This document shows positions 1 through 64,000 of a stretch of 64,000 bases of DNA, in pieces. Position 1 is the stretch's first letter. Each line of letters opens with the position of its first letter. Made by a program: the position numbers and the translations under genes. Below the pieces are notes generated by a model. It did no database searches and was not told the origin of the DNA. It worked only from the letters and a program-made list of their open reading frames with translations. Source of the DNA: Microbacterium saperdae (lineage in GTDB: Bacteria > Actinomycetota > Actinomycetes > Actinomycetales > Microbacteriaceae); contig NZ_VFOX01000001.1 in the NCBI RefSeq assembly GCF_006716345.1, forward strand, positions 1,054,001 through 1,118,000. Reading direction: 5' to 3'.

Positions 1-910
1 CGTCGAGGTCGCGTGTCTCTCCCTCGGTATCGATCACGACGACTCGATCGCGGCCGTTCGTGCGGATGGCGACGGTCCGGCCGTCGGAGAGCGGCCGGAA
101 CCAGCGGTTGCCGAGCACCCACAATCCGTAGCCGGTATCGGCATCGGCCGGTGCGATGAGCTCGGCCGGCGCGCTCGGGGAGAGGCCGTCGAGGTGCACG
201 CGATGCAGGAGCCAGCGCCCGGAGGGATCATCGGCGTAGAGCAGTGCATCGTCGGAGACCCATTCGGGTTGCAGAGCAGCCCGACTCGGCAGGGTCGCCA
301 CCTCGCGCCCGTCCACGGTGGCGAGGTGCACCGTGGCGGCGTCCCACGGCATCCGATCCCCACTCCACTGGACCCACGCGATCCGCGAGCCGTCGGGGGA
401 GAGCGCCGGATGCGCGAAGAACGCGGATCCCTCGGCGAACACCCGGATCGCTGCCGGATCGCCGGAGGCGGAGCCGTCCAGCGGAACGCCCACGATCGCG
501 CGTCGGTGCGGCGTAGACGTGAGGTCCTCGCGCACCGCGAGCAGACGGCCGTGTTGCCACCGCAGACCGCCGTGGGCCGGCCCCTCAGGCGTCAGCGGCG
601 TCGGCCCGCCGGCCGCGGGGAGGCGGTACACCCGCTGGTCCTTGGCGTCGACGAAGTACAGGGTGCCCTCGTCATCCGCCGTCCAGGCCCCTCCGCCGTA
701 TTCGTGCACTCGTGAGCGTGCACTCCAGGGAGCCGGCAGGACCTCTCGTCCGGTCGAGGACCGGACGGTGACACGACCGCCCTCGGCCGGTACGGACTCG
801 CCCCACCAGATGTCGTCGCCGACGAACCGCGCCCCGTCGATGCGCGGCGAGGAGGTGGCCACCGAAGCCGCAGAGAAGGGGGAGGGCCAGGACCCGTAGG
901 GCGAAGTCAT
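1..910 (-). CDS. S9-family (prolyl oligopeptidase-like) peptidase, N-terminal part
   Basis: This is the N-terminal ~303 residues of a serine peptidase of the S9 type; the gene runs off the left edge, so the C-terminal alpha/beta-hydrolase domain and catalytic triad are not in view. The visible part reads as the WD/TolB-like beta-propeller that precedes the catalytic domain, with motifs such as HEYGGGAW and short blade repeats (ALSPDGSRIAWV, YGLWVLGNRWFRPLSDGR). The family cleaves short peptides or acyl-amino acids, usually in the cytoplasm. The ATG at 910 is preceded by TAGGCT and a 6-base gap, so the mRNA is probably leaderless. Family assignment is good; substrate is unknown. Confidence 0.75.
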   Translation of the reverse strand, partial: MTSPYGSWPSPFSAASVATSSPRIDGARFVGDDIWWGESVPAEGGRVTVRSSTGREVLPAPWSARSRVHEYGGGAWTADDEGTLYFVDAKDQRVYRLPAAGGPTPLTPEGPAHGGLRWQHGRLLAVREDLTSTPHRRAIVGVPLDGSASGDPAAIRVFAEGSAFFAHPALSPDGSRIAWVQWSGDRMPWDAATVHLATVDGREVATLPSRAALQPEWVSDDALLYADDPSGRWLLHRVHLDGLSPSAPAELIAPADADTGYGLWVLGNRWFRPLSDGRTVAIRTNGRDRVVVIDTEGETRDLD

Positions 911-947
911 ACGTCGAGCCTATGCGGGCGTGGAGACCGTCACGGCG

Positions 948-1913
948 TCAGCGCTGCGGGATGAGCCGGGGCAGGACGCGCACCAGCATGACCATCACGA
1001 TGAGCTCCACCAGCGTCTGGGTGACCACGACCAGCGGTGCGAGTGCGAGGGCCGAGGGAAGCGCGAGCGCGAGAGGGAGGACCACGAGTGAGTTGCGCGT
1101 GACGCCGCTGAACGTCAGTGCGCGCGACGACGCCGCGTCGAGACGGGCGATGCGCGCCACGAGGATGCCGAGCACGACGAGGATGACGGCGAACGCGAGG
1201 TAGATCGGCGCGACCCTGGTGAGCGCCCCGAGCTGTGCACCCACTGCGCGCACCTGGGAGGCGACGACGATCAGGAGCGTCGCGCTCATGAGGGGCACCG
1301 TCGCGGCGAGCAGACCGCTCTCGATCGTGCGGACGAGGGAGTATCGACGTGCCAGCACCTGCACCAGGGCGGCGGCTGCCAGCGGGAGAAGGATCAAGAC
1401 GACGAAGGCCCGCACGAACGGCGCGCCGTCGATCAGCGCGGCGGCGTCCGGCCCGATGAACAGCAGGAGGTACAACGGCAGCAGCAGGATCTGGGCGAGC
1501 ATCAGCAGCGGGGCGGCGGCGAGCAGTTTGGTCGCGGACCCGCCGGCCAGTCCGGTGAAGACGATCACGTAGTCGACGCAGGGTGTGAGCAGCACCAGGA
1601 GCACGCCGATCAGCAAGGCGCTCTCGTCGGCCACGAAACGGGACAACGCGAAGACGACGATCGGGACCACTACGAAGTTGAGGAGTCCGAGCGCGCCGAG
1701 GAAGCGTGCATCGCGCAGGGAACCGCCGATCCGCCGGAAGGGGACGGAGAGGAACGTGACGAACAGCAGCACCCCGAGCACCGGTTCGATCGCGTACTCG
1801 AGAGCATCGCTGCCGGGAACGGCCAGGCCGACTCCGACGCCGCACAGGATCGCCGCCAGGAAGAGCGCGACCTGATGACGTTCCATCCAGGAAGTACGAG
1901 TCGTCTCAGTCAT
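948..1913 (-). CDS. BASS/ACR3-type arsenic-resistance or bile-acid:Na+ symporter-family permease
   Basis: A 321-residue integral membrane protein with about ten hydrophobic helices, typical in length for the BASS superfamily (ACR3 arsenite exporters and bile-acid:sodium symporters). A conserved-looking segment TPCVDYVIVFTGLAGG carries a cysteine inside a helix, at the place where ACR3 exporters have their essential Cys, so arsenite efflux is plausible. No arsR, arsC or other ars gene lies beside it, so the substrate is open. GTG at 1916 and ATG at 1913 are adjacent; the ATG is 8 bases after a TACAGT -10 (1922-1927 on this strand) and was chosen. The gene lies 34 bases downstream of the lexA stop region in the reverse direction of reading and is transcribed alongside it. 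Confidence 0.7.
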   Translation of the reverse strand: MTETTRTSWMERHQVALFLAAILCGVGVGLAVPGSDALEYAIEPVLGVLLFVTFLSVPFRRIGGSLRDARFLGALGLLNFVVVPIVVFALSRFVADESALLIGVLLVLLTPCVDYVIVFTGLAGGSATKLLAAAPLLMLAQILLLPLYLLLFIGPDAAALIDGAPFVRAFVVLILLPLAAAALVQVLARRYSLVRTIESGLLAATVPLMSATLLIVVASQVRAVGAQLGALTRVAPIYLAFAVILVVLGILVARIARLDAASSRALTFSGVTRNSLVVLPLALALPSALALAPLVVVTQTLVELIVMVMLVRVLPRLIPQR

Positions 1914-1966
1914 CACCTCCCACTGTACGGACGACGGCAGGCGGCCGGAGCATGTTGCGCCCGGGG

Positions 1967-2653
1967 TCAGACGGCGCGGAGCACGGCGACCACCTTGCCG
2001 AGCACCGTGGCCTCATCGCCGAGGATCGGTTCGAACGCCGAGTTGCGGGGCAGCAGCCACGTGTGCCCGTCGCGACGGCGGAAGGTCTTGACGGTCGCCT
2101 CGTCGTCGAGCATCGCCGCGACGATCTCACCGTTCTCCGCGCTGTTCTGCGAGCGGATGACGACCCAGTCGCCATCGCAGATCGCGGCGTCGATCATCGA
2201 CTCTCCCGAGACCTTGAGCATGAAGAGATCGCCCTTGCCCACGAGCTGACGGGGGAGGGGGAAGATCTCCTCGACCTGCTGCTCCGCGGTGATCGGCACT
2301 CCTGCGGCGATGCGACCCACGAGCGGCACCAGTGCCGCATCGCCGACCGGCGTCGCCACGTCGGCCGGGTTCTCGGTGCTGGAGCCGGGAAGGTCGATCA
2401 GCACCTCCATGGCCCTGGTCTTGCCGGGATCGCGGCGGAGGTAGCCGCTGAGCTCCAGCTGCCCGAGTTGGTGGGTGACGCTGGAGAGCGACTTGAGCCC
2501 GACCGCGTCGCCGATCTCGCGCATGCTCGGCGGGTAGCCCTGCTGGGCGATCGAGGCCTGGATGACCTCCAGGATCGCCATCTGCTTGGGGCTCAGGCTC
2601 TTCCGACGGCGCGTGCGCGGTGCCTCTGGCTCGGGGGCTGAGTTCTCGCTCAT
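1967..2653 (-). CDS. lexA: LexA repressor, SOS regulator
   Basis: 228-residue LexA: master repressor of the SOS DNA-damage response, autocleaving when RecA filaments form. The N-terminal winged helix-turn-helix (about residues 20-85, with [15 protein letters not shown]) binds operators; the C-terminal S24 protease-like domain contains the cleavage pair Ala117-Gly118 (RIAAGVPI), nucleophile Ser152 (GESM) and general-base Lys189 (ATVKTF). All functional residues are present. A GAAGGAG ribosome site precedes the ATG. It is divergent from a small LysM membrane protein across 310 bases, the arrangement seen for yneA/divS/chiZ-type SOS cell-division inhibitors. Autoregulation through sites in that gap is expected. 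Confidence 0.97.
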
Positions 2654-2963
2654 GATGCTCCTTCGGTACGCGTTTCCGACGCCGCTCTTCGAATGTCGGT
2701 GGCCCGTGGTGGGGTGTTCCTATCGAAACCGTATCCGAGAATCATGCGGATCTGGAAGATCTGTTCGAGCGTGTCGGCGGATTGGCGGGTGTGGTTTCGA
2801 AGAAAGCTTGACAGATGTTCGAACTCGAAGATACCTTCGGAACGTAGCTTCGCATTCAGCCCTCCCGGCCGAGAGCAGGATGCGAACGCTACGCCAACTT
2901 CCACCGGCCCGTGCGGCAGGTGGCTGATCCTCCCGGCAACGGGGCGACGCAGAGGAGCACACC
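2654..2963. promoter_or_regulatory. Divergent lexA / LysM-gene control region with degenerate SOS-box candidates
   Basis: 310 bases with no gene. Reading toward the LysM gene there is TTGACA at 2808-2813 and, 17-18 bases on, ATACCT/TACCTT (2831-2837), a plausible promoter. Its spacer and -10 hold GTTCGAAC (2817-2824) and CGAAGATACCTTCG (2826-2839); the second has the CGAA-N6-TTCG frame of the Gram-positive/actinobacterial LexA box (CGAAC-N4-GTTCG) but with the innermost bases changed. A weaker candidate with the same frame is TCGAAACCGTATCCGA (2723-2738), nearer lexA. No perfect consensus box was found, so the operators are inferred from position and partial symmetry. Confidence 0.45.
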
Positions 2964-3326
2964 ATGAGCACCATCACCTTCAGCACCGCAGCAGTCATCC
3001 CGGCCCGCCCGGCGACGCGTCTTCGGCTGACGGTTCGCGGTCGCCGCGTGCTGCTCGCTCTGGCGGCGGTGCCCCTCGCGGCGGGCATCGCGTTCGCCGC
3101 GATCAGCGGCGGCAGCGCCCTCGCCTCGAATGAGAGCACCGGCACGGTCAGTTTCGAGACGGTCACGGTCCTCCCGGGCGACACGCTGTGGTCCATCGCC
3201 AGCGAGATCGCGCCGACGGCCGACCCGCGTGAGGTCATCGGAGAGATCACGCGACTGAACGTCCTGCAGACCGGCGAGCTGCAGATCGGACAGTCGCTGT
3301 CGATCCCCGCGCAGTACACGAACTGA
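2964..3326 (+). CDS. Small LysM membrane protein, likely SOS-induced cell-division inhibitor (YneA/DivS/ChiZ-like)
   Basis: 120 residues: a basic cytoplasmic N-terminus (residues 1-28), one transmembrane helix or uncleaved signal (about 29-48), a short linker and one LysM peptidoglycan-binding domain (about 66-115, starting TVLPGDTLWSIASEI and ending GQSLSIP). This architecture, its length and its divergent position beside lexA match the YneA (Bacillus), DivS (Corynebacterium) and Rv2719c/ChiZ (Mycobacterium) group, which are unrelated-to-weakly-related SOS genes that delay division after DNA damage. A strong AGAGGAG ribosome site lies upstream. Function is inferred from architecture and neighbourhood; a generic LysM cell-wall protein is the alternative. 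Confidence 0.75.
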   Translation: MSTITFSTAAVIPARPATRLRLTVRGRRVLLALAAVPLAAGIAFAAISGGSALASNESTGTVSFETVTVLPGDTLWSIASEIAPTADPREVIGEITRLNVLQTGELQIGQSLSIPAQYTN

Positions 3327-3384
3327 CCGCAATCGAGCGTCACTCTGATCGCCTCGTCCCGCTGAGCGTTCTAGCATGGGAAGG

Positions 3385-4470
3385 GTGACCGCCTCACTCG
3401 ATGACCTGCCGCTTCGTGACGACCTTCGAGGGTTGACCCCGTACGGTGCCCCGCAGGCGCCGCTGCCGATCGCCCTCAACGTGAACGAGAACACGCATCC
3501 GATTCCGGACGAGGTGGCCAGCGACATCCTCGACGAGATCGCTGTCGCGATCCGCGATGTGAACCGTTACCCCGATCGGGAGTTCACCGCTCTCCGCGAA
3601 GGGTTCGCCGCTTACCTGGGCAACGGTCTGGAAGCGGAGGGCATCTGGGCGGGCAACGGGTCCAATGAGGTGCTGCAGCACATCCTGCAGGCTTTCGGCG
3701 GTCCGGGGCGCACCGCCTTCGGGTTCGCGCCGACCTACTCGATGTACCCGTTGATCGCGCAGGGGACCGGGGCCCGCTGGGTCGCGGGTACACGCCAACC
3801 CGACTACACGATCACGCCGGAGGAGGCGGCCGCGCAGGTGCGGGATGTCGATCCCGATGTCGTGCTGCTGTGCTCGCCGAACAACCCGACCGGTACGCCT
3901 CTCGGCCTCGACGTGGTCGAGGCCGTGTACGAGGTCGCGCGCGGTGTCGTGGTGGTCGATGAGGCCTACCAGGAGTTCGCCCCGCGTGACGCCCCCTCCG
4001 CGCTGTCGCTTCTGGCCGGTCGCCCGCGTCTGGCGGTCTCCCGCACCATGAGCAAGGCGTTCGCCTTCGCGGGCGCGCGCGTCGGCTACCTGGCAGCGGA
4101 CCCCGGTTTCATCGACGCGCTCCGTCTCGTGCGGCTGCCGTACCACCTGAGCGCGTTGACCCAGGCGGCGGCGGTCGCCGCGCTGCGCAACGCCGATGTC
4201 ATGCTAGGGATGGTCGATGAGATCGTCGAGCAGCGTGATCGGATCACGGCCACGCTCGAGGCCCTCGGCTACACGCCGCACGAGTCGTGGAGCAACTTCG
4301 TGCTGTTCGGCGGAGTGGCTGACCCGAAGGCGACCTGGCAGAAGCTCTACGACCAGGGCGTCCTGATCCGTGACGTCGGCATCCCCGGACACCTGCGTGT
4401 CACGGCGGGCACCGAGGCCGAGACCACGGCGTTCCTCGACGCGCTGGCCTCGATAGACTCGGCATCATGA
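3385..4470 (+). CDS. hisC: Histidinol-phosphate aminotransferase
   Basis: 361-residue fold-type I PLP aminotransferase converting imidazole-acetol phosphate and glutamate to histidinol phosphate in histidine synthesis. Visible family features are the substrate/PLP motifs [32 protein letters not shown] and the PLP lysine in [14 protein letters not shown] (about residue 224). The start was set at GTG 3385: it lies 7 bases after TAGCAT (3372-3377), the leaderless spacing repeated in this window, and begins just before the conserved N-terminus; an in-frame ATG at 3376 overlaps that -10. First gene of hisC-hisB-hisH, joined to hisB by an ATGA overlap. Confidence 0.95.
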
Positions 4471-5084
4471 GCAGCCTCGCCCTGACCCCGCGCACCGCGA
4501 GCCGCGTGCGCGGCACGTCGGAGTCCACCGTCGAACTCGAACTCAACCTCGATGGCACCGGTGCGAGCCGCATCGACACGTCCGTGCCGTTCTTCGACCA
4601 CATGCTCACCGCTTTCGCGAAGCACTCGCTGACCGATCTCACGGTGCGGGCATCCGGCGACACCCACATCGACGCCCACCACACCGTGGAGGACGTGTCG
4701 ATCGTGCTCGGCCAGGCGATCCTCGAGGCGCTGGGCGACAAGTCCGGCATCTCCCGCTACGGAGACGCCCTGGTACCGCTCGACGAGGCCCTCGCGCAGG
4801 CCGTGGTCGACATCTCCGGGCGCCCGTACCTCGTGCACGAGGGTGAACCGGTCGGTTTCGAACACCACCTCATCGGCGGGCACTTCACCGGCTCGCTCGT
4901 GCGTCACTCCTTCGAGGCCATCGCCTTCAACGCAGGACTCACGGTGCACGTGCGCGTGCTCGGAGGACGCGATCCGCACCACATCGCCGAGGCGGAGTAC
5001 AAGGCGTTCGCGCGGGCGTTCCGCCAGGCCAAGGCGCTCGACCCGCTCGTCGAGGGAATTCCCTCCACCAAGGGTGCGCTGTGA
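4467..5084 (+). CDS. hisB: Imidazoleglycerol-phosphate dehydratase
   Basis: 205-residue HisB, single-function form, dehydrating imidazole-glycerol phosphate to imidazole-acetol phosphate. The manganese-binding signature is visible: [24 protein letters not shown] and the second copy [15 protein letters not shown] with [16 protein letters not shown]. Length equals the usual monofunctional enzyme; there is no HisN phosphatase fusion. The ATG overlaps the hisC stop (ATGA), and the stop is overlapped by the GTG of hisH, so the three genes are translationally coupled. Confidence 0.97.
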
Positions 5085-5719
5085 CGCGCACTCCGAAGGT
5101 CGCGGTCTTCGACTACGAGTCGGGGAACGTGCATTCTGCCGTCAAGGCTCTCGCCGCTGCGGGCGCCGATGCGGTGCTCACGCGCAACCGTGCCGAGGCG
5201 CTCGAGGCCGACGGCCTGGTCGTGCCCGGCGTCGGCGCGTTCGCGGCGGTGCGTGACGCACTGCACGCGCACGGAGGAGACGAGATCATCGATCGGCGCC
5301 TCGCCGGTGGACGGCCGGTGCTCGGGATCTGCGTCGGCATGCAGGTGCTCTTCGCCCACGGCGTCGAGCGCGGCGTCGATTCGGAGGGTCTCGGCGAGTG
5401 GCCGGGAGCCGTGACGGAGCTGAACGCGCCCGTCCTCCCGCACATGGGCTGGAACACGGTGAGCCCGGGCGACGACAGCGTACTGTTCCGCGGAATCGAG
5501 GAGGAGCGGTTCTACTTCGTGCACTCCTACGGTGCGCAGTCGTGGGAGCTCGACGTCATTCCGCCCTTCCCGCAGCCGGTGCTGACATGGACCACGTACG
5601 GCGATCCGTTCCTCGCAGCCGTCGAGAACGGACCGCTCTCCGCCACGCAGTTCCACCCGGAGAAGTCCGGAGAGGCCGGCATCCAGCTCCTGCGGAACTG
5701 GATCGGCAGCCTGAGCTGA
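5081..5719 (+). CDS. hisH: Imidazole glycerol phosphate synthase, glutamine amidotransferase subunit
   Basis: 212-residue class-I glutamine amidotransferase that feeds ammonia to HisF. The nucleophile elbow [10 protein letters not shown] has Cys84, and [13 protein letters not shown] near the C-terminus supplies the His-Glu pair. The N-terminal [15 protein letters not shown] matches HisH. The GTG start overlaps hisB (GTGA). hisF is not in the window: directly after hisH a gene on the opposite strand interrupts the cluster and the pathway resumes with priA. hisF presumably lies elsewhere. Confidence 0.96.
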
Positions 5720-5740
5720 ACCCCGGCGACGCCTGACGGG

Positions 5741-7168
5741 TCAGAAACCGCGGGCGACGGCTGCTGCGGCGGACAGCCACGCCCGCTGGGCGCGTTTGTT
5801 GAGCGCGCCGTACCGCAGGGGACCGTCGACCATCTCGTGATCGAACGGGATGCTGACGACCTCGCGCGACAGGGAGCGGTACCCGCTCGTGACGTGATCG
5901 AGCTCGGCGGCCGTCGCCTTCGGATCCGCCTGGGAGACCACGGCGACGGACTCGCGCGCGAGACGCGCGGACCGCTCGTCGCGTTCCTCCAGGGCCTCGA
6001 TGAGCAGGGCGCCGGCCTCGGCGTGGTCCGCGCGCGTCGTGGTCGCGATGACGAGCTGATCCGCGTGATCGATCATGCGCAGCCACATCGGGTCCGACTC
6101 GTCGTTGCCGGAGTCGATGACGATCAACCGGTAGAACTTCGAGGCGACGGCGTGGATCGCATCGACGTCGGTCGGGCTCAGGCGGTTCTCGTGCGCGAGC
6201 CTGATCGGCTTCGACCGCAGCACGTCGTACTTCTCGCGCGGCTGATGGTGCATGAAATGCGCGAGATCCGCGGACTGCGCTCCGGTGCCCAGCAGTCTCC
6301 CGGCCTCCGGCAGCAGTTCCAGCAGCGTGCGATCATGCGCGCCCGTGTCGGTTCGCCATCCCAGGGTCCCGCGCGTCTGGTTGTTGTCCCACGCGAGCAC
6401 GCCGGCACCGCCGTAGCGGGCGAACACGGCGGAGAGGAGGACGGTCGTCGGCGTCTTCCCGGCGCCGCCCTTGCCGTTCACGACCGCGATCGTGCGCGGC
6501 CCCGGCCAGTGCTGGCTCACCGCGAGTTCGTCGTCACGGGCCGACTGCTCGTCCGCCGAGGGGCGGATGCGCAGGCCGAGGCGGTTGAGGGCGCCACGGG
6601 CGCCTTCGCGCGCGGGCTCCTCGGGGCGTTCGGTCTGCAGGAAGGAATCCCGCTCGCGCACCCGCTGTTCCCGACGCGATGCCGGTTCGATGAGCGTGGG
6701 CGCGGATGACGCGGGTGCAGGAGAGGTCGGTGCGGAGGATGCGCCCGACATGGGTGTCTGCGCGCCGGGCGTCGGTGGTGACGGCATCCGCGGGACGGGT
6801 GCCGTCGGGGTCGCAATGCTGGGCGCGGCCGGACGGCGGGGCACGGTGTCGGTGGGCACGGTGTCGGTGGGTGCGGTCTCGGGCGCAGCGAGAGGCGGCG
6901 GCGAAGACGGCACCGCAGGCGAGGCCACAGGTGTCGGGGGCAGCGGGCGCGGGGGAGCGGCGATATCCGGAGCACGGTCCACGCGCGCGTCGGCGCGTGT
7001 GCGGCGGTACGGCGGCTGAGCCGGCGGAGCGGGGGTCGTCGTCGGCCGGGGAGGAACCGCAGGGGCGTCGGTCGGGAAGAGCGGGACCGACTCGACGAGC
7101 GGGGCCCGGTCATCGCGTCGACGCGCGTCGGCACCCGGCGTGGCTTCTTCGTGCGGTCCGGACATCAT
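5741..7168 (-). CDS. Proline-rich ParA/MinD-like deviant Walker ATPase
   Basis: 475 residues in two parts. Residues 1-165 are low-complexity, rich in Pro, Ala and Thr (disordered), followed by a charged linker. Residues about 220-475 form a MinD/ParA-type ATPase: P-loop NGKGGAGKTPTT (232-239), then WDNNQTRGTLGW where these proteins keep an Asp, then LIVIDSGND as Walker B-like strand. The Walker A has Pro where ParA normally has a second Thr. Similar Pro-rich ParA-like proteins (for example EspI of mycobacterial type VII secretion) exist, but no secretion gene is nearby. It sits head-on inside the his cluster. ATG 7165 is an alternative start, 8 bases after TAGGCT. Confidence 0.7.
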   Translation of the reverse strand: MMSGPHEEATPGADARRRDDRAPLVESVPLFPTDAPAVPPRPTTTPAPPAQPPYRRTRADARVDRAPDIAAPPRPLPPTPVASPAVPSSPPPLAAPETAPTDTVPTDTVPRRPAAPSIATPTAPVPRMPSPPTPGAQTPMSGASSAPTSPAPASSAPTLIEPASRREQRVRERDSFLQTERPEEPAREGARGALNRLGLRIRPSADEQSARDDELAVSQHWPGPRTIAVVNGKGGAGKTPTTVLLSAVFARYGGAGVLAWDNNQTRGTLGWRTDTGAHDRTLLELLPEAGRLLGTGAQSADLAHFMHHQPREKYDVLRSKPIRLAHENRLSPTDVDAIHAVASKFYRLIVIDSGNDESDPMWLRMIDHADQLVIATTTRADHAEAGALLIEALEERDERSARLARESVAVVSQADPKATAAELDHVTSGYRSLSREVVSIPFDHEMVDGPLRYGALNKRAQRAWLSAAAAVARGF

Positions 7169-7305
7169 GCCTCAGCCTATCCCGTGCCCTTCCGTTGCAT
7201 TTCTCCTGCATTTGGAGGGGGACCGGGGTCGCGATACCCTCGGTTCTCGTGCGTCCGTGACGGGTGTGCTCGGACCGCTGATCTGAATCCTCACCTTAGG
7301 AACCC

Positions 7306-8052
7306 ATGAACGACTTCGCGCAGTCTCCCTCACTCATGCTTCTCCCGGCCGTCGATGTCGCCGGCGGGAAGGCCGTTCGCCTCACGCAGGGCGAAGCGGG
7401 CACCGAGACCAACTACGGCGACCCGCTGGACGCCGCAGGGGAGTGGGTCGCGCAGGGCGCGAAGTGGATCCACCTCGTCGACCTCGACGCGGCGTTCGGC
7501 CGCGGAACCAATGCGCCCATCCTGCGCAAGGTCATCAAGCAGTACCGCGGCGTCAACATCGAGCTGTCCGGCGGCATCCGTGACGATGCGACGCTCGAGG
7601 CTGCGCTCGAGAGCGGCGCGACCCGCATCAACCTCGGCACCGCAGCACTCGAGAACCCGGAGTGGGCGGCCGACGTGATCGGCCGCTACGGCGAGGCGAT
7701 CGCGGTCGGACTCGACGTGCGCGGCACGACGCTGGCAGCGCGCGGCTGGACCAAGGAGGGCGGTGACCTCTGGGAGGTCCTTGACCGCCTCGAGGATGCC
7801 GGATGCAGCCGCTACGTCGTCACCGACGTCACGAAGGACGGCACGTTGCGCGGACCGAACCTCGAACTGCTGCGCGAGGTCGCCTCGCGCACCCCGAAGC
7901 CGGTCGTGGCCTCGGGAGGAATCTCGAACCTCGACGACATCGCGGCACTCCGCGAGCTCGTGCCCCTCGGCGTCGAGGGTGCCATCGTCGGCAAGGCTCT
8001 CTACGCCGGTGCGTTCACACTGGCCGAGGCGCTGGATGTCGCAGGGGACTGA
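7306..8052 (+). CDS. priA: Bifunctional HisA/TrpF isomerase (PriA)
   Basis: 248-residue (beta/alpha)8 ProFAR isomerase. In Actinobacteria this protein (PriA) usually performs both the HisA step of histidine synthesis and the phosphoribosylanthranilate isomerase step of tryptophan synthesis. Hallmarks: [19 protein letters not shown] with the first catalytic Asp, [40 protein letters not shown] with the second catalytic Asp, and [12 protein letters not shown]. Separated from hisH by the opposite-strand ATPase, it has its own leader; a TACCCT hexamer about 7236 is a possible -10 and TTAGGA precedes the ATG. The bifunctional role is inferred from phylum-wide practice. Confidence 0.93.
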
Positions 8053-8860
8053 CGACGCCTGCGGGCACGGCGACCACAGTCACAGCGACCACGGTCACGC
8101 TCCCGCGAACCCCGGCGACTCCGCAGGCGTCCCGTGGGAGGGGCGCAGCTTCGAGTCGAACCCGCATGCCGCGGATGACGGCTCCGCCGACCCCGCACTG
8201 CTCGCGGCACTCCTGCGCTTCCGTGCGGGGCAGGGCAGCCAGGTCGAGGTCGTCGACGCCTTCCGTTCCGCACGCGTACTGATCCCGCTCATCGCCGAGA
8301 AGGGCGAGGAGGGCATCGCGCCGAACGGTCTCGCCGTCGACAAGACGCAGGAGCTGTCGATCGTGACCGTGGCCGCTCCCGACGGGCGTCGCGTGCAACC
8401 GGTGTTCTCCTCGGTCGAGGCGATGCAGAAGTGGGATCCCGCGGCGCGACCGATCCCGGTGGAGGCGCTGCGTGCCGCCCTGGCGGCGTCCGCGGAGGAC
8501 ACCGATCTCATCGTGCTCGATCCGACCTCGGACACCGAGTTCATCTTCCGACGTCCGGCGGTCTGGGCGATCGCTCAAGAGCACCCCTGGGAGCCGAGCT
8601 TCCTCTCTGCCGAGGTGTTCACCGCGCTGCAGGAGAGCGTCGCGCATGAGCTCGCCGTGATCGATGTCGCTGTCGCCCCCGGCGATCCGGATGCCCGCCT
8701 GCGTGGGCCCGAGCTCGTCGTGGTCCTGGAGCTGGTCGACGGGCTCGAGCGCGAGGTCCTCGACGCCGTGTTGTCCCGCCTGGCTCAGCGGTGGGCGTCC
8801 GACGACAGGATCGCCGTCCTGGCGGACTCCCTGACCGTCAAGCTCCGCCGCAGCGCCTGA
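8036..8860 (+). CDS. SseB-family protein
   Basis: 274 residues resembling the SseB N-terminal domain family, a group of cytoplasmic proteins of unknown biochemical role named after enhanced serine sensitivity in E. coli. Recognisable pieces: [52 protein letters not shown] and [24 protein letters not shown]. The start ATG at 8036 lies 17 bases inside priA with GAGG 6 bases upstream, so translation is coupled to priA. The first 25 residues contain a His-rich stretch ([13 protein letters not shown]) that could bind metal. The family assignment is fairly firm; function is unknown. Confidence 0.8.
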
Positions 8861-8913
8861 AATCTGTTCGCCTGCCTCAGCCCGCTGTCAGCTGATGCGA
8901 CCGCGAAGCGGGC

Positions 8914-8991
8914 CGGGACGTCGCGGAGTGAGCATCGGGAGGGGCCCGCGAAGCGGGAGGGTCCCCGTTCTGCGAACGAAGAGACGTCCCG
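8914..8991. terminator. Inverted-repeat element between convergent genes, probable bidirectional terminator
   Basis: Between the SseB-like gene and the convergent DUF1844 gene, CGGGACGTC (8914-8922) pairs with GACGTCCCG (8983-8991). Inside the loop is a second hairpin, GGGG-CCCGC-gaa-GCGGG with a distal CCCC. There is no U-tract on either strand. It may end both transcripts or be a dispersed palindromic element. Confidence 0.5.
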
Positions 8992-9013
8992 ACCCGCGGA
9001 GCGAACCGGAAAC

Positions 9014-9409
9014 CTAGTTGACCGGCCCCGTCCACTTCTCGCCCGGTCCCTTGCCGATGGGGTCGGGGATGACGGAGGCTTCGCGGAACGCGAGCTGCAG
9101 GGAGCGCAGACCATCGCGCAGCGACCGCGCGTGCATGTCGCTGATCTCCGGGGCGCCGGCGGTGATGAGCCCGGCGAGGGAGTTGATGAGCTTGCGCGCC
9201 TCGTCGAGGTCGAGCTGTGCCGCGGCGTCGGGTTCGTCGGCCAGGCCGAGCTTCACTGCAGCGGCACTCATGAGGTGCACGGCGGCGGTCGTGATCACCT
9301 CGACGGCGGGAACGTCGGCGATGTCACGGGTGGCGGATGCCGCTGCTTCCTCCTGCCGTGCCCAGCGCTCTTCCCGCTCGCGGTCTGCCTCGTGGCCCTG
9401 AGTCGTCAC
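9014..9409 (-). CDS. DUF1844-domain protein
   Basis: 131 residues of the DUF1844 type, a small family widely found near infC in Actinobacteria and of unknown function. The N-terminal 35 residues are highly charged; the conserved core runs from AAVHLMSAAAVKLGL through LDEARKLINSLAGLI to LRSLQLAFREA. The GTG at 9409 was chosen because an AGGCGA ribosome site precedes it and the upstream in-frame extension to 9520 has no conserved look. The gene points away from infC and is convergent with the SseB-like gene. Confidence 0.8.
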   Translation of the reverse strand: MTTQGHEADREREERWARQEEAAASATRDIADVPAVEVITTAAVHLMSAAAVKLGLADEPDAAAQLDLDEARKLINSLAGLITAGAPEISDMHARSLRDGLRSLQLAFREASVIPDPIGKGPGEKWTGPVN

Positions 9410-9426
9410 TTCGCCTTGCTTTCTGT

Positions 9427-9665
9427 TAGACTTTGCCGGGCTCCGGAGCGTCATGCTCTGGACCGAAAGAGGATTCACTTCCCACCCGCGCTTGCCGTTC
9501 AAGGCTACCGGGTCTTGCACTCCACCGGCTCCGCTCGTACGAGGGATCCGGCAGGTAGGGTGCAGAGCCGGCGTCTGAATGCCGGTGGGTGGGGGACGAT
9601 TCCGATTTCGCCCGTGATGCAGACAGCGTCACGGTGGCCGAAACACATCGTCTAAGGAGTTCCGC
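9427..9665 (+). promoter_or_regulatory. infC promoter and ~225-base leader
   Basis: TAGACT at 9427-9432 is a likely -10, giving a leader of about 225 bases before infC, consistent with the long regulated leaders of IF3-L35-L20 operons. The leader contains CTCGTACGAG and CCGGC-N8-GCCGG potential hairpins and ends in AAGGAG (9654-9659), 6 bases before the AUC start codon. Binding of L20 or IF3 autoregulation is inferred from other bacteria, not seen. Confidence 0.45.
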
Positions 9666-10292
<627 letters not shown>

Positions 10293-10364
10293 CTCCCGCC
10301 CCCAGACTCCCGCACCGCGGGTTGACAACGTCGCCTGAGAAGGCGCATGACGAAGGAAGAGAAG

Positions 10365-10559
10365 ATGCCGAAGCAGAAGACCCACTCGGGTGCTAAGAAG
10401 CGCTTCAAGATCACCGGCAGCGGAAAGCTGAAGAAGCAGCAGGCCGGGATGCGCCACAACCTCGAGCACAAGTCGAGCCGTCGCACCCGTCGTCTGAACC
10501 AGGACCAGGTGCTGTCGAAGGCTGACACCAAGGTCGCCAAGAAGCTTCTCGGCCGCTGA
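10365..10559 (+). CDS. rpmI: 50S ribosomal protein L35
   Basis: 64-residue basic ribosomal protein L35, normal length, with the family start [20 protein letters not shown]. The ATG at 10365 follows GAAGGAAGAGAAG (ribosome site AAGGAAGAG) and was preferred to an in-frame ATG at 10347, which would add six non-conserved residues. Middle gene of infC-rpmI-rplT. Confidence 0.97.
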
Positions 10560-10591
10560 CGCGCCCGACGCACGAATAGGAACATAGGAAA

Positions 10592-10978
10592 ATGGCAAGA
10601 GTCAAGCGGGCAGTAAACGCCCACAAGAAGCGCCGGGTCATCCTCGAGCGCGCCAAGGGTTACCGCGGTCAGCGTTCGCGCCTCTACCGCAAGGCCAAAG
10701 AGCAGGTCATCCACTCGCTGGTCTACTCGTACCGTGACCGTCGCAAGCGCAAGGGCGACTTCCGTCGTCTGTGGATCCAGCGCATCAACGCTGCGGCTCG
10801 CCTGAACGGCATGACGTACAACCGCTTCATCCAGGGCCTCGGCCTCGCGGGTGTCACGGTCGACCGTCGCATGCTCGCCGACCTCGCGGTCAACGATGCA
10901 GCGACGTTCGCGACGCTGGTCGAGACGGCGAAGAAGGCTCTGCCTTCCGACGTCAACGCACCGAAGTCGGCTGCGTAA
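10592..10978 (+). CDS. rplT: 50S ribosomal protein L20
   Basis: 128-residue L20, an early 23S rRNA-binding assembly protein and in many bacteria the repressor of its own operon. It has the usual start [19 protein letters not shown], the long basic helix ([20 protein letters not shown]) and the globular C domain ([23 protein letters not shown]). Ribosome site AGGAACATAGGA precedes the ATG. Last gene of the operon; a strong hairpin follows 17 bases after the stop. Confidence 0.97.
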
Positions 10979-10995
10979 GCATCAGACGCTGCACA

Positions 10996-11021
10996 GGGCG
11001 CTCTCCTTCGGGAGGGCGCCC
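10996..11021 (+). terminator. Hairpin terminator of infC-rpmI-rplT
   Basis: GGGCGCTCTCC (10996-11006), TTCG tetraloop, GGAGGGCGCCC (11011-11021): an 11-pair stem with one G-U pair, followed by the weak run TTCGTCG. It falls between rplT and the trmH-type gene, which has its own promoter. Confidence 0.75.
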
Positions 11022-11092
11022 TTCGTCGTCCGTGCGCGGCCGTCTGCGCGGATTGGCGTTTCCGGCGTCTCGCGCCTTCTAGACTGTGACAC

Positions 11093-11902
11093 GTGCTGGA
11101 GAACCCCCGGTCCCCCCGAGTCCGTGCTGTCGCGAAGCTGACCAAGCGCAGTGCGCGTACCGAGACAGGTCTGTTCCTTCTCGAAGGTCCGCAGGCGGTG
11201 CGTGAAGCGCTCACCTACCGGCCTGAGTCGATCGTGGAGCTGTTCGCGACGCCGACCGGATGGGAGAAGCATCCGGACATCCGGGCGAATGCCGCCGAGG
11301 CCGACATCGATGTCGAGTACGTCACCGAATACGTCCTGAACGCGATGGCAGACACGGTCACCCCGCAGGGGCTGATCGCGGTCGTCCGACAGATGCCGAC
11401 CTCCGTGCGCGACGTGTTCGCCGCGGGTCCCCGCCTCGTCGCGATCTGCGAAGAGGTGCGCGATCCGGGCAACCTCGGCACGATCATCCGTGCGGCCGAT
11501 GCCGCTGGGGCGGATGCCGTGGTGCTGACCGGTCGCACCGTCGACCCCTACAACCCCAAGGTCGTGCGCGCGACGACAGGCTCGCTGTTCCACCTGCCGG
11601 TCTCCGTCGCCGGTGATCTGGCCGATGTCGTCGACCGCGCCCACGCGGCAGGGCTCAACATCCTCGCAGCCGACGTCAAGGGCGATGACCTGCTCGCGGC
11701 GCGCGCCGACGGTCTGCTGGCCGAACCCACCGCCTGGCTTTTCGGCAACGAGGCCAGGGGCCTGGAGGACACGGCGTTGGAACTCGCCGACCGCGTGCTG
11801 AAGCTGCCGATCTTCGGTCGCGCCGAATCCCTGAACCTGGCGACCGCCGCCAGCGTGTGCCTGTATGAGAGTGCTTTCGCTCAGCGCGCCGCTGCGGGCT
11901 GA
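11093..11902 (+). CDS. TrmH/SpoU-family RNA 2'-O-methyltransferase
   Basis: 269-residue SPOUT methyltransferase that would 2'-O-methylate rRNA or tRNA with S-adenosylmethionine. An N-terminal substrate-binding domain (residues 1-100, RTETGLFLLEGPQAVREAL) precedes the knotted domain with motif 1 ICEEVRDPGNLGTIIRAADAAG, motif 2 WLFGNEARGLED and motif 3 PIFGRAESLNLATAASVCLYE. The GTG at 11093 is 7 bases after TAGACT (11080-11085), a leaderless arrangement. Position after rplT is conserved in actinobacteria (the tsnR-like gene of mycobacteria). The exact nucleotide target is not readable. Confidence 0.92.
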   Translation: MLENPRSPRVRAVAKLTKRSARTETGLFLLEGPQAVREALTYRPESIVELFATPTGWEKHPDIRANAAEADIDVEYVTEYVLNAMADTVTPQGLIAVVRQMPTSVRDVFAAGPRLVAICEEVRDPGNLGTIIRAADAAGADAVVLTGRTVDPYNPKVVRATTGSLFHLPVSVAGDLADVVDRAHAAGLNILAADVKGDDLLAARADGLLAEPTAWLFGNEARGLEDTALELADRVLKLPIFGRAESLNLATAASVCLYESAFAQRAAAG

Positions 11903-11926
11903 GCTGCGCGACGAGAGCCAGGGTCG

Positions 11927-12598
11927 ATGAGGATTCTGATCGTGGAGGACGACGAACGCGTCGCCGCCGCTCTCGATGCCTTCCTCGCACGATCCGGCTA
12001 TGCCACCGTGCGCGCCGCGGACGGTGCCCAGGCGCTCGATCTCCTCGATGCCGACACCGAAGTGGTGCTGCTGGACCTGGGCCTGCCCGATGTGGACGGC
12101 ATCGATCTGTGCCGACGGATCCGCGGACGCTCCGACGTACCGATCGTGGTGGTCACGGCGCGGAGCCAGGTCACCGAGCGCATCAAGGGTCTGCGCGCCG
12201 GCGCGGACGACTTCGTGGTGAAGCCGTACGACGTGCACGAGCTCCTCGCCCGCATCGAAGCGGTGACGCGGCGTTCGCGCGCGGTGCGCCCGGACTCCGA
12301 TACGCGGATCGTGGTGCACGAGGGTGAGGTGCAGATCGACCTGGTCGCCCGCCAGCTGATCGTCGACGACGTGCCTGTCGAACTGACCCGCAAGGAGTTC
12401 GACATCGTCGCCGTCCTTGCGCGCTATCCCGGTGTCGCGGTGCCCAAGGAACGTCTGATCCGTGAGGTGTGGAACACCGACTGGCGCGGCTTCGGCCACT
12501 CGCTCGAGGTGCATGTCGGCGCGATCCGTCGCAAGACCGGCGAACGCACGCTGATCGAGACCGTCCGTGGAGTCGGATATCGGCTGGCGGGCGCCTGA
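11927..12598 (+). CDS. OmpR/PhoB-type response regulator
   Basis: 223 residues: receiver domain (1-115) with acidic pair Asp8/Asp9, phospho-acceptor Asp50 (VLLDLGLPDVDG), Thr77 (VVVTARS) and Lys99 (VVKPYD), then a winged-helix DNA-binding domain (about 130-221; ELTRKEFDIVAVLARYPG, SLEVHVGAIRRKTG, ETVRGVGYRLAG). It forms an operon with a histidine kinase (3-base gap) and a TAXI-type binding lipoprotein. Direct repeats with 11-base spacing downstream of the cassette (14954-14982) are candidate binding sites. Stimulus unknown; the linked lipoprotein suggests sensing or uptake of an organic acid or amino acid. Confidence 0.93.
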   Translation: MRILIVEDDERVAAALDAFLARSGYATVRAADGAQALDLLDADTEVVLLDLGLPDVDGIDLCRRIRGRSDVPIVVVTARSQVTERIKGLRAGADDFVVKPYDVHELLARIEAVTRRSRAVRPDSDTRIVVHEGEVQIDLVARQLIVDDVPVELTRKEFDIVAVLARYPGVAVPKERLIREVWNTDWRGFGHSLEVHVGAIRRKTGERTLIETVRGVGYRLAGA

Positions 12599-12601
12599 AC
12601 G

Positions 12602-13978
12602 ATGCGCACCCGCCTCGTCATCGTGTTCCTCGTGCCGTTGATCGCGATCCTGCTGTCCCTGGGCGGAGCCACCGGACTCAGCGCGGCGCGCAGCATCCAG
12701 CAGGCGCTGTACACCGAGCAGCTGGGCGACCTCGGCTACTTCGTCACCAGCGCGCGGCAGGCGCTGAGTTCGGGGAGCGCGACCGTGATCGAGGGGGAGG
12801 CCCGGCGCTTCCAGGACGTGTACGGGATCGAGGTGGTGGTGTTCGATCTCACGGGTGCCGCCTGGGCGACGAGCGACCCCGGTCTCGAAGTGCTGGCGGA
12901 CAACGAGGCCGAGCGCGTGCGCCTCGCCCTCTCCGGGCGGAGAGCAGAGGCGCCGGAACCCGCATTCCCGTGGATCATCCCGGACACCGGCATGGTGGAG
13001 CCGGTGTTCGATGACGGCGATGTGATCGGTGCGGTCATGATCACGGCCGATGTCGAGGCGCCCCGTGCCGCCATCTTGCAGCAGATGCTGGTGCTGGGGG
13101 CGATCGCCGTCGTATCGATCATCCTCGGCGTGCTGCTCGTGTTCCAGCTCGCGCGCTGGGTGCTGTCGCCCGTGCGCCGCCTGGACGAGGCGATGATCGC
13201 GATCGAGCGCGGTGAGATGCACGCGCGGGTCTCGGAGGACACCGGTCCGCCGGAGCTGCGGCGCATGACCCGCGTCTTCAACGGGATGGCCGAAGAGATC
13301 GAACGTGTGCTCGCGCGGCAGCAGGAGTTCGCGCTGAACGCCTCGCATGAACTGCGCAACCCCCTCAACGCCCTGCTCCTTCGCGTCGAGCACCTGTCGA
13401 CGGGACTCGGCCCCGAGTGGCAGGGCGACGTGGAGGAGACCAGGGAAGAGGGGCGCCGGATGGCGCGCATCCTCGAGACACTGCTCGGGCTGGCGCGCAG
13501 AGGACAGGCGGACTCGATGTTCTCCGCCGTCGATCTGGCGGTCGTCGCCGCCCGGCGCGCCGACGCCTGGCGCGAGGTCGCCGCGCAGCGCGGCATCGTG
13601 TTCCGGATCGTCGGTGAGAGCGCGGTCGTGAGCGTGACGGATCGCACGATCGTCGAGAGCGCCCTGGACGCGGTGATCGACAACGCCGTCAAATTCTCGC
13701 CGGAGGGCGGAGCGATCGAGGTCGGAGCGCACCGGGAATCCGACACGGCGGTGATCACCGTCCGCGACCACGGCCCCGGGCTTCCGGACGACGAGGTCGG
13801 CTCCGCCACCGACCGGTTCTGGCGCAGCGCCGACAGCGGGGATACGCCGGGTTCAGGACTGGGGCTCGCGATCGCCACCGACCTCCTCTCGTCGATCGGG
13901 GCGGAACTGTCGGTCTCATCGCCCGAGGGCGGTGGCCTGATGGTCGCTCTCCAGGTGACGGAAGGGGTGATCGCGTGA
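12602..13978 (+). CDS. Membrane sensor histidine kinase
   Basis: 458 residues: two transmembrane helices (about 5-25 and 161-183) flank an extracytoplasmic sensor of about 135 residues; then HAMP (184-238), HisKA with phospho-acceptor His249 (NASHELRNPLNALLLRVEHL), and HATPase_c with N box DNAVKFSPEGG and G boxes DHGPGLPDDE and GSGLGLAIA. Complete kinase. It follows its response regulator by 3 bases and its stop is overlapped by the GTG of the TAXI lipoprotein, so all three are probably made together. Confidence 0.93.
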   Translation: MRTRLVIVFLVPLIAILLSLGGATGLSAARSIQQALYTEQLGDLGYFVTSARQALSSGSATVIEGEARRFQDVYGIEVVVFDLTGAAWATSDPGLEVLADNEAERVRLALSGRRAEAPEPAFPWIIPDTGMVEPVFDDGDVIGAVMITADVEAPRAAILQQMLVLGAIAVVSIILGVLLVFQLARWVLSPVRRLDEAMIAIERGEMHARVSEDTGPPELRRMTRVFNGMAEEIERVLARQQEFALNASHELRNPLNALLLRVEHLSTGLGPEWQGDVEETREEGRRMARILETLLGLARRGQADSMFSAVDLAVVAARRADAWREVAAQRGIVFRIVGESAVVSVTDRTIVESALDAVIDNAVKFSPEGGAIEVGAHRESDTAVITVRDHGPGLPDDEVGSATDRFWRSADSGDTPGSGLGLAIATDLLSSIGAELSVSSPEGGGLMVALQVTEGVIA

Positions 13979-14937
13979 GGGCGACGGGAAGACGGATCCT
14001 CGCCCTGGTCACGGTGACGGCCGTGGCGGTGGCTCTGAGCGCCTGCACGCAGCGAGCGAGCGAGTGGGGGGACGGTACCGCCGTGATCGCCGGCGGAGGA
14101 TCGACCGGCGTCTACTTCGACTACGGGAGCCACCTCGCCGCGGAGCTCACCGAGACGCTCGGGGTCCGTGCGACGGTCGAGGAGACAGACGGTTCCGTCG
14201 AGAATCTGCTGCAGGTGGGCGGCGGTGAGGCGATGCTCGGGTTCGCGCAGGGGGATGCGGCGGCGGATGCCGTGGCCGGCGTCGGCGCTTTCGACGATCC
14301 GCTCCCTGTGCGGACGGTGGCGCGGCTGTACGACGAGTATCTGCACATCGTGGTGCGCGCCGACTCGGAGGTGGAGGGCGTCCCCGACCTCGTGGGGAAG
14401 ACCGTGTCGTTGGGCGCGGAGAACTCCGGAGTCAACGTGATCGCACGCCGGGTGCTCGATGCGGCGGGGGTCGACGTCGCCTCGGTGCGCAATCCGCAGC
14501 TGGACCTGCAGGAGTCCATCCGGGCGATGGAGCGGGCGGAGATCGACGGATTCTTCTGGGTGGGCGGGCTGCCGACCCCGGGCATCCAGGATCTCGCGTC
14601 GGATCTGCCGGTGCGTCTGCTCCCCGTCGAGCAGGAGTGGGTCAATGCCGTCAACGATCACTACTCCGACGTCTACCGCACTGCGGACTTCCCGGCGGGC
14701 ACCTACGGGCTCACCGCACCGGCGCCGACGATGGCCGTGCCGAACTATCTCATCACGTCGGCATCCACACCGGACGCGGTGGTGCGCGATGTGCTGAGGA
14801 CGCTCTTCGACGCCCGCTCGCGCATCGCGGTGGAAGTGCCGGCAGCGGCGCTGCTGAACCGACGACAGGCGATCTTCACGGCACCGGTGGATCTGCACCC
14901 CGGCGCGGTGGAGTACTACCGCGAGACCCGGCGCTGA
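13975..14937 (+). CDS. TAXI-family substrate-binding lipoprotein
   Basis: 320 residues of the TAXI (TRAP-associated extracytoplasmic immunogenic) solute-binding type: lipoprotein signal with lipobox LSAC (Cys24), then GGGSTGVYFDYGSHLAAEL, VEETDGSVENLLQVGGGEAMLGFAQGD and later DGFFWVGGLPTPGIQDLA, all typical of the family. TAXI proteins normally deliver glutamate-like or dicarboxylate ligands to TRAP permeases, but no TRAP membrane gene is present. Overlap with the kinase (GTGA) suggests it works as a ligand-presenting accessory sensor, as in some TAXI/two-component pairs. That role is inference; an unlinked TRAP permease is the alternative. Confidence 0.85.
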   Translation: MRATGRRILALVTVTAVAVALSACTQRASEWGDGTAVIAGGGSTGVYFDYGSHLAAELTETLGVRATVEETDGSVENLLQVGGGEAMLGFAQGDAAADAVAGVGAFDDPLPVRTVARLYDEYLHIVVRADSEVEGVPDLVGKTVSLGAENSGVNVIARRVLDAAGVDVASVRNPQLDLQESIRAMERAEIDGFFWVGGLPTPGIQDLASDLPVRLLPVEQEWVNAVNDHYSDVYRTADFPAGTYGLTAPAPTMAVPNYLITSASTPDAVVRDVLRTLFDARSRIAVEVPAAALLNRRQAIFTAPVDLHPGAVEYYRETRR

Positions 14938-14953
14938 GCGCGCGCGACCACTC

Positions 14954-14982
14954 CTCAAGAAATACTCAAGAACTCTCACGGA
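14954..14982 (+). promoter_or_regulatory. Tandem direct repeats, candidate response-regulator site
   Basis: CTCAAGAA occurs at 14954-14961 and again at 14965-14972 (11-base period), followed by the related CTCACGGA at 14975-14982. Direct repeats with about one helical turn spacing are the usual target form of OmpR/PhoB regulators. They lie 17 bases after the TAXI gene and upstream of the small ORF at 15005 and the ABC transporter operon. Confidence 0.4.
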
Positions 14983-15004
14983 GCGCTCGGGCTCTGTCAC
15001 TCTG

Positions 15005-15181
15005 ATGTCGATCACGCTCGATTCGACGGAGAATCCCGATGCCCATGAGTTCGTGCCGCACATCAAGGCAGAGGCGTTCTCCCTCCCTCGAAACCGTCGT
15101 GTTCGCGCCCGTTCGGGCGCACGCTGGACGGCGACGCCAGGGGGACAATCGCTCCAGCTGCGGGGGTCCCGCGGCCCGTGA
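15005..15181 (+). CDS. Possible 58-residue small protein
   Basis: A short open frame starting with ATG at 15005, 22 bases after the direct repeats. Its first 27 codons follow the strong G/C third-position preference of neighbouring genes and include the run DSTENPDAHEF; the second half is Arg/Gly-rich and less gene-like. No ribosome site is seen, so it would have to be leaderless. It may be a small regulated gene, a remnant or chance. The remaining bases to 15301 hold no other convincing feature apart from the promoter of the next gene. Confidence 0.25.
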   Translation: MSITLDSTENPDAHEFVPHIKAEAFSLPRNRRVRARSGARWTATPGGQSLQLRGSRGP

Positions 15182-15301
15182 GGGACGGTCCGCGGGACAC
15201 CTGTGCCCGCACGGCGATCACCGGCGTCCTCGGCATTACGAACGTGTAAATCTCGCCCCGTTTGTGTGGAGCGAGCAACAGCACGTGGCTAGTTTGGAGA
15301 A

Positions 15302-16051
15302 ATGATGACCTCAGGTACGGCCCTCGTCGTGGTAGAGAACGTCCAGAAGCACTATGGCGATTTCCAGGCACTGACCGACATCGATCTCACGGTGAACTCC
15401 GGCGAGGTCGTGGTCGTGATCGGTCCGTCCGGTTCCGGCAAGTCGACGCTCTGCCGCACCATCAATCGGCTCGAGACGATCACCAGCGGCTCGATCCGCA
15501 TCGATGGCAAGGAGCTCCCCGCCGAGGGCAAGGGGCTCGCGAACCTCCGCGCCGACGTCGGGATGGTGTTCCAGTCCTTCAACCTCTTCGCGCACCTCAC
15601 GATCCTCGAGAACGTGACGCTCGGACCGATCAAGGTCCGTGGCCTCAAGAAGGCGGATGCCGAGAAGGAGGCGATGGTGCTGCTCGAGCGTGTGGGCATC
15701 GCGAAGCAGGCGTCGAAGCTTCCCGCTCAGCTCTCCGGTGGTCAGCAGCAGCGTGTGGCGATCGCCCGCGCTCTGGCCATGCAGCCCAAGGTGATGCTGT
15801 TCGACGAGCCGACCAGCGCGCTCGACCCCGAGATGATCAACGAGGTCCTCGACGTGATGGTCGATCTCGCCCACGACGGGATGACGATGATCGTCGTCAC
15901 CCACGAGATGGGCTTCGCCCGCAAGGCGGCCGACCGCGTCGTCTTCATGGCCGACGGTCGGATCGTGGAAGAGGCCACGCCGGAGGAGTTCTTCACGAAC
16001 CCGAAGAGCGACCGCGCCAAGGACTTCCTCTCGAAGCTCCTCACGCACTGA
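15302..16051 (+). CDS. gluA: Amino-acid (glutamate-type) ABC transporter ATP-binding protein
   Basis: 249-residue ATPase of the polar amino-acid ABC class. Walker [17 protein letters not shown]-loop [11 protein letters not shown], signature [15 protein letters not shown], Walker [15 protein letters not shown] and switch His in [15 protein letters not shown] are all intact. It would power uptake through the two permeases downstream. Gene order ATPase, binding protein, two permeases equals gluABCD of corynebacteria; the symbol follows that order and the ligand is not proven. ATG 15302 is 6 bases after TAGTTT (15290-15295), a leaderless pattern. Confidence 0.9.
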
Positions 16052-16094
16052 TCGCACCCAGACCCTGCACACACAGCACACGAAGGAGACGCAC

Positions 16095-17009
16095 ATGCGA
16101 CGCACACGGACACTGGCAGGCATCGGAATCGCAGCCACAGCGCTGCTGGCACTCACGGCCTGCAACAGCGGCAGCCCGTCCAGCCCCGGAGCCGGAACCG
16201 GCGGTGAGGAAGGCGGCGGCGAGGAGAGCACCTGGTTCGAGGTCGCCACGGACGTGCAGCTCGAGGGCAGCCCCACGTTCGACGCCATCAAGGAACGCGA
16301 CAAGGTCGTCATCGGCGTCAAGGAGGACCAGCCCGGTCTCGGATACCTCGACGTCACCTCGGGGGATCGCACCGGCTTCGACGTCGACATCGCCCGCTGG
16401 ATCGCCGCATCGCTCGGCTACGACGAGGACAAGATCGAGTTCAAGCCGATCGCCTCGGCGAACCGCGAGCAGGCCATCGTGAACGGCGACATCGACTACT
16501 ACGTCGGCACCTACTCGATCAACGACAAGCGCAAGGAGCTCATCGACTTCGCCGGCCCCTACTTCGTCACCGGTCAGGGCCTCCTGATCGCGGCGGATGC
16601 GGAAGACGCTGACGCTCTCGAGGACTTCAACGGCAAGACCGTCTGCTCGGCGACCGGCTCCACGCCGATCCAGAACATCAAGGCGAACTTCCCCGATATC
16701 AAGACGCAGGAGTACGACCTGTACTCGGCCTGCGTGCAGGACCTGATCGACGGCAAGGTCGACGCGGTCACCACCGACCAGGCGATCCTGATCGGCTACG
16801 CCGCTCAGTACCCGGACGACGTCAAGGTCACCGGTGGTCTGTTCACCGAGGAGAACTACGGCGTCGGACTCGCCAAGGGCGATGACGTGCTGCGCACGCA
16901 CATCAACGAGCTGTTCACCGACGGTGGCGACATCTGGCAGGCCATCTTCGACAAGAACCTGGGTTCCTCGGGTATCGAGGTCGAGCAGCCGGCAGTCGAC
17001 GCGTACTGA
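16095..17009 (+). CDS. gluB: Amino-acid ABC transporter substrate-binding lipoprotein
   Basis: 304-residue extracytoplasmic receptor of family 3: Arg-rich signal peptide with lipobox LTAC (Cys23), Gly/Ser/Glu-rich linker to about residue 45, then the two-lobe domain with IGVKEDQPGLGYLD, GFDVDIARWIAASLG, YYVGTYSINDKRKELIDFAGPY and DAVTTDQAILIGYA. The ligand-contact pattern resembles glutamate/aspartate receptors. AAGGAG lies 8 bases before the ATG. A strong hairpin after the stop probably lets this gene be expressed above the permeases. Confidence 0.9.
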   Translation: MRRTRTLAGIGIAATALLALTACNSGSPSSPGAGTGGEEGGGEESTWFEVATDVQLEGSPTFDAIKERDKVVIGVKEDQPGLGYLDVTSGDRTGFDVDIARWIAASLGYDEDKIEFKPIASANREQAIVNGDIDYYVGTYSINDKRKELIDFAGPYFVTGQGLLIAADAEDADALEDFNGKTVCSATGSTPIQNIKANFPDIKTQEYDLYSACVQDLIDGKVDAVTTDQAILIGYAAQYPDDVKVTGGLFTEENYGVGLAKGDDVLRTHINELFTDGGDIWQAIFDKNLGSSGIEVEQPAVDAY

Positions 17010-17019
17010 TCTGACACAC

Positions 17020-17049
17020 GGGGCGGCCTTCCTCCGCGGAGGCCGCCCC
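17020..17049 (+). terminator. Intra-operon hairpin after gluB
   Basis: GGGGCGGCCT (17020-17029) pairs perfectly with AGGCCGCCCC (17040-17049) across a 10-base loop. No U-run follows, and the gluC ribosome site AGGGAGGG lies just beyond, so partial termination or 3'-end stabilisation of gluAB mRNA is likely. Confidence 0.65.
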
Positions 17050-17075
17050 ACCCAGCCTGAAGAAGGGAGGGTGGC

Positions 17076-17732
17076 GTGGACGTCATCTTCGGCAACCTCG
17101 ACCTGTGGGGAAAGGCGATCGGCAACACGCTGCTCGTCTTCTTCATCGGCGGCATCATCGCGTTGGTGCTCGGCATCATCGTCGGCGCCATGCGCGTCTC
17201 TCCGATCCCGATCGCCCGGGGCGTCGGCACGTTGTACGTCAACATCGTGCGCAACACCCCGCTGACCCTCGTCTTCTTCTTCTTCGTGTTCGGCTACCCG
17301 CAGCTCGGCCTGCCGGACCTGTCGAACACCGTGCTCGGCATCCTCGCGATCGGCATCTACACCGCCACCTACGTCGCCGAGGTGCTGCGCGCGGGTATCA
17401 ACACCGTCCCGGTGGGGCAGGCCGAAGCGGCTCGTGCCATCGGACTGCCGTTCGGGCAGGTGATGACGCTCGTCATCCTTCCCCAGGCATTCCGCTCGGT
17501 GGTGCCTCCGATGATGAGCGTGTTCATCGCGCTCCTCAAGAACACCACCGTCGCTGCCGGCTTCTCGATCGCCGAACTCGCAGCACTCCGCTCCACGATC
17601 AACGACTCCGCCGACCGACCGGGAAACCCCATGGAGGTCCTGCTCTGGGTCGCCGTGGTCTTCGTGATCCTGGTCCTGCTGATGAGCTGGCTGCAACGCC
17701 ATCTCGAGAACCGATGGAGGATCGCGCGATGA
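17076..17732 (+). CDS. gluC: Amino-acid ABC transporter permease (GluC-type)
   Basis: 218-residue HisMQ/GlnP-type permease with about five transmembrane helices and the ATPase-coupling EAA loop VPVGQAEAARAIGLPFGQVMTLVILPQA. The family N-terminal signature GNTLLVFFIGG and the motif VRNTPLTLVFFFF are present. GTG 17076 was chosen because AGGGAGGG lies 5 bases upstream. Its stop is overlapped by the next permease (ATGA). It pairs with that permease to form the channel. Confidence 0.9.
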   Translation: MDVIFGNLDLWGKAIGNTLLVFFIGGIIALVLGIIVGAMRVSPIPIARGVGTLYVNIVRNTPLTLVFFFFVFGYPQLGLPDLSNTVLGILAIGIYTATYVAEVLRAGINTVPVGQAEAARAIGLPFGQVMTLVILPQAFRSVVPPMMSVFIALLKNTTVAAGFSIAELAALRSTINDSADRPGNPMEVLLWVAVVFVILVLLMSWLQRHLENRWRIAR

Positions 17733-18652
17733 GTTCCGTACTGTACGACGTCCCTGGTCCTCGGGCGATCGCCCGCAACCGCATCCTCGCCATCGTCACG
17801 ATCGCCGTCGTGCTCGCCGTGGTGGGCTTCGTGATCCTGCGGATGTTCGAGACCGGGCAGTTCTCTGCCGAGAAGTGGTACGTCTTCACGTTCTCCAACG
17901 TGTGGATGGGCATCCTCAAGGCACTGGGCAACACCCTGGCCGCCTTCGCGCTGGCCGCCGTGCTCAGCATCATCCTCGGATTCCTGCTCGCGATCGGTCG
18001 GCTCTCGGAGCACGCCTGGGTGCGCATCCCGGTGACCGCGATCACCGAGCTGTTCCGCGCCGTGCCCGTTCTGGTCTTCATGATGCTGCTGTACTACGGG
18101 CTCCCCGTCGTCGGAGTGAAGATGGACCCGTACTGGGCCGTCGTCATCGCGCTCATGGCATACAACGGCTCGGTGCTCGCCGAGGTGCTGCGTGCCGGCA
18201 TCGAATCGCTCCCGCGGGGACAGAAGGAGGCCGGCTACGCGATCGGTCTCCGCAAGAGCGGCGTCATGCGCCTGATCCTGCTTCCGCAGGCGATCCGGGC
18301 CATGCTCCCGGTCATCGTCGCCCAGCTGGTCGTCACGATGAAGGACACCGCGCTCGGCTTCATCATCACGTACCCCGAGCTGCTGTACTACGCCAAGCAG
18401 CTGACCTCGCAGCAGGGCCGTCCGATCCTGCAGTCGGCGTTCGTCATCGGCGGCATCTACATCATCATGTGCCTGATCCTCTCGGGCATCGCGCGCTGGG
18501 TCGAGATCCGCACGCGGCGCTCGCCGAAGATCTCGGCGATCGTCGGGGGCGGGAACCCCGCCGCGGATGATGAGTCGACGCTCACCGAAGTCATCGCACT
18601 CCAGCGAGGTGCGGGGAAGTTCGACATGGGGAACGGGCCGGGCGCCGTCTGA
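17729..18652 (+). CDS. gluD: Amino-acid ABC transporter permease (GluD-type)
   Basis: 307-residue permease partner: a longer N-terminus with an extra helix (about residues 20-42), then the channel domain with LGNTLAAFALAAVLS, ELFRAVPVLVFMMLLYYGLP and EAA loop LPRGQKEAGYAIGLRKSGVMRLILLPQA. A 40-residue hydrophilic C-terminal tail extends into the cytoplasm. Fused to gluC by ATGA overlap. Last gene of the transporter operon; pheS begins 33 bases later with its own promoter. Confidence 0.9.
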   Translation: MSSVLYDVPGPRAIARNRILAIVTIAVVLAVVGFVILRMFETGQFSAEKWYVFTFSNVWMGILKALGNTLAAFALAAVLSIILGFLLAIGRLSEHAWVRIPVTAITELFRAVPVLVFMMLLYYGLPVVGVKMDPYWAVVIALMAYNGSVLAEVLRAGIESLPRGQKEAGYAIGLRKSGVMRLILLPQAIRAMLPVIVAQLVVTMKDTALGFIITYPELLYYAKQLTSQQGRPILQSAFVIGGIYIIMCLILSGIARWVEIRTRRSPKISAIVGGGNPAADDESTLTEVIALQRGAGKFDMGNGPGAV

Positions 18653-18685
18653 CCCCGTCGCCCCGCGCCGGTAGACTCCTATCTC

Positions 18686-19726
18686 GTGTCTGAGTCTCCC
18701 GAGATCACCCCAGAAGCCGTCGAAGCGGCCGTCGCCGCAGCGCTCGCCGCGATCGGTGCTGCTGCCGACACCGCCGAGCTGAAAGCCGTCCGTGCCGCGC
18801 ACGTCGCCGAAGGATCGCCCCTCGCGGTCCTGAACGCGTCCATGCGTCAGGTCGCGCCCGAGAACAAGGCCGCGTTCGGCAAACTCGTCGGTCAGGGCCG
18901 CGGTCAGGTCACGCAGGCGCTGGCGGCGAAGGAAGCCGAGCTCGCGGCCGCCGAGGTCACCGCGCGCCTCGAGGCCGAGCGCATCGACATCACGGCCGTG
19001 CCCTCGCGCACCCGTGTCGGCGCCCGTCATCCGCTCACACTCCTGCAGGACCAGGTCTGCGACATCTTCGTCGGCATGGGCTGGGAGATCGCGGAAGGGC
19101 CGGAGCTCGAGCACGAGTGGTTCAACTTCGACGCCCTCAACTTCGACGTGGACCACCCCGCCCGCCAGGAGCAGGACACCTTCTACGTCGACCCGACCTC
19201 GCGTCACCTCGTGATGCGCACGCACACGAGCCCCGTGCAGGTGCGCTCGATGCTCGACCGCGAGGTGCCGATCTACGTGCTGTGCCCCGGTCGCGTGTAC
19301 CGCACGGATGAGTTCGATGCCACGCACCTGCCTGTCTTCACGCAGTTCGAGGGACTCGTGATCGACAAGGGCATCACGATGGCGCACCTCAAGGGCACCC
19401 TGGATCACTTCGCGAAGCAGCTCTTCGGCGCCGAGGCGAAGACGCGTTTCCGCACCAACTACTTCCCCTTCACCGAGCCCTCCGCCGAGCTCGACCTGTG
19501 GCACCCGACCTTCAAGGGCGGCGCACGCTGGATCGAGTGGGGCGGCTGCGGCATGGTCAACCCGAACGTGCTCCGCGCGGCCGGGATCGACCCCGAGGTG
19601 TACAGCGGCTTCGCGTTCGGCATGGGCATCGAGCGAGGACTCATGTTCCGCAGCGATGTGCAGGACATGCGCGACATGGCCGAGGGTGATGTCCGTTTCA
19701 GCGAGCAGTACGGGATGGTGGTGTGA
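18686..19726 (+). CDS. pheS: Phenylalanyl-tRNA synthetase alpha subunit
   Basis: 346-residue PheRS alpha chain; with PheT it forms the alpha2beta2 enzyme charging tRNA-Phe. An N-terminal coiled-coil (residues 1-95) that grips tRNA is followed by the class II catalytic core with motif 2 CPGRVYRTDEFDATH, FRTNYFPFTEPSAELD and motif 3 GFAFGMGIERGLMF. The GTG start lies 8 bases after TAGACT (18672-18677), so it is probably leaderless. No Phe-leader peptide or T-box is present in the 33-base gap. Confidence 0.97.
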   Translation: MSESPEITPEAVEAAVAAALAAIGAAADTAELKAVRAAHVAEGSPLAVLNASMRQVAPENKAAFGKLVGQGRGQVTQALAAKEAELAAAEVTARLEAERIDITAVPSRTRVGARHPLTLLQDQVCDIFVGMGWEIAEGPELEHEWFNFDALNFDVDHPARQEQDTFYVDPTSRHLVMRTHTSPVQVRSMLDREVPIYVLCPGRVYRTDEFDATHLPVFTQFEGLVIDKGITMAHLKGTLDHFAKQLFGAEAKTRFRTNYFPFTEPSAELDLWHPTFKGGARWIEWGGCGMVNPNVLRAAGIDPEVYSGFAFGMGIERGLMFRSDVQDMRDMAEGDVRFSEQYGMVV

Positions 19727-22230
19727 TGCGCGTCCCGCTTTCGTGGTTGCGTGAGTACGTCGATCTGGCAGCGGATGCTGCGCCGGAGGACGTGCTGGAG
19801 GCGTTGGTGACGGTCGGCTTCGAAGAGGAGGACGTGCACCGCTTCGAGATCTCCGGACCCGTCGTCGTCGGACAGGTCGTCTCGCTCGAGGCCGAACCGC
19901 AGTCCAACGGCAAGACCATCAACTGGTGCCAGGTCGATGTGGGCGAGGAGCACGGCGGCATCCGCGGCATCGTCTGCGGTGCGCACAACTTCGTCGCCGG
20001 TGACAAGGTCGTCGTGACCCTGCCCGGCGCCGTGCTGCCCGGCCCGTTCCCGATCGCTGCGCGCAAGACCTACGGCCACGTATCCGACGGCATGATCGCC
20101 TCGGCGCGCGAGCTCGGGCTGGGGGATGAGCACAACGGCATCGTCGTGCTCTCCGACCTCGGTATCGACGCCCCCGTCGGCACCGACGCCATCGCGCTGC
20201 TGGGGCTCGACGACGTCGCGGTCGAGATCAACGTCACGCCCGACCGCGGCTATGCGTTCTCGCTGCGCGGTGTCGCCCGCGAGTACTCGCACGCCACCGG
20301 AGCGACCTTCCGCGATCCGGCCGAGCGCGACTTCGCCGAGCTGCAGCCCGGCAGCGGACACACGACCGTCGTCGACGACGTCGCGCCGGTGCGCGGCCGC
20401 GTCGGTGCGAGCGAGTTCGTCACCCGCGTCGTGCGCGGTGTCGATCCCTCGCGTCCCACCCCGCCGTGGATGATCGCGCGGCTGACGCTCGCGGGCATGC
20501 GCTCGCTCGGCGTGCTGATCGACATCACGAACTACGTCATGCTCGAGCTGGGCCAGCCCCTGCACGGCTACGACCTCGACAAGCTCGACGGCGGCATCAC
20601 CGTGCGCCGTGCGACGCCGGGCGAGAAGATGACCACGCTCGACGGGCAGGAGCGCGCGCTCCACGTGGAGGACCTGCTCATCACCGACGGCTCCGGTCCG
20701 ATCGGTCTCGCCGGCGTCATGGGCGGCGGCACGACGGAGATGAGCGAGACCACGAAGAACGTGCTGATCGAGGCCGCGAGCTTCGATCCCACGACGATCG
20801 CGCGCACGGCTCGTCGGCACAAGCTGCCCAGTGAGGCGTCCAAGCGCTTCGAGCGCGGTGTCGACCCGCTCATCCCGTTCGTGGCCGCACGCCGCGCCGC
20901 CGACCTCATGGTCGAGCTGGCCGGCGGCACGCTCACGGAAGAGGGAGGCGCACTGTTCGCCGAGGTCTTCGTCGCCGACATCGAGCTGCCTGCCGGTTTC
21001 GTGCAGGGCCTCATCGGCGTCGACTACACCGACGAGGAGATCACCGGTGCTCTGACCACGATCGGTGCCGAGGTCGAGAAGGCCGACGACGGCTGGACCG
21101 TCATCCCGCCCACCTGGCGGCCCGATCTGACGGACAAGTGGACGCTGGCCGAAGAGGTCGCGCGCATCCACGGACTCGACCGCATCCCCTCGGTGCTGCC
21201 GACCCCGCCCTCCGGCCGCGGCCTCACGGCGCTGCAGCAGGGCCGCCGCCGGGTCGCGGACGCGCTCGCGGCTGCCGGATTCGTCGAGACCCCGGCATTC
21301 CCGTTCACGACGGAGGCGCAGAACGACCTGCACGGCTCCGCCTCCGGAGAGCACCTGCCCAGCATCCGTCTGGCGAACCCGCTCGACGGGCAGGCGCCGT
21401 TCCTGCGTCGCTCGCTGGTGCCCGGTCTGCTGCAGACCGCGCACCGCAACATCGCGCGCGGACTCACCGACCTCGCGATCTTCGAGAGCGGCGCGGTCTT
21501 CCTGCCCGAGCCCGGCGTGACCTACGGCACCGATGAGGTCCCGCCGCTGGGTGTGCGCCCCTCGGACGACACGCTCGCCGCGCTGAACGCGTCGATCCCG
21601 CCGCAGCACCGTCATGTCGCCCTGCTGCTCGCGGGGAACATCGTGGCGCGTCAGCCCGGCCGTCCGGCCGAGCCTGCCGGCCTCTCGGAGGCGCTCGACG
21701 CCGCACGGGTCATCGCGAGCGCTGCCGGTGTCGAGATCGACGTCGTGCAGTCACAGCGCGCTGCCCTGCACCCCGGACGCACGGGAACGCTGCAGGTCGA
21801 CGGTGCCGAGGTCGGCTACGTCGGCGAACTGCACCCCGTGGTCTCGGATGAGGCGGATCTGCCCGGACGCGCCATCGTGCTCGAGCTCGATCTCGATCTG
21901 ATCCTGTCGCTGGCCGGACGGCGCATCGTCGCCGAGTCGCTCTCGACCTTCACCGCTGCCACGCAGGATGTGTCGCTCACGCTTCCGGCCGATGTGGCTG
22001 CCGGAGACGTGCGGGCGGCGCTGGCAGAAGGCGCCGGCGCTCTGCTCGAGTCCGTGCGGCTGGTCGACGACTACCGCGGCGACGGCGTTCCGGAGGGTTC
22101 CAAGAGCCTGACGTTCGCACTGCGCTTCCGCGCCGACGATCGCACGCTGACGGCAGCCGAGGCCACCGAGGCCAAGCTCGCGGGCGTCGCGGTCGCCGCC
22201 GAGCGCTTCGGCGCGGCACTCCGCGAGTGA
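19726..22230 (+). CDS. pheT: Phenylalanyl-tRNA synthetase beta subunit
   Basis: 834-residue PheRS beta chain in normal order: N-terminal segment VPLSWLREYVDL, EMAP-like tRNA-binding domain (about 40-150), B3/B4 editing domain (about 215-400), B5 domains, catalytic-like module (GRRRVADALAAAGFVE) and C-terminal anticodon-binding domain (FTAATQDVSLTLP to end). ATG 19726 overlaps the pheS stop (TGATG); a GTG three bases upstream is an alternative. No truncation. Confidence 0.96.
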   Translation: MRVPLSWLREYVDLAADAAPEDVLEALVTVGFEEEDVHRFEISGPVVVGQVVSLEAEPQSNGKTINWCQVDVGEEHGGIRGIVCGAHNFVAGDKVVVTLPGAVLPGPFPIAARKTYGHVSDGMIASARELGLGDEHNGIVVLSDLGIDAPVGTDAIALLGLDDVAVEINVTPDRGYAFSLRGVAREYSHATGATFRDPAERDFAELQPGSGHTTVVDDVAPVRGRVGASEFVTRVVRGVDPSRPTPPWMIARLTLAGMRSLGVLIDITNYVMLELGQPLHGYDLDKLDGGITVRRATPGEKMTTLDGQERALHVEDLLITDGSGPIGLAGVMGGGTTEMSETTKNVLIEAASFDPTTIARTARRHKLPSEASKRFERGVDPLIPFVAARRAADLMVELAGGTLTEEGGALFAEVFVADIELPAGFVQGLIGVDYTDEEITGALTTIGAEVEKADDGWTVIPPTWRPDLTDKWTLAEEVARIHGLDRIPSVLPTPPSGRGLTALQQGRRRVADALAAAGFVETPAFPFTTEAQNDLHGSASGEHLPSIRLANPLDGQAPFLRRSLVPGLLQTAHRNIARGLTDLAIFESGAVFLPEPGVTYGTDEVPPLGVRPSDDTLAALNASIPPQHRHVALLLAGNIVARQPGRPAEPAGLSEALDAARVIASAAGVEIDVVQSQRAALHPGRTGTLQVDGAEVGYVGELHPVVSDEADLPGRAIVLELDLDLILSLAGRRIVAESLSTFTAATQDVSLTLPADVAAGDVRAALAEGAGALLESVRLVDDYRGDGVPEGSKSLTFALRFRADDRTLTAAEATEAKLAGVAVAAERFGAALRE

Positions 22231-22292
22231 CCAGCGCTCGCACACGGGCCTGAATCACACCGACGGCACGGCCGCCGGGGTAGCGTGACCGG

Positions 22293-23009
22293 ATGAGCAT
22301 CCTTCCGCAGAGCACCCCGGCGGCCGTGCCGGCAGGCGCCCGCCCGTTGGGTGAGGGGCCGTTCCTCGCTCCCGGTGCGCAGATCGACTGGCACTACCGC
22401 AAGCCGGGCTGGCAGCCGGGGGAGCCCTCGACGATCACTCCCATGCGCGTGGTGCGCGACGACGAGCGCGGCCTGGTCGCCTGGCTCGCCCCTGGCACCC
22501 TGCAGGAGGGTCAGGGCGCGCCGGACGGCCAGCGGGTACGCAGCGTACCGCTGGAACGACGGTGGCTCGAACCGCGTACACGCATCGTCGAGGAGTGGTG
22601 GGGCAACGGGATCCTGCGCATCGCTCCGGCGGGTGCCGCGTGGTCGGTCTGGTTGTTCTGGAGCGACGTGACCGGGGCGGAATGGGAGTTCGCGGGGTGG
22701 TACGTCAACCTCGAGAACGCGCACCTGCGCACGGACCACGACACGTACACCTCGGATCACATCCTCGATGTGGAGATCGACGCGTCGGGCGGCATCCATC
22801 TGAAAGACGAGGACGAGGTCATCGCCGCGATCGACCAGGGGCGTCTCAGCGCGGAACAGGCCGCGCAGATCGAGCGGCACGCGGATGCGGCGATCGTGTC
22901 GTTCCGCGAGGGTGACTGGCCGTTCGACGCCGAGTGGCGCGACTGGCGACCGGATCCGGAGTGGACGGTTCCGCAGCTGGCCGGACTCGACGACCTCGCC
23001 ACGCCCTGA
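22293..23009 (+). CDS. DUF402-domain protein (possible nucleoside-diphosphate phosphatase-like)
   Basis: 238 residues with the DUF402 fold signature: GWYVNLENAHLRTDHDTYTSDHILDVEID and HLKDEDEVIAAIDQGRLS, where conserved Asp/Glu residues bind metal in characterised relatives that hydrolyse nucleoside di- or triphosphates or cyclic phosphonate nucleotides (FomD). The N-terminal half contains IDWHYRKPGWQPGEPSTITPMRVVRDDERG. ATG lies 6 bases after TAGCGT (22281-22286), leaderless pattern. Substrate cannot be told. Confidence 0.8.
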   Translation: MSILPQSTPAAVPAGARPLGEGPFLAPGAQIDWHYRKPGWQPGEPSTITPMRVVRDDERGLVAWLAPGTLQEGQGAPDGQRVRSVPLERRWLEPRTRIVEEWWGNGILRIAPAGAAWSVWLFWSDVTGAEWEFAGWYVNLENAHLRTDHDTYTSDHILDVEIDASGGIHLKDEDEVIAAIDQGRLSAEQAAQIERHADAAIVSFREGDWPFDAEWRDWRPDPEWTVPQLAGLDDLATP

Positions 23010-23088
23010 CGAGGCCGCTGCTCTGAAGGAGCCTCTGCTCTGAGCGGAAGATCTTCCCTGCGGCCCCGGATGCTGGTGACATGGGGTC

Positions 23089-24060
23089 ATGACCGATGTG
23101 CTGATCCTGGGTGGAACCGGCTGGCTCTCCGGGCGGATCGCCCGGAGTTGGCGGGATGACGGGGCGGCGGTGACGTGCCTGGCGCGTGGATCGCGCGGTG
23201 CTCCTGACGGGACGGCCCTGGTGACGGGCGACCGCGATCACCCCGATGCGTACGACGGCGTCCGGCGTGCCTGGGATCACGTCATCGACATCTCCTCGCG
23301 GGCCGATCATGTCGCCGCCGCCGTGGAGGCGCTCGGGGCACATGCGCGGCGGTGGACGTACATCTCGTCGATGTCTGTATATGCCGACGATGCGACCGTG
23401 GGTGCCGACGAGTCCGCGCCCGTGCATCAGGCAGCGATGCCCGGCGACACCTACGACTACGCCGCCGAGAAGGTCGCCGCCGAGGAGCATGTGCGCACCC
23501 TCGGCGACCGGGCGTTGATCGTGCGTCCGGGACTGATCGTCGGAGACGGCGACCCCAGCGACCGCTTCGGATACTGGGCGGCGGCCTTCGCTCGCGCCGG
23601 TGCGGAGTCGGTGCTGCTCCCGCCGGAGGAGGGCCGCATGACGCAGGTGATCGATGTCGACGACCTCGCCGCGTACGTCGTCACCGCGACCTCCGCCGGA
23701 GTGAGCGGGTCGGTGAATGCGATCGGGGACCGGCATCCGATCTCGGCGGTGCTCGAACGCGTGCGCGCCGCCACCGGGCACCGAGGCGAGACGATCGTCG
23801 CCGACGAGGAATGGCTCACAGGCCATGGCGTGGGGTACTGGGCAGGACACCGTTCGCTGCCGCTGTGGCTGCCTGCCGACATGACCGGCTTCATGACGCG
23901 GTCGAACGCGGAGTTCCATCGCACGGGGGGCTTGCTGCGACCGCTCGACGACACGATCGCCCGGGTGGTCGCGGATGAGGTCGCGCGCGGCGTCGACCGC
24001 GAAAGACGCGCGGGCCTCACCCGGGCAGAGGAACACGCCCTGCTCGCCGAGCTCGTCTGA
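23089..24060 (+). CDS. NAD(P)-dependent epimerase/dehydratase-family (SDR) reductase
   Basis: 323 residues of the extended/atypical SDR type: N-terminal dinucleotide site LILGGTGWLSGRIA (Gly-rich loop 8-16), WTYISSMSVYADD at the usual Ser position, and YDYAAEKVAAEEH as the Tyr-xxx-Lys catalytic pair. C-terminal half is specific to this group (MTQVIDVDDLAAYVV, GSVNAIGDRHPIS). No pathway partner is adjacent; the next gene belongs to thiamine synthesis and has its own riboswitch. Substrate unknown. Confidence 0.8.
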   Translation: MTDVLILGGTGWLSGRIARSWRDDGAAVTCLARGSRGAPDGTALVTGDRDHPDAYDGVRRAWDHVIDISSRADHVAAAVEALGAHARRWTYISSMSVYADDATVGADESAPVHQAAMPGDTYDYAAEKVAAEEHVRTLGDRALIVRPGLIVGDGDPSDRFGYWAAAFARAGAESVLLPPEEGRMTQVIDVDDLAAYVVTATSAGVSGSVNAIGDRHPISAVLERVRAATGHRGETIVADEEWLTGHGVGYWAGHRSLPLWLPADMTGFMTRSNAEFHRTGGLLRPLDDTIARVVADEVARGVDRERRAGLTRAEEHALLAELV

Positions 24061-24090
24061 GTGGACTCGTCGCTTCGCTAGACTGCGAGC

Positions 24091-24168
24091 AGTGACACGG
24101 GGTGCCGCGACCGCGGCTGAGAACAGACCCGTCGAACCTGATCTAGTTCGTACTAGCGAAGGGATGTC
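24091..24168 (+). promoter_or_regulatory. TPP riboswitch (THI element)
   Basis: Conserved thiamine pyrophosphate aptamer blocks are present in order: ACACGGGGTGCC, CTGAGA, GACCCGTCGAACCTGATC and TAGCGAAGGGA. TAGACT at 24079-24084 is the likely -10, putting the transcript start at the first aptamer base. The last block contains the AAGGGA ribosome site of thiM (24159-24164), so TPP binding would block translation directly. Controls thiM and the thiED-tenA fusion. Confidence 0.95.
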
Positions 24169-24171
24169 GCA

Positions 24172-25020
24172 TTGAGCGATCGTCTGCGTCCATCGTCCGA
24201 ATCCTCCGTCGTGTCCGAGGCGGTGGTGCTGCTCGAGAGACTGCGAGCCGCCCCGCCGTTGACGCACTGCATCACCAACGCGGTCGTCACCGGCTTCACC
24301 GCGAATGTGCTCCTCGCCACCGGCGCCGCCCCCGCGATGGTCGACATCGTGGGGGAGAGCGGCATGTTCGCCGGCATCGCCTCCGGGGTGCTGATCAACC
24401 TCGGCACTCCAACCCCTGAGCAGCAGGCCGCGAGCCGGGAAGCGGCGGAGGGAGCAACGGCCGCCGGGACACCCTGGGTGCTCGACCCGGTGGCGATCGG
24501 CGCGCTGCCCGTGCGCACGGCTCTGGCGCAGGAGCTCGTGGCGCTTCGCCCCACCGCCGTGCGGGGCAATGCGTCCGAGATCCTCGCGCTCGCCGGACTC
24601 AGCGGCGGCGGCCGAGGTGTGGACGCCACCGACAGCACAGAGGCGGCAGCCGATGCGGCCACAGCGCTGGCCCAGCGGTACGGCAGCGTGGTCGCGGTCT
24701 CCGGCCCCGTCGACCTGCTCACCGACGGGGAACGCGTGGTCCGCATCGCGAACGGCGATCCGCTGCTCACGCTCGTCACCGGCGGTGGTTGCGCGTTGGG
24801 CGCCGTGATGGCGGCATTCCTCGGCGCTGCGCGCGGCACCGGCATCTCCGCACTCAGTGCCGTCGCCGCTGCCAGCCTCGTGTACACGATCGCCGCCGAA
24901 CGTGCGGCCGCCCTGTCCGCCGGTCCCGGCAGCTTCGCCGTCGCCCTGCTCGATGCCCTTGCGAGCGTGCAGCCGGACGACCTGGCGGCCGCGGCGCGCG
25001 TCGAGGAGAGCATCCGATGA
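24172..25020 (+). CDS. thiM: Hydroxyethylthiazole kinase
   Basis: 282-residue ThiM, phosphorylating the thiazole alcohol for thiamine salvage. Family motifs: [63 protein letters not shown] and [17 protein letters not shown] with the catalytic Cys. A TTG start at 24172 is supported by AAGGGA 7 bases upstream; the ATG at 24164 is out of frame and ends after three codons, overlapping this TTG. The stop is overlapped by the next gene (ATGA). Confidence 0.93.
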
Positions 25021-27167
25021 GCGCGGATCTCTCGCTCTACCTCGTCACCGACGCGGCGCTGTGCGGCCCGCGCGGTGTGGTCGACACCGTCCGGCAGGCA
25101 GTCGACGGCGGCGTGCGCATCGTGCAGCTCCGCGAGAAGCATGCGTCGGACGGGGAGGTCGTGGAGCAGCTGCTGGCCCTGTCGGCAGCGATCGACGGTC
25201 GGGCGCTGCTCGTCGTGAACGACCGCCTGGATGCGGCACTCGAGGCGCGACGTCGCGGAGCCCGGGTCGACGGCGTGCACCTCGGCCAGGGCGATGCCTC
25301 GGTGCTGCGGGCGCGGCAAGAGCTCGGACCCGACGCGCTGATCGGGCTCACCGCGAACGCTCCGGAGCACCTCGCGGCCGTCCGCGCACTTCCGGTCGGC
25401 ACCGTCGACTACCTCGGGGTCGGCGTGATCCGTCCCACGCTCACCAAACCGGATCATCCGCCGGCCCTCGGGATCGAGGGGTTCCGGGAGTTTGTGGCCG
25501 AGAGCCCGCTGCCGTGTGTCGCGATCGGCGGCGTCGGCATCGATGACACCGAGCCGCTGCGCGCGGCAGGAGCGGTCGGGATCGCGGTGGTCTCCGCACT
25601 CTGCGCGGCCGACGATCCGGCGGCCGCGGCGAGGGACTTCCGTCGGCGCTGGCAGATGGCCTCGGTGCCGCGCGTGCTCACGATCGCCGGCAGCGATCCC
25701 TCCGGGGGTGCCGGCATCCAGGCCGATCTCAAGTCGATCGCCGCCAACGGGGGATACGGCATGGCAGCGATCGCCGCGTTGACGGTGCAGAACACCCGCG
25801 GCGTGAGCGCGATCCATGTCCCGCCGGCGGCCTTCCTGCGGCAGCAGCTCGACGCGTTGTCGGATGACATCGTCGTCGACGCGGTCAAGATCGGGATGCT
25901 CGCAGATGCCGAGGTCGTGCGCACCGTGATCGGGTGGCTCGACGCCGTGCATCCTCCGATCGTCGTGGTCGACCCCGTCATGGTCGCCACGAGTGGTGAT
26001 CGACTCCTCGACACGGCGGCGGAGTCCGCTCTGCGGGCACTGCTCGAACGCGCCGATGTCGTGACCCCGAACCTCGCGGAGCTCGCGGTGCTGGTGGGCA
26101 GGAACATCGCCGACTGGTCCGATGCGCTCGCCGCAGCGGAGGAGCTCTCTGCGCAGGTCGGCGCGGCGGTGCTCGTGAAGGGTGGCCACCTCGAGGGCGC
26201 CGATGCGCCGGATGCCCTCATCGACGCGGCAGCAGGGATCCGCCAGGACTACCCGGGTGCACGCATCGACACCGCGAACACCCATGGCACCGGATGCTCG
26301 CTGTCCTCCGCGATCGCGACGCTGCTGGCGCGGGGTCAGGATCCCGTGCAGGCCGTGTCCGCGGCACGCGCCTGGTTGCGCGAGTCGTTGCGGGCGGGCG
26401 GTGCGCTCGACGTCGGACGCGGCCACGGTCCCATCCACCATTTCGCGGGACTCTGGACCCGCGGCGGGCTGACCACGCGTCCGACGGCTGCCGAGGTGGC
26501 CGCCGAGTGGTGGGACGACATCCGCGAGACCAGAGACGAGATCGACGCGCTGCCCTTCATCCGTGCGCTCGCCGACGGCACGTTGCGGCAGGAACCCTTC
26601 GTCTTCTACCTCGCGCAGGATGCGCTCTACCTGCGCGAATACGCCCGCGTGCTGGCGGAGGCGGCGCGGCTGGCCCCGACCGCGGCAGAGCAGGCGTTCT
26701 GGGCGCAGTCCGCGCACGGCTCGATCGTCGGCGAGCTCGAACTGCACGCCTCCTGGCTCACTCCGGCACAGGGGGTCACGGCGGCCACGTTCTCGGCGGT
26801 GCCGGCGCCGGCCACGGTGGCGTACCTCGATCACCTGCGCGCCACGGCCTTCGACGGACGGTACCCCGAGCTGATCGCCGCGATCCTGCCGTGCTTCTGG
26901 CTGTACACCGACCTCGGTGAGCGGCTGCGTGACGGCGCATTCGGAACCCTCCCGCAGGATCCGGAACACCCCTACGCCTCGTGGCTCGCGACGTACGCCG
27001 ATCCGGCCTTCGCTGAGGCGACGGCTCAGGCCATCGTCCACGTGACCGAGGCCGCGGCCGGGGCGGACGATGAGACACGCGCCCGCATGCGGCGGGCGTT
27101 CACGTTGTCCAGCACACATGAGCGCGCCTTCTTCGCCGCGCCGGGGAGCACGCACGCCGCCACATGA
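25017..27167 (+). CDS. thiED: Trifunctional ThiE-ThiD-TenA thiamine protein
   Basis: 716 residues holding three enzymes in one chain. Residues 1-212: thiamine-phosphate synthase ([45 protein letters not shown]). Residues 213-480: hydroxymethylpyrimidine(-phosphate) kinase ([59 protein letters not shown]). Residues 490-716: TenA aminopyrimidine hydrolase with the Asp in YLAQDALYL, the active-site Cys in [13 protein letters not shown] and the Glu in THERAFF. Together they make thiamine phosphate from salvaged pyrimidine and thiazole. Spacing shows no frameshift between modules. ThiE-ThiD and ThiD-TenA fusions are each known; all three together are less common. Confidence 0.93.
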
Positions 27168-27177
27168 CGGAGCAGAT

Positions 27178-27343
27178 TTGCGGATGCCGTCGCGGGCGCG
27201 CTATCGTCGCGGCATGCCTTCGGCTGCATCCGCTTCTCTGACGCTCGTTCCGAGCGTCGTCGTGGTGCGCCGACGCCGGGGCGACCGCCGACTTTAGGCG
27301 ACCCTGCGCTCCTGCCTGCCGGCGGTCGAGTGCCGGTGTCGCC
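27178..27343 (+). promoter_or_regulatory. Candidate arginine attenuator: promoter, leader ORF and alternative RNA stems before argC
   Basis: TTGCGG (27178-27183), an 18-base gap and TATCGT (27202-27207) form a promoter whose start would coincide with the leader ATG at 27214. Pairings: GACGCTCG-ttc-CGAGCGTC (27240-27258); GGCGAC occurs twice (27280-27285 within the Arg codons and 27297-27302 at the stop codon) and either copy can pair with GTCGCC (27338-27343); ACCGCCG (27284-27290) can pair with CGGCGGT (27320-27326), competing with CCGGC-N8-GCCGG (27319-27336). Mutually exclusive stems with one arm inside Arg codons fit attenuation. No U-run is visible, so the mechanism is unproven. Confidence 0.5.
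27214..27297 (+). CDS. Arg-rich leader peptide (27 residues) upstream of argC
   Basis: ATG 27214 lies 6 bases after TATCGT, so a leaderless short ORF is likely. It has 27 codons; the last nine residues are RRRRGDRRL, giving six Arg codons (CGC, CGA, CGC, CGG, then CGC, CGA) just before a TAG stop. It lies 84 bases upstream of the arginine synthesis operon. A run of codons for the end product immediately before an amino-acid operon is the hallmark of ribosome-stalling leader peptides. In a 70% GC genome Arg runs arise by chance, so this is a strong hypothesis, not proof. Confidence 0.5.
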   Translation: MPSAASASLTLVPSVVVVRRRRGDRRL

Positions 27344-27380
27344 GCCTCGGCCACCCGACCCCGACCGTTAAGGTAGAAAC

Positions 27381-28436
27381 ATGACGTATTCCGTCGCCGT
27401 CTCCGGCGCATCCGGCTACGCAGGCGGCGAGATTCTGCGCCTCCTCGCCAGTCATCCCGACATCGAGATCCGCACCGTCACCGCGCATTCGAACGCGGGA
27501 CAGCCGCTGATCCAGCACCAGCCGCACCTGCGCTCGCTCGCGGGGCTGACGCTGCAGGACACGACCCCCGAGATCCTGGCCGGGCACGACATCGTGTTCC
27601 TGGCTCTGCCGCACGGGCAATCCGGGCAGTACACGGATGCGCTCGGCGACACCCCTCTCGTGATCGACGCGGGGGCCGACCATCGGCTGACCTCGGAGAC
27701 CGCCTGGGACGCGTTCTACGGCGGAGCCTTCCACGAACCGTGGACCTACGGCGTGCCCGAGCTGCTGGTCGGCGGCGCGAAGCAGCGCGAAGCCCTCCGC
27801 GGCGCCACACGGATCGCCGCACCCGGCTGCAACGCCTCCACCGTCAGCTTGAGCCTGGTGCCCGGAGTCGCGGCCGGAGTGATCGATCCGGGCGACATCG
27901 TCTCGGTGCTCGCGGTCGGGCCCTCGGGAGCGGGCAAGAGCCTGAAGTCGAACCTCCTCGCCAGCGAGATCCTCGGTACCGCCAACCCGTATGCGGTCGG
28001 CGGTACGCATCGGCACATCCCGGAGATCCGGCAGGCGCTCGCCGCGGCGACAGGAACCGGGGCGCCTGACAGCATCCGCATCTCCTTCACCCCGGTGCTC
28101 GTGCCGATGTCGCGGGGCATCCTCGCCACCTCGACGGCACCGATCGTCGCAGGTGTCACCGACGCCGAGATCCGCGAGGCCTGGGAGAGCGCGTACGACG
28201 GCGAGACCTTCGTGCACCTGCTGCCCGAAGGCAGCTTCCCGCGCACCGCCGACGTGCTCGGCGCCAACACGGCGCTGATCGGTCTGGCGATCGACCGCGC
28301 CGCCAACCGCGTCACCGTCGTCACCGCCGTCGACAACCTCGTCAAGGGAACCGCCGGCGCCGCCATCCAGTCCATGAACATCGCGCTCGGGCTTCCCGAG
28401 GACCGCGCCCTCTCAATCAACGGAGTCGCACCATGA
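27381..28436 (+). CDS. argC: N-acetyl-gamma-glutamyl-phosphate reductase
   Basis: 351-residue ArgC, reducing N-acetylglutamyl phosphate to the semialdehyde with NADPH. Features: nucleotide loop [35 protein letters not shown], catalytic Cys150 in [14 protein letters not shown], and [14 protein letters not shown] His motif. First gene of argCJBDFH. ATG 27381 is 6 bases after TAAGGT, which can act as a leaderless -10, while AAGG within it could also serve as a ribosome site on a longer leader transcript. The stop overlaps a 13-codon ORF. Confidence 0.96.
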
Positions 28437-28474
28437 CCATCGAGGCAGCACTCATCATCGAGGTGTCGCTGTGA
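28433..28474 (+). CDS. 13-residue coupling ORF between argC and argJ
   Basis: ATG 28433 overlaps the argC stop (ATGA) and the ORF's own TGA overlaps the GTG of argJ (GTGA). It encodes [13 protein letters not shown]. The arrangement would let ribosomes step from argC through the mini-ORF to argJ, bridging the 34-base gap that otherwise lacks a ribosome site. Either a coupling device or a start-codon duplication remnant; the peptide itself resembles no known family. Confidence 0.4.
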
Positions 28475-29628
28475 GCGTCACCGCCCCGGCAGGTTTCGAA
28501 GCAGCCGGCGTCGCTGCGGGACTCAAGTCGACGGGCAAGCCCGACGTCGCCGTCGTCGTGAACCGCGGCCCGCGCAAGGTCGGCGCCGCGGTGTTCACGA
28601 GCAACCGCGCCAAGGCCAACCCGATCATCTGGTCGCAGCAGGTCGTGGCCGACCGGGTCGTCGAGGCCGTGGTGCTCAACTCCGGCGGAGCGAACTGCTT
28701 CACCGGGAGCTTCGGCTTCCAGACCACGCATCAGACCGCCGAGAAGGCGGCCGAGCTGCTCGGCGTCAGCGCCGGTGACGTGCTGGTGTGCTCGACCGGG
28801 CTGATCGGCACCGGAGACGAGGTCTTCCGGGCCAAGGTCCTCGAGGGTACAGCGCAGGCGATCGCCGGGCTCAGCGCCGACGGGGGAGACCTCGCCGCGC
28901 AGGCGATCATGACCACCGACACCGTGGCCAAGACCGCGGTCGTCAGCCGCGACGGCTGGAGCATCGGCGGCATGGCCAAGGGCGCGGGCATGCTCGCACC
29001 GGGACTCGCGACCATGCTCGTCGTGATCACGACGGACGCCGACCTCGAAGCGCTCGAGGCGGATGCGGCGCTGCGCGCTGCCACAGGACGCACGTTCGAC
29101 CGCCTCGACTCCGACGGCTGCATGTCGACCAACGACCAGGTCACCCTGCTCGCGAACGGTGCGAGCGGCATCAAGCCCGACCTGGAGGAGTTCACCGCCG
29201 CCCTGGTCGAGCTCTCGCAGGACCTCGCAGTCAAGCTGCAGGGCGATGCGGAGGGCGCGAGCCACGACATCACGATCGAGGTCATCGGCGCGGTGACGGA
29301 GCAGGATGCGGTGGAGGTCGGCCGCTCGGTCGCACGGAACAACCTCTTCAAGGCCGCGATCTTCGGCAACGACCCGAACTGGGGGCGCGTGCTCGCGGCG
29401 ATCGGCACCACGGGAGCGCAGTTCGACCCCTATGACGTCGACGTCTCGATGAACGGCGTGCGGGTGTGCACCGCCGGCGGTCCCGACCGTCCGCGCGAGG
29501 AGGTCGACCTCACGCCCCGTGCGACGCACCTGCTGATCGACCTGCGCATCGGCGAGGCCACGGCGACGATCCTCACGAACGACCTCACGCACGACTACGT
29601 GCACGAGAACAGCGCGTACGCCTCATGA
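28471..29628 (+). CDS. argJ: Glutamate N-acetyltransferase / ornithine acetyltransferase
   Basis: 385-residue ArgJ that cycles the acetyl group from acetylornithine to glutamate. The self-cleavage site is visible as [14 protein letters not shown], with nucleophile Thr181 after Ala180; other signatures are [26 protein letters not shown] and [14 protein letters not shown]. Start GTG 28471 lacks a ribosome site and is joined to argC only through the 13-codon ORF. Because ArgJ is present, a separate ArgA/ArgE pathway is not required. The stop is overlapped by argB (ATGA). Confidence 0.95.
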
Positions 29629-30524
29629 CGGACATCCAGGACACTCCTGCCGAGGTCGCCGCGCAGAAGGCCACGACCCTGATCGAGTCGCTGCCGTGGC
29701 TGAAGAAGTTCCGCGATCAGATCGTGGTGGTCAAGTACGGCGGCAACGCCATGGTCTCGGAAGAGCTGCAGGACGCGTTCGCTCAGGACATCGCCTACCT
29801 CCGGTACGTCGGAGTGCAGCCGGTGGTCGTGCACGGCGGCGGCCCGCAGATCTCCGACATGCTGCAGCGCCTCGACATCCCCAGCGAGTTCAAGGGCGGC
29901 TACCGGGTCACCAACACCGAGGCGATCAGCGTCGTGCGCATGGTCCTCACCGGACAGGTGAATCCGCAGCTGGTCACCAAGATCAACTCTCACGGTCCCA
30001 TCGCCACCGGTCTCAGCGGCGAGGACGCCGGACTCTTCGGCGGCCGTCGCCGGGGCGTCATGATCGACGGGGAAGAGGTCGACCTCGGCCGCGTCGGCGA
30101 TGTCGTGGAGGTGGACCCCACCCCGGTCCTCGACCACCTGGCCGCCGGCCGCATCCCCGTCGTCTCCAGCATCGCGCCGGATCTCGACCACCCGGGGCAC
30201 TCGCTCAACGTGAATGCGGATGCCGCTGCCTCCGCCCTCGCGGTCGCACTCGACGCCCGCAAGCTCGTGATCCTCACGGACGTGCCCGGTCTCTACGCCG
30301 ACTGGCCCAACCGGGACTCACTCGTCTCGCACCTCACCTCCACGGCACTCATCGAGATGCTGCCCAGCCTCGAGTCGGGCATGATCCCGAAGATGCGCGC
30401 ATGCCTCGAGGCGGTCGAGAACGGCGTGGACGCCGCCGCGATCATCGACGGGCGGGTGCCCCACTCGGTGCTCGTCGAACTCTTCACCAACAAAGGAATC
30501 GGAACGGAAGTGGTGGCAGGATGA
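29625..30524 (+). CDS. argB: Acetylglutamate kinase
   Basis: 299-residue amino-acid kinase phosphorylating N-acetylglutamate, normally the arginine feedback-inhibited step. Motifs: [11 protein letters not shown] near the N-terminus, [29 protein letters not shown] and [16 protein letters not shown], with [14 protein letters not shown]. The N-terminal helix before VKYGG (about 35 residues) is the extension found in arginine-sensitive hexameric forms. ATGA overlaps with argJ and argD. Confidence 0.96.
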
Positions 30525-31722
30525 CCATCTGGCAGGACGACGCAGACCGCGATCTGGTGCTCAACGCGGGGCCGCGCCTCGCGCTGCTCACGCGCGGCGA
30601 AGGCTCCTACCTCTGGGACTCGGACGGACGACGCCACCTCGACTTCCTCGCCGGGATCGCGGTGACCTCGCTCGGTCACGCGCACCCGGTGTTCGTGGAG
30701 GCCGTGTCCCGGCAGGCGGCGACTCTCGCGCACGTCTCGAACTACTTCGCGACGCCGTCGCAGCTCGCGTTGGCCGCGCGGCTCAAGCGTCTCGCCGGCG
30801 CCGGCATCGACGGCCGCGTGTTCTTCTCGAACTCCGGTGCCGAGGCCAACGAGGCCGCGTTCAAGCTGGCCCGTCTGCACGGCGGCACCGAACGCCCGCG
30901 CATCCTCGCGCTGGAGAACGGCTTCCACGGACGCACGATGGGGTCCCTCGCCCTCACGGCGAAGGAGTCGATGCGCGCCCCCTTCGAGCCCATGCCCGGT
31001 GGCGTCGAGCACATCCCGGCGACGATCGAAGCCCTCGAGGCCGCGATCGACGACCGGGTGGCTGCCGTGATCGTCGAGCCCATCCAGGGTGAGGCCGGAG
31101 TGGTCGAACTGCCGGAGGGATATCTCGCGGCCGCGCGTTCGCTGACGCTGAAGCACGGCGCGCTCCTGATCGTGGACGAGATCCAGACCGGAGCCGGTCG
31201 TACCGGCGCCTGGTTCGGATTCAGCCACGAGGGGATCACGCCGGACGCGATCACGCTCGCCAAGGGCATCGGCGGCGGCTTCCCGATCGGTGCGCTGGTG
31301 ACCTACGGGTCGGCGAGTGCGCTGTTCACGCCGGGATCTCACGGTTCCACCTTCGGTGGCAACCCGCTGGCGACAGCCGTCGCGGATGCGGTCCTCGGCG
31401 AGATCGAGGATGCCGGACTGGTCGAGAACGCCGCGAAGCGGGGCATCGAGCTGCGCGACATCATCCTCGGCATCGGCTCTCCGCTCATCACCGCGGTGCG
31501 CGGTCGCGGACTGCTGATCGGCGTGGCACTGTCCGAGCCGGTCGCCGGCGAGGTCGTCGCTGCGGCACAGGAGCGCGGTCTGATCGTGAATGCCGCCAAC
31601 CCCGAGACCGTGCGCATCGCTCCGGCCCTCACCATCGGCGACGCCGAGCTGAACGAGTTCCGTGAGCTGTTCACGGCCGTGCTCGCCGACGTCCAGGCAT
31701 CCCTCCCCGGAAAGGTATCCGC

Positions 31723-31726
<4 letters not shown>
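30521..31726 (+). CDS. argD: Acetylornithine aminotransferase
   Basis: 401-residue class III PLP transaminase making N-acetylornithine from the semialdehyde and glutamate. Landmarks: [65 protein letters not shown] and the PLP lysine Lys248 in [16 protein letters not shown]. Coupled to argB and argF by ATGA overlaps. Such enzymes often also serve lysine synthesis. Confidence 0.95.
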
Positions 31727-34082
<2,356 letters not shown>

Positions 34083-34096
34083 TCACCGGTTCGCGG

Positions 34097-34149
34097 CCGG
34101 TTCACGGGCTGCGGGGTTCCTCGGGAACCGTTCGCAGCGCGTGAACCGG
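34097..34149. terminator. Long near-perfect hairpin between argH and DUF1349 gene
   Basis: CCGGTTCACG (34097-34106) pairs with CGTGAACCGG (34140-34149); after one mismatch GCTGCG pairs with CGCAGC, and after a small bulge GGTTCC-tcg-GGAACC closes the loop: 22 base pairs in all. It lies between convergent genes and is symmetric, so it may terminate both. Its length and perfection also fit a dispersed palindromic repeat. Confidence 0.7.
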
Positions 34150-34170
34150 GCGCGGGGTGTGAACCCGTCG

Positions 34171-34761
34171 TCAGTGCAGGTCGACGTCGGCGGCCGAACG
34201 CTCCCACCGCGTGAACCGCACGGTGAGGTCGGCGCGCATCGGTGCCGCCAGGAACGGTCCTGCAGCGGCATCCGCCTCGCCGTCGAAGGGGGCGACGCGC
34301 ACCAGACGCCACGGGCCGTCGTCCGCCTTCGCGCGGATGATCAGCGCATCGGTCCAACGGCTGACCCGCACCGTGATCTCGCTCTCGAGCCAGTCGTCGA
34401 CGTATCCGACCGACCAGTCCGAGCGGATGTCGGTGACCACGGCACCGAGCCCGAGGTGACCGTCGGCGAACTCGACTCCGGTCTTGACCCAGTGCTCGTC
34501 GTCGATGCGGATGAAGACGCCCGCCTGGTCGAACTGGCCGTCCCACGGGGCTCGGAACGACACGTCGATCGCCTCGCCGACCGCGAGCGGGGCGAGGAGG
34601 GCGTGCTCGGTGTCGTGCACGAAACCGTAGGCGGTGTGCCGCCAGGCGTCGCTGCCTTCGACGGCGGTGACGTCGAGGTGCGCGTCCGCGGTCTCGAGGG
34701 TGTGCTGCGGGGCATGGGTCCACGTGCCATCGGACCAGGGGATGATGTGCGATTCAGGCAT
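34171..34761 (-). CDS. DUF1349 / concanavalin-like beta-sandwich protein
   Basis: 196 residues of the DUF1349 family, a jelly-roll (lectin/glucanase-like) fold. Visible features are DVSFRAPWDGQFDQAGVFIRIDDEHWVKTGVEF, the most conserved family block, and SVGYVDDWLESEITVRVSRW. No signal peptide, so it is cytoplasmic. Function unknown; relatives have been linked to carbohydrate handling. ATG 34761 lies 8 bases after TATAGT (34770-34775 on this strand), leaderless. Divergent from satD. Confidence 0.8.
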   Translation of the reverse strand: MPESHIIPWSDGTWTHAPQHTLETADAHLDVTAVEGSDAWRHTAYGFVHDTEHALLAPLAVGEAIDVSFRAPWDGQFDQAGVFIRIDDEHWVKTGVEFADGHLGLGAVVTDIRSDWSVGYVDDWLESEITVRVSRWTDALIIRAKADDGPWRLVRVAPFDGEADAAAGPFLAAPMRADLTVRFTRWERSAADVDLH

Positions 34762-34821
34762 GATCACAGACTATAGCCAAATGAGGCATTAATCCAGAAG
34801 TAGTCGTGATACGGTTATGTC
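34762..34821. promoter_or_regulatory. Divergent leaderless promoters for DUF1349 gene and satD
   Basis: On the minus strand TATAGT (34770-34775) is followed 8 bases later by the DUF1349 ATG; on the plus strand TACGGT (34810-34815) is followed 6 bases later by the satD ATG. Between them lies AGCCAAATGAGGC, a short A/T-rich imperfect palindrome that could be an operator for the SatD helix-turn-helix. The last point is inference. Confidence 0.55.
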
Positions 34822-35466
34822 ATGGTCATCGCCGTGATCGCCGACATCGTGGGCTCCCGCAAGCTCGACGATCGTGTCGCCGCGCAGCGCGTGCTGGATG
34901 ACACGATCGCCCGCGCCGAGCGTGACACCCCGCTGGCGTCGCAACCGCTCACCCCGACGGTCGGAGACGAGCAGCAGGGGGTCTACCGGAACCTCGAGGA
35001 CGCCATGACCGGCCTGCTCATGATCCAACTGGCGCTGCCGGACGGGATCGCCTTCCGGTTCGGGCTCGGCGTCGGCGCCATCCGCGCTGTCGACTCAACG
35101 CACGGCGCGCTGACGGACGGGCCGGGCTGGTGGGCGGCGCGCGAGGCGATCGAGACCGTGCATGCGCGCGAACCCCGTGCCGTGCCGCGGACCCGCTCGT
35201 GGATTGTCGGAGCTCCCGGGCAGGATGAGGTCATGAGCAGCACGATCGGAGCATCCAACGCCTATCTGCTCGTGCGCGACGAGCTGGTCGGCGCGATGAA
35301 CGAACGCGAGCGGCGGCTCACCTACGGGCGTCTGATCGGCGCCTCCCAGCGCGAGCTCGCCGAGCAGGAGGGAATCACGCAGCCGAGCGTCTCGAAGTCC
35401 CTGCGCAGTGCGGGTGCTGCGGCGCTGATCGAGGGACTGGCCGCGCTGCGGGGGGAGACGTCATGA
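34822..35466 (+). CDS. satD: SatD-family protein with C-terminal helix-turn-helix
   Basis: 214 residues. The N-terminal two-thirds begins VIAVIADIVGSRKLDDR, the SatD family opening, with LTPTVGDEQQGVYR and FRFGLGVGAI; the C-terminus (about 160-205) reads as a helix-turn-helix, LIGASQRELAEQEGITQPSVSKSLRSAG. SatD was named from a Streptococcus acid-tolerance locus; its biochemical role is unknown, though the DIVGSR block resembles nucleotide-cyclase-like folds. It is translationally coupled (ATGA) to a membrane protein, a pairing seen widely. Probably autoregulatory. Confidence 0.75.
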   Translation: MVIAVIADIVGSRKLDDRVAAQRVLDDTIARAERDTPLASQPLTPTVGDEQQGVYRNLEDAMTGLLMIQLALPDGIAFRFGLGVGAIRAVDSTHGALTDGPGWWAAREAIETVHAREPRAVPRTRSWIVGAPGQDEVMSSTIGASNAYLLVRDELVGAMNERERRLTYGRLIGASQRELAEQEGITQPSVSKSLRSAGAAALIEGLAALRGETS

Positions 35467-36275
35467 TCATCGCCGGATTCATCCTGCTCGCGATCGGCGC
35501 GGCCGATCTGGTGCGTCAGTTCGCTCCGATCCGCTGGATCGGCTACCTGGCCACCGCCGTACTGCTCCTGCTCCTCGGCAGCGTGAGCGATGCGCTGCTC
35601 CCGATGATCGCGGCGCTGGTCGCGGGCGCGGTCTGGGTCTGGTGCATGCCGGACGACCGTCCATCCCCGGCGGGCTTCTGGCCGGCTGTGCTCCTGGCGC
35701 TCGTGGTCGTCGGAGCGGTGATCTGGACAGGCGAGAGGGCGGATGCCGGCCTGATCGGCCAGATCTGGCACCTGCGCTCCCCGTTCGGCGAGGTCTCGTT
35801 CGATCTCGCGATGCTGGTGCTCGGGCTCGCCGCCTTCCTCCTCGAGTCCGCGAATCTCGTGGTGCGTGCGGCGCTCGACGGCGAGCACACCTGGCGGCCG
35901 ATGGACTCGGCACGCGAAGAAGCGGCAACGCCGACCGCTGCCGTGACCGACTCGGTCGAGGCAGAAGCGGAGACGCCGGCGCTGGTCGCGCACATCGCGG
36001 AACCGGCGGCGACGGTCCCCGATCCCCGCGCCGGATTCAAGGGCGGACGCCTGATCGGTCCGCTCGAGCGGATGCTCGTGCTCATCCTCACGCTCGCCGC
36101 GGCCTACCCGATCCTCGCTGCGATGCTCGCGGCGAAGGGAATCGTCCGGTTCCCGGAGATCTCGCGCGACGGCGAGACGGGAGCTCGTGCCGAGTACTTC
36201 CTCGTCGGCAGCCTGGTCAGCTGGGTGATCGCGCTCGGCGCCGCCTTCCTCGTCTGGTGGTCGGCGCACAGCTGA
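35463..36275 (+). CDS. DUF3307-like multi-helix membrane protein, partner of SatD
   Basis: 270 residues with about six transmembrane helices (roughly 2-18, 24-58 as two, 76-92, 116-135, 202-222, 245-265) and a hydrophilic Ala/Glu-rich loop (140-190). The C-terminal block GGRLIGPLERMLVLILTL plus AAKGIVRFPEISRD and EYFLVGSLVSW resembles the C-terminal half of DUF3307 proteins, the usual neighbours of SatD. The N-terminal half is less similar. Starts inside the satD stop (ATGA). Function unknown. Confidence 0.65.
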   Translation: MIIAGFILLAIGAADLVRQFAPIRWIGYLATAVLLLLLGSVSDALLPMIAALVAGAVWVWCMPDDRPSPAGFWPAVLLALVVVGAVIWTGERADAGLIGQIWHLRSPFGEVSFDLAMLVLGLAAFLLESANLVVRAALDGEHTWRPMDSAREEAATPTAAVTDSVEAEAETPALVAHIAEPAATVPDPRAGFKGGRLIGPLERMLVLILTLAAAYPILAAMLAAKGIVRFPEISRDGETGARAEYFLVGSLVSWVIALGAAFLVWWSAHS

Positions 36276-36303
36276 GGCGCTGTGCGCTGATAGCCTGGAG
36301 CGC

Positions 36304-37605
36304 GTGTCTGAAACCGCTCTGACGACCGCTGCACCGGCGATCGATCCCACGTTCGAGAACGTGTGGGACGAACTGCTGTGGCGCGGGCTCGTCCACGTGT
36401 CCACCGACCAGGAGGCGCTGCGCGCCCTGCTCGCGGGAGACCCCATCACGTATTACTGCGGGTTCGATCCGACGGCGCCGAGCCTGCACCTGGGCAACCT
36501 CGTCCAGCTGTTGACGCTGCGTCGCATCCAGCTCGCCGGACACAAGCCCCTCGGCCTGGTCGGCGGCTCGACCGGGCTCATCGGAGATCCGCGCCCGACC
36601 GCCGAACGCACGCTGAACACGCGTGAGACCGTGGAGGAGTGGGTCGGCCGTCTGCGCGCGCAGGTCGAGCGCTACCTGAGCTTCGACGGCGACAATGCCG
36701 CGCGGATCGTGAACAACCTCGACTGGACGGCGCCGATGTCGGCGATCGACTTCCTGCGCGAGATCGGCAAGCACTACCGTGTCGGCACGATGCTCAAGAA
36801 GGATGCGGTCGCTGCGCGGCTGAACTCCGACGAGGGCATCAGCTACACCGAGTTCAGCTACCAGATCCTGCAGGGCATGGACTTCCTCGAGCTGTACCGC
36901 CAGTACGACTGCGTGCTCCAGACCGGTGGCTCCGATCAGTGGGGCAACCTCACCAGCGGCACCGACCTCATCCGTCGTGCCGAGGGAGTCTCGGCGCACG
37001 CGATCGGCACACCGCTGATCACGAACAGCGACGGCACCAAGTTCGGCAAGAGCGAGGGCAACGCGATCTGGCTCGACGCCGAGATGTGCAGCCCGTACCG
37101 CATGTACCAGTTCTGGCTGAGCACCACGGATGCCGATGTGATCGACCGGCTCAAGGTCTTCACGTTCCTCACCCGCGCCGAGATCGAGGAGTACGCGGCG
37201 CTGGTCGAGTCCGAGCCGTTCCGTCGTGCGGCGCAGAAGCGTCTCGCGCTCGAGGTGTGCGTCACGGCGCATGGCGTCGACGCGACGGCCGCGGTGATCG
37301 CGGCATCCGAGGCGCTGTTCGGTCAGGGAGATCTGACCGCGCTCGATGCGGCCACGCTGCGCACGGCGCTCGAGGAACTGCCGAACGCCACCGTCGAGGC
37401 GGGGACGCCCGTGGTCGAGGCGCTGGTCGCGACCACGCTCGTGTCGAGCCTCTCGGAGGCGCGGCGCGCGATCGCCCAGGGCGGTGTCTCGCTCGACGGC
37501 GTGCGTGTCGAGGACGAGGCGGCCACGGTGCAGGGAAGCCTTCCGGGCGGTGTCTCCGTGCTGCGTCGCGGCAAGAAGACACTTGCCGGTGTCTTCCTCG
37601 CCTGA
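36304..37605 (+). CDS. tyrS: Tyrosyl-tRNA synthetase
   Basis: 433-residue class I TyrRS. HIGH-type motif PSLHLGNLVQ, Tyr pocket YCGFDPTAPS and YQILQGMDFLELYRQYDCVLQTGGSDQWGNLT, KMSKS variant GTKFGKSEGNAIWLD, and a C-terminal S4 RNA-binding domain (SEARRAIAQGGVSLDGVRV). GTG 36304 is 7 bases after TAGCCT (36291-36296), leaderless. No T-box leader. It opens a segment whose order resembles M. tuberculosis tyrS to engA. Confidence 0.97.
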   Translation: MSETALTTAAPAIDPTFENVWDELLWRGLVHVSTDQEALRALLAGDPITYYCGFDPTAPSLHLGNLVQLLTLRRIQLAGHKPLGLVGGSTGLIGDPRPTAERTLNTRETVEEWVGRLRAQVERYLSFDGDNAARIVNNLDWTAPMSAIDFLREIGKHYRVGTMLKKDAVAARLNSDEGISYTEFSYQILQGMDFLELYRQYDCVLQTGGSDQWGNLTSGTDLIRRAEGVSAHAIGTPLITNSDGTKFGKSEGNAIWLDAEMCSPYRMYQFWLSTTDADVIDRLKVFTFLTRAEIEEYAALVESEPFRRAAQKRLALEVCVTAHGVDATAAVIAASEALFGQGDLTALDAATLRTALEELPNATVEAGTPVVEALVATTLVSSLSEARRAIAQGGVSLDGVRVEDEAATVQGSLPGGVSVLRRGKKTLAGVFLA

Positions 37606-37667
37606 GAAGGCGCTTTCCACCTCGCTGTTCCCTCGCGCTGCGGCGCGACGACCCCTGAGGAGAGCGG

Positions 37668-38462
37668 ATGCCGTTCACCCCGAGTCATGCGATCGTCGCG
37701 TTGCCGTTCATCCGCACGCCTCTGGTGCCGGCGGCGATCGCGATCGGCGCGATGACGCCGGACCTTCCGCTGTTCCTCCGGGGAGTGGGTCTGAACTACA
37801 CGTTCACCCACACCCCGGGCAACGTGGTGTGGACCGCGTTGCTGGCATTCGTGCTCTTCCTGGTCTGGCGCGTGGTGCTGCGCCCTGCCGTTCCCGAGCT
37901 CACGCCGCTCTGGCTCGCCCGACGTCTGCCCGCGGACTGGCGCGACTCCGGCCTCGTGGCGGCGGGGCGCGCGGTCGGCGTAGGACAGAGGCGTGCGTTC
38001 CCGGTGCTGTTGGCGGTGTCGCTGATCCTCGGCGTGCTGTCACACATCCTGTGGGACTACTTCACGCATGAGGGGCGCTGGGGCGTGGACCTCTTCCCCG
38101 CGCTGGGTGAGATGTGGGGACCGCTGCTCGGCTACAAGTGGCTGCAGTACGGATCCAGTGTCCTGGGCCTCGCCGGCATCGGCCTCTGGGCGCTGCTGCG
38201 CGTGCGGCGCAGTGTCCCGCGCCCCGGCACCGTGCAGCGCGTGCCGAACGCGGTACGCGTCGCGTGGTGGGTGTCTCTTCCGGTGATCCTCGTCGCGGCC
38301 TGGCTCCTCGGCCTCGCACTGTACGGTCCGCTCACCGAAGTGTTCACGCTGCAGCATCTCGCGTACCGGGTGCTTCCTCCGGCGTGCGCGCTGTGGGGAG
38401 CGATCACGCTGGTGCTGTGTGTGACCCTGTCGCTGTCATCGCGACCTCACCAGCGCGGCTGA
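37668..38462 (+). CDS. DUF4184-family membrane protein
   Basis: 264 residues matching DUF4184: opening MPFTPSHAIVALPFIR, then AIAIGAMTPDLPLFLRG, HTPGNVVWTALLAFVLF and LGVLSHILWDYFTHEGRWGVD. The His/Asp-containing motifs recall membrane metal-dependent hydrolases (DUF457/YdjM), with about six helices. A GAGGAGAG-like ribosome site precedes the ATG. Its end overlaps the convergent CoA-transferase gene by 16 bases. Function unknown. Confidence 0.8.
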   Translation: MPFTPSHAIVALPFIRTPLVPAAIAIGAMTPDLPLFLRGVGLNYTFTHTPGNVVWTALLAFVLFLVWRVVLRPAVPELTPLWLARRLPADWRDSGLVAAGRAVGVGQRRAFPVLLAVSLILGVLSHILWDYFTHEGRWGVDLFPALGEMWGPLLGYKWLQYGSSVLGLAGIGLWALLRVRRSVPRPGTVQRVPNAVRVAWWVSLPVILVAAWLLGLALYGPLTEVFTLQHLAYRVLPPACALWGAITLVLCVTLSLSSRPHQRG

Positions 38463-39754
38463 TCCTCGCCCCACGGTCGCGGGGCGGCGAAGTCGAAGCC
38501 CGGTATCGCCGGCGCAGCGGTGACGAGTGTCTGCCCGGCCACGTCGAAGTGGGCGACGTGGTGCGCGGGGTCGAACGGAACCTCCGCTGCGGGCTCCGGC
38601 CGGCGGGGCATCCCCAGCAGCTCGGCGGCGACGCGTCGCAGCGAGGTCTGCACCTGCCATGATCCGCCTTCCTCGGCACGGCGCCGGATCAGCGTGATGA
38701 CGGCGGCGGCGAGCAGATAACCGGCGCTGTGATCCAGGGCCTGAGCGGGCAGCGCGCCAGGGCGGTCTCCGTCGGGGGACTCGATCCACGCGATCCCCGA
38801 CTCCGCCTGCACCAGGCTGTCGAATCCGGCGCGCCGGGGATGCTCGGCCCCCCAGGCGCTCAGCCGCGCGACCAGCAACCCGGGGTACCTCTCGGTCAGA
38901 TCGCCCGGCGCGAGGCCGAGGCGATCGAGTGCGTCCGGCCGATAACCGAGCACGACGACATCCGCAGCCGAGAGCAGGTCGTGCATGTGCGCGGAGCGTG
39001 CATCCAGGAGCGCCGTGCGCTTGCCGTGCCCGGTATCGAAGTGCTGCCACCCTGGCTCGGGCAGGTGAGGCGGGTCGATGCGCAGCACGTCGGCTCCGAG
39101 CACGGCCAGTGTGCGGGTGCACACGGGGCCGGCGATGACGCGCGTGAGATCCAGCACGCGGATGCCGTCGAGGGGGCGACCCGTCGATGCGGCCGCTCGG
39201 CGTGGGGGAGCGGTCGGGCTGTCGATCCTGCGGACGTCGAGGAGAGGACGGGAGCGCAGCATCGCATCGACGTCGGGATCTTCGAGGAGCACAGGGACGG
39301 CGAGACCACCGGCTGCGGTGATCGCGGCGACAGCAACGCTCGACGGACGAACGGCGAGGGCGTCGCGAACCTGATCTGCGCCGGCTGTCGTGTCGAGCAG
39401 GAGGGCGGAGCGGAGTCCGGCGGCGTGATGCGCATAGTTGCCATGTGTGCGCACCCACCCGTCGACGGTGCGCCAGAACCCGGAGAAAGGCGACCACACC
39501 GGGGGAGCGGTGCCGTCGATCGTGAGGAAGCGGTCGCTCCGGTATGCGGCGGCGATGCGATGAGGGTCCAGCGTGGCGGCATCTCCCTGCGCCGCACAGA
39601 CGACTGCCGCCACGCTGGCCCAGGCCAGGTCACCGGTGGAGAGCCGGGAGGGGAGGGGGACTGGGATGCTCGCGGCATGGACATCCCGGATCAGTCGGGG
39701 ATCCGCACCCAGTTCCGTCCACACACGGGAGAGGAGATGGCGGCCCGCGTTCAC
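38447..39754 (-). CDS. CaiB/BaiF (class III) CoA-transferase-family protein
   Basis: 435 residues. The C-terminal half has the class III CoA-transferase signature: GIRVLDLTRVIAGPVCTRTLAVLGADVLRIDPP, then DARSAHMHDLLSAADVVVLGYRPDALDRLGL and LVQAESGIAW. The catalytic Asp of the family normally lies just before the helix of about residue 270 and is plausible in LLDARSA. The N-terminal 190 residues contain a second, shorter homologous half. CoA substrate unknown. Overlaps the upstream 142-residue gene by four bases, so both are one transcript. Confidence 0.8.
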   Translation of the reverse strand: MNAGRHLLSRVWTELGADPRLIRDVHAASIPVPLPSRLSTGDLAWASVAAVVCAAQGDAATLDPHRIAAAYRSDRFLTIDGTAPPVWSPFSGFWRTVDGWVRTHGNYAHHAAGLRSALLLDTTAGADQVRDALAVRPSSVAVAAITAAGGLAVPVLLEDPDVDAMLRSRPLLDVRRIDSPTAPPRRAAASTGRPLDGIRVLDLTRVIAGPVCTRTLAVLGADVLRIDPPHLPEPGWQHFDTGHGKRTALLDARSAHMHDLLSAADVVVLGYRPDALDRLGLAPGDLTERYPGLLVARLSAWGAEHPRRAGFDSLVQAESGIAWIESPDGDRPGALPAQALDHSAGYLLAAAVITLIRRRAEEGGSWQVQTSLRRVAAELLGMPRRPEPAAEVPFDPAHHVAHFDVAGQTLVTAAPAIPGFDFAAPRPWGEDQPRW

Positions 39755-40179
39755 CGGTCGCTCATCTCGCGAGGACGACCGAGCGCGCGCCAGGCCTGAC
39801 GCCGTACTCGTTCGACAGGATCATCGGTCAGGGCGTCGACGACACCGTCGGGATCGGGGAGCTGATGCGCCGCGATCACCTTGAGTGCCATCTCCCGCAA
39901 GCGCCACGCGTCGTCACCCGTCGCGCGGAGGACGAGGTCCGGCCGTGCGGGAGGGCCGATGTGGAGGAGCGCCCGTGCTCCCCAGACGCGGGACCAGTAC
40001 GGGGGCCACCCGAGAGCGCCGCGAATCCAGACGATGTCGGGGTAACGAGTGTCGCCGGCGACCGCCTCTCCGGAGAGCAGATCCTCGCACCACGCGAGAG
40101 TGAGGTCCCGTCCGAAGTGCTCTTCGGCGAGACGTGCGGCATCGCGCGGATGCAGACGCTGAGTGGGGAGCGGGAGCAT
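39751..40179 (-). CDS. Conserved hypothetical protein (142 residues)
   Basis: No family is recognised with confidence. It starts MLPLPTQRLHPRDAARLAEEHFGRDL, contains Trp-rich GWPPYWSRVWGARALLHI and ends with alpha-helical segments (REMALKVIAAHQL, VRRQAWRALG) of HEAT-like look. ATG 40179 lies 6 bases after TACGAT (40186-40191 on this strand), so the gene is probably leaderless and first in an operon with the CoA-transferase, with which it overlaps (ATGA). Confidence 0.6.
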   Translation of the reverse strand: MLPLPTQRLHPRDAARLAEEHFGRDLTLAWCEDLLSGEAVAGDTRYPDIVWIRGALGWPPYWSRVWGARALLHIGPPARPDLVLRATGDDAWRLREMALKVIAAHQLPDPDGVVDALTDDPVERVRRQAWRALGRPREMSDR

Positions 40180-40776
40180 GCCGCGATCGTACTCCTGACG
40201 GCGATCTGGCGGAAAATCGTTGCTGATCCGGCAAAACCTCGTCTCGTACCGTGACGACACGCCCGGGGGGTGCGCCCCGATTTGCCAGAACCCCGGGATC
40301 CGCGTAACTTATTACTTGTTCGCCCCACAGGGAAGCGGAGAAGCCGAGAGCTTCACCCCCCTCAAGTGGCAGAGCCACTCCCGATTCAGATCCTCTCTTG
40401 AGGGGATCGGACGCTTGCGTCTAGAATGGGAGGTCCACTCCTTCTGCGGTCTTCCAGACTGCGCTTCGGATCTGAGATCCGGTCGGCGCGTCGATTTGAC
40501 TTGCGGGGCCGAGTGGGTAAGATAGAGAAGTTGCCCTTCGGGCCTGGTTGTGATGACTGGGTCGTGGGAGCATCCGATCCTTGAGAACTCAACAGCGTGC
40601 ACTTGTCAAATGCCAAATTATCCTCGTCTAGCTTCGGCTAGTTGAGAATTCCTTTGGATCAAAGACCAATCCCTTCCGGGGGGTTGGCAATGGATGAAGT
40701 CAGCAATGAATTTGTCTCTTTGGTCAGCATCAAACTCGCTGCGTCACCGTTTTCCCGGTGGGGTATGCATTTCTTT
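40180..40776 (+). promoter_or_regulatory. rRNA operon promoters and leader
   Basis: Region without protein genes upstream of 16S rRNA. P1 candidate: TTGAGG (40398-40403), 18-base gap, TAGAAT (40422-40427). P2 candidate: TTGACT (40496-40501), 16-base gap, TAAGAT (40518-40523). Downstream TTGAGAACTCAACAGC begins at 40581, a boxA-like antitermination block that recurs in the spacer. The rest of the leader is AT-richer than its surroundings and likely forms the RNase III stem around 16S. Bases 40260-40390 show no clear feature. Confidence 0.7.
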
Positions 40777-45820
<5,044 letters not shown>

Positions 45821-45928
45821 CACACCGTTTGTTGGTGCTACGCGTCCACTGAGTGGTTCTCGATGTACGGTCGAGAACCGCATAACAACAATGACTTTGT
45901 TATGTGTTTGATTGAAACATCAATAGTG

Positions 45929-46046
45929 TTTCGGCGGCCATAGCGTGAGGGAAACGCCCGGTTACATTCCGAACCCGGAAGCTAAGCCTCACAGCGCCGA
46001 TGGTACTGCAGGGGGGACCCTGTGGGAGAGTAGGACACCGCCGGAC
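45929..46046 (+). rRNA. rrf: 5S ribosomal RNA
   Basis: About 117 bases: TTCGGCGGCCATAGCG at the 5' end, central CCGAACCCGGAAGCTAAG and 3' GACACCGCCGGACT, which pairs with the start. Ends estimated. Bases 45821-45928 between 23S and 5S carry only a small hairpin (GGTTCTCGATGTACGGTCGAGAACC near 45854) that may be a processing site. Confidence 0.95.
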
Positions 46047-46057
46047 TTCTTTTAAGC

Positions 46058-46087
46058 AAATGGCCACCCATCGATGGGTGGCCATTT
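46058..46087 (+). terminator. rRNA operon terminator
   Basis: AAATGGCCACCCA (46058-46070), TCGA loop, TGGGTGGCCATTT (46075-46087): a perfect 13-pair stem ending in a T run, 11 bases after 5S rRNA. Confidence 0.9.
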
Positions 46088-46118
46088 TGCGTTTACACGA
46101 AATACAACAGGGAGCATC

Positions 46119-48469
<2,351 letters not shown>

Positions 48470-48470
<1 letters not shown>

Positions 48471-49519
48471 TGGGGCTGTTCTCCCGGGCCCGTCCCACCT
48501 CTTCCACGCCGTCCACGCCCCTCGCCGGGGTGGACACGGTCCTCGCGGACCTGGACGGGGTGGTCTACGCCGGCCCGGGAGCTCTCCCCTTCGCGGTGGA
48601 CAGCCTGAATGAGGCAGGCAAGTCCGCCCGACTCGGATACATCACCAACAACGCGGCGCGGACCGATGCATCGGTCGCTGCGCACCTGAGCAGTCTCGGT
48701 CTCGAGGTCGCTGCATCCGACGTCGTCACCAGTCCGCAGGCGGCGATGCGCCTCTTGACGGGTATTCTCCCCGCTCCCGCCACGATTCTGGTCGTCGGCG
48801 GAGACGGGCTGGTCGACGAGGTCGAGAAGGCCGGCTACACGGTCACCCGCAGCGCGGAGGATGCGCCGAGCGCGGTCGTGCAGGGGTTCGCTCCCGAGGT
48901 GGCGTGGACCGATCTCGCTGAGGCCGCGTTCGCCCTGAAGCTGCCGGAGGACGAAGGCGGCATCCCCTGGATCGCCACGAACACCGACTGGACCATTCCC
49001 CGGGAGCGGGGAGTGGCGCCCGGCAACGGCACGCTCGTGTCCGCTGTGCACACGGCGATCGGTCGTCTGGCGACCGTCGCCGGAAAGCCAGAGGCTCCGA
49101 TCTTCGAAGAGGCATTGGCCCGCTTCGGCGCGACCAAGGCGTTGTTCATCGGCGACCGGCTCGACACCGACATCATGGGTGCCTGCCGAGTCGGCATCGA
49201 CTCCGCGCTCGTGCTGACGGGGATCGATCGGCCGAAGCACGTGCTGGCGGCACCCGAGGGCTCGCGTCCCACCTACATCCTCGCCGACCTGCGCGATCTT
49301 CACCTTCCCTACCCCGAGGCTGTCGAGAAGGACGGCGTCTTCTCGGTGAACGGGGCGGCCGTGCGCGTCACCGGAGCGGATGTCGAGATCGTCGCGGACT
49401 CCGGATCGCAGATCGATCTGCTCCGTGCCGGCGCTGCCGCGATCTGGGCATCAGGAACTCCCGTCTTCGTCCTGCGCGTGCCGGAGCGTCTCTACGACGA
49501 CCCGTTCCACCGCCCCTGA
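48470..49519 (+). CDS. HAD-IIA (NagD-like) phosphatase
   Basis: 349-residue HAD hydrolase of subfamily IIA. Motif I VLADLDGVVYAGPGALPF holds the nucleophile and acid/base Asp pair; LGYITNNAARTDASVAAHLSSLG is motif II (Thr/Asn); the C2 cap follows; the C-terminal part has KALFIGDRLDTDIMGACRVGIDSALVLTG as motif IV. Likely dephosphorylates a small phosphate ester; 4-nitrophenylphosphatase-type annotations are common. Starts in the stop of the repeat protein (TAATG). Equivalent position to mycobacterial Rv1692. Confidence 0.9.
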
Positions 49520-49586
49520 CCCGCGCCGCTGCGATGGCGTCGACGTGGCGCCGTCGGCTGTCCGAGGCGCCGCGTACAGTAGAAGC

Positions 49587-49760
49587 GTGAGTGAAGAGAC
49601 GAGTGCGCCGACCGACGGCCTGTGGAGTCGTCTGCGTCTGATCGAAGGACAACCGCTGCCCGCGCGTGCCGATGCGTATTCCGCGCTGCACGACGAGCTG
49701 TCCCGCCGCCTCGACAGCGGCGCGAAGCTCGATCAGCGCGAGACTCCGGCGCCCCGATGA
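49587..49760 (+). CDS. Small conserved hypothetical protein (57 residues), upstream of tlyA
   Basis: GTG 49587 lies 6 bases after TACAGT (49575-49580), leaderless pattern, and the stop overlaps tlyA (ATGA). Codon use matches neighbours. The protein is helical and charged, with LWSRLRLIEGQPLPARADAY and LHDELSRRLDSGAKL. Its place between the HAD gene and tlyA equals mycobacterial Rv1693, also a short protein. Function unknown; coupling to tlyA suggests it is real. Confidence 0.8.
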   Translation: MSEETSAPTDGLWSRLRLIEGQPLPARADAYSALHDELSRRLDSGAKLDQRETPAPR

Positions 49761-50563
49761 CGCGACTCGACGCCGCCCTCGCCGCGCGAGGCATCGCCCG
49801 CTCGCGCACCCACGCCGCCACCCTCATCTCCGACGGTCTCGTCAGCGTGAACGGTCGGCAGATCGTGAAGGCCTCAACGGCTGTGTCCGATGACGCCGAG
49901 ATCACGGTCGCGGGTGCCGATCACTATGTCGGCCGCGCGGCGCACAAGCTGATCGCCGCACTCGACGGGTTCGGCATCGTGGCCACGGATCGCTTGGCTC
50001 TCGACATGGGAGCATCGACCGGCGGCTTCACGCAGGTGCTGCGTGAGCGCGGCGCCCGCCGCGTGCTCGCTGTCGACGTCGGTCACGGCCAGCTGGCTGA
50101 GGCCATCGTTGCGGACCCCGGCGTCGTCTCGGTCGAGGGCTACAACGTCCGGTACATGACTCCCGAGAACCTGACGGGCGTCACCGGCGAGCCCGTCGCC
50201 CCCGACCTCATCGTCGGCGATCTCTCCTTCATCTCCTTGGAACTGATCCTTCCCGCCGTCGCGGCGGTGGCGGCTGCTGCCCCCGGAGAACCTGACATCG
50301 TGCTCCTGGTGAAGCCGCAGTTCGAGGTGGGACGCACCGCGGTGCGCGGAGGACTGGTTACCGACGCGGCGACGCGCGCCGACGTCGTCGCCCGCACGGT
50401 CTGGAGCGCGTGGGACGTCGGTCTGGGCATGCTCGGCATCCTTCCCTCCCCGATCCTGGGAACGCACGGCAACGCGGAGTATCTGGTGCATCTCGCGCCG
50501 GGGCGCGGCACCAATCCGACAGAATGGTTGGATCGCATCAACGCGTTGGCAGGAGGACGATGA
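49757..50563 (+). CDS. tlyA: TlyA-family rRNA 2'-O-methyltransferase / hemolysin-like protein
   Basis: 268 residues: N-terminal S4 RNA-binding domain (1-62; RLDAALAARGIARSRTHAATLI), then a Rossmann methyltransferase of the FtsJ type with SAM motif LALDMGASTGGFTQVLRE (about 84-100), VLAVDVGHGQLAE and VGDLSFISLELILP. The mycobacterial enzyme methylates C1409 of 16S and C1920 of 23S rRNA and its loss gives capreomycin resistance. ATG 49757 begins in the stop of the small upstream gene and is coupled to nadK (ATGA). Confidence 0.93.
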   Translation: MTRLDAALAARGIARSRTHAATLISDGLVSVNGRQIVKASTAVSDDAEITVAGADHYVGRAAHKLIAALDGFGIVATDRLALDMGASTGGFTQVLRERGARRVLAVDVGHGQLAEAIVADPGVVSVEGYNVRYMTPENLTGVTGEPVAPDLIVGDLSFISLELILPAVAAVAAAAPGEPDIVLLVKPQFEVGRTAVRGGLVTDAATRADVVARTVWSAWDVGLGMLGILPSPILGTHGNAEYLVHLAPGRGTNPTEWLDRINALAGGR

Positions 50564-51480
50564 ACGAGCGGAACATCCTGGTCGTCGCGCACGCCGGCCG
50601 CGTCGACACCGTCAAGGCCGCTCGCCGCGTCGTCGATGCATTGCGGGGCGCCGGGGCGCGCCCCGTGCTGGCCGCTGATGATCGCACCGAGCTCGCCGCC
50701 GTCGATGCGGCCTTCGCGGATGTCGACGTGCTGGGCGAGACCGTGGATCCTGCCGACCTCGAGCTCGCGATCGTCCTGGGCGGCGACGGCACCATCCTGC
50801 GCGCTGCGGAGCTGGTGCGCGACACCGGCGCTCCCGTGCTGGGCATCAACATGGGACACGTCGGCTTCCTCGCCGAGATCGATCGGGACGACATGGACGA
50901 TGCGGTGCGCCGGGTCATCGCCCGTGACTACGAGGTCGAGGAACGTCTGGCGCTCTCCGTCCGCGTCAAGGATGCCGACGGCGCCGTCGTGTACGAGACC
51001 TGGGCGCTGAACGAGGCGACGGTCGAGAAGGCCAGCCGCGAACGCATGATCGAGATTGTCCTCGAGATCGACGGCCGTCCGCTGTCGAGCTTCGGCTGCG
51101 ATGGCATGGTGATCTCGACCCCGACCGGCTCCACGGCCTACAACTTCTCTGCCGGCGGACCCGTGATCTGGCCCAGCGTCGAGGCCATCGCCGTCGTGCC
51201 GCTCTCGGCGCACGCCCTGTTCGCAAAGCCCCTGGTCGTGAGCCCCGATGCCTCCGTCGCGATCGAGATGCTGGAACGAACGGATGGGTCGGGCATCCTG
51301 TGGTGCGACGGTCGACGTTCGCACGAACTCCCTCCCGGCGCTCGTGTCGTCGCGCGCCGGTCGTCACGTCCGGTGCGGCTGGCACGCCTGCACCCCACCG
51401 CCTTCACGGATCGTCTCGTCCGCAAGTTCCAGCTGCCCGTCGAGGGCTGGCGGGGGCAGGAACCGGGGAAGCAGCCATGA
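50560..51480 (+). CDS. nadK: NAD kinase
   Basis: 306-residue NAD kinase making NADP from NAD. Catalytic GGDGT at residues 74-78 (VLGGDGTILRAAEL), NMGHVGFLAE, ALNEATVEK and the second-domain block DGMVISTPTGSTAYNFSAGGPV are intact. In related species it uses ATP or polyphosphate. ATGA overlaps upstream with tlyA (ribosome site AGGAGG within tlyA) and downstream with recN. Conserved tlyA-nadK-recN order. Confidence 0.96.
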   Translation: MNERNILVVAHAGRVDTVKAARRVVDALRGAGARPVLAADDRTELAAVDAAFADVDVLGETVDPADLELAIVLGGDGTILRAAELVRDTGAPVLGINMGHVGFLAEIDRDDMDDAVRRVIARDYEVEERLALSVRVKDADGAVVYETWALNEATVEKASRERMIEIVLEIDGRPLSSFGCDGMVISTPTGSTAYNFSAGGPVIWPSVEAIAVVPLSAHALFAKPLVVSPDASVAIEMLERTDGSGILWCDGRRSHELPPGARVVARRSSRPVRLARLHPTAFTDRLVRKFQLPVEGWRGQEPGKQP

Positions 51481-53171
51481 TCGAGGAGATGCGGCTGCAG
51501 GGCCTCGGCGTGATCGCCGACGCCGTGCTCCCACTCGGTCCCGGGTTCACGGCCATCACTGGCGAGACCGGCGCGGGCAAGACCATGGTCGTCACGGGCC
51601 TGGGGCTGTTGCTCGGGCAGCGTGCGGATTCCGGCGCGGTGCGCGCGGGCGCGACGCAGGCCTCGGTTGCCGGAGTGTGGATCGTTCCCGAGACCGGTGA
51701 CGTCGCCGATATCGTGACGGATGCCGGGGGAGAGCTCGAACCTGCCGACTCCGGGAATGCGGAGCTCTACGTCTCCCGCACGCTGAGCGCAGAAGGCAGA
51801 AGCAGGGCCAGTGTCGGTGGGCGAGCAGCACCGGCGGGTGTGCTGTCCGCCCTCGCCGAGGAACTCGTCGTCGTGCACGGCCAGTCGGAGCAGCTCCGTC
51901 TTCGCTCGGCTGCCGCGCAGCGCGACGCGCTCGACAGGTTCGGTGGAGCACCCATCGCCTCGGCGCTTTCGACCTACGCCGCGTCCTTCTCGCGCTGGAA
52001 GGAGCTCGACTCGGAGATCGCAGAGATCACCGGTAATCGAGACCGCCGTGCAGAAGAAGCATCGCGGCTTCGGGAGGCGCTCGCCCTGATCGAGGCCACG
52101 GCGCCCGAAGCAGGGGAGGACGAGGAACTCGCGGTCCGCGCGGAGCGACTCGCCAATGCCGAAGAACTCCGTCTCGCCGCCTCGCAGGCGCACGATGCCC
52201 TGTCGAACGAGGAGGGCGAGCCGGATGCGACCAGTGCGATCGCCGAGGCCCGGCGCGTGCTGGAACGCTCCTCCGACGGCACGCTCACCGAGATCGCTGC
52301 CGTCCTGGCCGACATCGGCTACCGGATCGCGGATGCTGCGGGGCAGCTCTCGGCGTACCTCGCCGACCTCGACGAGAGCGGCCCGCATGAGCTCGCCACG
52401 GTCGAGGAGCGCCGCGCCGCGCTGAGCGTGCTGATCCGTGCGCACGGCTCGCTCGACGAAGCGATCGCGCTGTGGGAGTCCGGATCCGCCCGTCTCGCCG
52501 AGCTCGACGATGACGGCGACCGTGTCGATCGCCTGATCGCGGAACGCGATGCCGTCCGGGCGGAGCTCGACGGGCACGCGCAGATCCTCACGGCCGCCCG
52601 CACGTCTGCAGCCGTGACGCTCGGCGCCGAGGTGAGCGAGGAGCTGCACGCCCTGGCGATGCCGGACGCGCGGATCGAGGTCTCCGTCACCGAGGGCGCC
52701 GAGAGCGCACACGGCCGCGACGACGTCTCGATCCTGCTCGCCCCGCACCCCGGCGCCGAACCGCGATCCGTCGCCAAGGGGGCGTCCGGGGGAGAGCTCT
52801 CGCGGGTGATGCTGGCGATCGAGGTCGTCATCGCCGGAACCGACCCCGTGCCGACCTTCGTGTTCGACGAAGTGGACGCCGGCATCGGCGGTGCGGCGGC
52901 GATCGAGGTCGGACGGCGACTCGCCCGGCTTGCCGAGAAGTCCCAAGTCATCGCGGTCACCCATCTCGCCCAGGTCGCCGCGTTCGCCACGAACCATCTC
53001 TCGGTCGTGAAAGCCCACGACGGAGCTGTCACCGCCTCCAGCGTCCGCCGATTGGCGGGCTCCGAGCGTGAGGCGGAGATGGCTCGACTGCTGTCCGGAT
53101 TGACCGATTCGGATGCCGCCCTCACCCACGCCCGAGAACTTCTCAGCCTCGGCGCCTCAGCGAACTGTTAG
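51477..53171 (+). CDS. recN: DNA repair protein RecN
   Basis: 564-residue SMC-like ATPase acting early at double-strand breaks. Walker A GETGAGKT (residues 29-36), a long Ala/Glu/Arg-rich coiled-coil region in the middle, and C-terminal signature [16 protein letters not shown] followed by Walker [15 protein letters not shown] and [11 protein letters not shown]. Part of the SOS-type repair set elsewhere; no obvious LexA box since it is coupled to nadK by ATGA. The stop overlaps the -10 of pyrG. Confidence 0.95.
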
Positions 53172-53182
53172 GATTGAAGCCC

Positions 53183-54901
53183 GTGATGAACTCTTCTGTA
53201 GCGGGACCCAAGAACGACACCACGCAGCGCGATTTCACGACGAAGCACATCTTCGTCACCGGTGGTGTCGTTTCGTCTTTGGGCAAGGGACTGACCGCGG
53301 CCAGCCTGGGCAACCTTCTGACAGCCCGTGGCCTGCGCGTCGTGATGCAGAAGCTCGATCCGTACCTGAACGTCGATCCCGGCACGATGAATCCGTTCCA
53401 GCACGGCGAGGTCTTCGTCACGGATGACGGGGCTGAGACCGACCTCGACATCGGCCACTACGAGCGATTCCTCGACATCAACCTGTCCGAGGCGGCGAAC
53501 GTCACGACGGGCCAGATCTACTCGCAGGTCATCGCGCGTGAGCGCCGTGGCGAGTACCTCGGCGACACCGTGCAGGTCATTCCGCACATCACGGACGAGA
53601 TCAAGCGCCGCATGCGGCTGCAGGCCTCCGAGGAGCCGCGCCCCGACGTCATCATCACGGAGGTCGGCGGCACCGTCGGCGACATCGAGTCCCAGCCGTT
53701 CCTCGAGTCCGCGCGCCAGCTGCGCCACGAGCTCGGACGCGACAGCGTGTTCTTCGTGCACGTGTCGCTCGTGCCGTTCATGGGCGCCTCGGGTGAGCAG
53801 AAGACCAAGCCGACCCAGCACTCGGTCGCCGCCCTCCGCCAGGTCGGCATCCAGCCGGATGCCCTGGTGCTGCGCAGCGATCGCCCGGTCAGCGAGAGCA
53901 ACCGCAACAAGATCGCGCTCATGTGCGACGTCGACGTCGAGGGTGTGATCAACACGGTCGACCTGCCCAGCATCTACGACATCCCGTCGACGCTCAACGA
54001 TCAGGGTCTCGACTCGTACATCGTGCGCCGTCTCGGCCTCGACCAGAAGGCTGCGGTCGATGTCGACTGGACACGCTGGAGCAAGGTGCTGCACGCGGTC
54101 CACAACCCCAAGCACGAGGTCACGATCGGCCTCGTCGGCAAGTACATCGACCTGCCTGACGCCTACCTCTCGGTGACCGAGGCCCTCAAGGCCGGCGGTT
54201 TCGCGCAGGAGACCAAGGTCAACATCCGCTGGATCCCGTCCGACCTGTGCGAGACCCCGGAGGGGGCACAGGAGCAGCTCTCCGAGCTCGACGGCATCTG
54301 CGTGCCCGGCGGCTTCGGCATCCGCGGCATCGAGGGCAAGCTCGGCGCGTTGAAGTTCGCACGCGAGCAAGGCATCCCGACCCTCGGACTCTGCCTGGGC
54401 CTGCAGTGCATGGTGATCGAGTACGCCCGCGACGTGGCCGGCATCGCCGGAGCGTCGTCCACCGAGTTCGACCCCGAGACCGCTGAGCCTGTCATCGCGA
54501 CGATGGCGGAGCAGGTCGAGATCCTCGACGGTGGTGATCTCGGCGGAACGATGCGTCTCGGCCTCTACCAGGCCGCTCTCGCCGAGGGATCGCTGGCCCG
54601 CGAGCTGTACGGCTCGGCGGAGGCGTCCGAGCGTCACCGTCACCGCTATGAGGTCAACAACACGTACCGTGACCGTCTCTCCGAGGCCGGTCTGGTGTTC
54701 TCGGGTCTGAACCCCGAGCTCGACCTCGTCGAGTACGTCGAGCTGCCGCGCGACGTGCACCCGTACTACATCGCGACCCAGGCGCACCCCGAGCTGCGTT
54801 CGCGCCCGACCGACCCGCACCCGTTGTTCCGCGGACTCGTCGGTGCAGCGATCGAGCGGCACCGCGCAAGCGAGCTGTTCGACGTCAGCGCCGATGCCTG
54901 A
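53183..54901 (+). CDS. pyrG: CTP synthase
   Basis: 572-residue CTP synthase, aminating UTP with glutamine. N-terminal synthetase domain ([37 protein letters not shown]) and C-terminal class I amidotransferase with nucleophile [16 protein letters not shown] and His-Glu [13 protein letters not shown] 53183 is 8 bases after TAGGAT (53169-53174), which lies across the recN stop, giving a leaderless start; ATG 53186 is the alternative. Confidence 0.96.
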
Positions 54902-55481
54902 GTCCTCTCCGTTCGACGAGCTGCGCGACGAGCCGTTCGCGCCCGAGGTCGTGAGTTCCGACCTGGTCTTCCAGGGCGCGGTGTGGGATGTGCGCGACGA
55001 CCGCGTGCGCTACGGCGACGGAGAGATCCGTCGCCAGTACGTGGCGCACACCGGTGCCGTCGCGATCGTCGCGCTCGACGAGCAGGAGCGTGTGCTGCTC
55101 ATCCAGCAGTACCGGCATCCGATCCGCCACCGCGACTGGGAGCTGCCCGCGGGCCTGCTCGACATCGCGGGGGAGGAGCCGCTGGAGGCTGCGCGTCGCG
55201 AACTCGCGGAGGAGGCCGACCTGGTCGCCGCCCACTGGGAGCCGCTGGTGTCGTCGTGGACGACGCCAGGAGGTAACGACGAGCTGATCCACGTGTTCCT
55301 CGCCACGGGCGTCAGCGCGGCACCTGCCGTGCATGCGCGTGAAGACGAGGAAGCCGACATCCGCGTGGAATGGGTGCCGCTCGATGCGGCCGTCGACGCG
55401 GTGCTCGCCGGTCGGATGCGCAACGGCATCCTGTCTCTCGGAGTGCTCGCGACGTCGCTGAGGCTGCGCGACCGGAGTTGA
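54894..55481 (+). CDS. NUDIX hydrolase, ADP-ribose pyrophosphatase-like
   Basis: 195-residue NUDIX protein of the ADP-ribose pyrophosphatase class: core [24 protein letters not shown] contains the full GX5EX7REX2EEXG motif, preceded by [21 protein letters not shown] and followed by [18 protein letters not shown]. It overlaps pyrG by 8 bases, so is translationally coupled. Mycobacterial counterpart (Rv1700) hydrolyses ADP-ribose; same position here. Exact substrate inferred. Confidence 0.9.
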
Positions 55482-55483
55482 GC

Positions 55484-56386
55484 ATGCAGCTCGAACGCGC
55501 CCTCGACTCCTACCTGCGGCATGTCACGATCGAGCGCGGGCTCAGCGCGCACACCGTGTCGGCCTATCGCCGCGACCTCGGCGGGTACCTCGAGTGGTTG
55601 AGCGCGGAAGGCGTGGCGGACACGGCGGAGGTGACGCCGGCGATCGTCGGACGGTTCATCGCGGAGCGCGCAGGCGCAGAGCCGCCCCCCGCCGCGTCGA
55701 GTCTGGCGCGTCTGCAGTCCTCCGTGCGAGGGTGGCACCGCTTCCTGACGCGCGAGGGCATCGAGGATGACGATCCGAGCGGTCGCCTGCGTCCGCCCAA
55801 GGCGCCGCGACGGCTGCCGAAGGCGTTGACCATCGATCAGGTCGAGCGCCTGCTGTCCGCGCCGTCCCCCGAGGAGCCGCTCGGCATCCGCGACCGGGCA
55901 CTGCTCGAGCTGCTGTACGCGACGGGTGCACGGGTGTCCGAGGCGGTGGGACTCGATGTCGATGATCTCGCCCATGGCGATGTGCTGCGGCTGCGCGGAA
56001 AAGGCTCGAAGGAGCGCATCGTCCCGATCGGCTCCTACGCCCGCACGGCCGTCGACGCCTATCTGACCCGCGTGCGTCCGCAGCTCGCGGCGGCGGGTCG
56101 CTCGTCGGCGCGGCTGTTCCTGGGGGCACGCGGAGCGCCGCTCTCCCGGCAGAGCGCGTGGCTCATCATCCGCTCCGCGGCGGAGCGCGCGCAGATCACG
56201 GCGGAGGTGTCGCCGCACACGCTCCGGCACTCGTTCGCGACACATCTTCTGCAGGGCGGCGCAGACGTGCGGGTGGTGCAGGAGCTCCTCGGGCACGCAT
56301 CCGTCGCGACCACGCAGATCTACACGCACGTGTCGGTCGACACGCTGCGCGACATCTACGCGACGTCGCACCCCCGCGCCCGCTGA
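55484..56386 (+). CDS. xerD: Tyrosine recombinase XerD
   Basis: 300 residues, typical for XerD, resolving chromosome dimers at dif with XerC. N-terminal SAM-like domain (1-90) with [23 protein letters not shown]; catalytic residues Arg150 ([12 protein letters not shown]), His245 and Arg248 ([14 protein letters not shown]), His271 ([13 protein letters not shown]) and nucleophile Tyr280. Starts 2 bases after the NUDIX stop. Chromosomal housekeeping recombinase given the core-gene context, not an integron or phage integrase. Confidence 0.93.
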
Positions 56387-56450
56387 ACCCGGCGCGCCCG
56401 GGTGGCGGTGACCCGCCGCGCGCCGGAAAGCCTCGGGCAGGGGTGGCCGC

Positions 56451-56485
56451 TACAATCGATCAAGCACGAAGGAGCAGGAGAATCG
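56451..56485 (+). promoter_or_regulatory. parA promoter and ribosome site
   Basis: TACAAT at 56451-56456 is a good -10, with transcription expected near 56463. AAGGAG and AGGAG (56468-56480) precede the GTG at 56486. Unlike most genes here it has a short leader with a ribosome site. An ACCCGG-cgcgc-CCGGGT stem at 56386-56402 just upstream may end the xerD transcript. Confidence 0.6.
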
Positions 56486-57376
56486 GTGGCTGAGAAAGCG
56501 GCAAAGTCCAGGGTGAAGGCGAAGAAGGCCGACGAGACACCCCTCGGACCGACCGGTCGTCCCTATCACGGGTTCGCGACGCCCCCGCCGCTGAAGTCCC
56601 ACGGCCCGGCGCGCATCATCGCTCTGTGCAACCAGAAGGGCGGCGTCGGCAAGACGACGACCTCCATCAACCTCGCCGCGGCTCTCGCCGAGTACGGGCG
56701 CAAGGTGCTCGCCGTCGACTTCGACCCGCAGGGCGCTCTCTCGGCCGGTCTGGGAATCCCGACGCACGACGTGCCGACGATCTACGACCTCCTGCTCGAC
56801 ACCAAGCGTGACGCGCATGACGCGATCGTGCACTCCGGTGTCGAAGGCCTCGACGTCATGCCCGCGAACATCGATCTCTCCGCCGCCGAGGTGCACCTCG
56901 TCAACGAGGTCGCCCGCGAGACGATCCTCGCCCGTGTCCTGCGTCAGGTCGCGGGGGAGTACGACGTCATCCTGATCGACTGCCAGCCCTCGCTCGGCAT
57001 CCTCACCGTGAACGCGCTGACCGCGGCGCACGGCGTGATCATCCCGCTCGAGTGCGAGTTCTTCGCCCTGCGCGGCGTCGCACTGCTGATCGAGACGATC
57101 GACAAGGTGCGCGACCGCCTCAACCCGTCCATCACGATGGACGGCCTGCTGGCGACCATGTACGACCCGCGCACGCTGCACTCGCGCGAGGTGCTGGAGC
57201 GTGTCGTCGAGGCATTCGGTGACGACGTGCTCGAGACCGTGATCGGTCGTACGGTGAAGTTCCCTGATGCGTCGGTCTCGGGAGTGCCCATCACCGAGTT
57301 CGCGCCGGAGCACGCCGCCGCCCAGGCGTACCTGCGGCTGGCGCGGGAGCTGGTCGCCCGTGGCGCCGTCGCCTGA
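56486..57376 (+). CDS. parA: ParA/Soj-family ATPase
   Basis: 296-residue ParA-type ATPase: basic N-terminus (1-42), deviant Walker A KGGVGKTT (51-58), A' motif VLAVDFDPQGALSAGLGI and Walker B YDVILIDCQPSLGILTVNAL. There is no parB next to it; instead it precedes scpA and scpB as in mycobacterial Rv1708-Rv1710, so it is the second ParA linked to SMC/condensin loading or orphan positioning. GTG start chosen from the ribosome site; its end overlaps the scpA start by 17 bases. Confidence 0.9.
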   Translation: MAEKAAKSRVKAKKADETPLGPTGRPYHGFATPPPLKSHGPARIIALCNQKGGVGKTTTSINLAAALAEYGRKVLAVDFDPQGALSAGLGIPTHDVPTIYDLLLDTKRDAHDAIVHSGVEGLDVMPANIDLSAAEVHLVNEVARETILARVLRQVAGEYDVILIDCQPSLGILTVNALTAAHGVIIPLECEFFALRGVALLIETIDKVRDRLNPSITMDGLLATMYDPRTLHSREVLERVVEAFGDDVLETVIGRTVKFPDASVSGVPITEFAPEHAAAQAYLRLARELVARGAVA

Positions 57377-58220
57377 CGAGATCCCCCCTGAGGTCGACGC
57401 GGTCGTCGCTCCCGTCGAAGCGGCGCCGGAGCCGGCCGCCGACGGATTCCGCGTCTCCCTGTCGAACTTCGACGGCCCCTTCGACCTGCTGCTGAATCTC
57501 ATCTCGAAGCACGAGATGGACATCACCGAGGTGTCGCTCAGCGCCGTCACGAACGAGTTCATCGCGTATCTCAAGGAGCTCGACGACGACGAGGAGCTGG
57601 ATCAGGCGTCCGAATTCCTGGTCGTCGCCGCGACGCTGCTCGACATGAAGGTCGCCGGTCTCCTCCCGCAGGGAGAACTGGTGGATGCGGAAGCCGTCGC
57701 GCTGCTCGAAGCGCGGGATCTGCTGTTCGCCCGACTTCTGCAGTACCGCGCCTTCAAGGAGGTGTCGGCGTGGTTCGCCCGGTGCCTGCAGCGCGAGGAC
57801 CGCCGCCACGTGCGCGCCGTGCGGCTCGATGAGAAGCATCGCCGCAAGACACCGGAGCTGGTGTGGTCGTTGAGCGTCGAGGACTTCGCCGCCCTCGCGC
57901 TGCTCGCGTTCGCGCCCAAGGAGCTCCCGCACGTCGGCCTCGATCATCTGCACGCGCCGCTGGTCAGCATCCGGGAACAGGCCGCGATCGTCGTCACCCT
58001 GCTGCGCAGCGCCGAGTCCGTGAGCTTCCGCGAACTCGTCGCCGGTGTGAGCGAGCCGGGCATCGTCGTCGCCCGCTTCATCTCGGTGCTGGAGCTGTAC
58101 CGGCACGCGGCGCTCTCCTTCGAACAACTGGAACCGCTCGGCGAGCTGACGCTCCGCTGGGCAGCCGACACCTGGTCGGACGAGACACTGGCGAGCCTGG
58201 GAGCCGACTATGACCGATGA
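57360..58220 (+). CDS. scpA: Segregation and condensation protein A
   Basis: 286-residue kleisin of the Smc-ScpAB complex. Core opens FRVSLSNFDGPFDLLLNLISKHEMDITEVSLSA and ends with a winged-helix region (LTLRWAADTW). An Ala/Pro/Glu-rich N-terminus of about 30 residues precedes it. GTG 57360 lies inside the parA 3' end; GGGAG is 11 bases upstream. Overlaps scpB by 11 bases, so the two partners are co-translated. Confidence 0.93.
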   Translation: MAPSPDEIPPEVDAVVAPVEAAPEPAADGFRVSLSNFDGPFDLLLNLISKHEMDITEVSLSAVTNEFIAYLKELDDDEELDQASEFLVVAATLLDMKVAGLLPQGELVDAEAVALLEARDLLFARLLQYRAFKEVSAWFARCLQREDRRHVRAVRLDEKHRRKTPELVWSLSVEDFAALALLAFAPKELPHVGLDHLHAPLVSIREQAAIVVTLLRSAESVSFRELVAGVSEPGIVVARFISVLELYRHAALSFEQLEPLGELTLRWAADTWSDETLASLGADYDR

Positions 58221-58809
58221 GATGACGGCTGCGAGCGACGAGCCCGTCCGCGACACCCCGCTCGCCGAACGCATCGAGGCGATCCTGCTGATCATCGACG
58301 AGCCGATCGGACTCGTCGCGCTGGCCGCAGCCGTCGGGTCGCCCGTGCCTGCCGTACGGCAGACCATCGAGACGCTCGTCGAGGACTACGACGGACGTGG
58401 GCAGGGCCCGCGCCGCGGATTCGAGTTGCGCGAGGTCGGCGGCGGGTGGCGACTCTATGTCCGCGACGACCACGACGACCTGGTCGCGGAGTTCGTCGGT
58501 GGACAGGCTCCCGCGCGCCTCTCGCAGGCCGCGCTCGAGACCCTCGCAGTCATCGCCTACAAGCAGCCGGTGACGCGCAGTCAGGTCGCCTCCATCCGTG
58601 CGGTGAACGTGGACTCCGTCGTCCGCACGCTCCTCGCCCGCGGACTCATCACCGAGCTCTTCGCCGACTCCGAGACCGGCGCGATCAACTACGGCACGAC
58701 CGATGCGCTGCTGCAGCACCTCGGCATCAACTCGCTCGACGAACTCCCTCCGATCTCGCCTCTGCTCGACGATGGTGCCGACGGTTTCGACGAGGGCACC
58801 ATCCGATGA
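58210..58809 (+). CDS. scpB: Segregation and condensation protein B
   Basis: 199-residue ScpB, two winged helices that dimerise and hold the ScpA kleisin. Recognisable blocks: LAERIEAILLIIDEPIG, LREVGGGWRLYVRDDH, LSQAALETLAVIAYKQPVTRSQVASIRAVNVDSVVRTLLARGLI and YGTTDALLQHLGINSLDELP. Overlaps scpA by 11 bases; its stop is overlapped by an ATG (58806) that could start rluB. Confidence 0.93.
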   Translation: MTDEMTAASDEPVRDTPLAERIEAILLIIDEPIGLVALAAAVGSPVPAVRQTIETLVEDYDGRGQGPRRGFELREVGGGWRLYVRDDHDDLVAEFVGGQAPARLSQAALETLAVIAYKQPVTRSQVASIRAVNVDSVVRTLLARGLITELFADSETGAINYGTTDALLQHLGINSLDELPPISPLLDDGADGFDEGTIR

Positions 58810-58835
58810 CCGGTTTCCATGAAGGGACCCACCCG

Positions 58836-59630
58836 ATGAACGACTCCGAAACCCCCGACGCTCCCGAAGGCATCCGACTCCAGAAGGTGCTGGCTGCCGC
58901 GGGCGTGGCTTCGCGACGCGTGGTCGAGCAGTACATCGTCGAGGGCCGTATCCGCGTCAACGGGCAGACCGTGACGGAGCTGGGCCGCCGCATCGACCCG
59001 GAGACCGACAAGGTCGATGTCGACGGCACCGCGATCCAGCTGGATGTCTCGAAGCGCTATGTGATGCTGAACAAGCCGACCGGCGTCGTCAGCAGCATGC
59101 GTGACGAGAACAACCGGCCCGACCTGCGCCGCTTCACCGAGGACTACGAAGAGCGCCTCTACAACGTCGGCCGCCTGGACGCGGAGACGAGCGGACTGCT
59201 CATCCTCACCAACGACGGCGAGCTCGCGCACGTGCTCGCCCATCCGTCGTTCGGCGTCACCAAGGTCTACATCGCCAAGGTCGAAGGCACCGTGACCGCA
59301 CAGACGATCGCGAAACTGACCAAGGGCATCGAGCTCGAAGACGGCGAGATCGCGGCCGACAAGGCGCGGCTCCTCGACACGTCCCGTGACTCCAGCCTGG
59401 TGGAGCTGACGCTGCACTCCGGCCGCAACCGTATCGTGCGCCGGATGCTCGCCGCCGTCGGTCATCCGGTCACGGAGCTGGTCCGCCGGCAGTTCGGTCC
59501 GCTGCACCTGGGAACGCTCCCGGCGGGAAAGAGCCGGGAACTGAGTAAAATCGAACTCGGCGCGCTTCTCACCTTGTCGCGCCGTGATTCCGGTGTCGCC
59601 GAGGCGCCAGGCGAGCAGGAGAACGAGTGA
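58836..59630 (+). CDS. rluB: RsuA/RluB-family pseudouridine synthase
   Basis: 264 residues: N-terminal S4 domain (LQKVLAAAGVASRRVVEQYI, GRIRVNGQTV) and pseudouridine synthase domain with catalytic Asp in VGRLDAETSGLLILTNDGELAHVLAHP and HSGRNRIVRRMLAAVGHPVTEL. Modifies 23S or 16S rRNA; 23S U2605-type activity is the usual assignment. ATG 58836 was chosen because AAGGGA lies 8 bases upstream; an in-frame ATG at 58806 overlapping the scpB stop would add ten residues. Confidence 0.9.
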   Translation: MNDSETPDAPEGIRLQKVLAAAGVASRRVVEQYIVEGRIRVNGQTVTELGRRIDPETDKVDVDGTAIQLDVSKRYVMLNKPTGVVSSMRDENNRPDLRRFTEDYEERLYNVGRLDAETSGLLILTNDGELAHVLAHPSFGVTKVYIAKVEGTVTAQTIAKLTKGIELEDGEIAADKARLLDTSRDSSLVELTLHSGRNRIVRRMLAAVGHPVTELVRRQFGPLHLGTLPAGKSRELSKIELGALLTLSRRDSGVAEAPGEQENE

Positions 59631-60760
59631 CCGATACGAGCATGCCCACCGGGCGGCAGGGGGTGTCCGTCGCGCCGCGACTCTCGGGCACCGTCCGCGT
59701 CGTCGGCGCGGGCCTGCTCGGCGCCAGCATCGGCCACGCGCTGCGTGCCAAGGGCGTGGATGTCGTGCTCACGGATGCGTCGCCCGCACAGCTGCGCCTC
59801 GCGATCGACTACGGCGCCGGACGGGCAGCGGCGGATGACGACCAGCCGTCGCTGATCGTGGTGGCCGTGCCGCCCGACGTGACCGCCGATGTGATCGAGG
59901 CCGAGCTGGCCCGCTTCCCCGAGGCGGTCGTCACCGACGTCGCGAGCGTGAAGCTGGAGCCGTTCCGTGAGCTGCAGTCGCGAGGCGTCGACCTCGCCCG
60001 CTACATCGGATCGCACCCGCTCGCCGGTCGTGAGCGCGGCGGCGCGATCTCGGCGCGAGCCGATCTCTTCATCGGCCGACCGTGGGTGGTCTGCCGTGAC
60101 GGCGAGACCACCGCATCCGATCTCGCACTGGTGGAGGCGCTTGCCCTCGACGTCGGTGCGATGCCGCTCGAGATGACCCCGGAAGAGCACGACCGCTCGG
60201 TCGCGCTCACCTCGCACGTGCCTCAGGTGGTCGCGAGCCTGCTGGCCGGTCGCCTCGCCGAGGCCGAGGAGGGCGCGCTGCGTCTCTCCGGGCAGGGCGT
60301 CCGTGACACCACGCGCATCGCCGCATCCGCCCCGGAGCTGTGGGTGCAGATCCTCGGTGCGAATGCGGGTCCGGTCGTCGAGATCCTGGACTCCCTCGCC
60401 GCCGATCTGCGCGAGGTCTCCGATGCCCTGCGTGAGCCGACCGCTCCCGGTGCCCGCCGCGTGGTCGCCGAGACCATCCGGCACGGCAACGACGGGGTCG
60501 AACGCCTCCCCGGCAAGCACGGTCAGAACCAGCGCTTCGAATCGCTCATCGTCATGGTCGACGACAGGGCAGGACAGCTCGGTCGCCTTTTCGGCGACCT
60601 CGGCGACCTCGGCGTCAGCGTCGAGGACCTGCGCCTGGAGCACTCTCCGGGCGCTCAGTTCGGCCTCGCCGAGATCAGCGTCGAGCCGGCAGCCCTGCAC
60701 GGTGCCATCTCGGGGCTGCAGGAGCGCGGCTGGCGGATTGCGGGGACCACGAATGACTGA
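59627..60760 (+). CDS. tyrA: Prephenate dehydrogenase with C-terminal ACT domain
   Basis: 377-residue TyrA converting prephenate to 4-hydroxyphenylpyruvate in tyrosine synthesis. NAD site [17 protein letters not shown] near residues 22-38, catalytic/substrate block [18 protein letters not shown] and helical dimer domain; residues about 305-377 ([33 protein letters not shown]) form an ACT regulatory domain, probably binding tyrosine. GTG overlaps the rluB stop. Placement between rluB and cmk is a Microbacteriaceae-like insertion into an otherwise translation/replication cluster. Confidence 0.92.
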
Positions 60761-61463
60761 CACATCGACGAGCCCAGGAGCTCAGGTGACCACAGACTTC
60801 ATCGCGATCGACGGCCCTGCCGGGTCCGGCAAGTCCAGCGTGTCGAAGGCTGTGGCGCGCACACTCGGCTTCGGCTACCTCGACACCGGTTCGGTCTACC
60901 GGGCACTCGCCTGGCATGTGCTCGACCGCGGGGCTGACACCGCAGATGCCGCCGCGGTCATCGCCGCCGCATCCGACTTCCCGGTGCGTCTCGGACTCGA
61001 CCCCGATGACCGGACGGTGCGCGTCGGCGAGACGGATGTCACCGATGCGATCCGCGAGACCCGCGTGTCCAGCGCCGTGAGCGGCGTCGCTCGCGTTCCC
61101 GAGGTGCGGGCGCAGGTGAACGAGCTGTTCCGTACGCTCGTCGCCGAGGCGCCGTATCCCGCCGTCGTCGTCGAAGGCCGTGACATCACCACGGTCGTCG
61201 CTCCCGATGCGCCCGTGCGCATCCTGCTCACCGCGGCGCCCGAAGTGCGCGCCGCCCGACGCGCCGGCGAGCTCGCCGGTGAGAACGCGGATGCCGTCGC
61301 CGCTGCACTGCACAAGCGCGACGCATCCGACAGCGCCGTCGTCGACTTCCTGAACGCCGCAGAAGGCGTCGAGGTCGTCGATTCGACGGAGCTCGATTTC
61401 CCCCAGACCATCGACGCCGTGCTCACGGTGATCGAACGACTCCGAGGAGCACACCGTGGCTGA
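60753..61463 (+). CDS. cmk: Cytidylate kinase
   Basis: 236-residue CMP/dCMP kinase. P-loop [17 protein letters not shown] (21-29 core), [34 protein letters not shown] (NMP-binding arginine/Asp) and HKRDASDSA lid. Overlaps tyrA by 8 bases and der by 8 bases. Supplies CDP for RNA, DNA and lipid synthesis; downstream of pyrG by several genes, so pyrimidine steps are loosely clustered. Confidence 0.94.
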
Positions 61464-62976
61464 CGACGAATACGAAGGCGGCCCTGACCAGCTCGCCGAG
61501 AAGATGGAGCAGCTCGACGAGCAGCTCGCCGAGCAGCGCGCGGAGACCCTGCGCGCCGGTCTTGCCGACTACGACCTGGATGACGAGGACGCCGCGCTGC
61601 TCGCCGGCATCACGATGGGCGAGGACGGCATCCAGTTCATGCCGGCGCTGCCTGTCGTGGCGATCGTCGGACGACCGAACGTGGGCAAGTCCGCGCTGGT
61701 GAACCGCATCCTCGGTCGCCGCGAGGCCGTCGTGGAGGACACCCCCGGCGTCACTCGCGACCGCGTGACGTACAAGGCCGAGTGGGCAGACCGCCGCTTC
61801 TCGCTGGTCGACACCGGTGGCTGGGAGCCCGACGCCCGCGGCATCGACCGTTCGGTCGCCATGCAGGCCGAGGTCGCGATCGATCTCGCCGACGTGGTGC
61901 TGTTCGTGGTCGACGCGATGGTCGGCGCCACGTCGACCGATGAGCACGTCGTGAAGCTGCTGCGCAAGAGCGGCAAGCCGGTGTTCCTCGTCGCCAACAA
62001 GATCGACGATGCCCGCCAGGAGCCGGAAGCGGCAGCCCTGTGGAGCCTCGGCCTCGGTGCACCGCACCCGGTGTCCGCGATCCACGGTCGCGGTGTCGCC
62101 GACCTGCTCGACGCGGTGCTGAAGAAGCTTCCCGAGATCTCCGCCGTCGCGAAGGCCGAGATCGGAGGACCGCGCCGCGTCGCGATCCTCGGTCGCCCGA
62201 ACGTCGGCAAGTCCTCGCTGCTCAACAAGGCGGCGGGCGAAGAGCGCGTCGTCGTCAACGAGCTCGCCGGTACGACGCGTGACCCGGTCGACGAGATCGT
62301 GGAGCTCGGCGGCAAGCTGTGGCGCCTGGTCGACACCGCCGGCATCCGTCGTCGCGTGCACATGGCGCAGGGCGCGGACTTCTACGCGTCGCTGCGTACC
62401 TCTGCGGCACTCGAGAAGGCAGAGGTCGCCGTCGTGGTGCTCGACGTCTCCGAGACGATCAGCGAGCAGGACGTGCGCATCATCGACCTGGTGCTGGAAT
62501 CGGGCCGTTCGCTCGTGCTCGCGTTCAACAAGTGGGACCGCCTGAACGACGACGACCTCGAGAACGCGGACCGTCGTCGCTACCTCGAGCGCGAGATCGA
62601 GCAGGACCTGGCGCACGTCGCCTGGGCACCCCGCGTGAACATCTCCGCCAAGACCGGTCGTCACCTCGACAAGCTCGTCCCTGCGCTCGAGACCTCGCTG
62701 GAGAACTGGGACCGTCGTATCCCGACCGGCAAGTTCAACGCGTTCCTGGCCGAGCTCGTCGCCGAGCACCCGCACCCGCTGCGTGGTGGCAAGCAGCCGC
62801 GCATCCTGTTCGGCACGCAGGCATCGACGCGTCCGCCGACGTTCGTGCTGTTCACGACCGGGTTCCTCGACCCGGGTTACCGCCGGTTCATCCAGCGCCG
62901 CCTGCGCGAGCTGTACGAATTCGACGGCACCCCGATCGTGATCAACATGCGGGTGCGCGAGAAGCGCCAGCGCTGA
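61456..62976 (+). CDS. der: Ribosome-assembly GTPase Der (EngA)
   Basis: 506 residues with two tandem GTPase domains and a C-terminal KH-like domain. First G1 [13 protein letters not shown] (72-79 core), G3 DTGGW, G4 NKID; second G1 [13 protein letters not shown] (about 246), G3 DTAGIRRR, G4 NKWD. C-terminus from about 415 ([33 protein letters not shown]) is the KH-like fold. A 65-residue acidic N-terminal extension is common in actinobacteria. Needed for 50S maturation. GTG start overlaps cmk. Confidence 0.96.
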
Positions 62977-63036
62977 CCTGTTCCGGTCTATGACCGTCCG
63001 GATGCCGTCTCATCGATGCTGTGAAAGGCTGGGGGA

Positions 63037-63933
63037 GTGACGATCGTTCCTCCAGCCCCCGGTGAGCCCCGTCGTCCTGAGGGACCGCGTGACCCGGGCG
63101 ATGCCTGGGTGATCGCGGATTCCGGCGAGCGGTACTGGGGGCGTTTCGGCGCTGCCGGACTGCTGGTGGTCGACGCCGAGCGCGGAGTGCTGCTGCAGCA
63201 CCGCGTGGCATGGAGCCACTTCGGAGGTACCTGGGGCCTGCCCGGAGGCGCGCTGCACGAGGGCGAGAGCGCCATCGTCGGTGCCCTGCGGGAGGCGCAA
63301 GAAGAGGCCGGCGTGCCTGATGGCGCGGTACGCCCTCGGCTGACCAGCGTGTTGGACCTCGACATCTGGTCGTACACGACCGTCGTCGCCGACGTGCAGG
63401 TACCTTTCGACCCGGTGATCAGCGATCCGGAGAGCGTCGCGCTCGAGTGGGTGCCGATCGATGAGGTCGACGCCCGTCCGCTGCACCCGGGGTTCGGGAG
63501 CGCGTGGCCCGTTCTGCGGTCTCTGCTCGCGGTGCGCCCGGCGCTCGTCGTCGACGCCGCGAACGTGGTCGGCTCGGTGCCGGATGGATGGTGGAAGGAC
63601 CGTGCCGGCGCCGCCGGACGTCTGCGCTCTGAGCTCGCCGGCGTCTCGGTGCCGGCCGAGGCGTTCGGGACGGGCGGTACCCGGTGGTTCCCGCAGGTCG
63701 CTCTCGTCGTCGAAGGCCAGGCCCGTGCGCTCGAGGATGCGGCTGACGGCATCGACGTCGTCCGCGCTGCGGGCTCGGGCGACGACACGATCGTCGCGGA
63801 GGCATCACGCCGCGTGACCGCGGGAGAAGCGGTGCTCGTCATCACGAGCGACCGAGAACTCCGTGCCCGGGCCGAGGCGATCGGTGCCCGTGTGCAGTCC
63901 GTCGGCTGGCTGCGCGGACTCCTCGCGGACTGA
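63037..63933 (+). CDS. NUDIX hydrolase fused to a NYN/PIN-like domain
   Basis: 298 residues. Residues 30-145 form a NUDIX domain: G71-x5-E77-x7-R85-E86-x2-E89-E90 pattern in GALHEGESAIVGALREAQEE. Residues 165-298 form a Rossmann-like domain with ALVVDAANVVGSVPDGWWKDR (Asp173), GSGDDTIVAEA (Asp249, Asp250) and VLVITSDRELRARA (Asp272), the acidic pattern of NYN/PIN RNases. It would combine cleavage of a nucleotide-diphosphate (possibly an RNA cap) with an RNase-like activity; that link is inference. The GTG start has no clear ribosome site. Confidence 0.8.
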   Translation: MTIVPPAPGEPRRPEGPRDPGDAWVIADSGERYWGRFGAAGLLVVDAERGVLLQHRVAWSHFGGTWGLPGGALHEGESAIVGALREAQEEAGVPDGAVRPRLTSVLDLDIWSYTTVVADVQVPFDPVISDPESVALEWVPIDEVDARPLHPGFGSAWPVLRSLLAVRPALVVDAANVVGSVPDGWWKDRAGAAGRLRSELAGVSVPAEAFGTGGTRWFPQVALVVEGQARALEDAADGIDVVRAAGSGDDTIVAEASRRVTAGEAVLVITSDRELRARAEAIGARVQSVGWLRGLLAD

Positions 63934-63951
63934 GCACGCACTCGATCCCCC

Positions 63952-64000
63952 TCAGACGAACATCACTCGGCGCGGTTGCCGATCCTGATGGACGATTCCC
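63952..64000 (-). CDS. Possible C-terminal end of a gene running off the right edge
   Basis: On the minus strand one frame is open from the edge to a TGA at 63952-63954, ending IVHQDRQPRRVMFV. The stretch is only 15 codons long, so it may be the tail of a convergent gene or chance. No function can be given. Confidence 0.25.
   Translation of the reverse strand, partial: GIVHQDRQPRRVMFV

Follow-up and report, generated by a model that had tools for sequence, protein, structure and literature searches.

Among the described leader systems, the LEU element found before leuA in Actinobacteria is the closest in layout to the locus studied here: a run of leucine codons is proposed to pair with the leuA Shine–Dalgarno sequence (SD), and the section of Seliverstov et al. 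2005 that presents it names no terminator (PMC1262725). Two leaders that use Arg codons have been shown experimentally: orf34 of speF in Salmonella, which senses arginine with Rho involved (PMC6386406), and rbfL in S. aureus, where access to the rbf ribosome-binding site is blocked by the paused ribosome (PMC13009471). For arginine operons, the passages of PMC1262725 on Actinobacteria, Leifsonia xyli included, report no conserved RNA structure, and in our search of the open-licence full-text literature no operon for arginine biosynthesis turned up with a leader-peptide attenuator.

The argC leader of Microbacterium saperdae has the broad layout of an attenuator, a short open reading frame (ORF) carrying consecutive codons for the operon product, placed between a promoter and the first gene. 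The feature that it has in common with the LEU element, a codon run pairing with the SD of the leading gene of the operon, is present by the fold of the window and by co-variation of the two regions, with the register not fixed; the LEU element as presented in PMC1262725 concerns leucine and a pseudoknot, whereas the argC leader concerns arginine and is predicted to form nested stems, folding here being done without pseudoknots. With the classical attenuators (trp, his and leu, and the trp leaders of Corynebacterium and Streptomyces as covered in PMC1262725) it would share the principle that ribosome position on cognate codons picks the fold, and it differs from them in having no U-run terminator hairpin, in its expected leaderless start and in its predicted SD pairing. 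The cys leaders of Mycobacterium likewise have a cognate codon run near the stop and no terminator hairpin, but they serve cysteine, and the part of PMC1262725 given to them reports no conserved stems. The likeness to speF orf34, as described in PMC6386406, would lie in Arg codons that sense arginine and in a strand near the leader stop that pairs with the target ribosome-binding site; orf34 differs in controlling ornithine decarboxylase and not arginine synthesis, and in being SD-led with a long leader. Arg codons, ribosome pausing and a translational output would be the points of resemblance to rbfL, but there (PMC13009471) arginine shortage lowers the gene, and the target is a biofilm regulator. 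The kind of device is already known; new are the operon, the putative leaderless start, the pairing of Arg codons with the SD and the apparent replacement of ArgR.

The window, that is, the whole 64-kb stretch of DNA analysed, contains a thiE–thiD–tenA-like gene upstream of the leader and argC. The argC ATG lies at 27381, 83 nt 3′ of the leader stop, and argC heads the operon argC-argJ-argB-argD-argF-argH, which reaches 34082, whose products score above the cut-offs of TIGR01850, NF003802, TIGR00761, NF002874, NF001986 and TIGR00838 (NCBIfam), and among whose genes neither argR nor argG is found. A TPP riboswitch (RF00059, 73.6 bits, 24088–24181) precedes the thiamine genes, which end just upstream of the leader, and a complete 16S-23S-5S rRNA operon is located at 40777–46046. 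At gathering score, an Rfam scan of the 64-kb window returned only this riboswitch and the rRNAs, with no match before argC, so that T-box or riboswitch control of argC was rejected. The features referred to below are as follows.

27178..27207, + strand: putative leader promoter, TTGCGG (27178–27183), 18 nt, TATCGT (27202–27207), from the sequence
27214..27297, + strand: leader ORF of 27 codons, MPSAASASLTLVPSVVVVRRRRGDRRL, ATG at 27214, TAG at 27295–27297
27240..27258, + strand: perfect hairpin within the leader ORF, upstream of the Arg codons, GACGCTCG (27240–27247) with CGAGCGTC (27251–27258)
27268..27279, + strand: proposed stall site, four consecutive Arg codons (CGC CGA CGC CGG), from Arg and CGA enrichment
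27269..27283, + strand: Arg-codon strand, predicted to pair as 27269–27275:27366–27374 and 27277–27283:27356–27363, from the minimum-energy fold and co-variation
27286..27291, + strand: two further Arg codons (CGC CGA) directly before Leu-stop, from positional conservation
27297..27302, + strand: 5′ arm of stem S2, GGCGAC, starting in the leader stop codon, from RNAalifold and the swap test
27312..27328, + strand: alternative SD-blocking strand, predicted to pair as 27312–27317:27371–27376 and 27321–27328:27362–27369 when the S2 5′ arm is covered
27338..27343, + strand: 3′ arm of stem S2, GTCGCC, from RNAalifold and the swap test
27356..27376, + strand: argC ribosome-binding region with the SD AAGG (27370–27373), also containing TAAGGT (27369–27374)
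27381..28436, + strand: argC

The leader ORF ends in ...VVVVRRRRGDRRL* and has no Pfam match. To recognize its counterparts, we searched the 300 bases upstream of argC with one rule: TANNNT, 4–8 nt, ATG or GTG, and 14–60 codons with 4 or more Arg within 8 residues. The Microbacterium set was reduced from 118 loci to 100 distinct sequences of at least 260 nt and to 82 after thinning at 90% identity, with L026 and L044 (52 nt upstream) dropped; the control set from other families of the same order went from 51 loci to 47, two being too short (L164, L253) and two having yielded no sequence (L234, L250). The rule is passed by 81/82 Microbacterium sequences (L073 being the single one without a leader), by 53/96 sequences from other genera of Microbacteriaceae and by 0/47 controls. 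Dinucleotide shuffles of argC upstream regions pass in 0.37 to 0.43%, and chance or base composition as the source of the ORF is rejected by these shuffles (approximately 0.4%) together with the 0/47 controls. On both strands of the window, the leader ORF is the sole member of its rule class. Counted by genus outside Microbacterium (n = 70), 37 pass, 5 were assigned a weaker form on visual inspection and 28 have none. Seven sequences that fail the rule (L115–L117, L185, L201, L227 and L228) were judged by eye to be weak leaders; they are included in the leader-positive totals of 60 and 141 used below and excluded from the 53 that pass.

Arg makes up 23% of leader residues in Microbacterium and 29% in Microbacteriaceae, versus 6.5% in eight ORFs of the window, and CGA accounts for 163/513 and 97/425 of the leader Arg codons, versus 5/169 in the same eight ORFs. 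CGA is a slowly read codon, and RNA pairing could be an alternative cause of this preference. Relative to the leader stop, codon −3 is CGC and codon −2 is CGA in 79 of the 81 Microbacterium leaders each. The remainder of the ORF is variable: the N terminus MPSA or MSSA is common to many Microbacterium sequences, and across genera the leaders have little in common except the Arg block, with lengths of 20 to 43 residues in Microbacterium and 18 to 39 elsewhere, and starts outside Microbacterium divided between ATG (36/53) and GTG (17/53). The distance from leader stop to argC spans all three phases in Microbacterium (25, 32 and 24 sequences). In L006, L013, L017 and L051, an additional in-frame 10 residues (FLSERSESKG-like) ahead of the Arg run look like an inserted short repeat. 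Use of such a leader at argG as well was rejected, since one precedes argG in 0/23 of the same Microbacterium genomes. The hairpin within the ORF has counterparts scoring at least 6 in 64% of the 81 Microbacterium leaders versus 18% of shuffled ones, and its arms vary yet remain paired in several relatives; among the Microbacteriaceae representatives it does not rise above shuffles (14% of 43 versus 10%). A role as a pause or timing hairpin is possible.

The leader message is expected to be leaderless, starting at the ATG six bases past TATCGT. In the 81 rule-passing Microbacterium leaders, this spacing is 6 nt in 75 and 7 nt in 6, within the 4–8 that the rule itself requires, and 76 of them have TTG in the −35 zone, as do 24/53 leaders of other genera. 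The promoter TTGCGG-18-TATCGT had been proposed in a reading made from the sequence alone (hereafter, the sequence-only reading); its −10/ATG layout recurs in all 81 leaders, but it is not consensus-like, and a sigma-70 consensus scan of 26900–27600 returned zero promoters. TAAGGT, 6 nt 5′ of the argC ATG, fits a −10 as well, and judged by this sequence an additional transcription start at 27381 for argC in Microbacterium is possible.

ArgR is a DNA-binding repressor of arginine biosynthesis genes; the protein and ARG-box-like sites are present in other families of the order, and in being a DNA-binding repressor it is unlike the argC leader. The ArgR profile PF01316 matched in 0/149 Microbacterium genomes and in 0/199 Microbacteriaceae genomes from 85 genera, and the C-terminal domain PF02863 in 0/120 Microbacteriaceae genomes, the M. 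saperdae genome being included in all three sets; Corynebacterium glutamicum, one of the controls, was found by these searches. Across the order, PF01316 is present in 197/218 genomes, and in 197/202 once Microbacteriaceae are left out; the 21 genomes without it comprise 16 Microbacteriaceae, 4 others that also lack an argC match and 1 further genome. TGCAT/ATGCA, which we take as the ARG-box half-site motif, occurs in the last 60 nt before argC in 39/47 controls, 2/178 Microbacteriaceae and 0/82 Microbacterium sequences. ArgR control of argC in Microbacteriaceae is not supported, by either the protein profiles or half-sites beyond the 2/178, although an ArgR too diverged for PF01316 and PF02863 may be present. 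The sequence-only reading had called a leader unusual here on the grounds that arginine operons are usually under ArgR; with ArgR not found in Microbacteriaceae, that objection turns into support. In control loci of ArgR-bearing families (for example, L155, L157 and L158), argC seems leaderless, with a TATAGT-like −10 amid TGCAT/ATGCA half-sites. The 28 of 70 other genera with neither leader ORF nor ArgR (for example, L174, L193 and L213) mostly seem to have a leaderless argC behind TAGATT-like −10s, and the device is therefore dispensable in places.

Conserved pairing was assessed with a swap test, in which complementarity within one leader is compared with that between leaders, for 18 region pairs in 46 Microbacteriaceae and 35 Microbacterium representatives; the six anchored hairpin and swap sets consist of representatives below a similarity score of 0.72, and the P values come from 36 uncorrected tests on related sequences. 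Only two of the region pairs score in both sets. The S2 arms reach a permutation P < 0.0001 in each, with anchors that were picked by pairing and so bias the test towards S2, for which RNAalifold provides an independent check; the Arg-codon and SD regions (A:D2) give P = 0.0003 in Microbacteriaceae and P < 0.0001 in Microbacterium. The Microbacteriaceae set alone also scores for the S2 3′ arm with the SD region (C:D2), for the pre-Arg region with the Arg codons (P1:A) and, at a nominal P = 0.044, for the Arg codons with an argC-internal stretch (A:E1). The idea that the Arg codons pair with the S2 3′ arm (A:C) was rejected (P = 0.63 and 0.21 versus swapped controls), and the loop region with the SD (M:D2), strong in the window, was rejected as a general pairing (co-variation P = 0.44 and 0.14).

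For 33 Microbacterium sequences, the RNAalifold consensus contains S2 as its sole stem, with the first five pairs intact in 33/33, two-sided changes in three of its eight pairs and a small covariation term (−0.41). Its arms can change and remain paired, as in GGCGTCG with CGACGCC (L204) and GGCGACA with TGTCGCC (L190). In five other sequences (L122, L137, L168, L176 and L189), the S2 3′ arm may pair with pre-SD bases (for example, GTGGGCG:CGCCCAC) in a stem that excludes S2. An all-register scan of Arg codons against the SD in the 38 Microbacterium sequences without GACCGTT before the SD placed GTCTGG:CCAGAC at the top, fully paired in 37% versus a mean of 21% and a maximum of 34% over 500 permutations; in the remaining 51, which form the larger clade, no Arg-codon/SD register exceeds 4%. 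S2 and the co-variation of Arg codons with the SD are general, unlike the SD-blocking alternative of the window. The motifs named in the sequence-only reading are all where it placed them (the promoter, GGCGAC at 27280 and 27297, GTCGCC at 27338, ACCGCCG at 27284, CGGCGGT at 27320 and CCGGC-N8-GCCGG at 27319–27336), and its stem between GGCGAC (27297) and GTCGCC (27338) is the one conserved in the 33 sequences. Its competing helices, ACCGCCG:CGGCGGT and CCGGC-N8-GCCGG, fall partly or wholly in a variable loop and appear in no minimum-energy or consensus fold. The candidate arginine attenuator that it proposed gains support from the recurrence of the ORF (81/82 and 53/96), the codons at −3 and −2 (79/81) and the retained stop stem, and the test on which it had staked the idea beforehand, conservation of the ORF, Arg codons and stems in relatives, did not overturn it. 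It had noted that no U-run follows the stem. There are 0 terminator-like sites (a hairpin with a U-run) in 26900–27600, and intrinsic termination by a classical transcription attenuator is rejected on that count.

The ribosome-binding site of argC accompanies the leader. An SD-like motif precedes argC in 139/141 leader-positive Microbacteriaceae (weak leaders included), 12/36 leader-negative ones and 1/47 controls, and TANNNT at leaderless spacing is found in 124/141, 26/36 and 36/47; the match in the 124 leader-positive sequences arises because TAAGGT contains the SD. Both elements fit in 80/81 Microbacterium sequences, and 15/60 leader-positive sequences outside Microbacterium have an SD and no TANNNT. 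These 15 sequences suggest that the SD, rather than TANNNT, is the kept element. Microbacterium argG has TANNNT 5–7 nt 5′ of its ATG in 22/23, with SD and leader absent in 23/23.

The predicted folds of the window follow the logic of an attenuator with translation as its output. Free RNA (27266–27386) forms one long rod (z −2.65), in which the Arg codons hold part of the SD and S2 lies inside. In the RNA past a ribosome on the Arg run (27286–27386), the inner stems stay and the SD is in a three-pair helix (z −2.92); past a ribosome at the stop (27310–27386), S2 is gone and the SD region is taken up by 27312–27317 and 27321–27328 (z −3.19, or −1.55 when this SD-blocking fold is begun at 27299 instead of 27310). 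Masking the Arg strand makes the SD region more likely to be unpaired in 25/35 Microbacterium (P = 0.0035) and 27/45 Microbacteriaceae (P = 0.002) representatives, by a small modelled gain in unpaired probability of approximately 0.06, from 0.45 to 0.51; an earlier run at other settings had stalled above free RNA in 19/35 and 34/44, with small differences. For the 8-nt SD, accessibility in the stalled state exceeds that at the stop in 52/81 Microbacterium, 17/35 divergent Microbacterium and 24/45 Microbacteriaceae representatives, and that of free RNA in 32/81, 18/35 and 28/45. The model thus releases the SD in the window but does not do so generally across divergent relatives, as judged by energy models without cotranscriptional folding or pseudoknots, a weak judge for G+C-rich RNA.

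By these comparisons, the ORF is very probably an arginine-sensing leader. Our main reading is more specific: an Arg-codon leader attenuator that stands in for ArgR, with SD release and argC translation as its main output, to which we assign a probability of roughly two in three. We infer the leaderless start, the stalling, the direction of the response and argC translation as the output, and the device would work as follows. Transcription would start at the leader ATG and, the message being leaderless, a ribosome would load immediately. With ample charged arginyl-tRNA, this ribosome would pass the Arg codons and depart; the Arg codons (27269–27283 with 27356–27374) would then hold the argC ribosome-binding site, and argC would be poorly translated. 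In the window, a ribosome at the stop codon would let 27312–27328 hold the site instead. When arginine is short, the ribosome would stall on the Arg run and cover the strand that would otherwise pair with the ribosome-binding site, leaving the stop-codon arm free for S2 (27297–27302:27338–27343) to form; the SD would be freed and argC translated. Rho-dependent polarity could add to this translational output.

The sequence-only reading had left the output as Rho-dependent or translational. The translational branch is favoured because co-variation links the Arg codons to the ribosome-binding region of argC and no terminator-like site was found, and Rho remains the main rival for the output. In that alternative, the same arginine sensor would act on transcription: without a stalled ribosome, Rho would terminate in C-rich RNA between S2 and argC, and a stalled ribosome or S2 would prevent it. 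A C-rich stretch does lie at 27345–27365, the lack of an intrinsic terminator-like site would suit Rho, S2 is conserved whereas the SD-accessibility switch is not general, and the Arg-codon leader of Salmonella speF is partly Rho-dependent in the account given in PMC6386406. The Arg codons, however, co-vary with the SD region (A:D2) and not with the C-rich stretch (A:D1), and the SD accompanies the leader and is mostly missing without it, so we regard a purely Rho-based output as unlikely.

Both of these outputs presuppose that the ORF matters for sensing. It might instead be a bystander or an enhancer, with argC expressed from its own leaderless promoter TAAGGT, which lies 6 nt 5′ of the ATG and would set the start at 27381; TANNNT is found in the 124/141 leader-positive sequences, and such a −10 also precedes argC in leader-negative relatives (26/36) and controls (36/47). 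The 15/60 leader-positive sequences outside Microbacterium that keep the SD without TANNNT, the co-variation of Arg codons, S2 and SD, and an Arg enrichment confined to the region upstream of an arginine operon (argG 0/23) argue against it and make it improbable. Least probable of all, to the point of being remote, is a functional Arg-rich peptide acting in trans: the ORF is conserved and its MPSA/MSSA N terminus is common in Microbacterium, but across genera little beyond the Arg block is shared, the length ranges from 18 to 39 residues and the start is ATG or GTG, conserved RNA lies outside the ORF as well, and Pfam yields no match.

In a gene tree of argC with 86 Microbacteriaceae and 6 outgroup tips, leader state requires 15 parsimony changes, whereas shuffled states need 25.9 on average and 19 at the least; each of the two main halves of the tree contains leaders. 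This tree, with the shared S2 core and the SD, suggests an old origin with losses, and several gains would also be compatible with the tree. In L169, L170, L191, L194 and L195, argC directly follows a gene with a PF03147-domain end (the domain was tested in L169 only), presumably pheT; these loci have no leader ORF, GGCGAC lies in the last codons of the upstream gene, and argC is preceded by a GTCGCC-like arm and an SD-like motif. The end of the PF03147 gene may be the source of the leader, or may have taken its place.

A wider account, which we hold to be evenly poised between right and wrong, is that the Microbacteriaceae ancestor lost ArgR and the ARG boxes and that control passed to a leaderless ribosome sensor, in which the Arg codons double as sensor and as the strand holding the SD, with one ancestral leader later lost in some genera. 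If true, it would be relevant to strain engineering, as no repressor gene would be available for removal, and it would present a ribosome sensor in the form of a leaderless message. It would also be a natural example of one regulatory layer being substituted for another at the same operon, and would explain how a large family could control arginine synthesis without ArgR.
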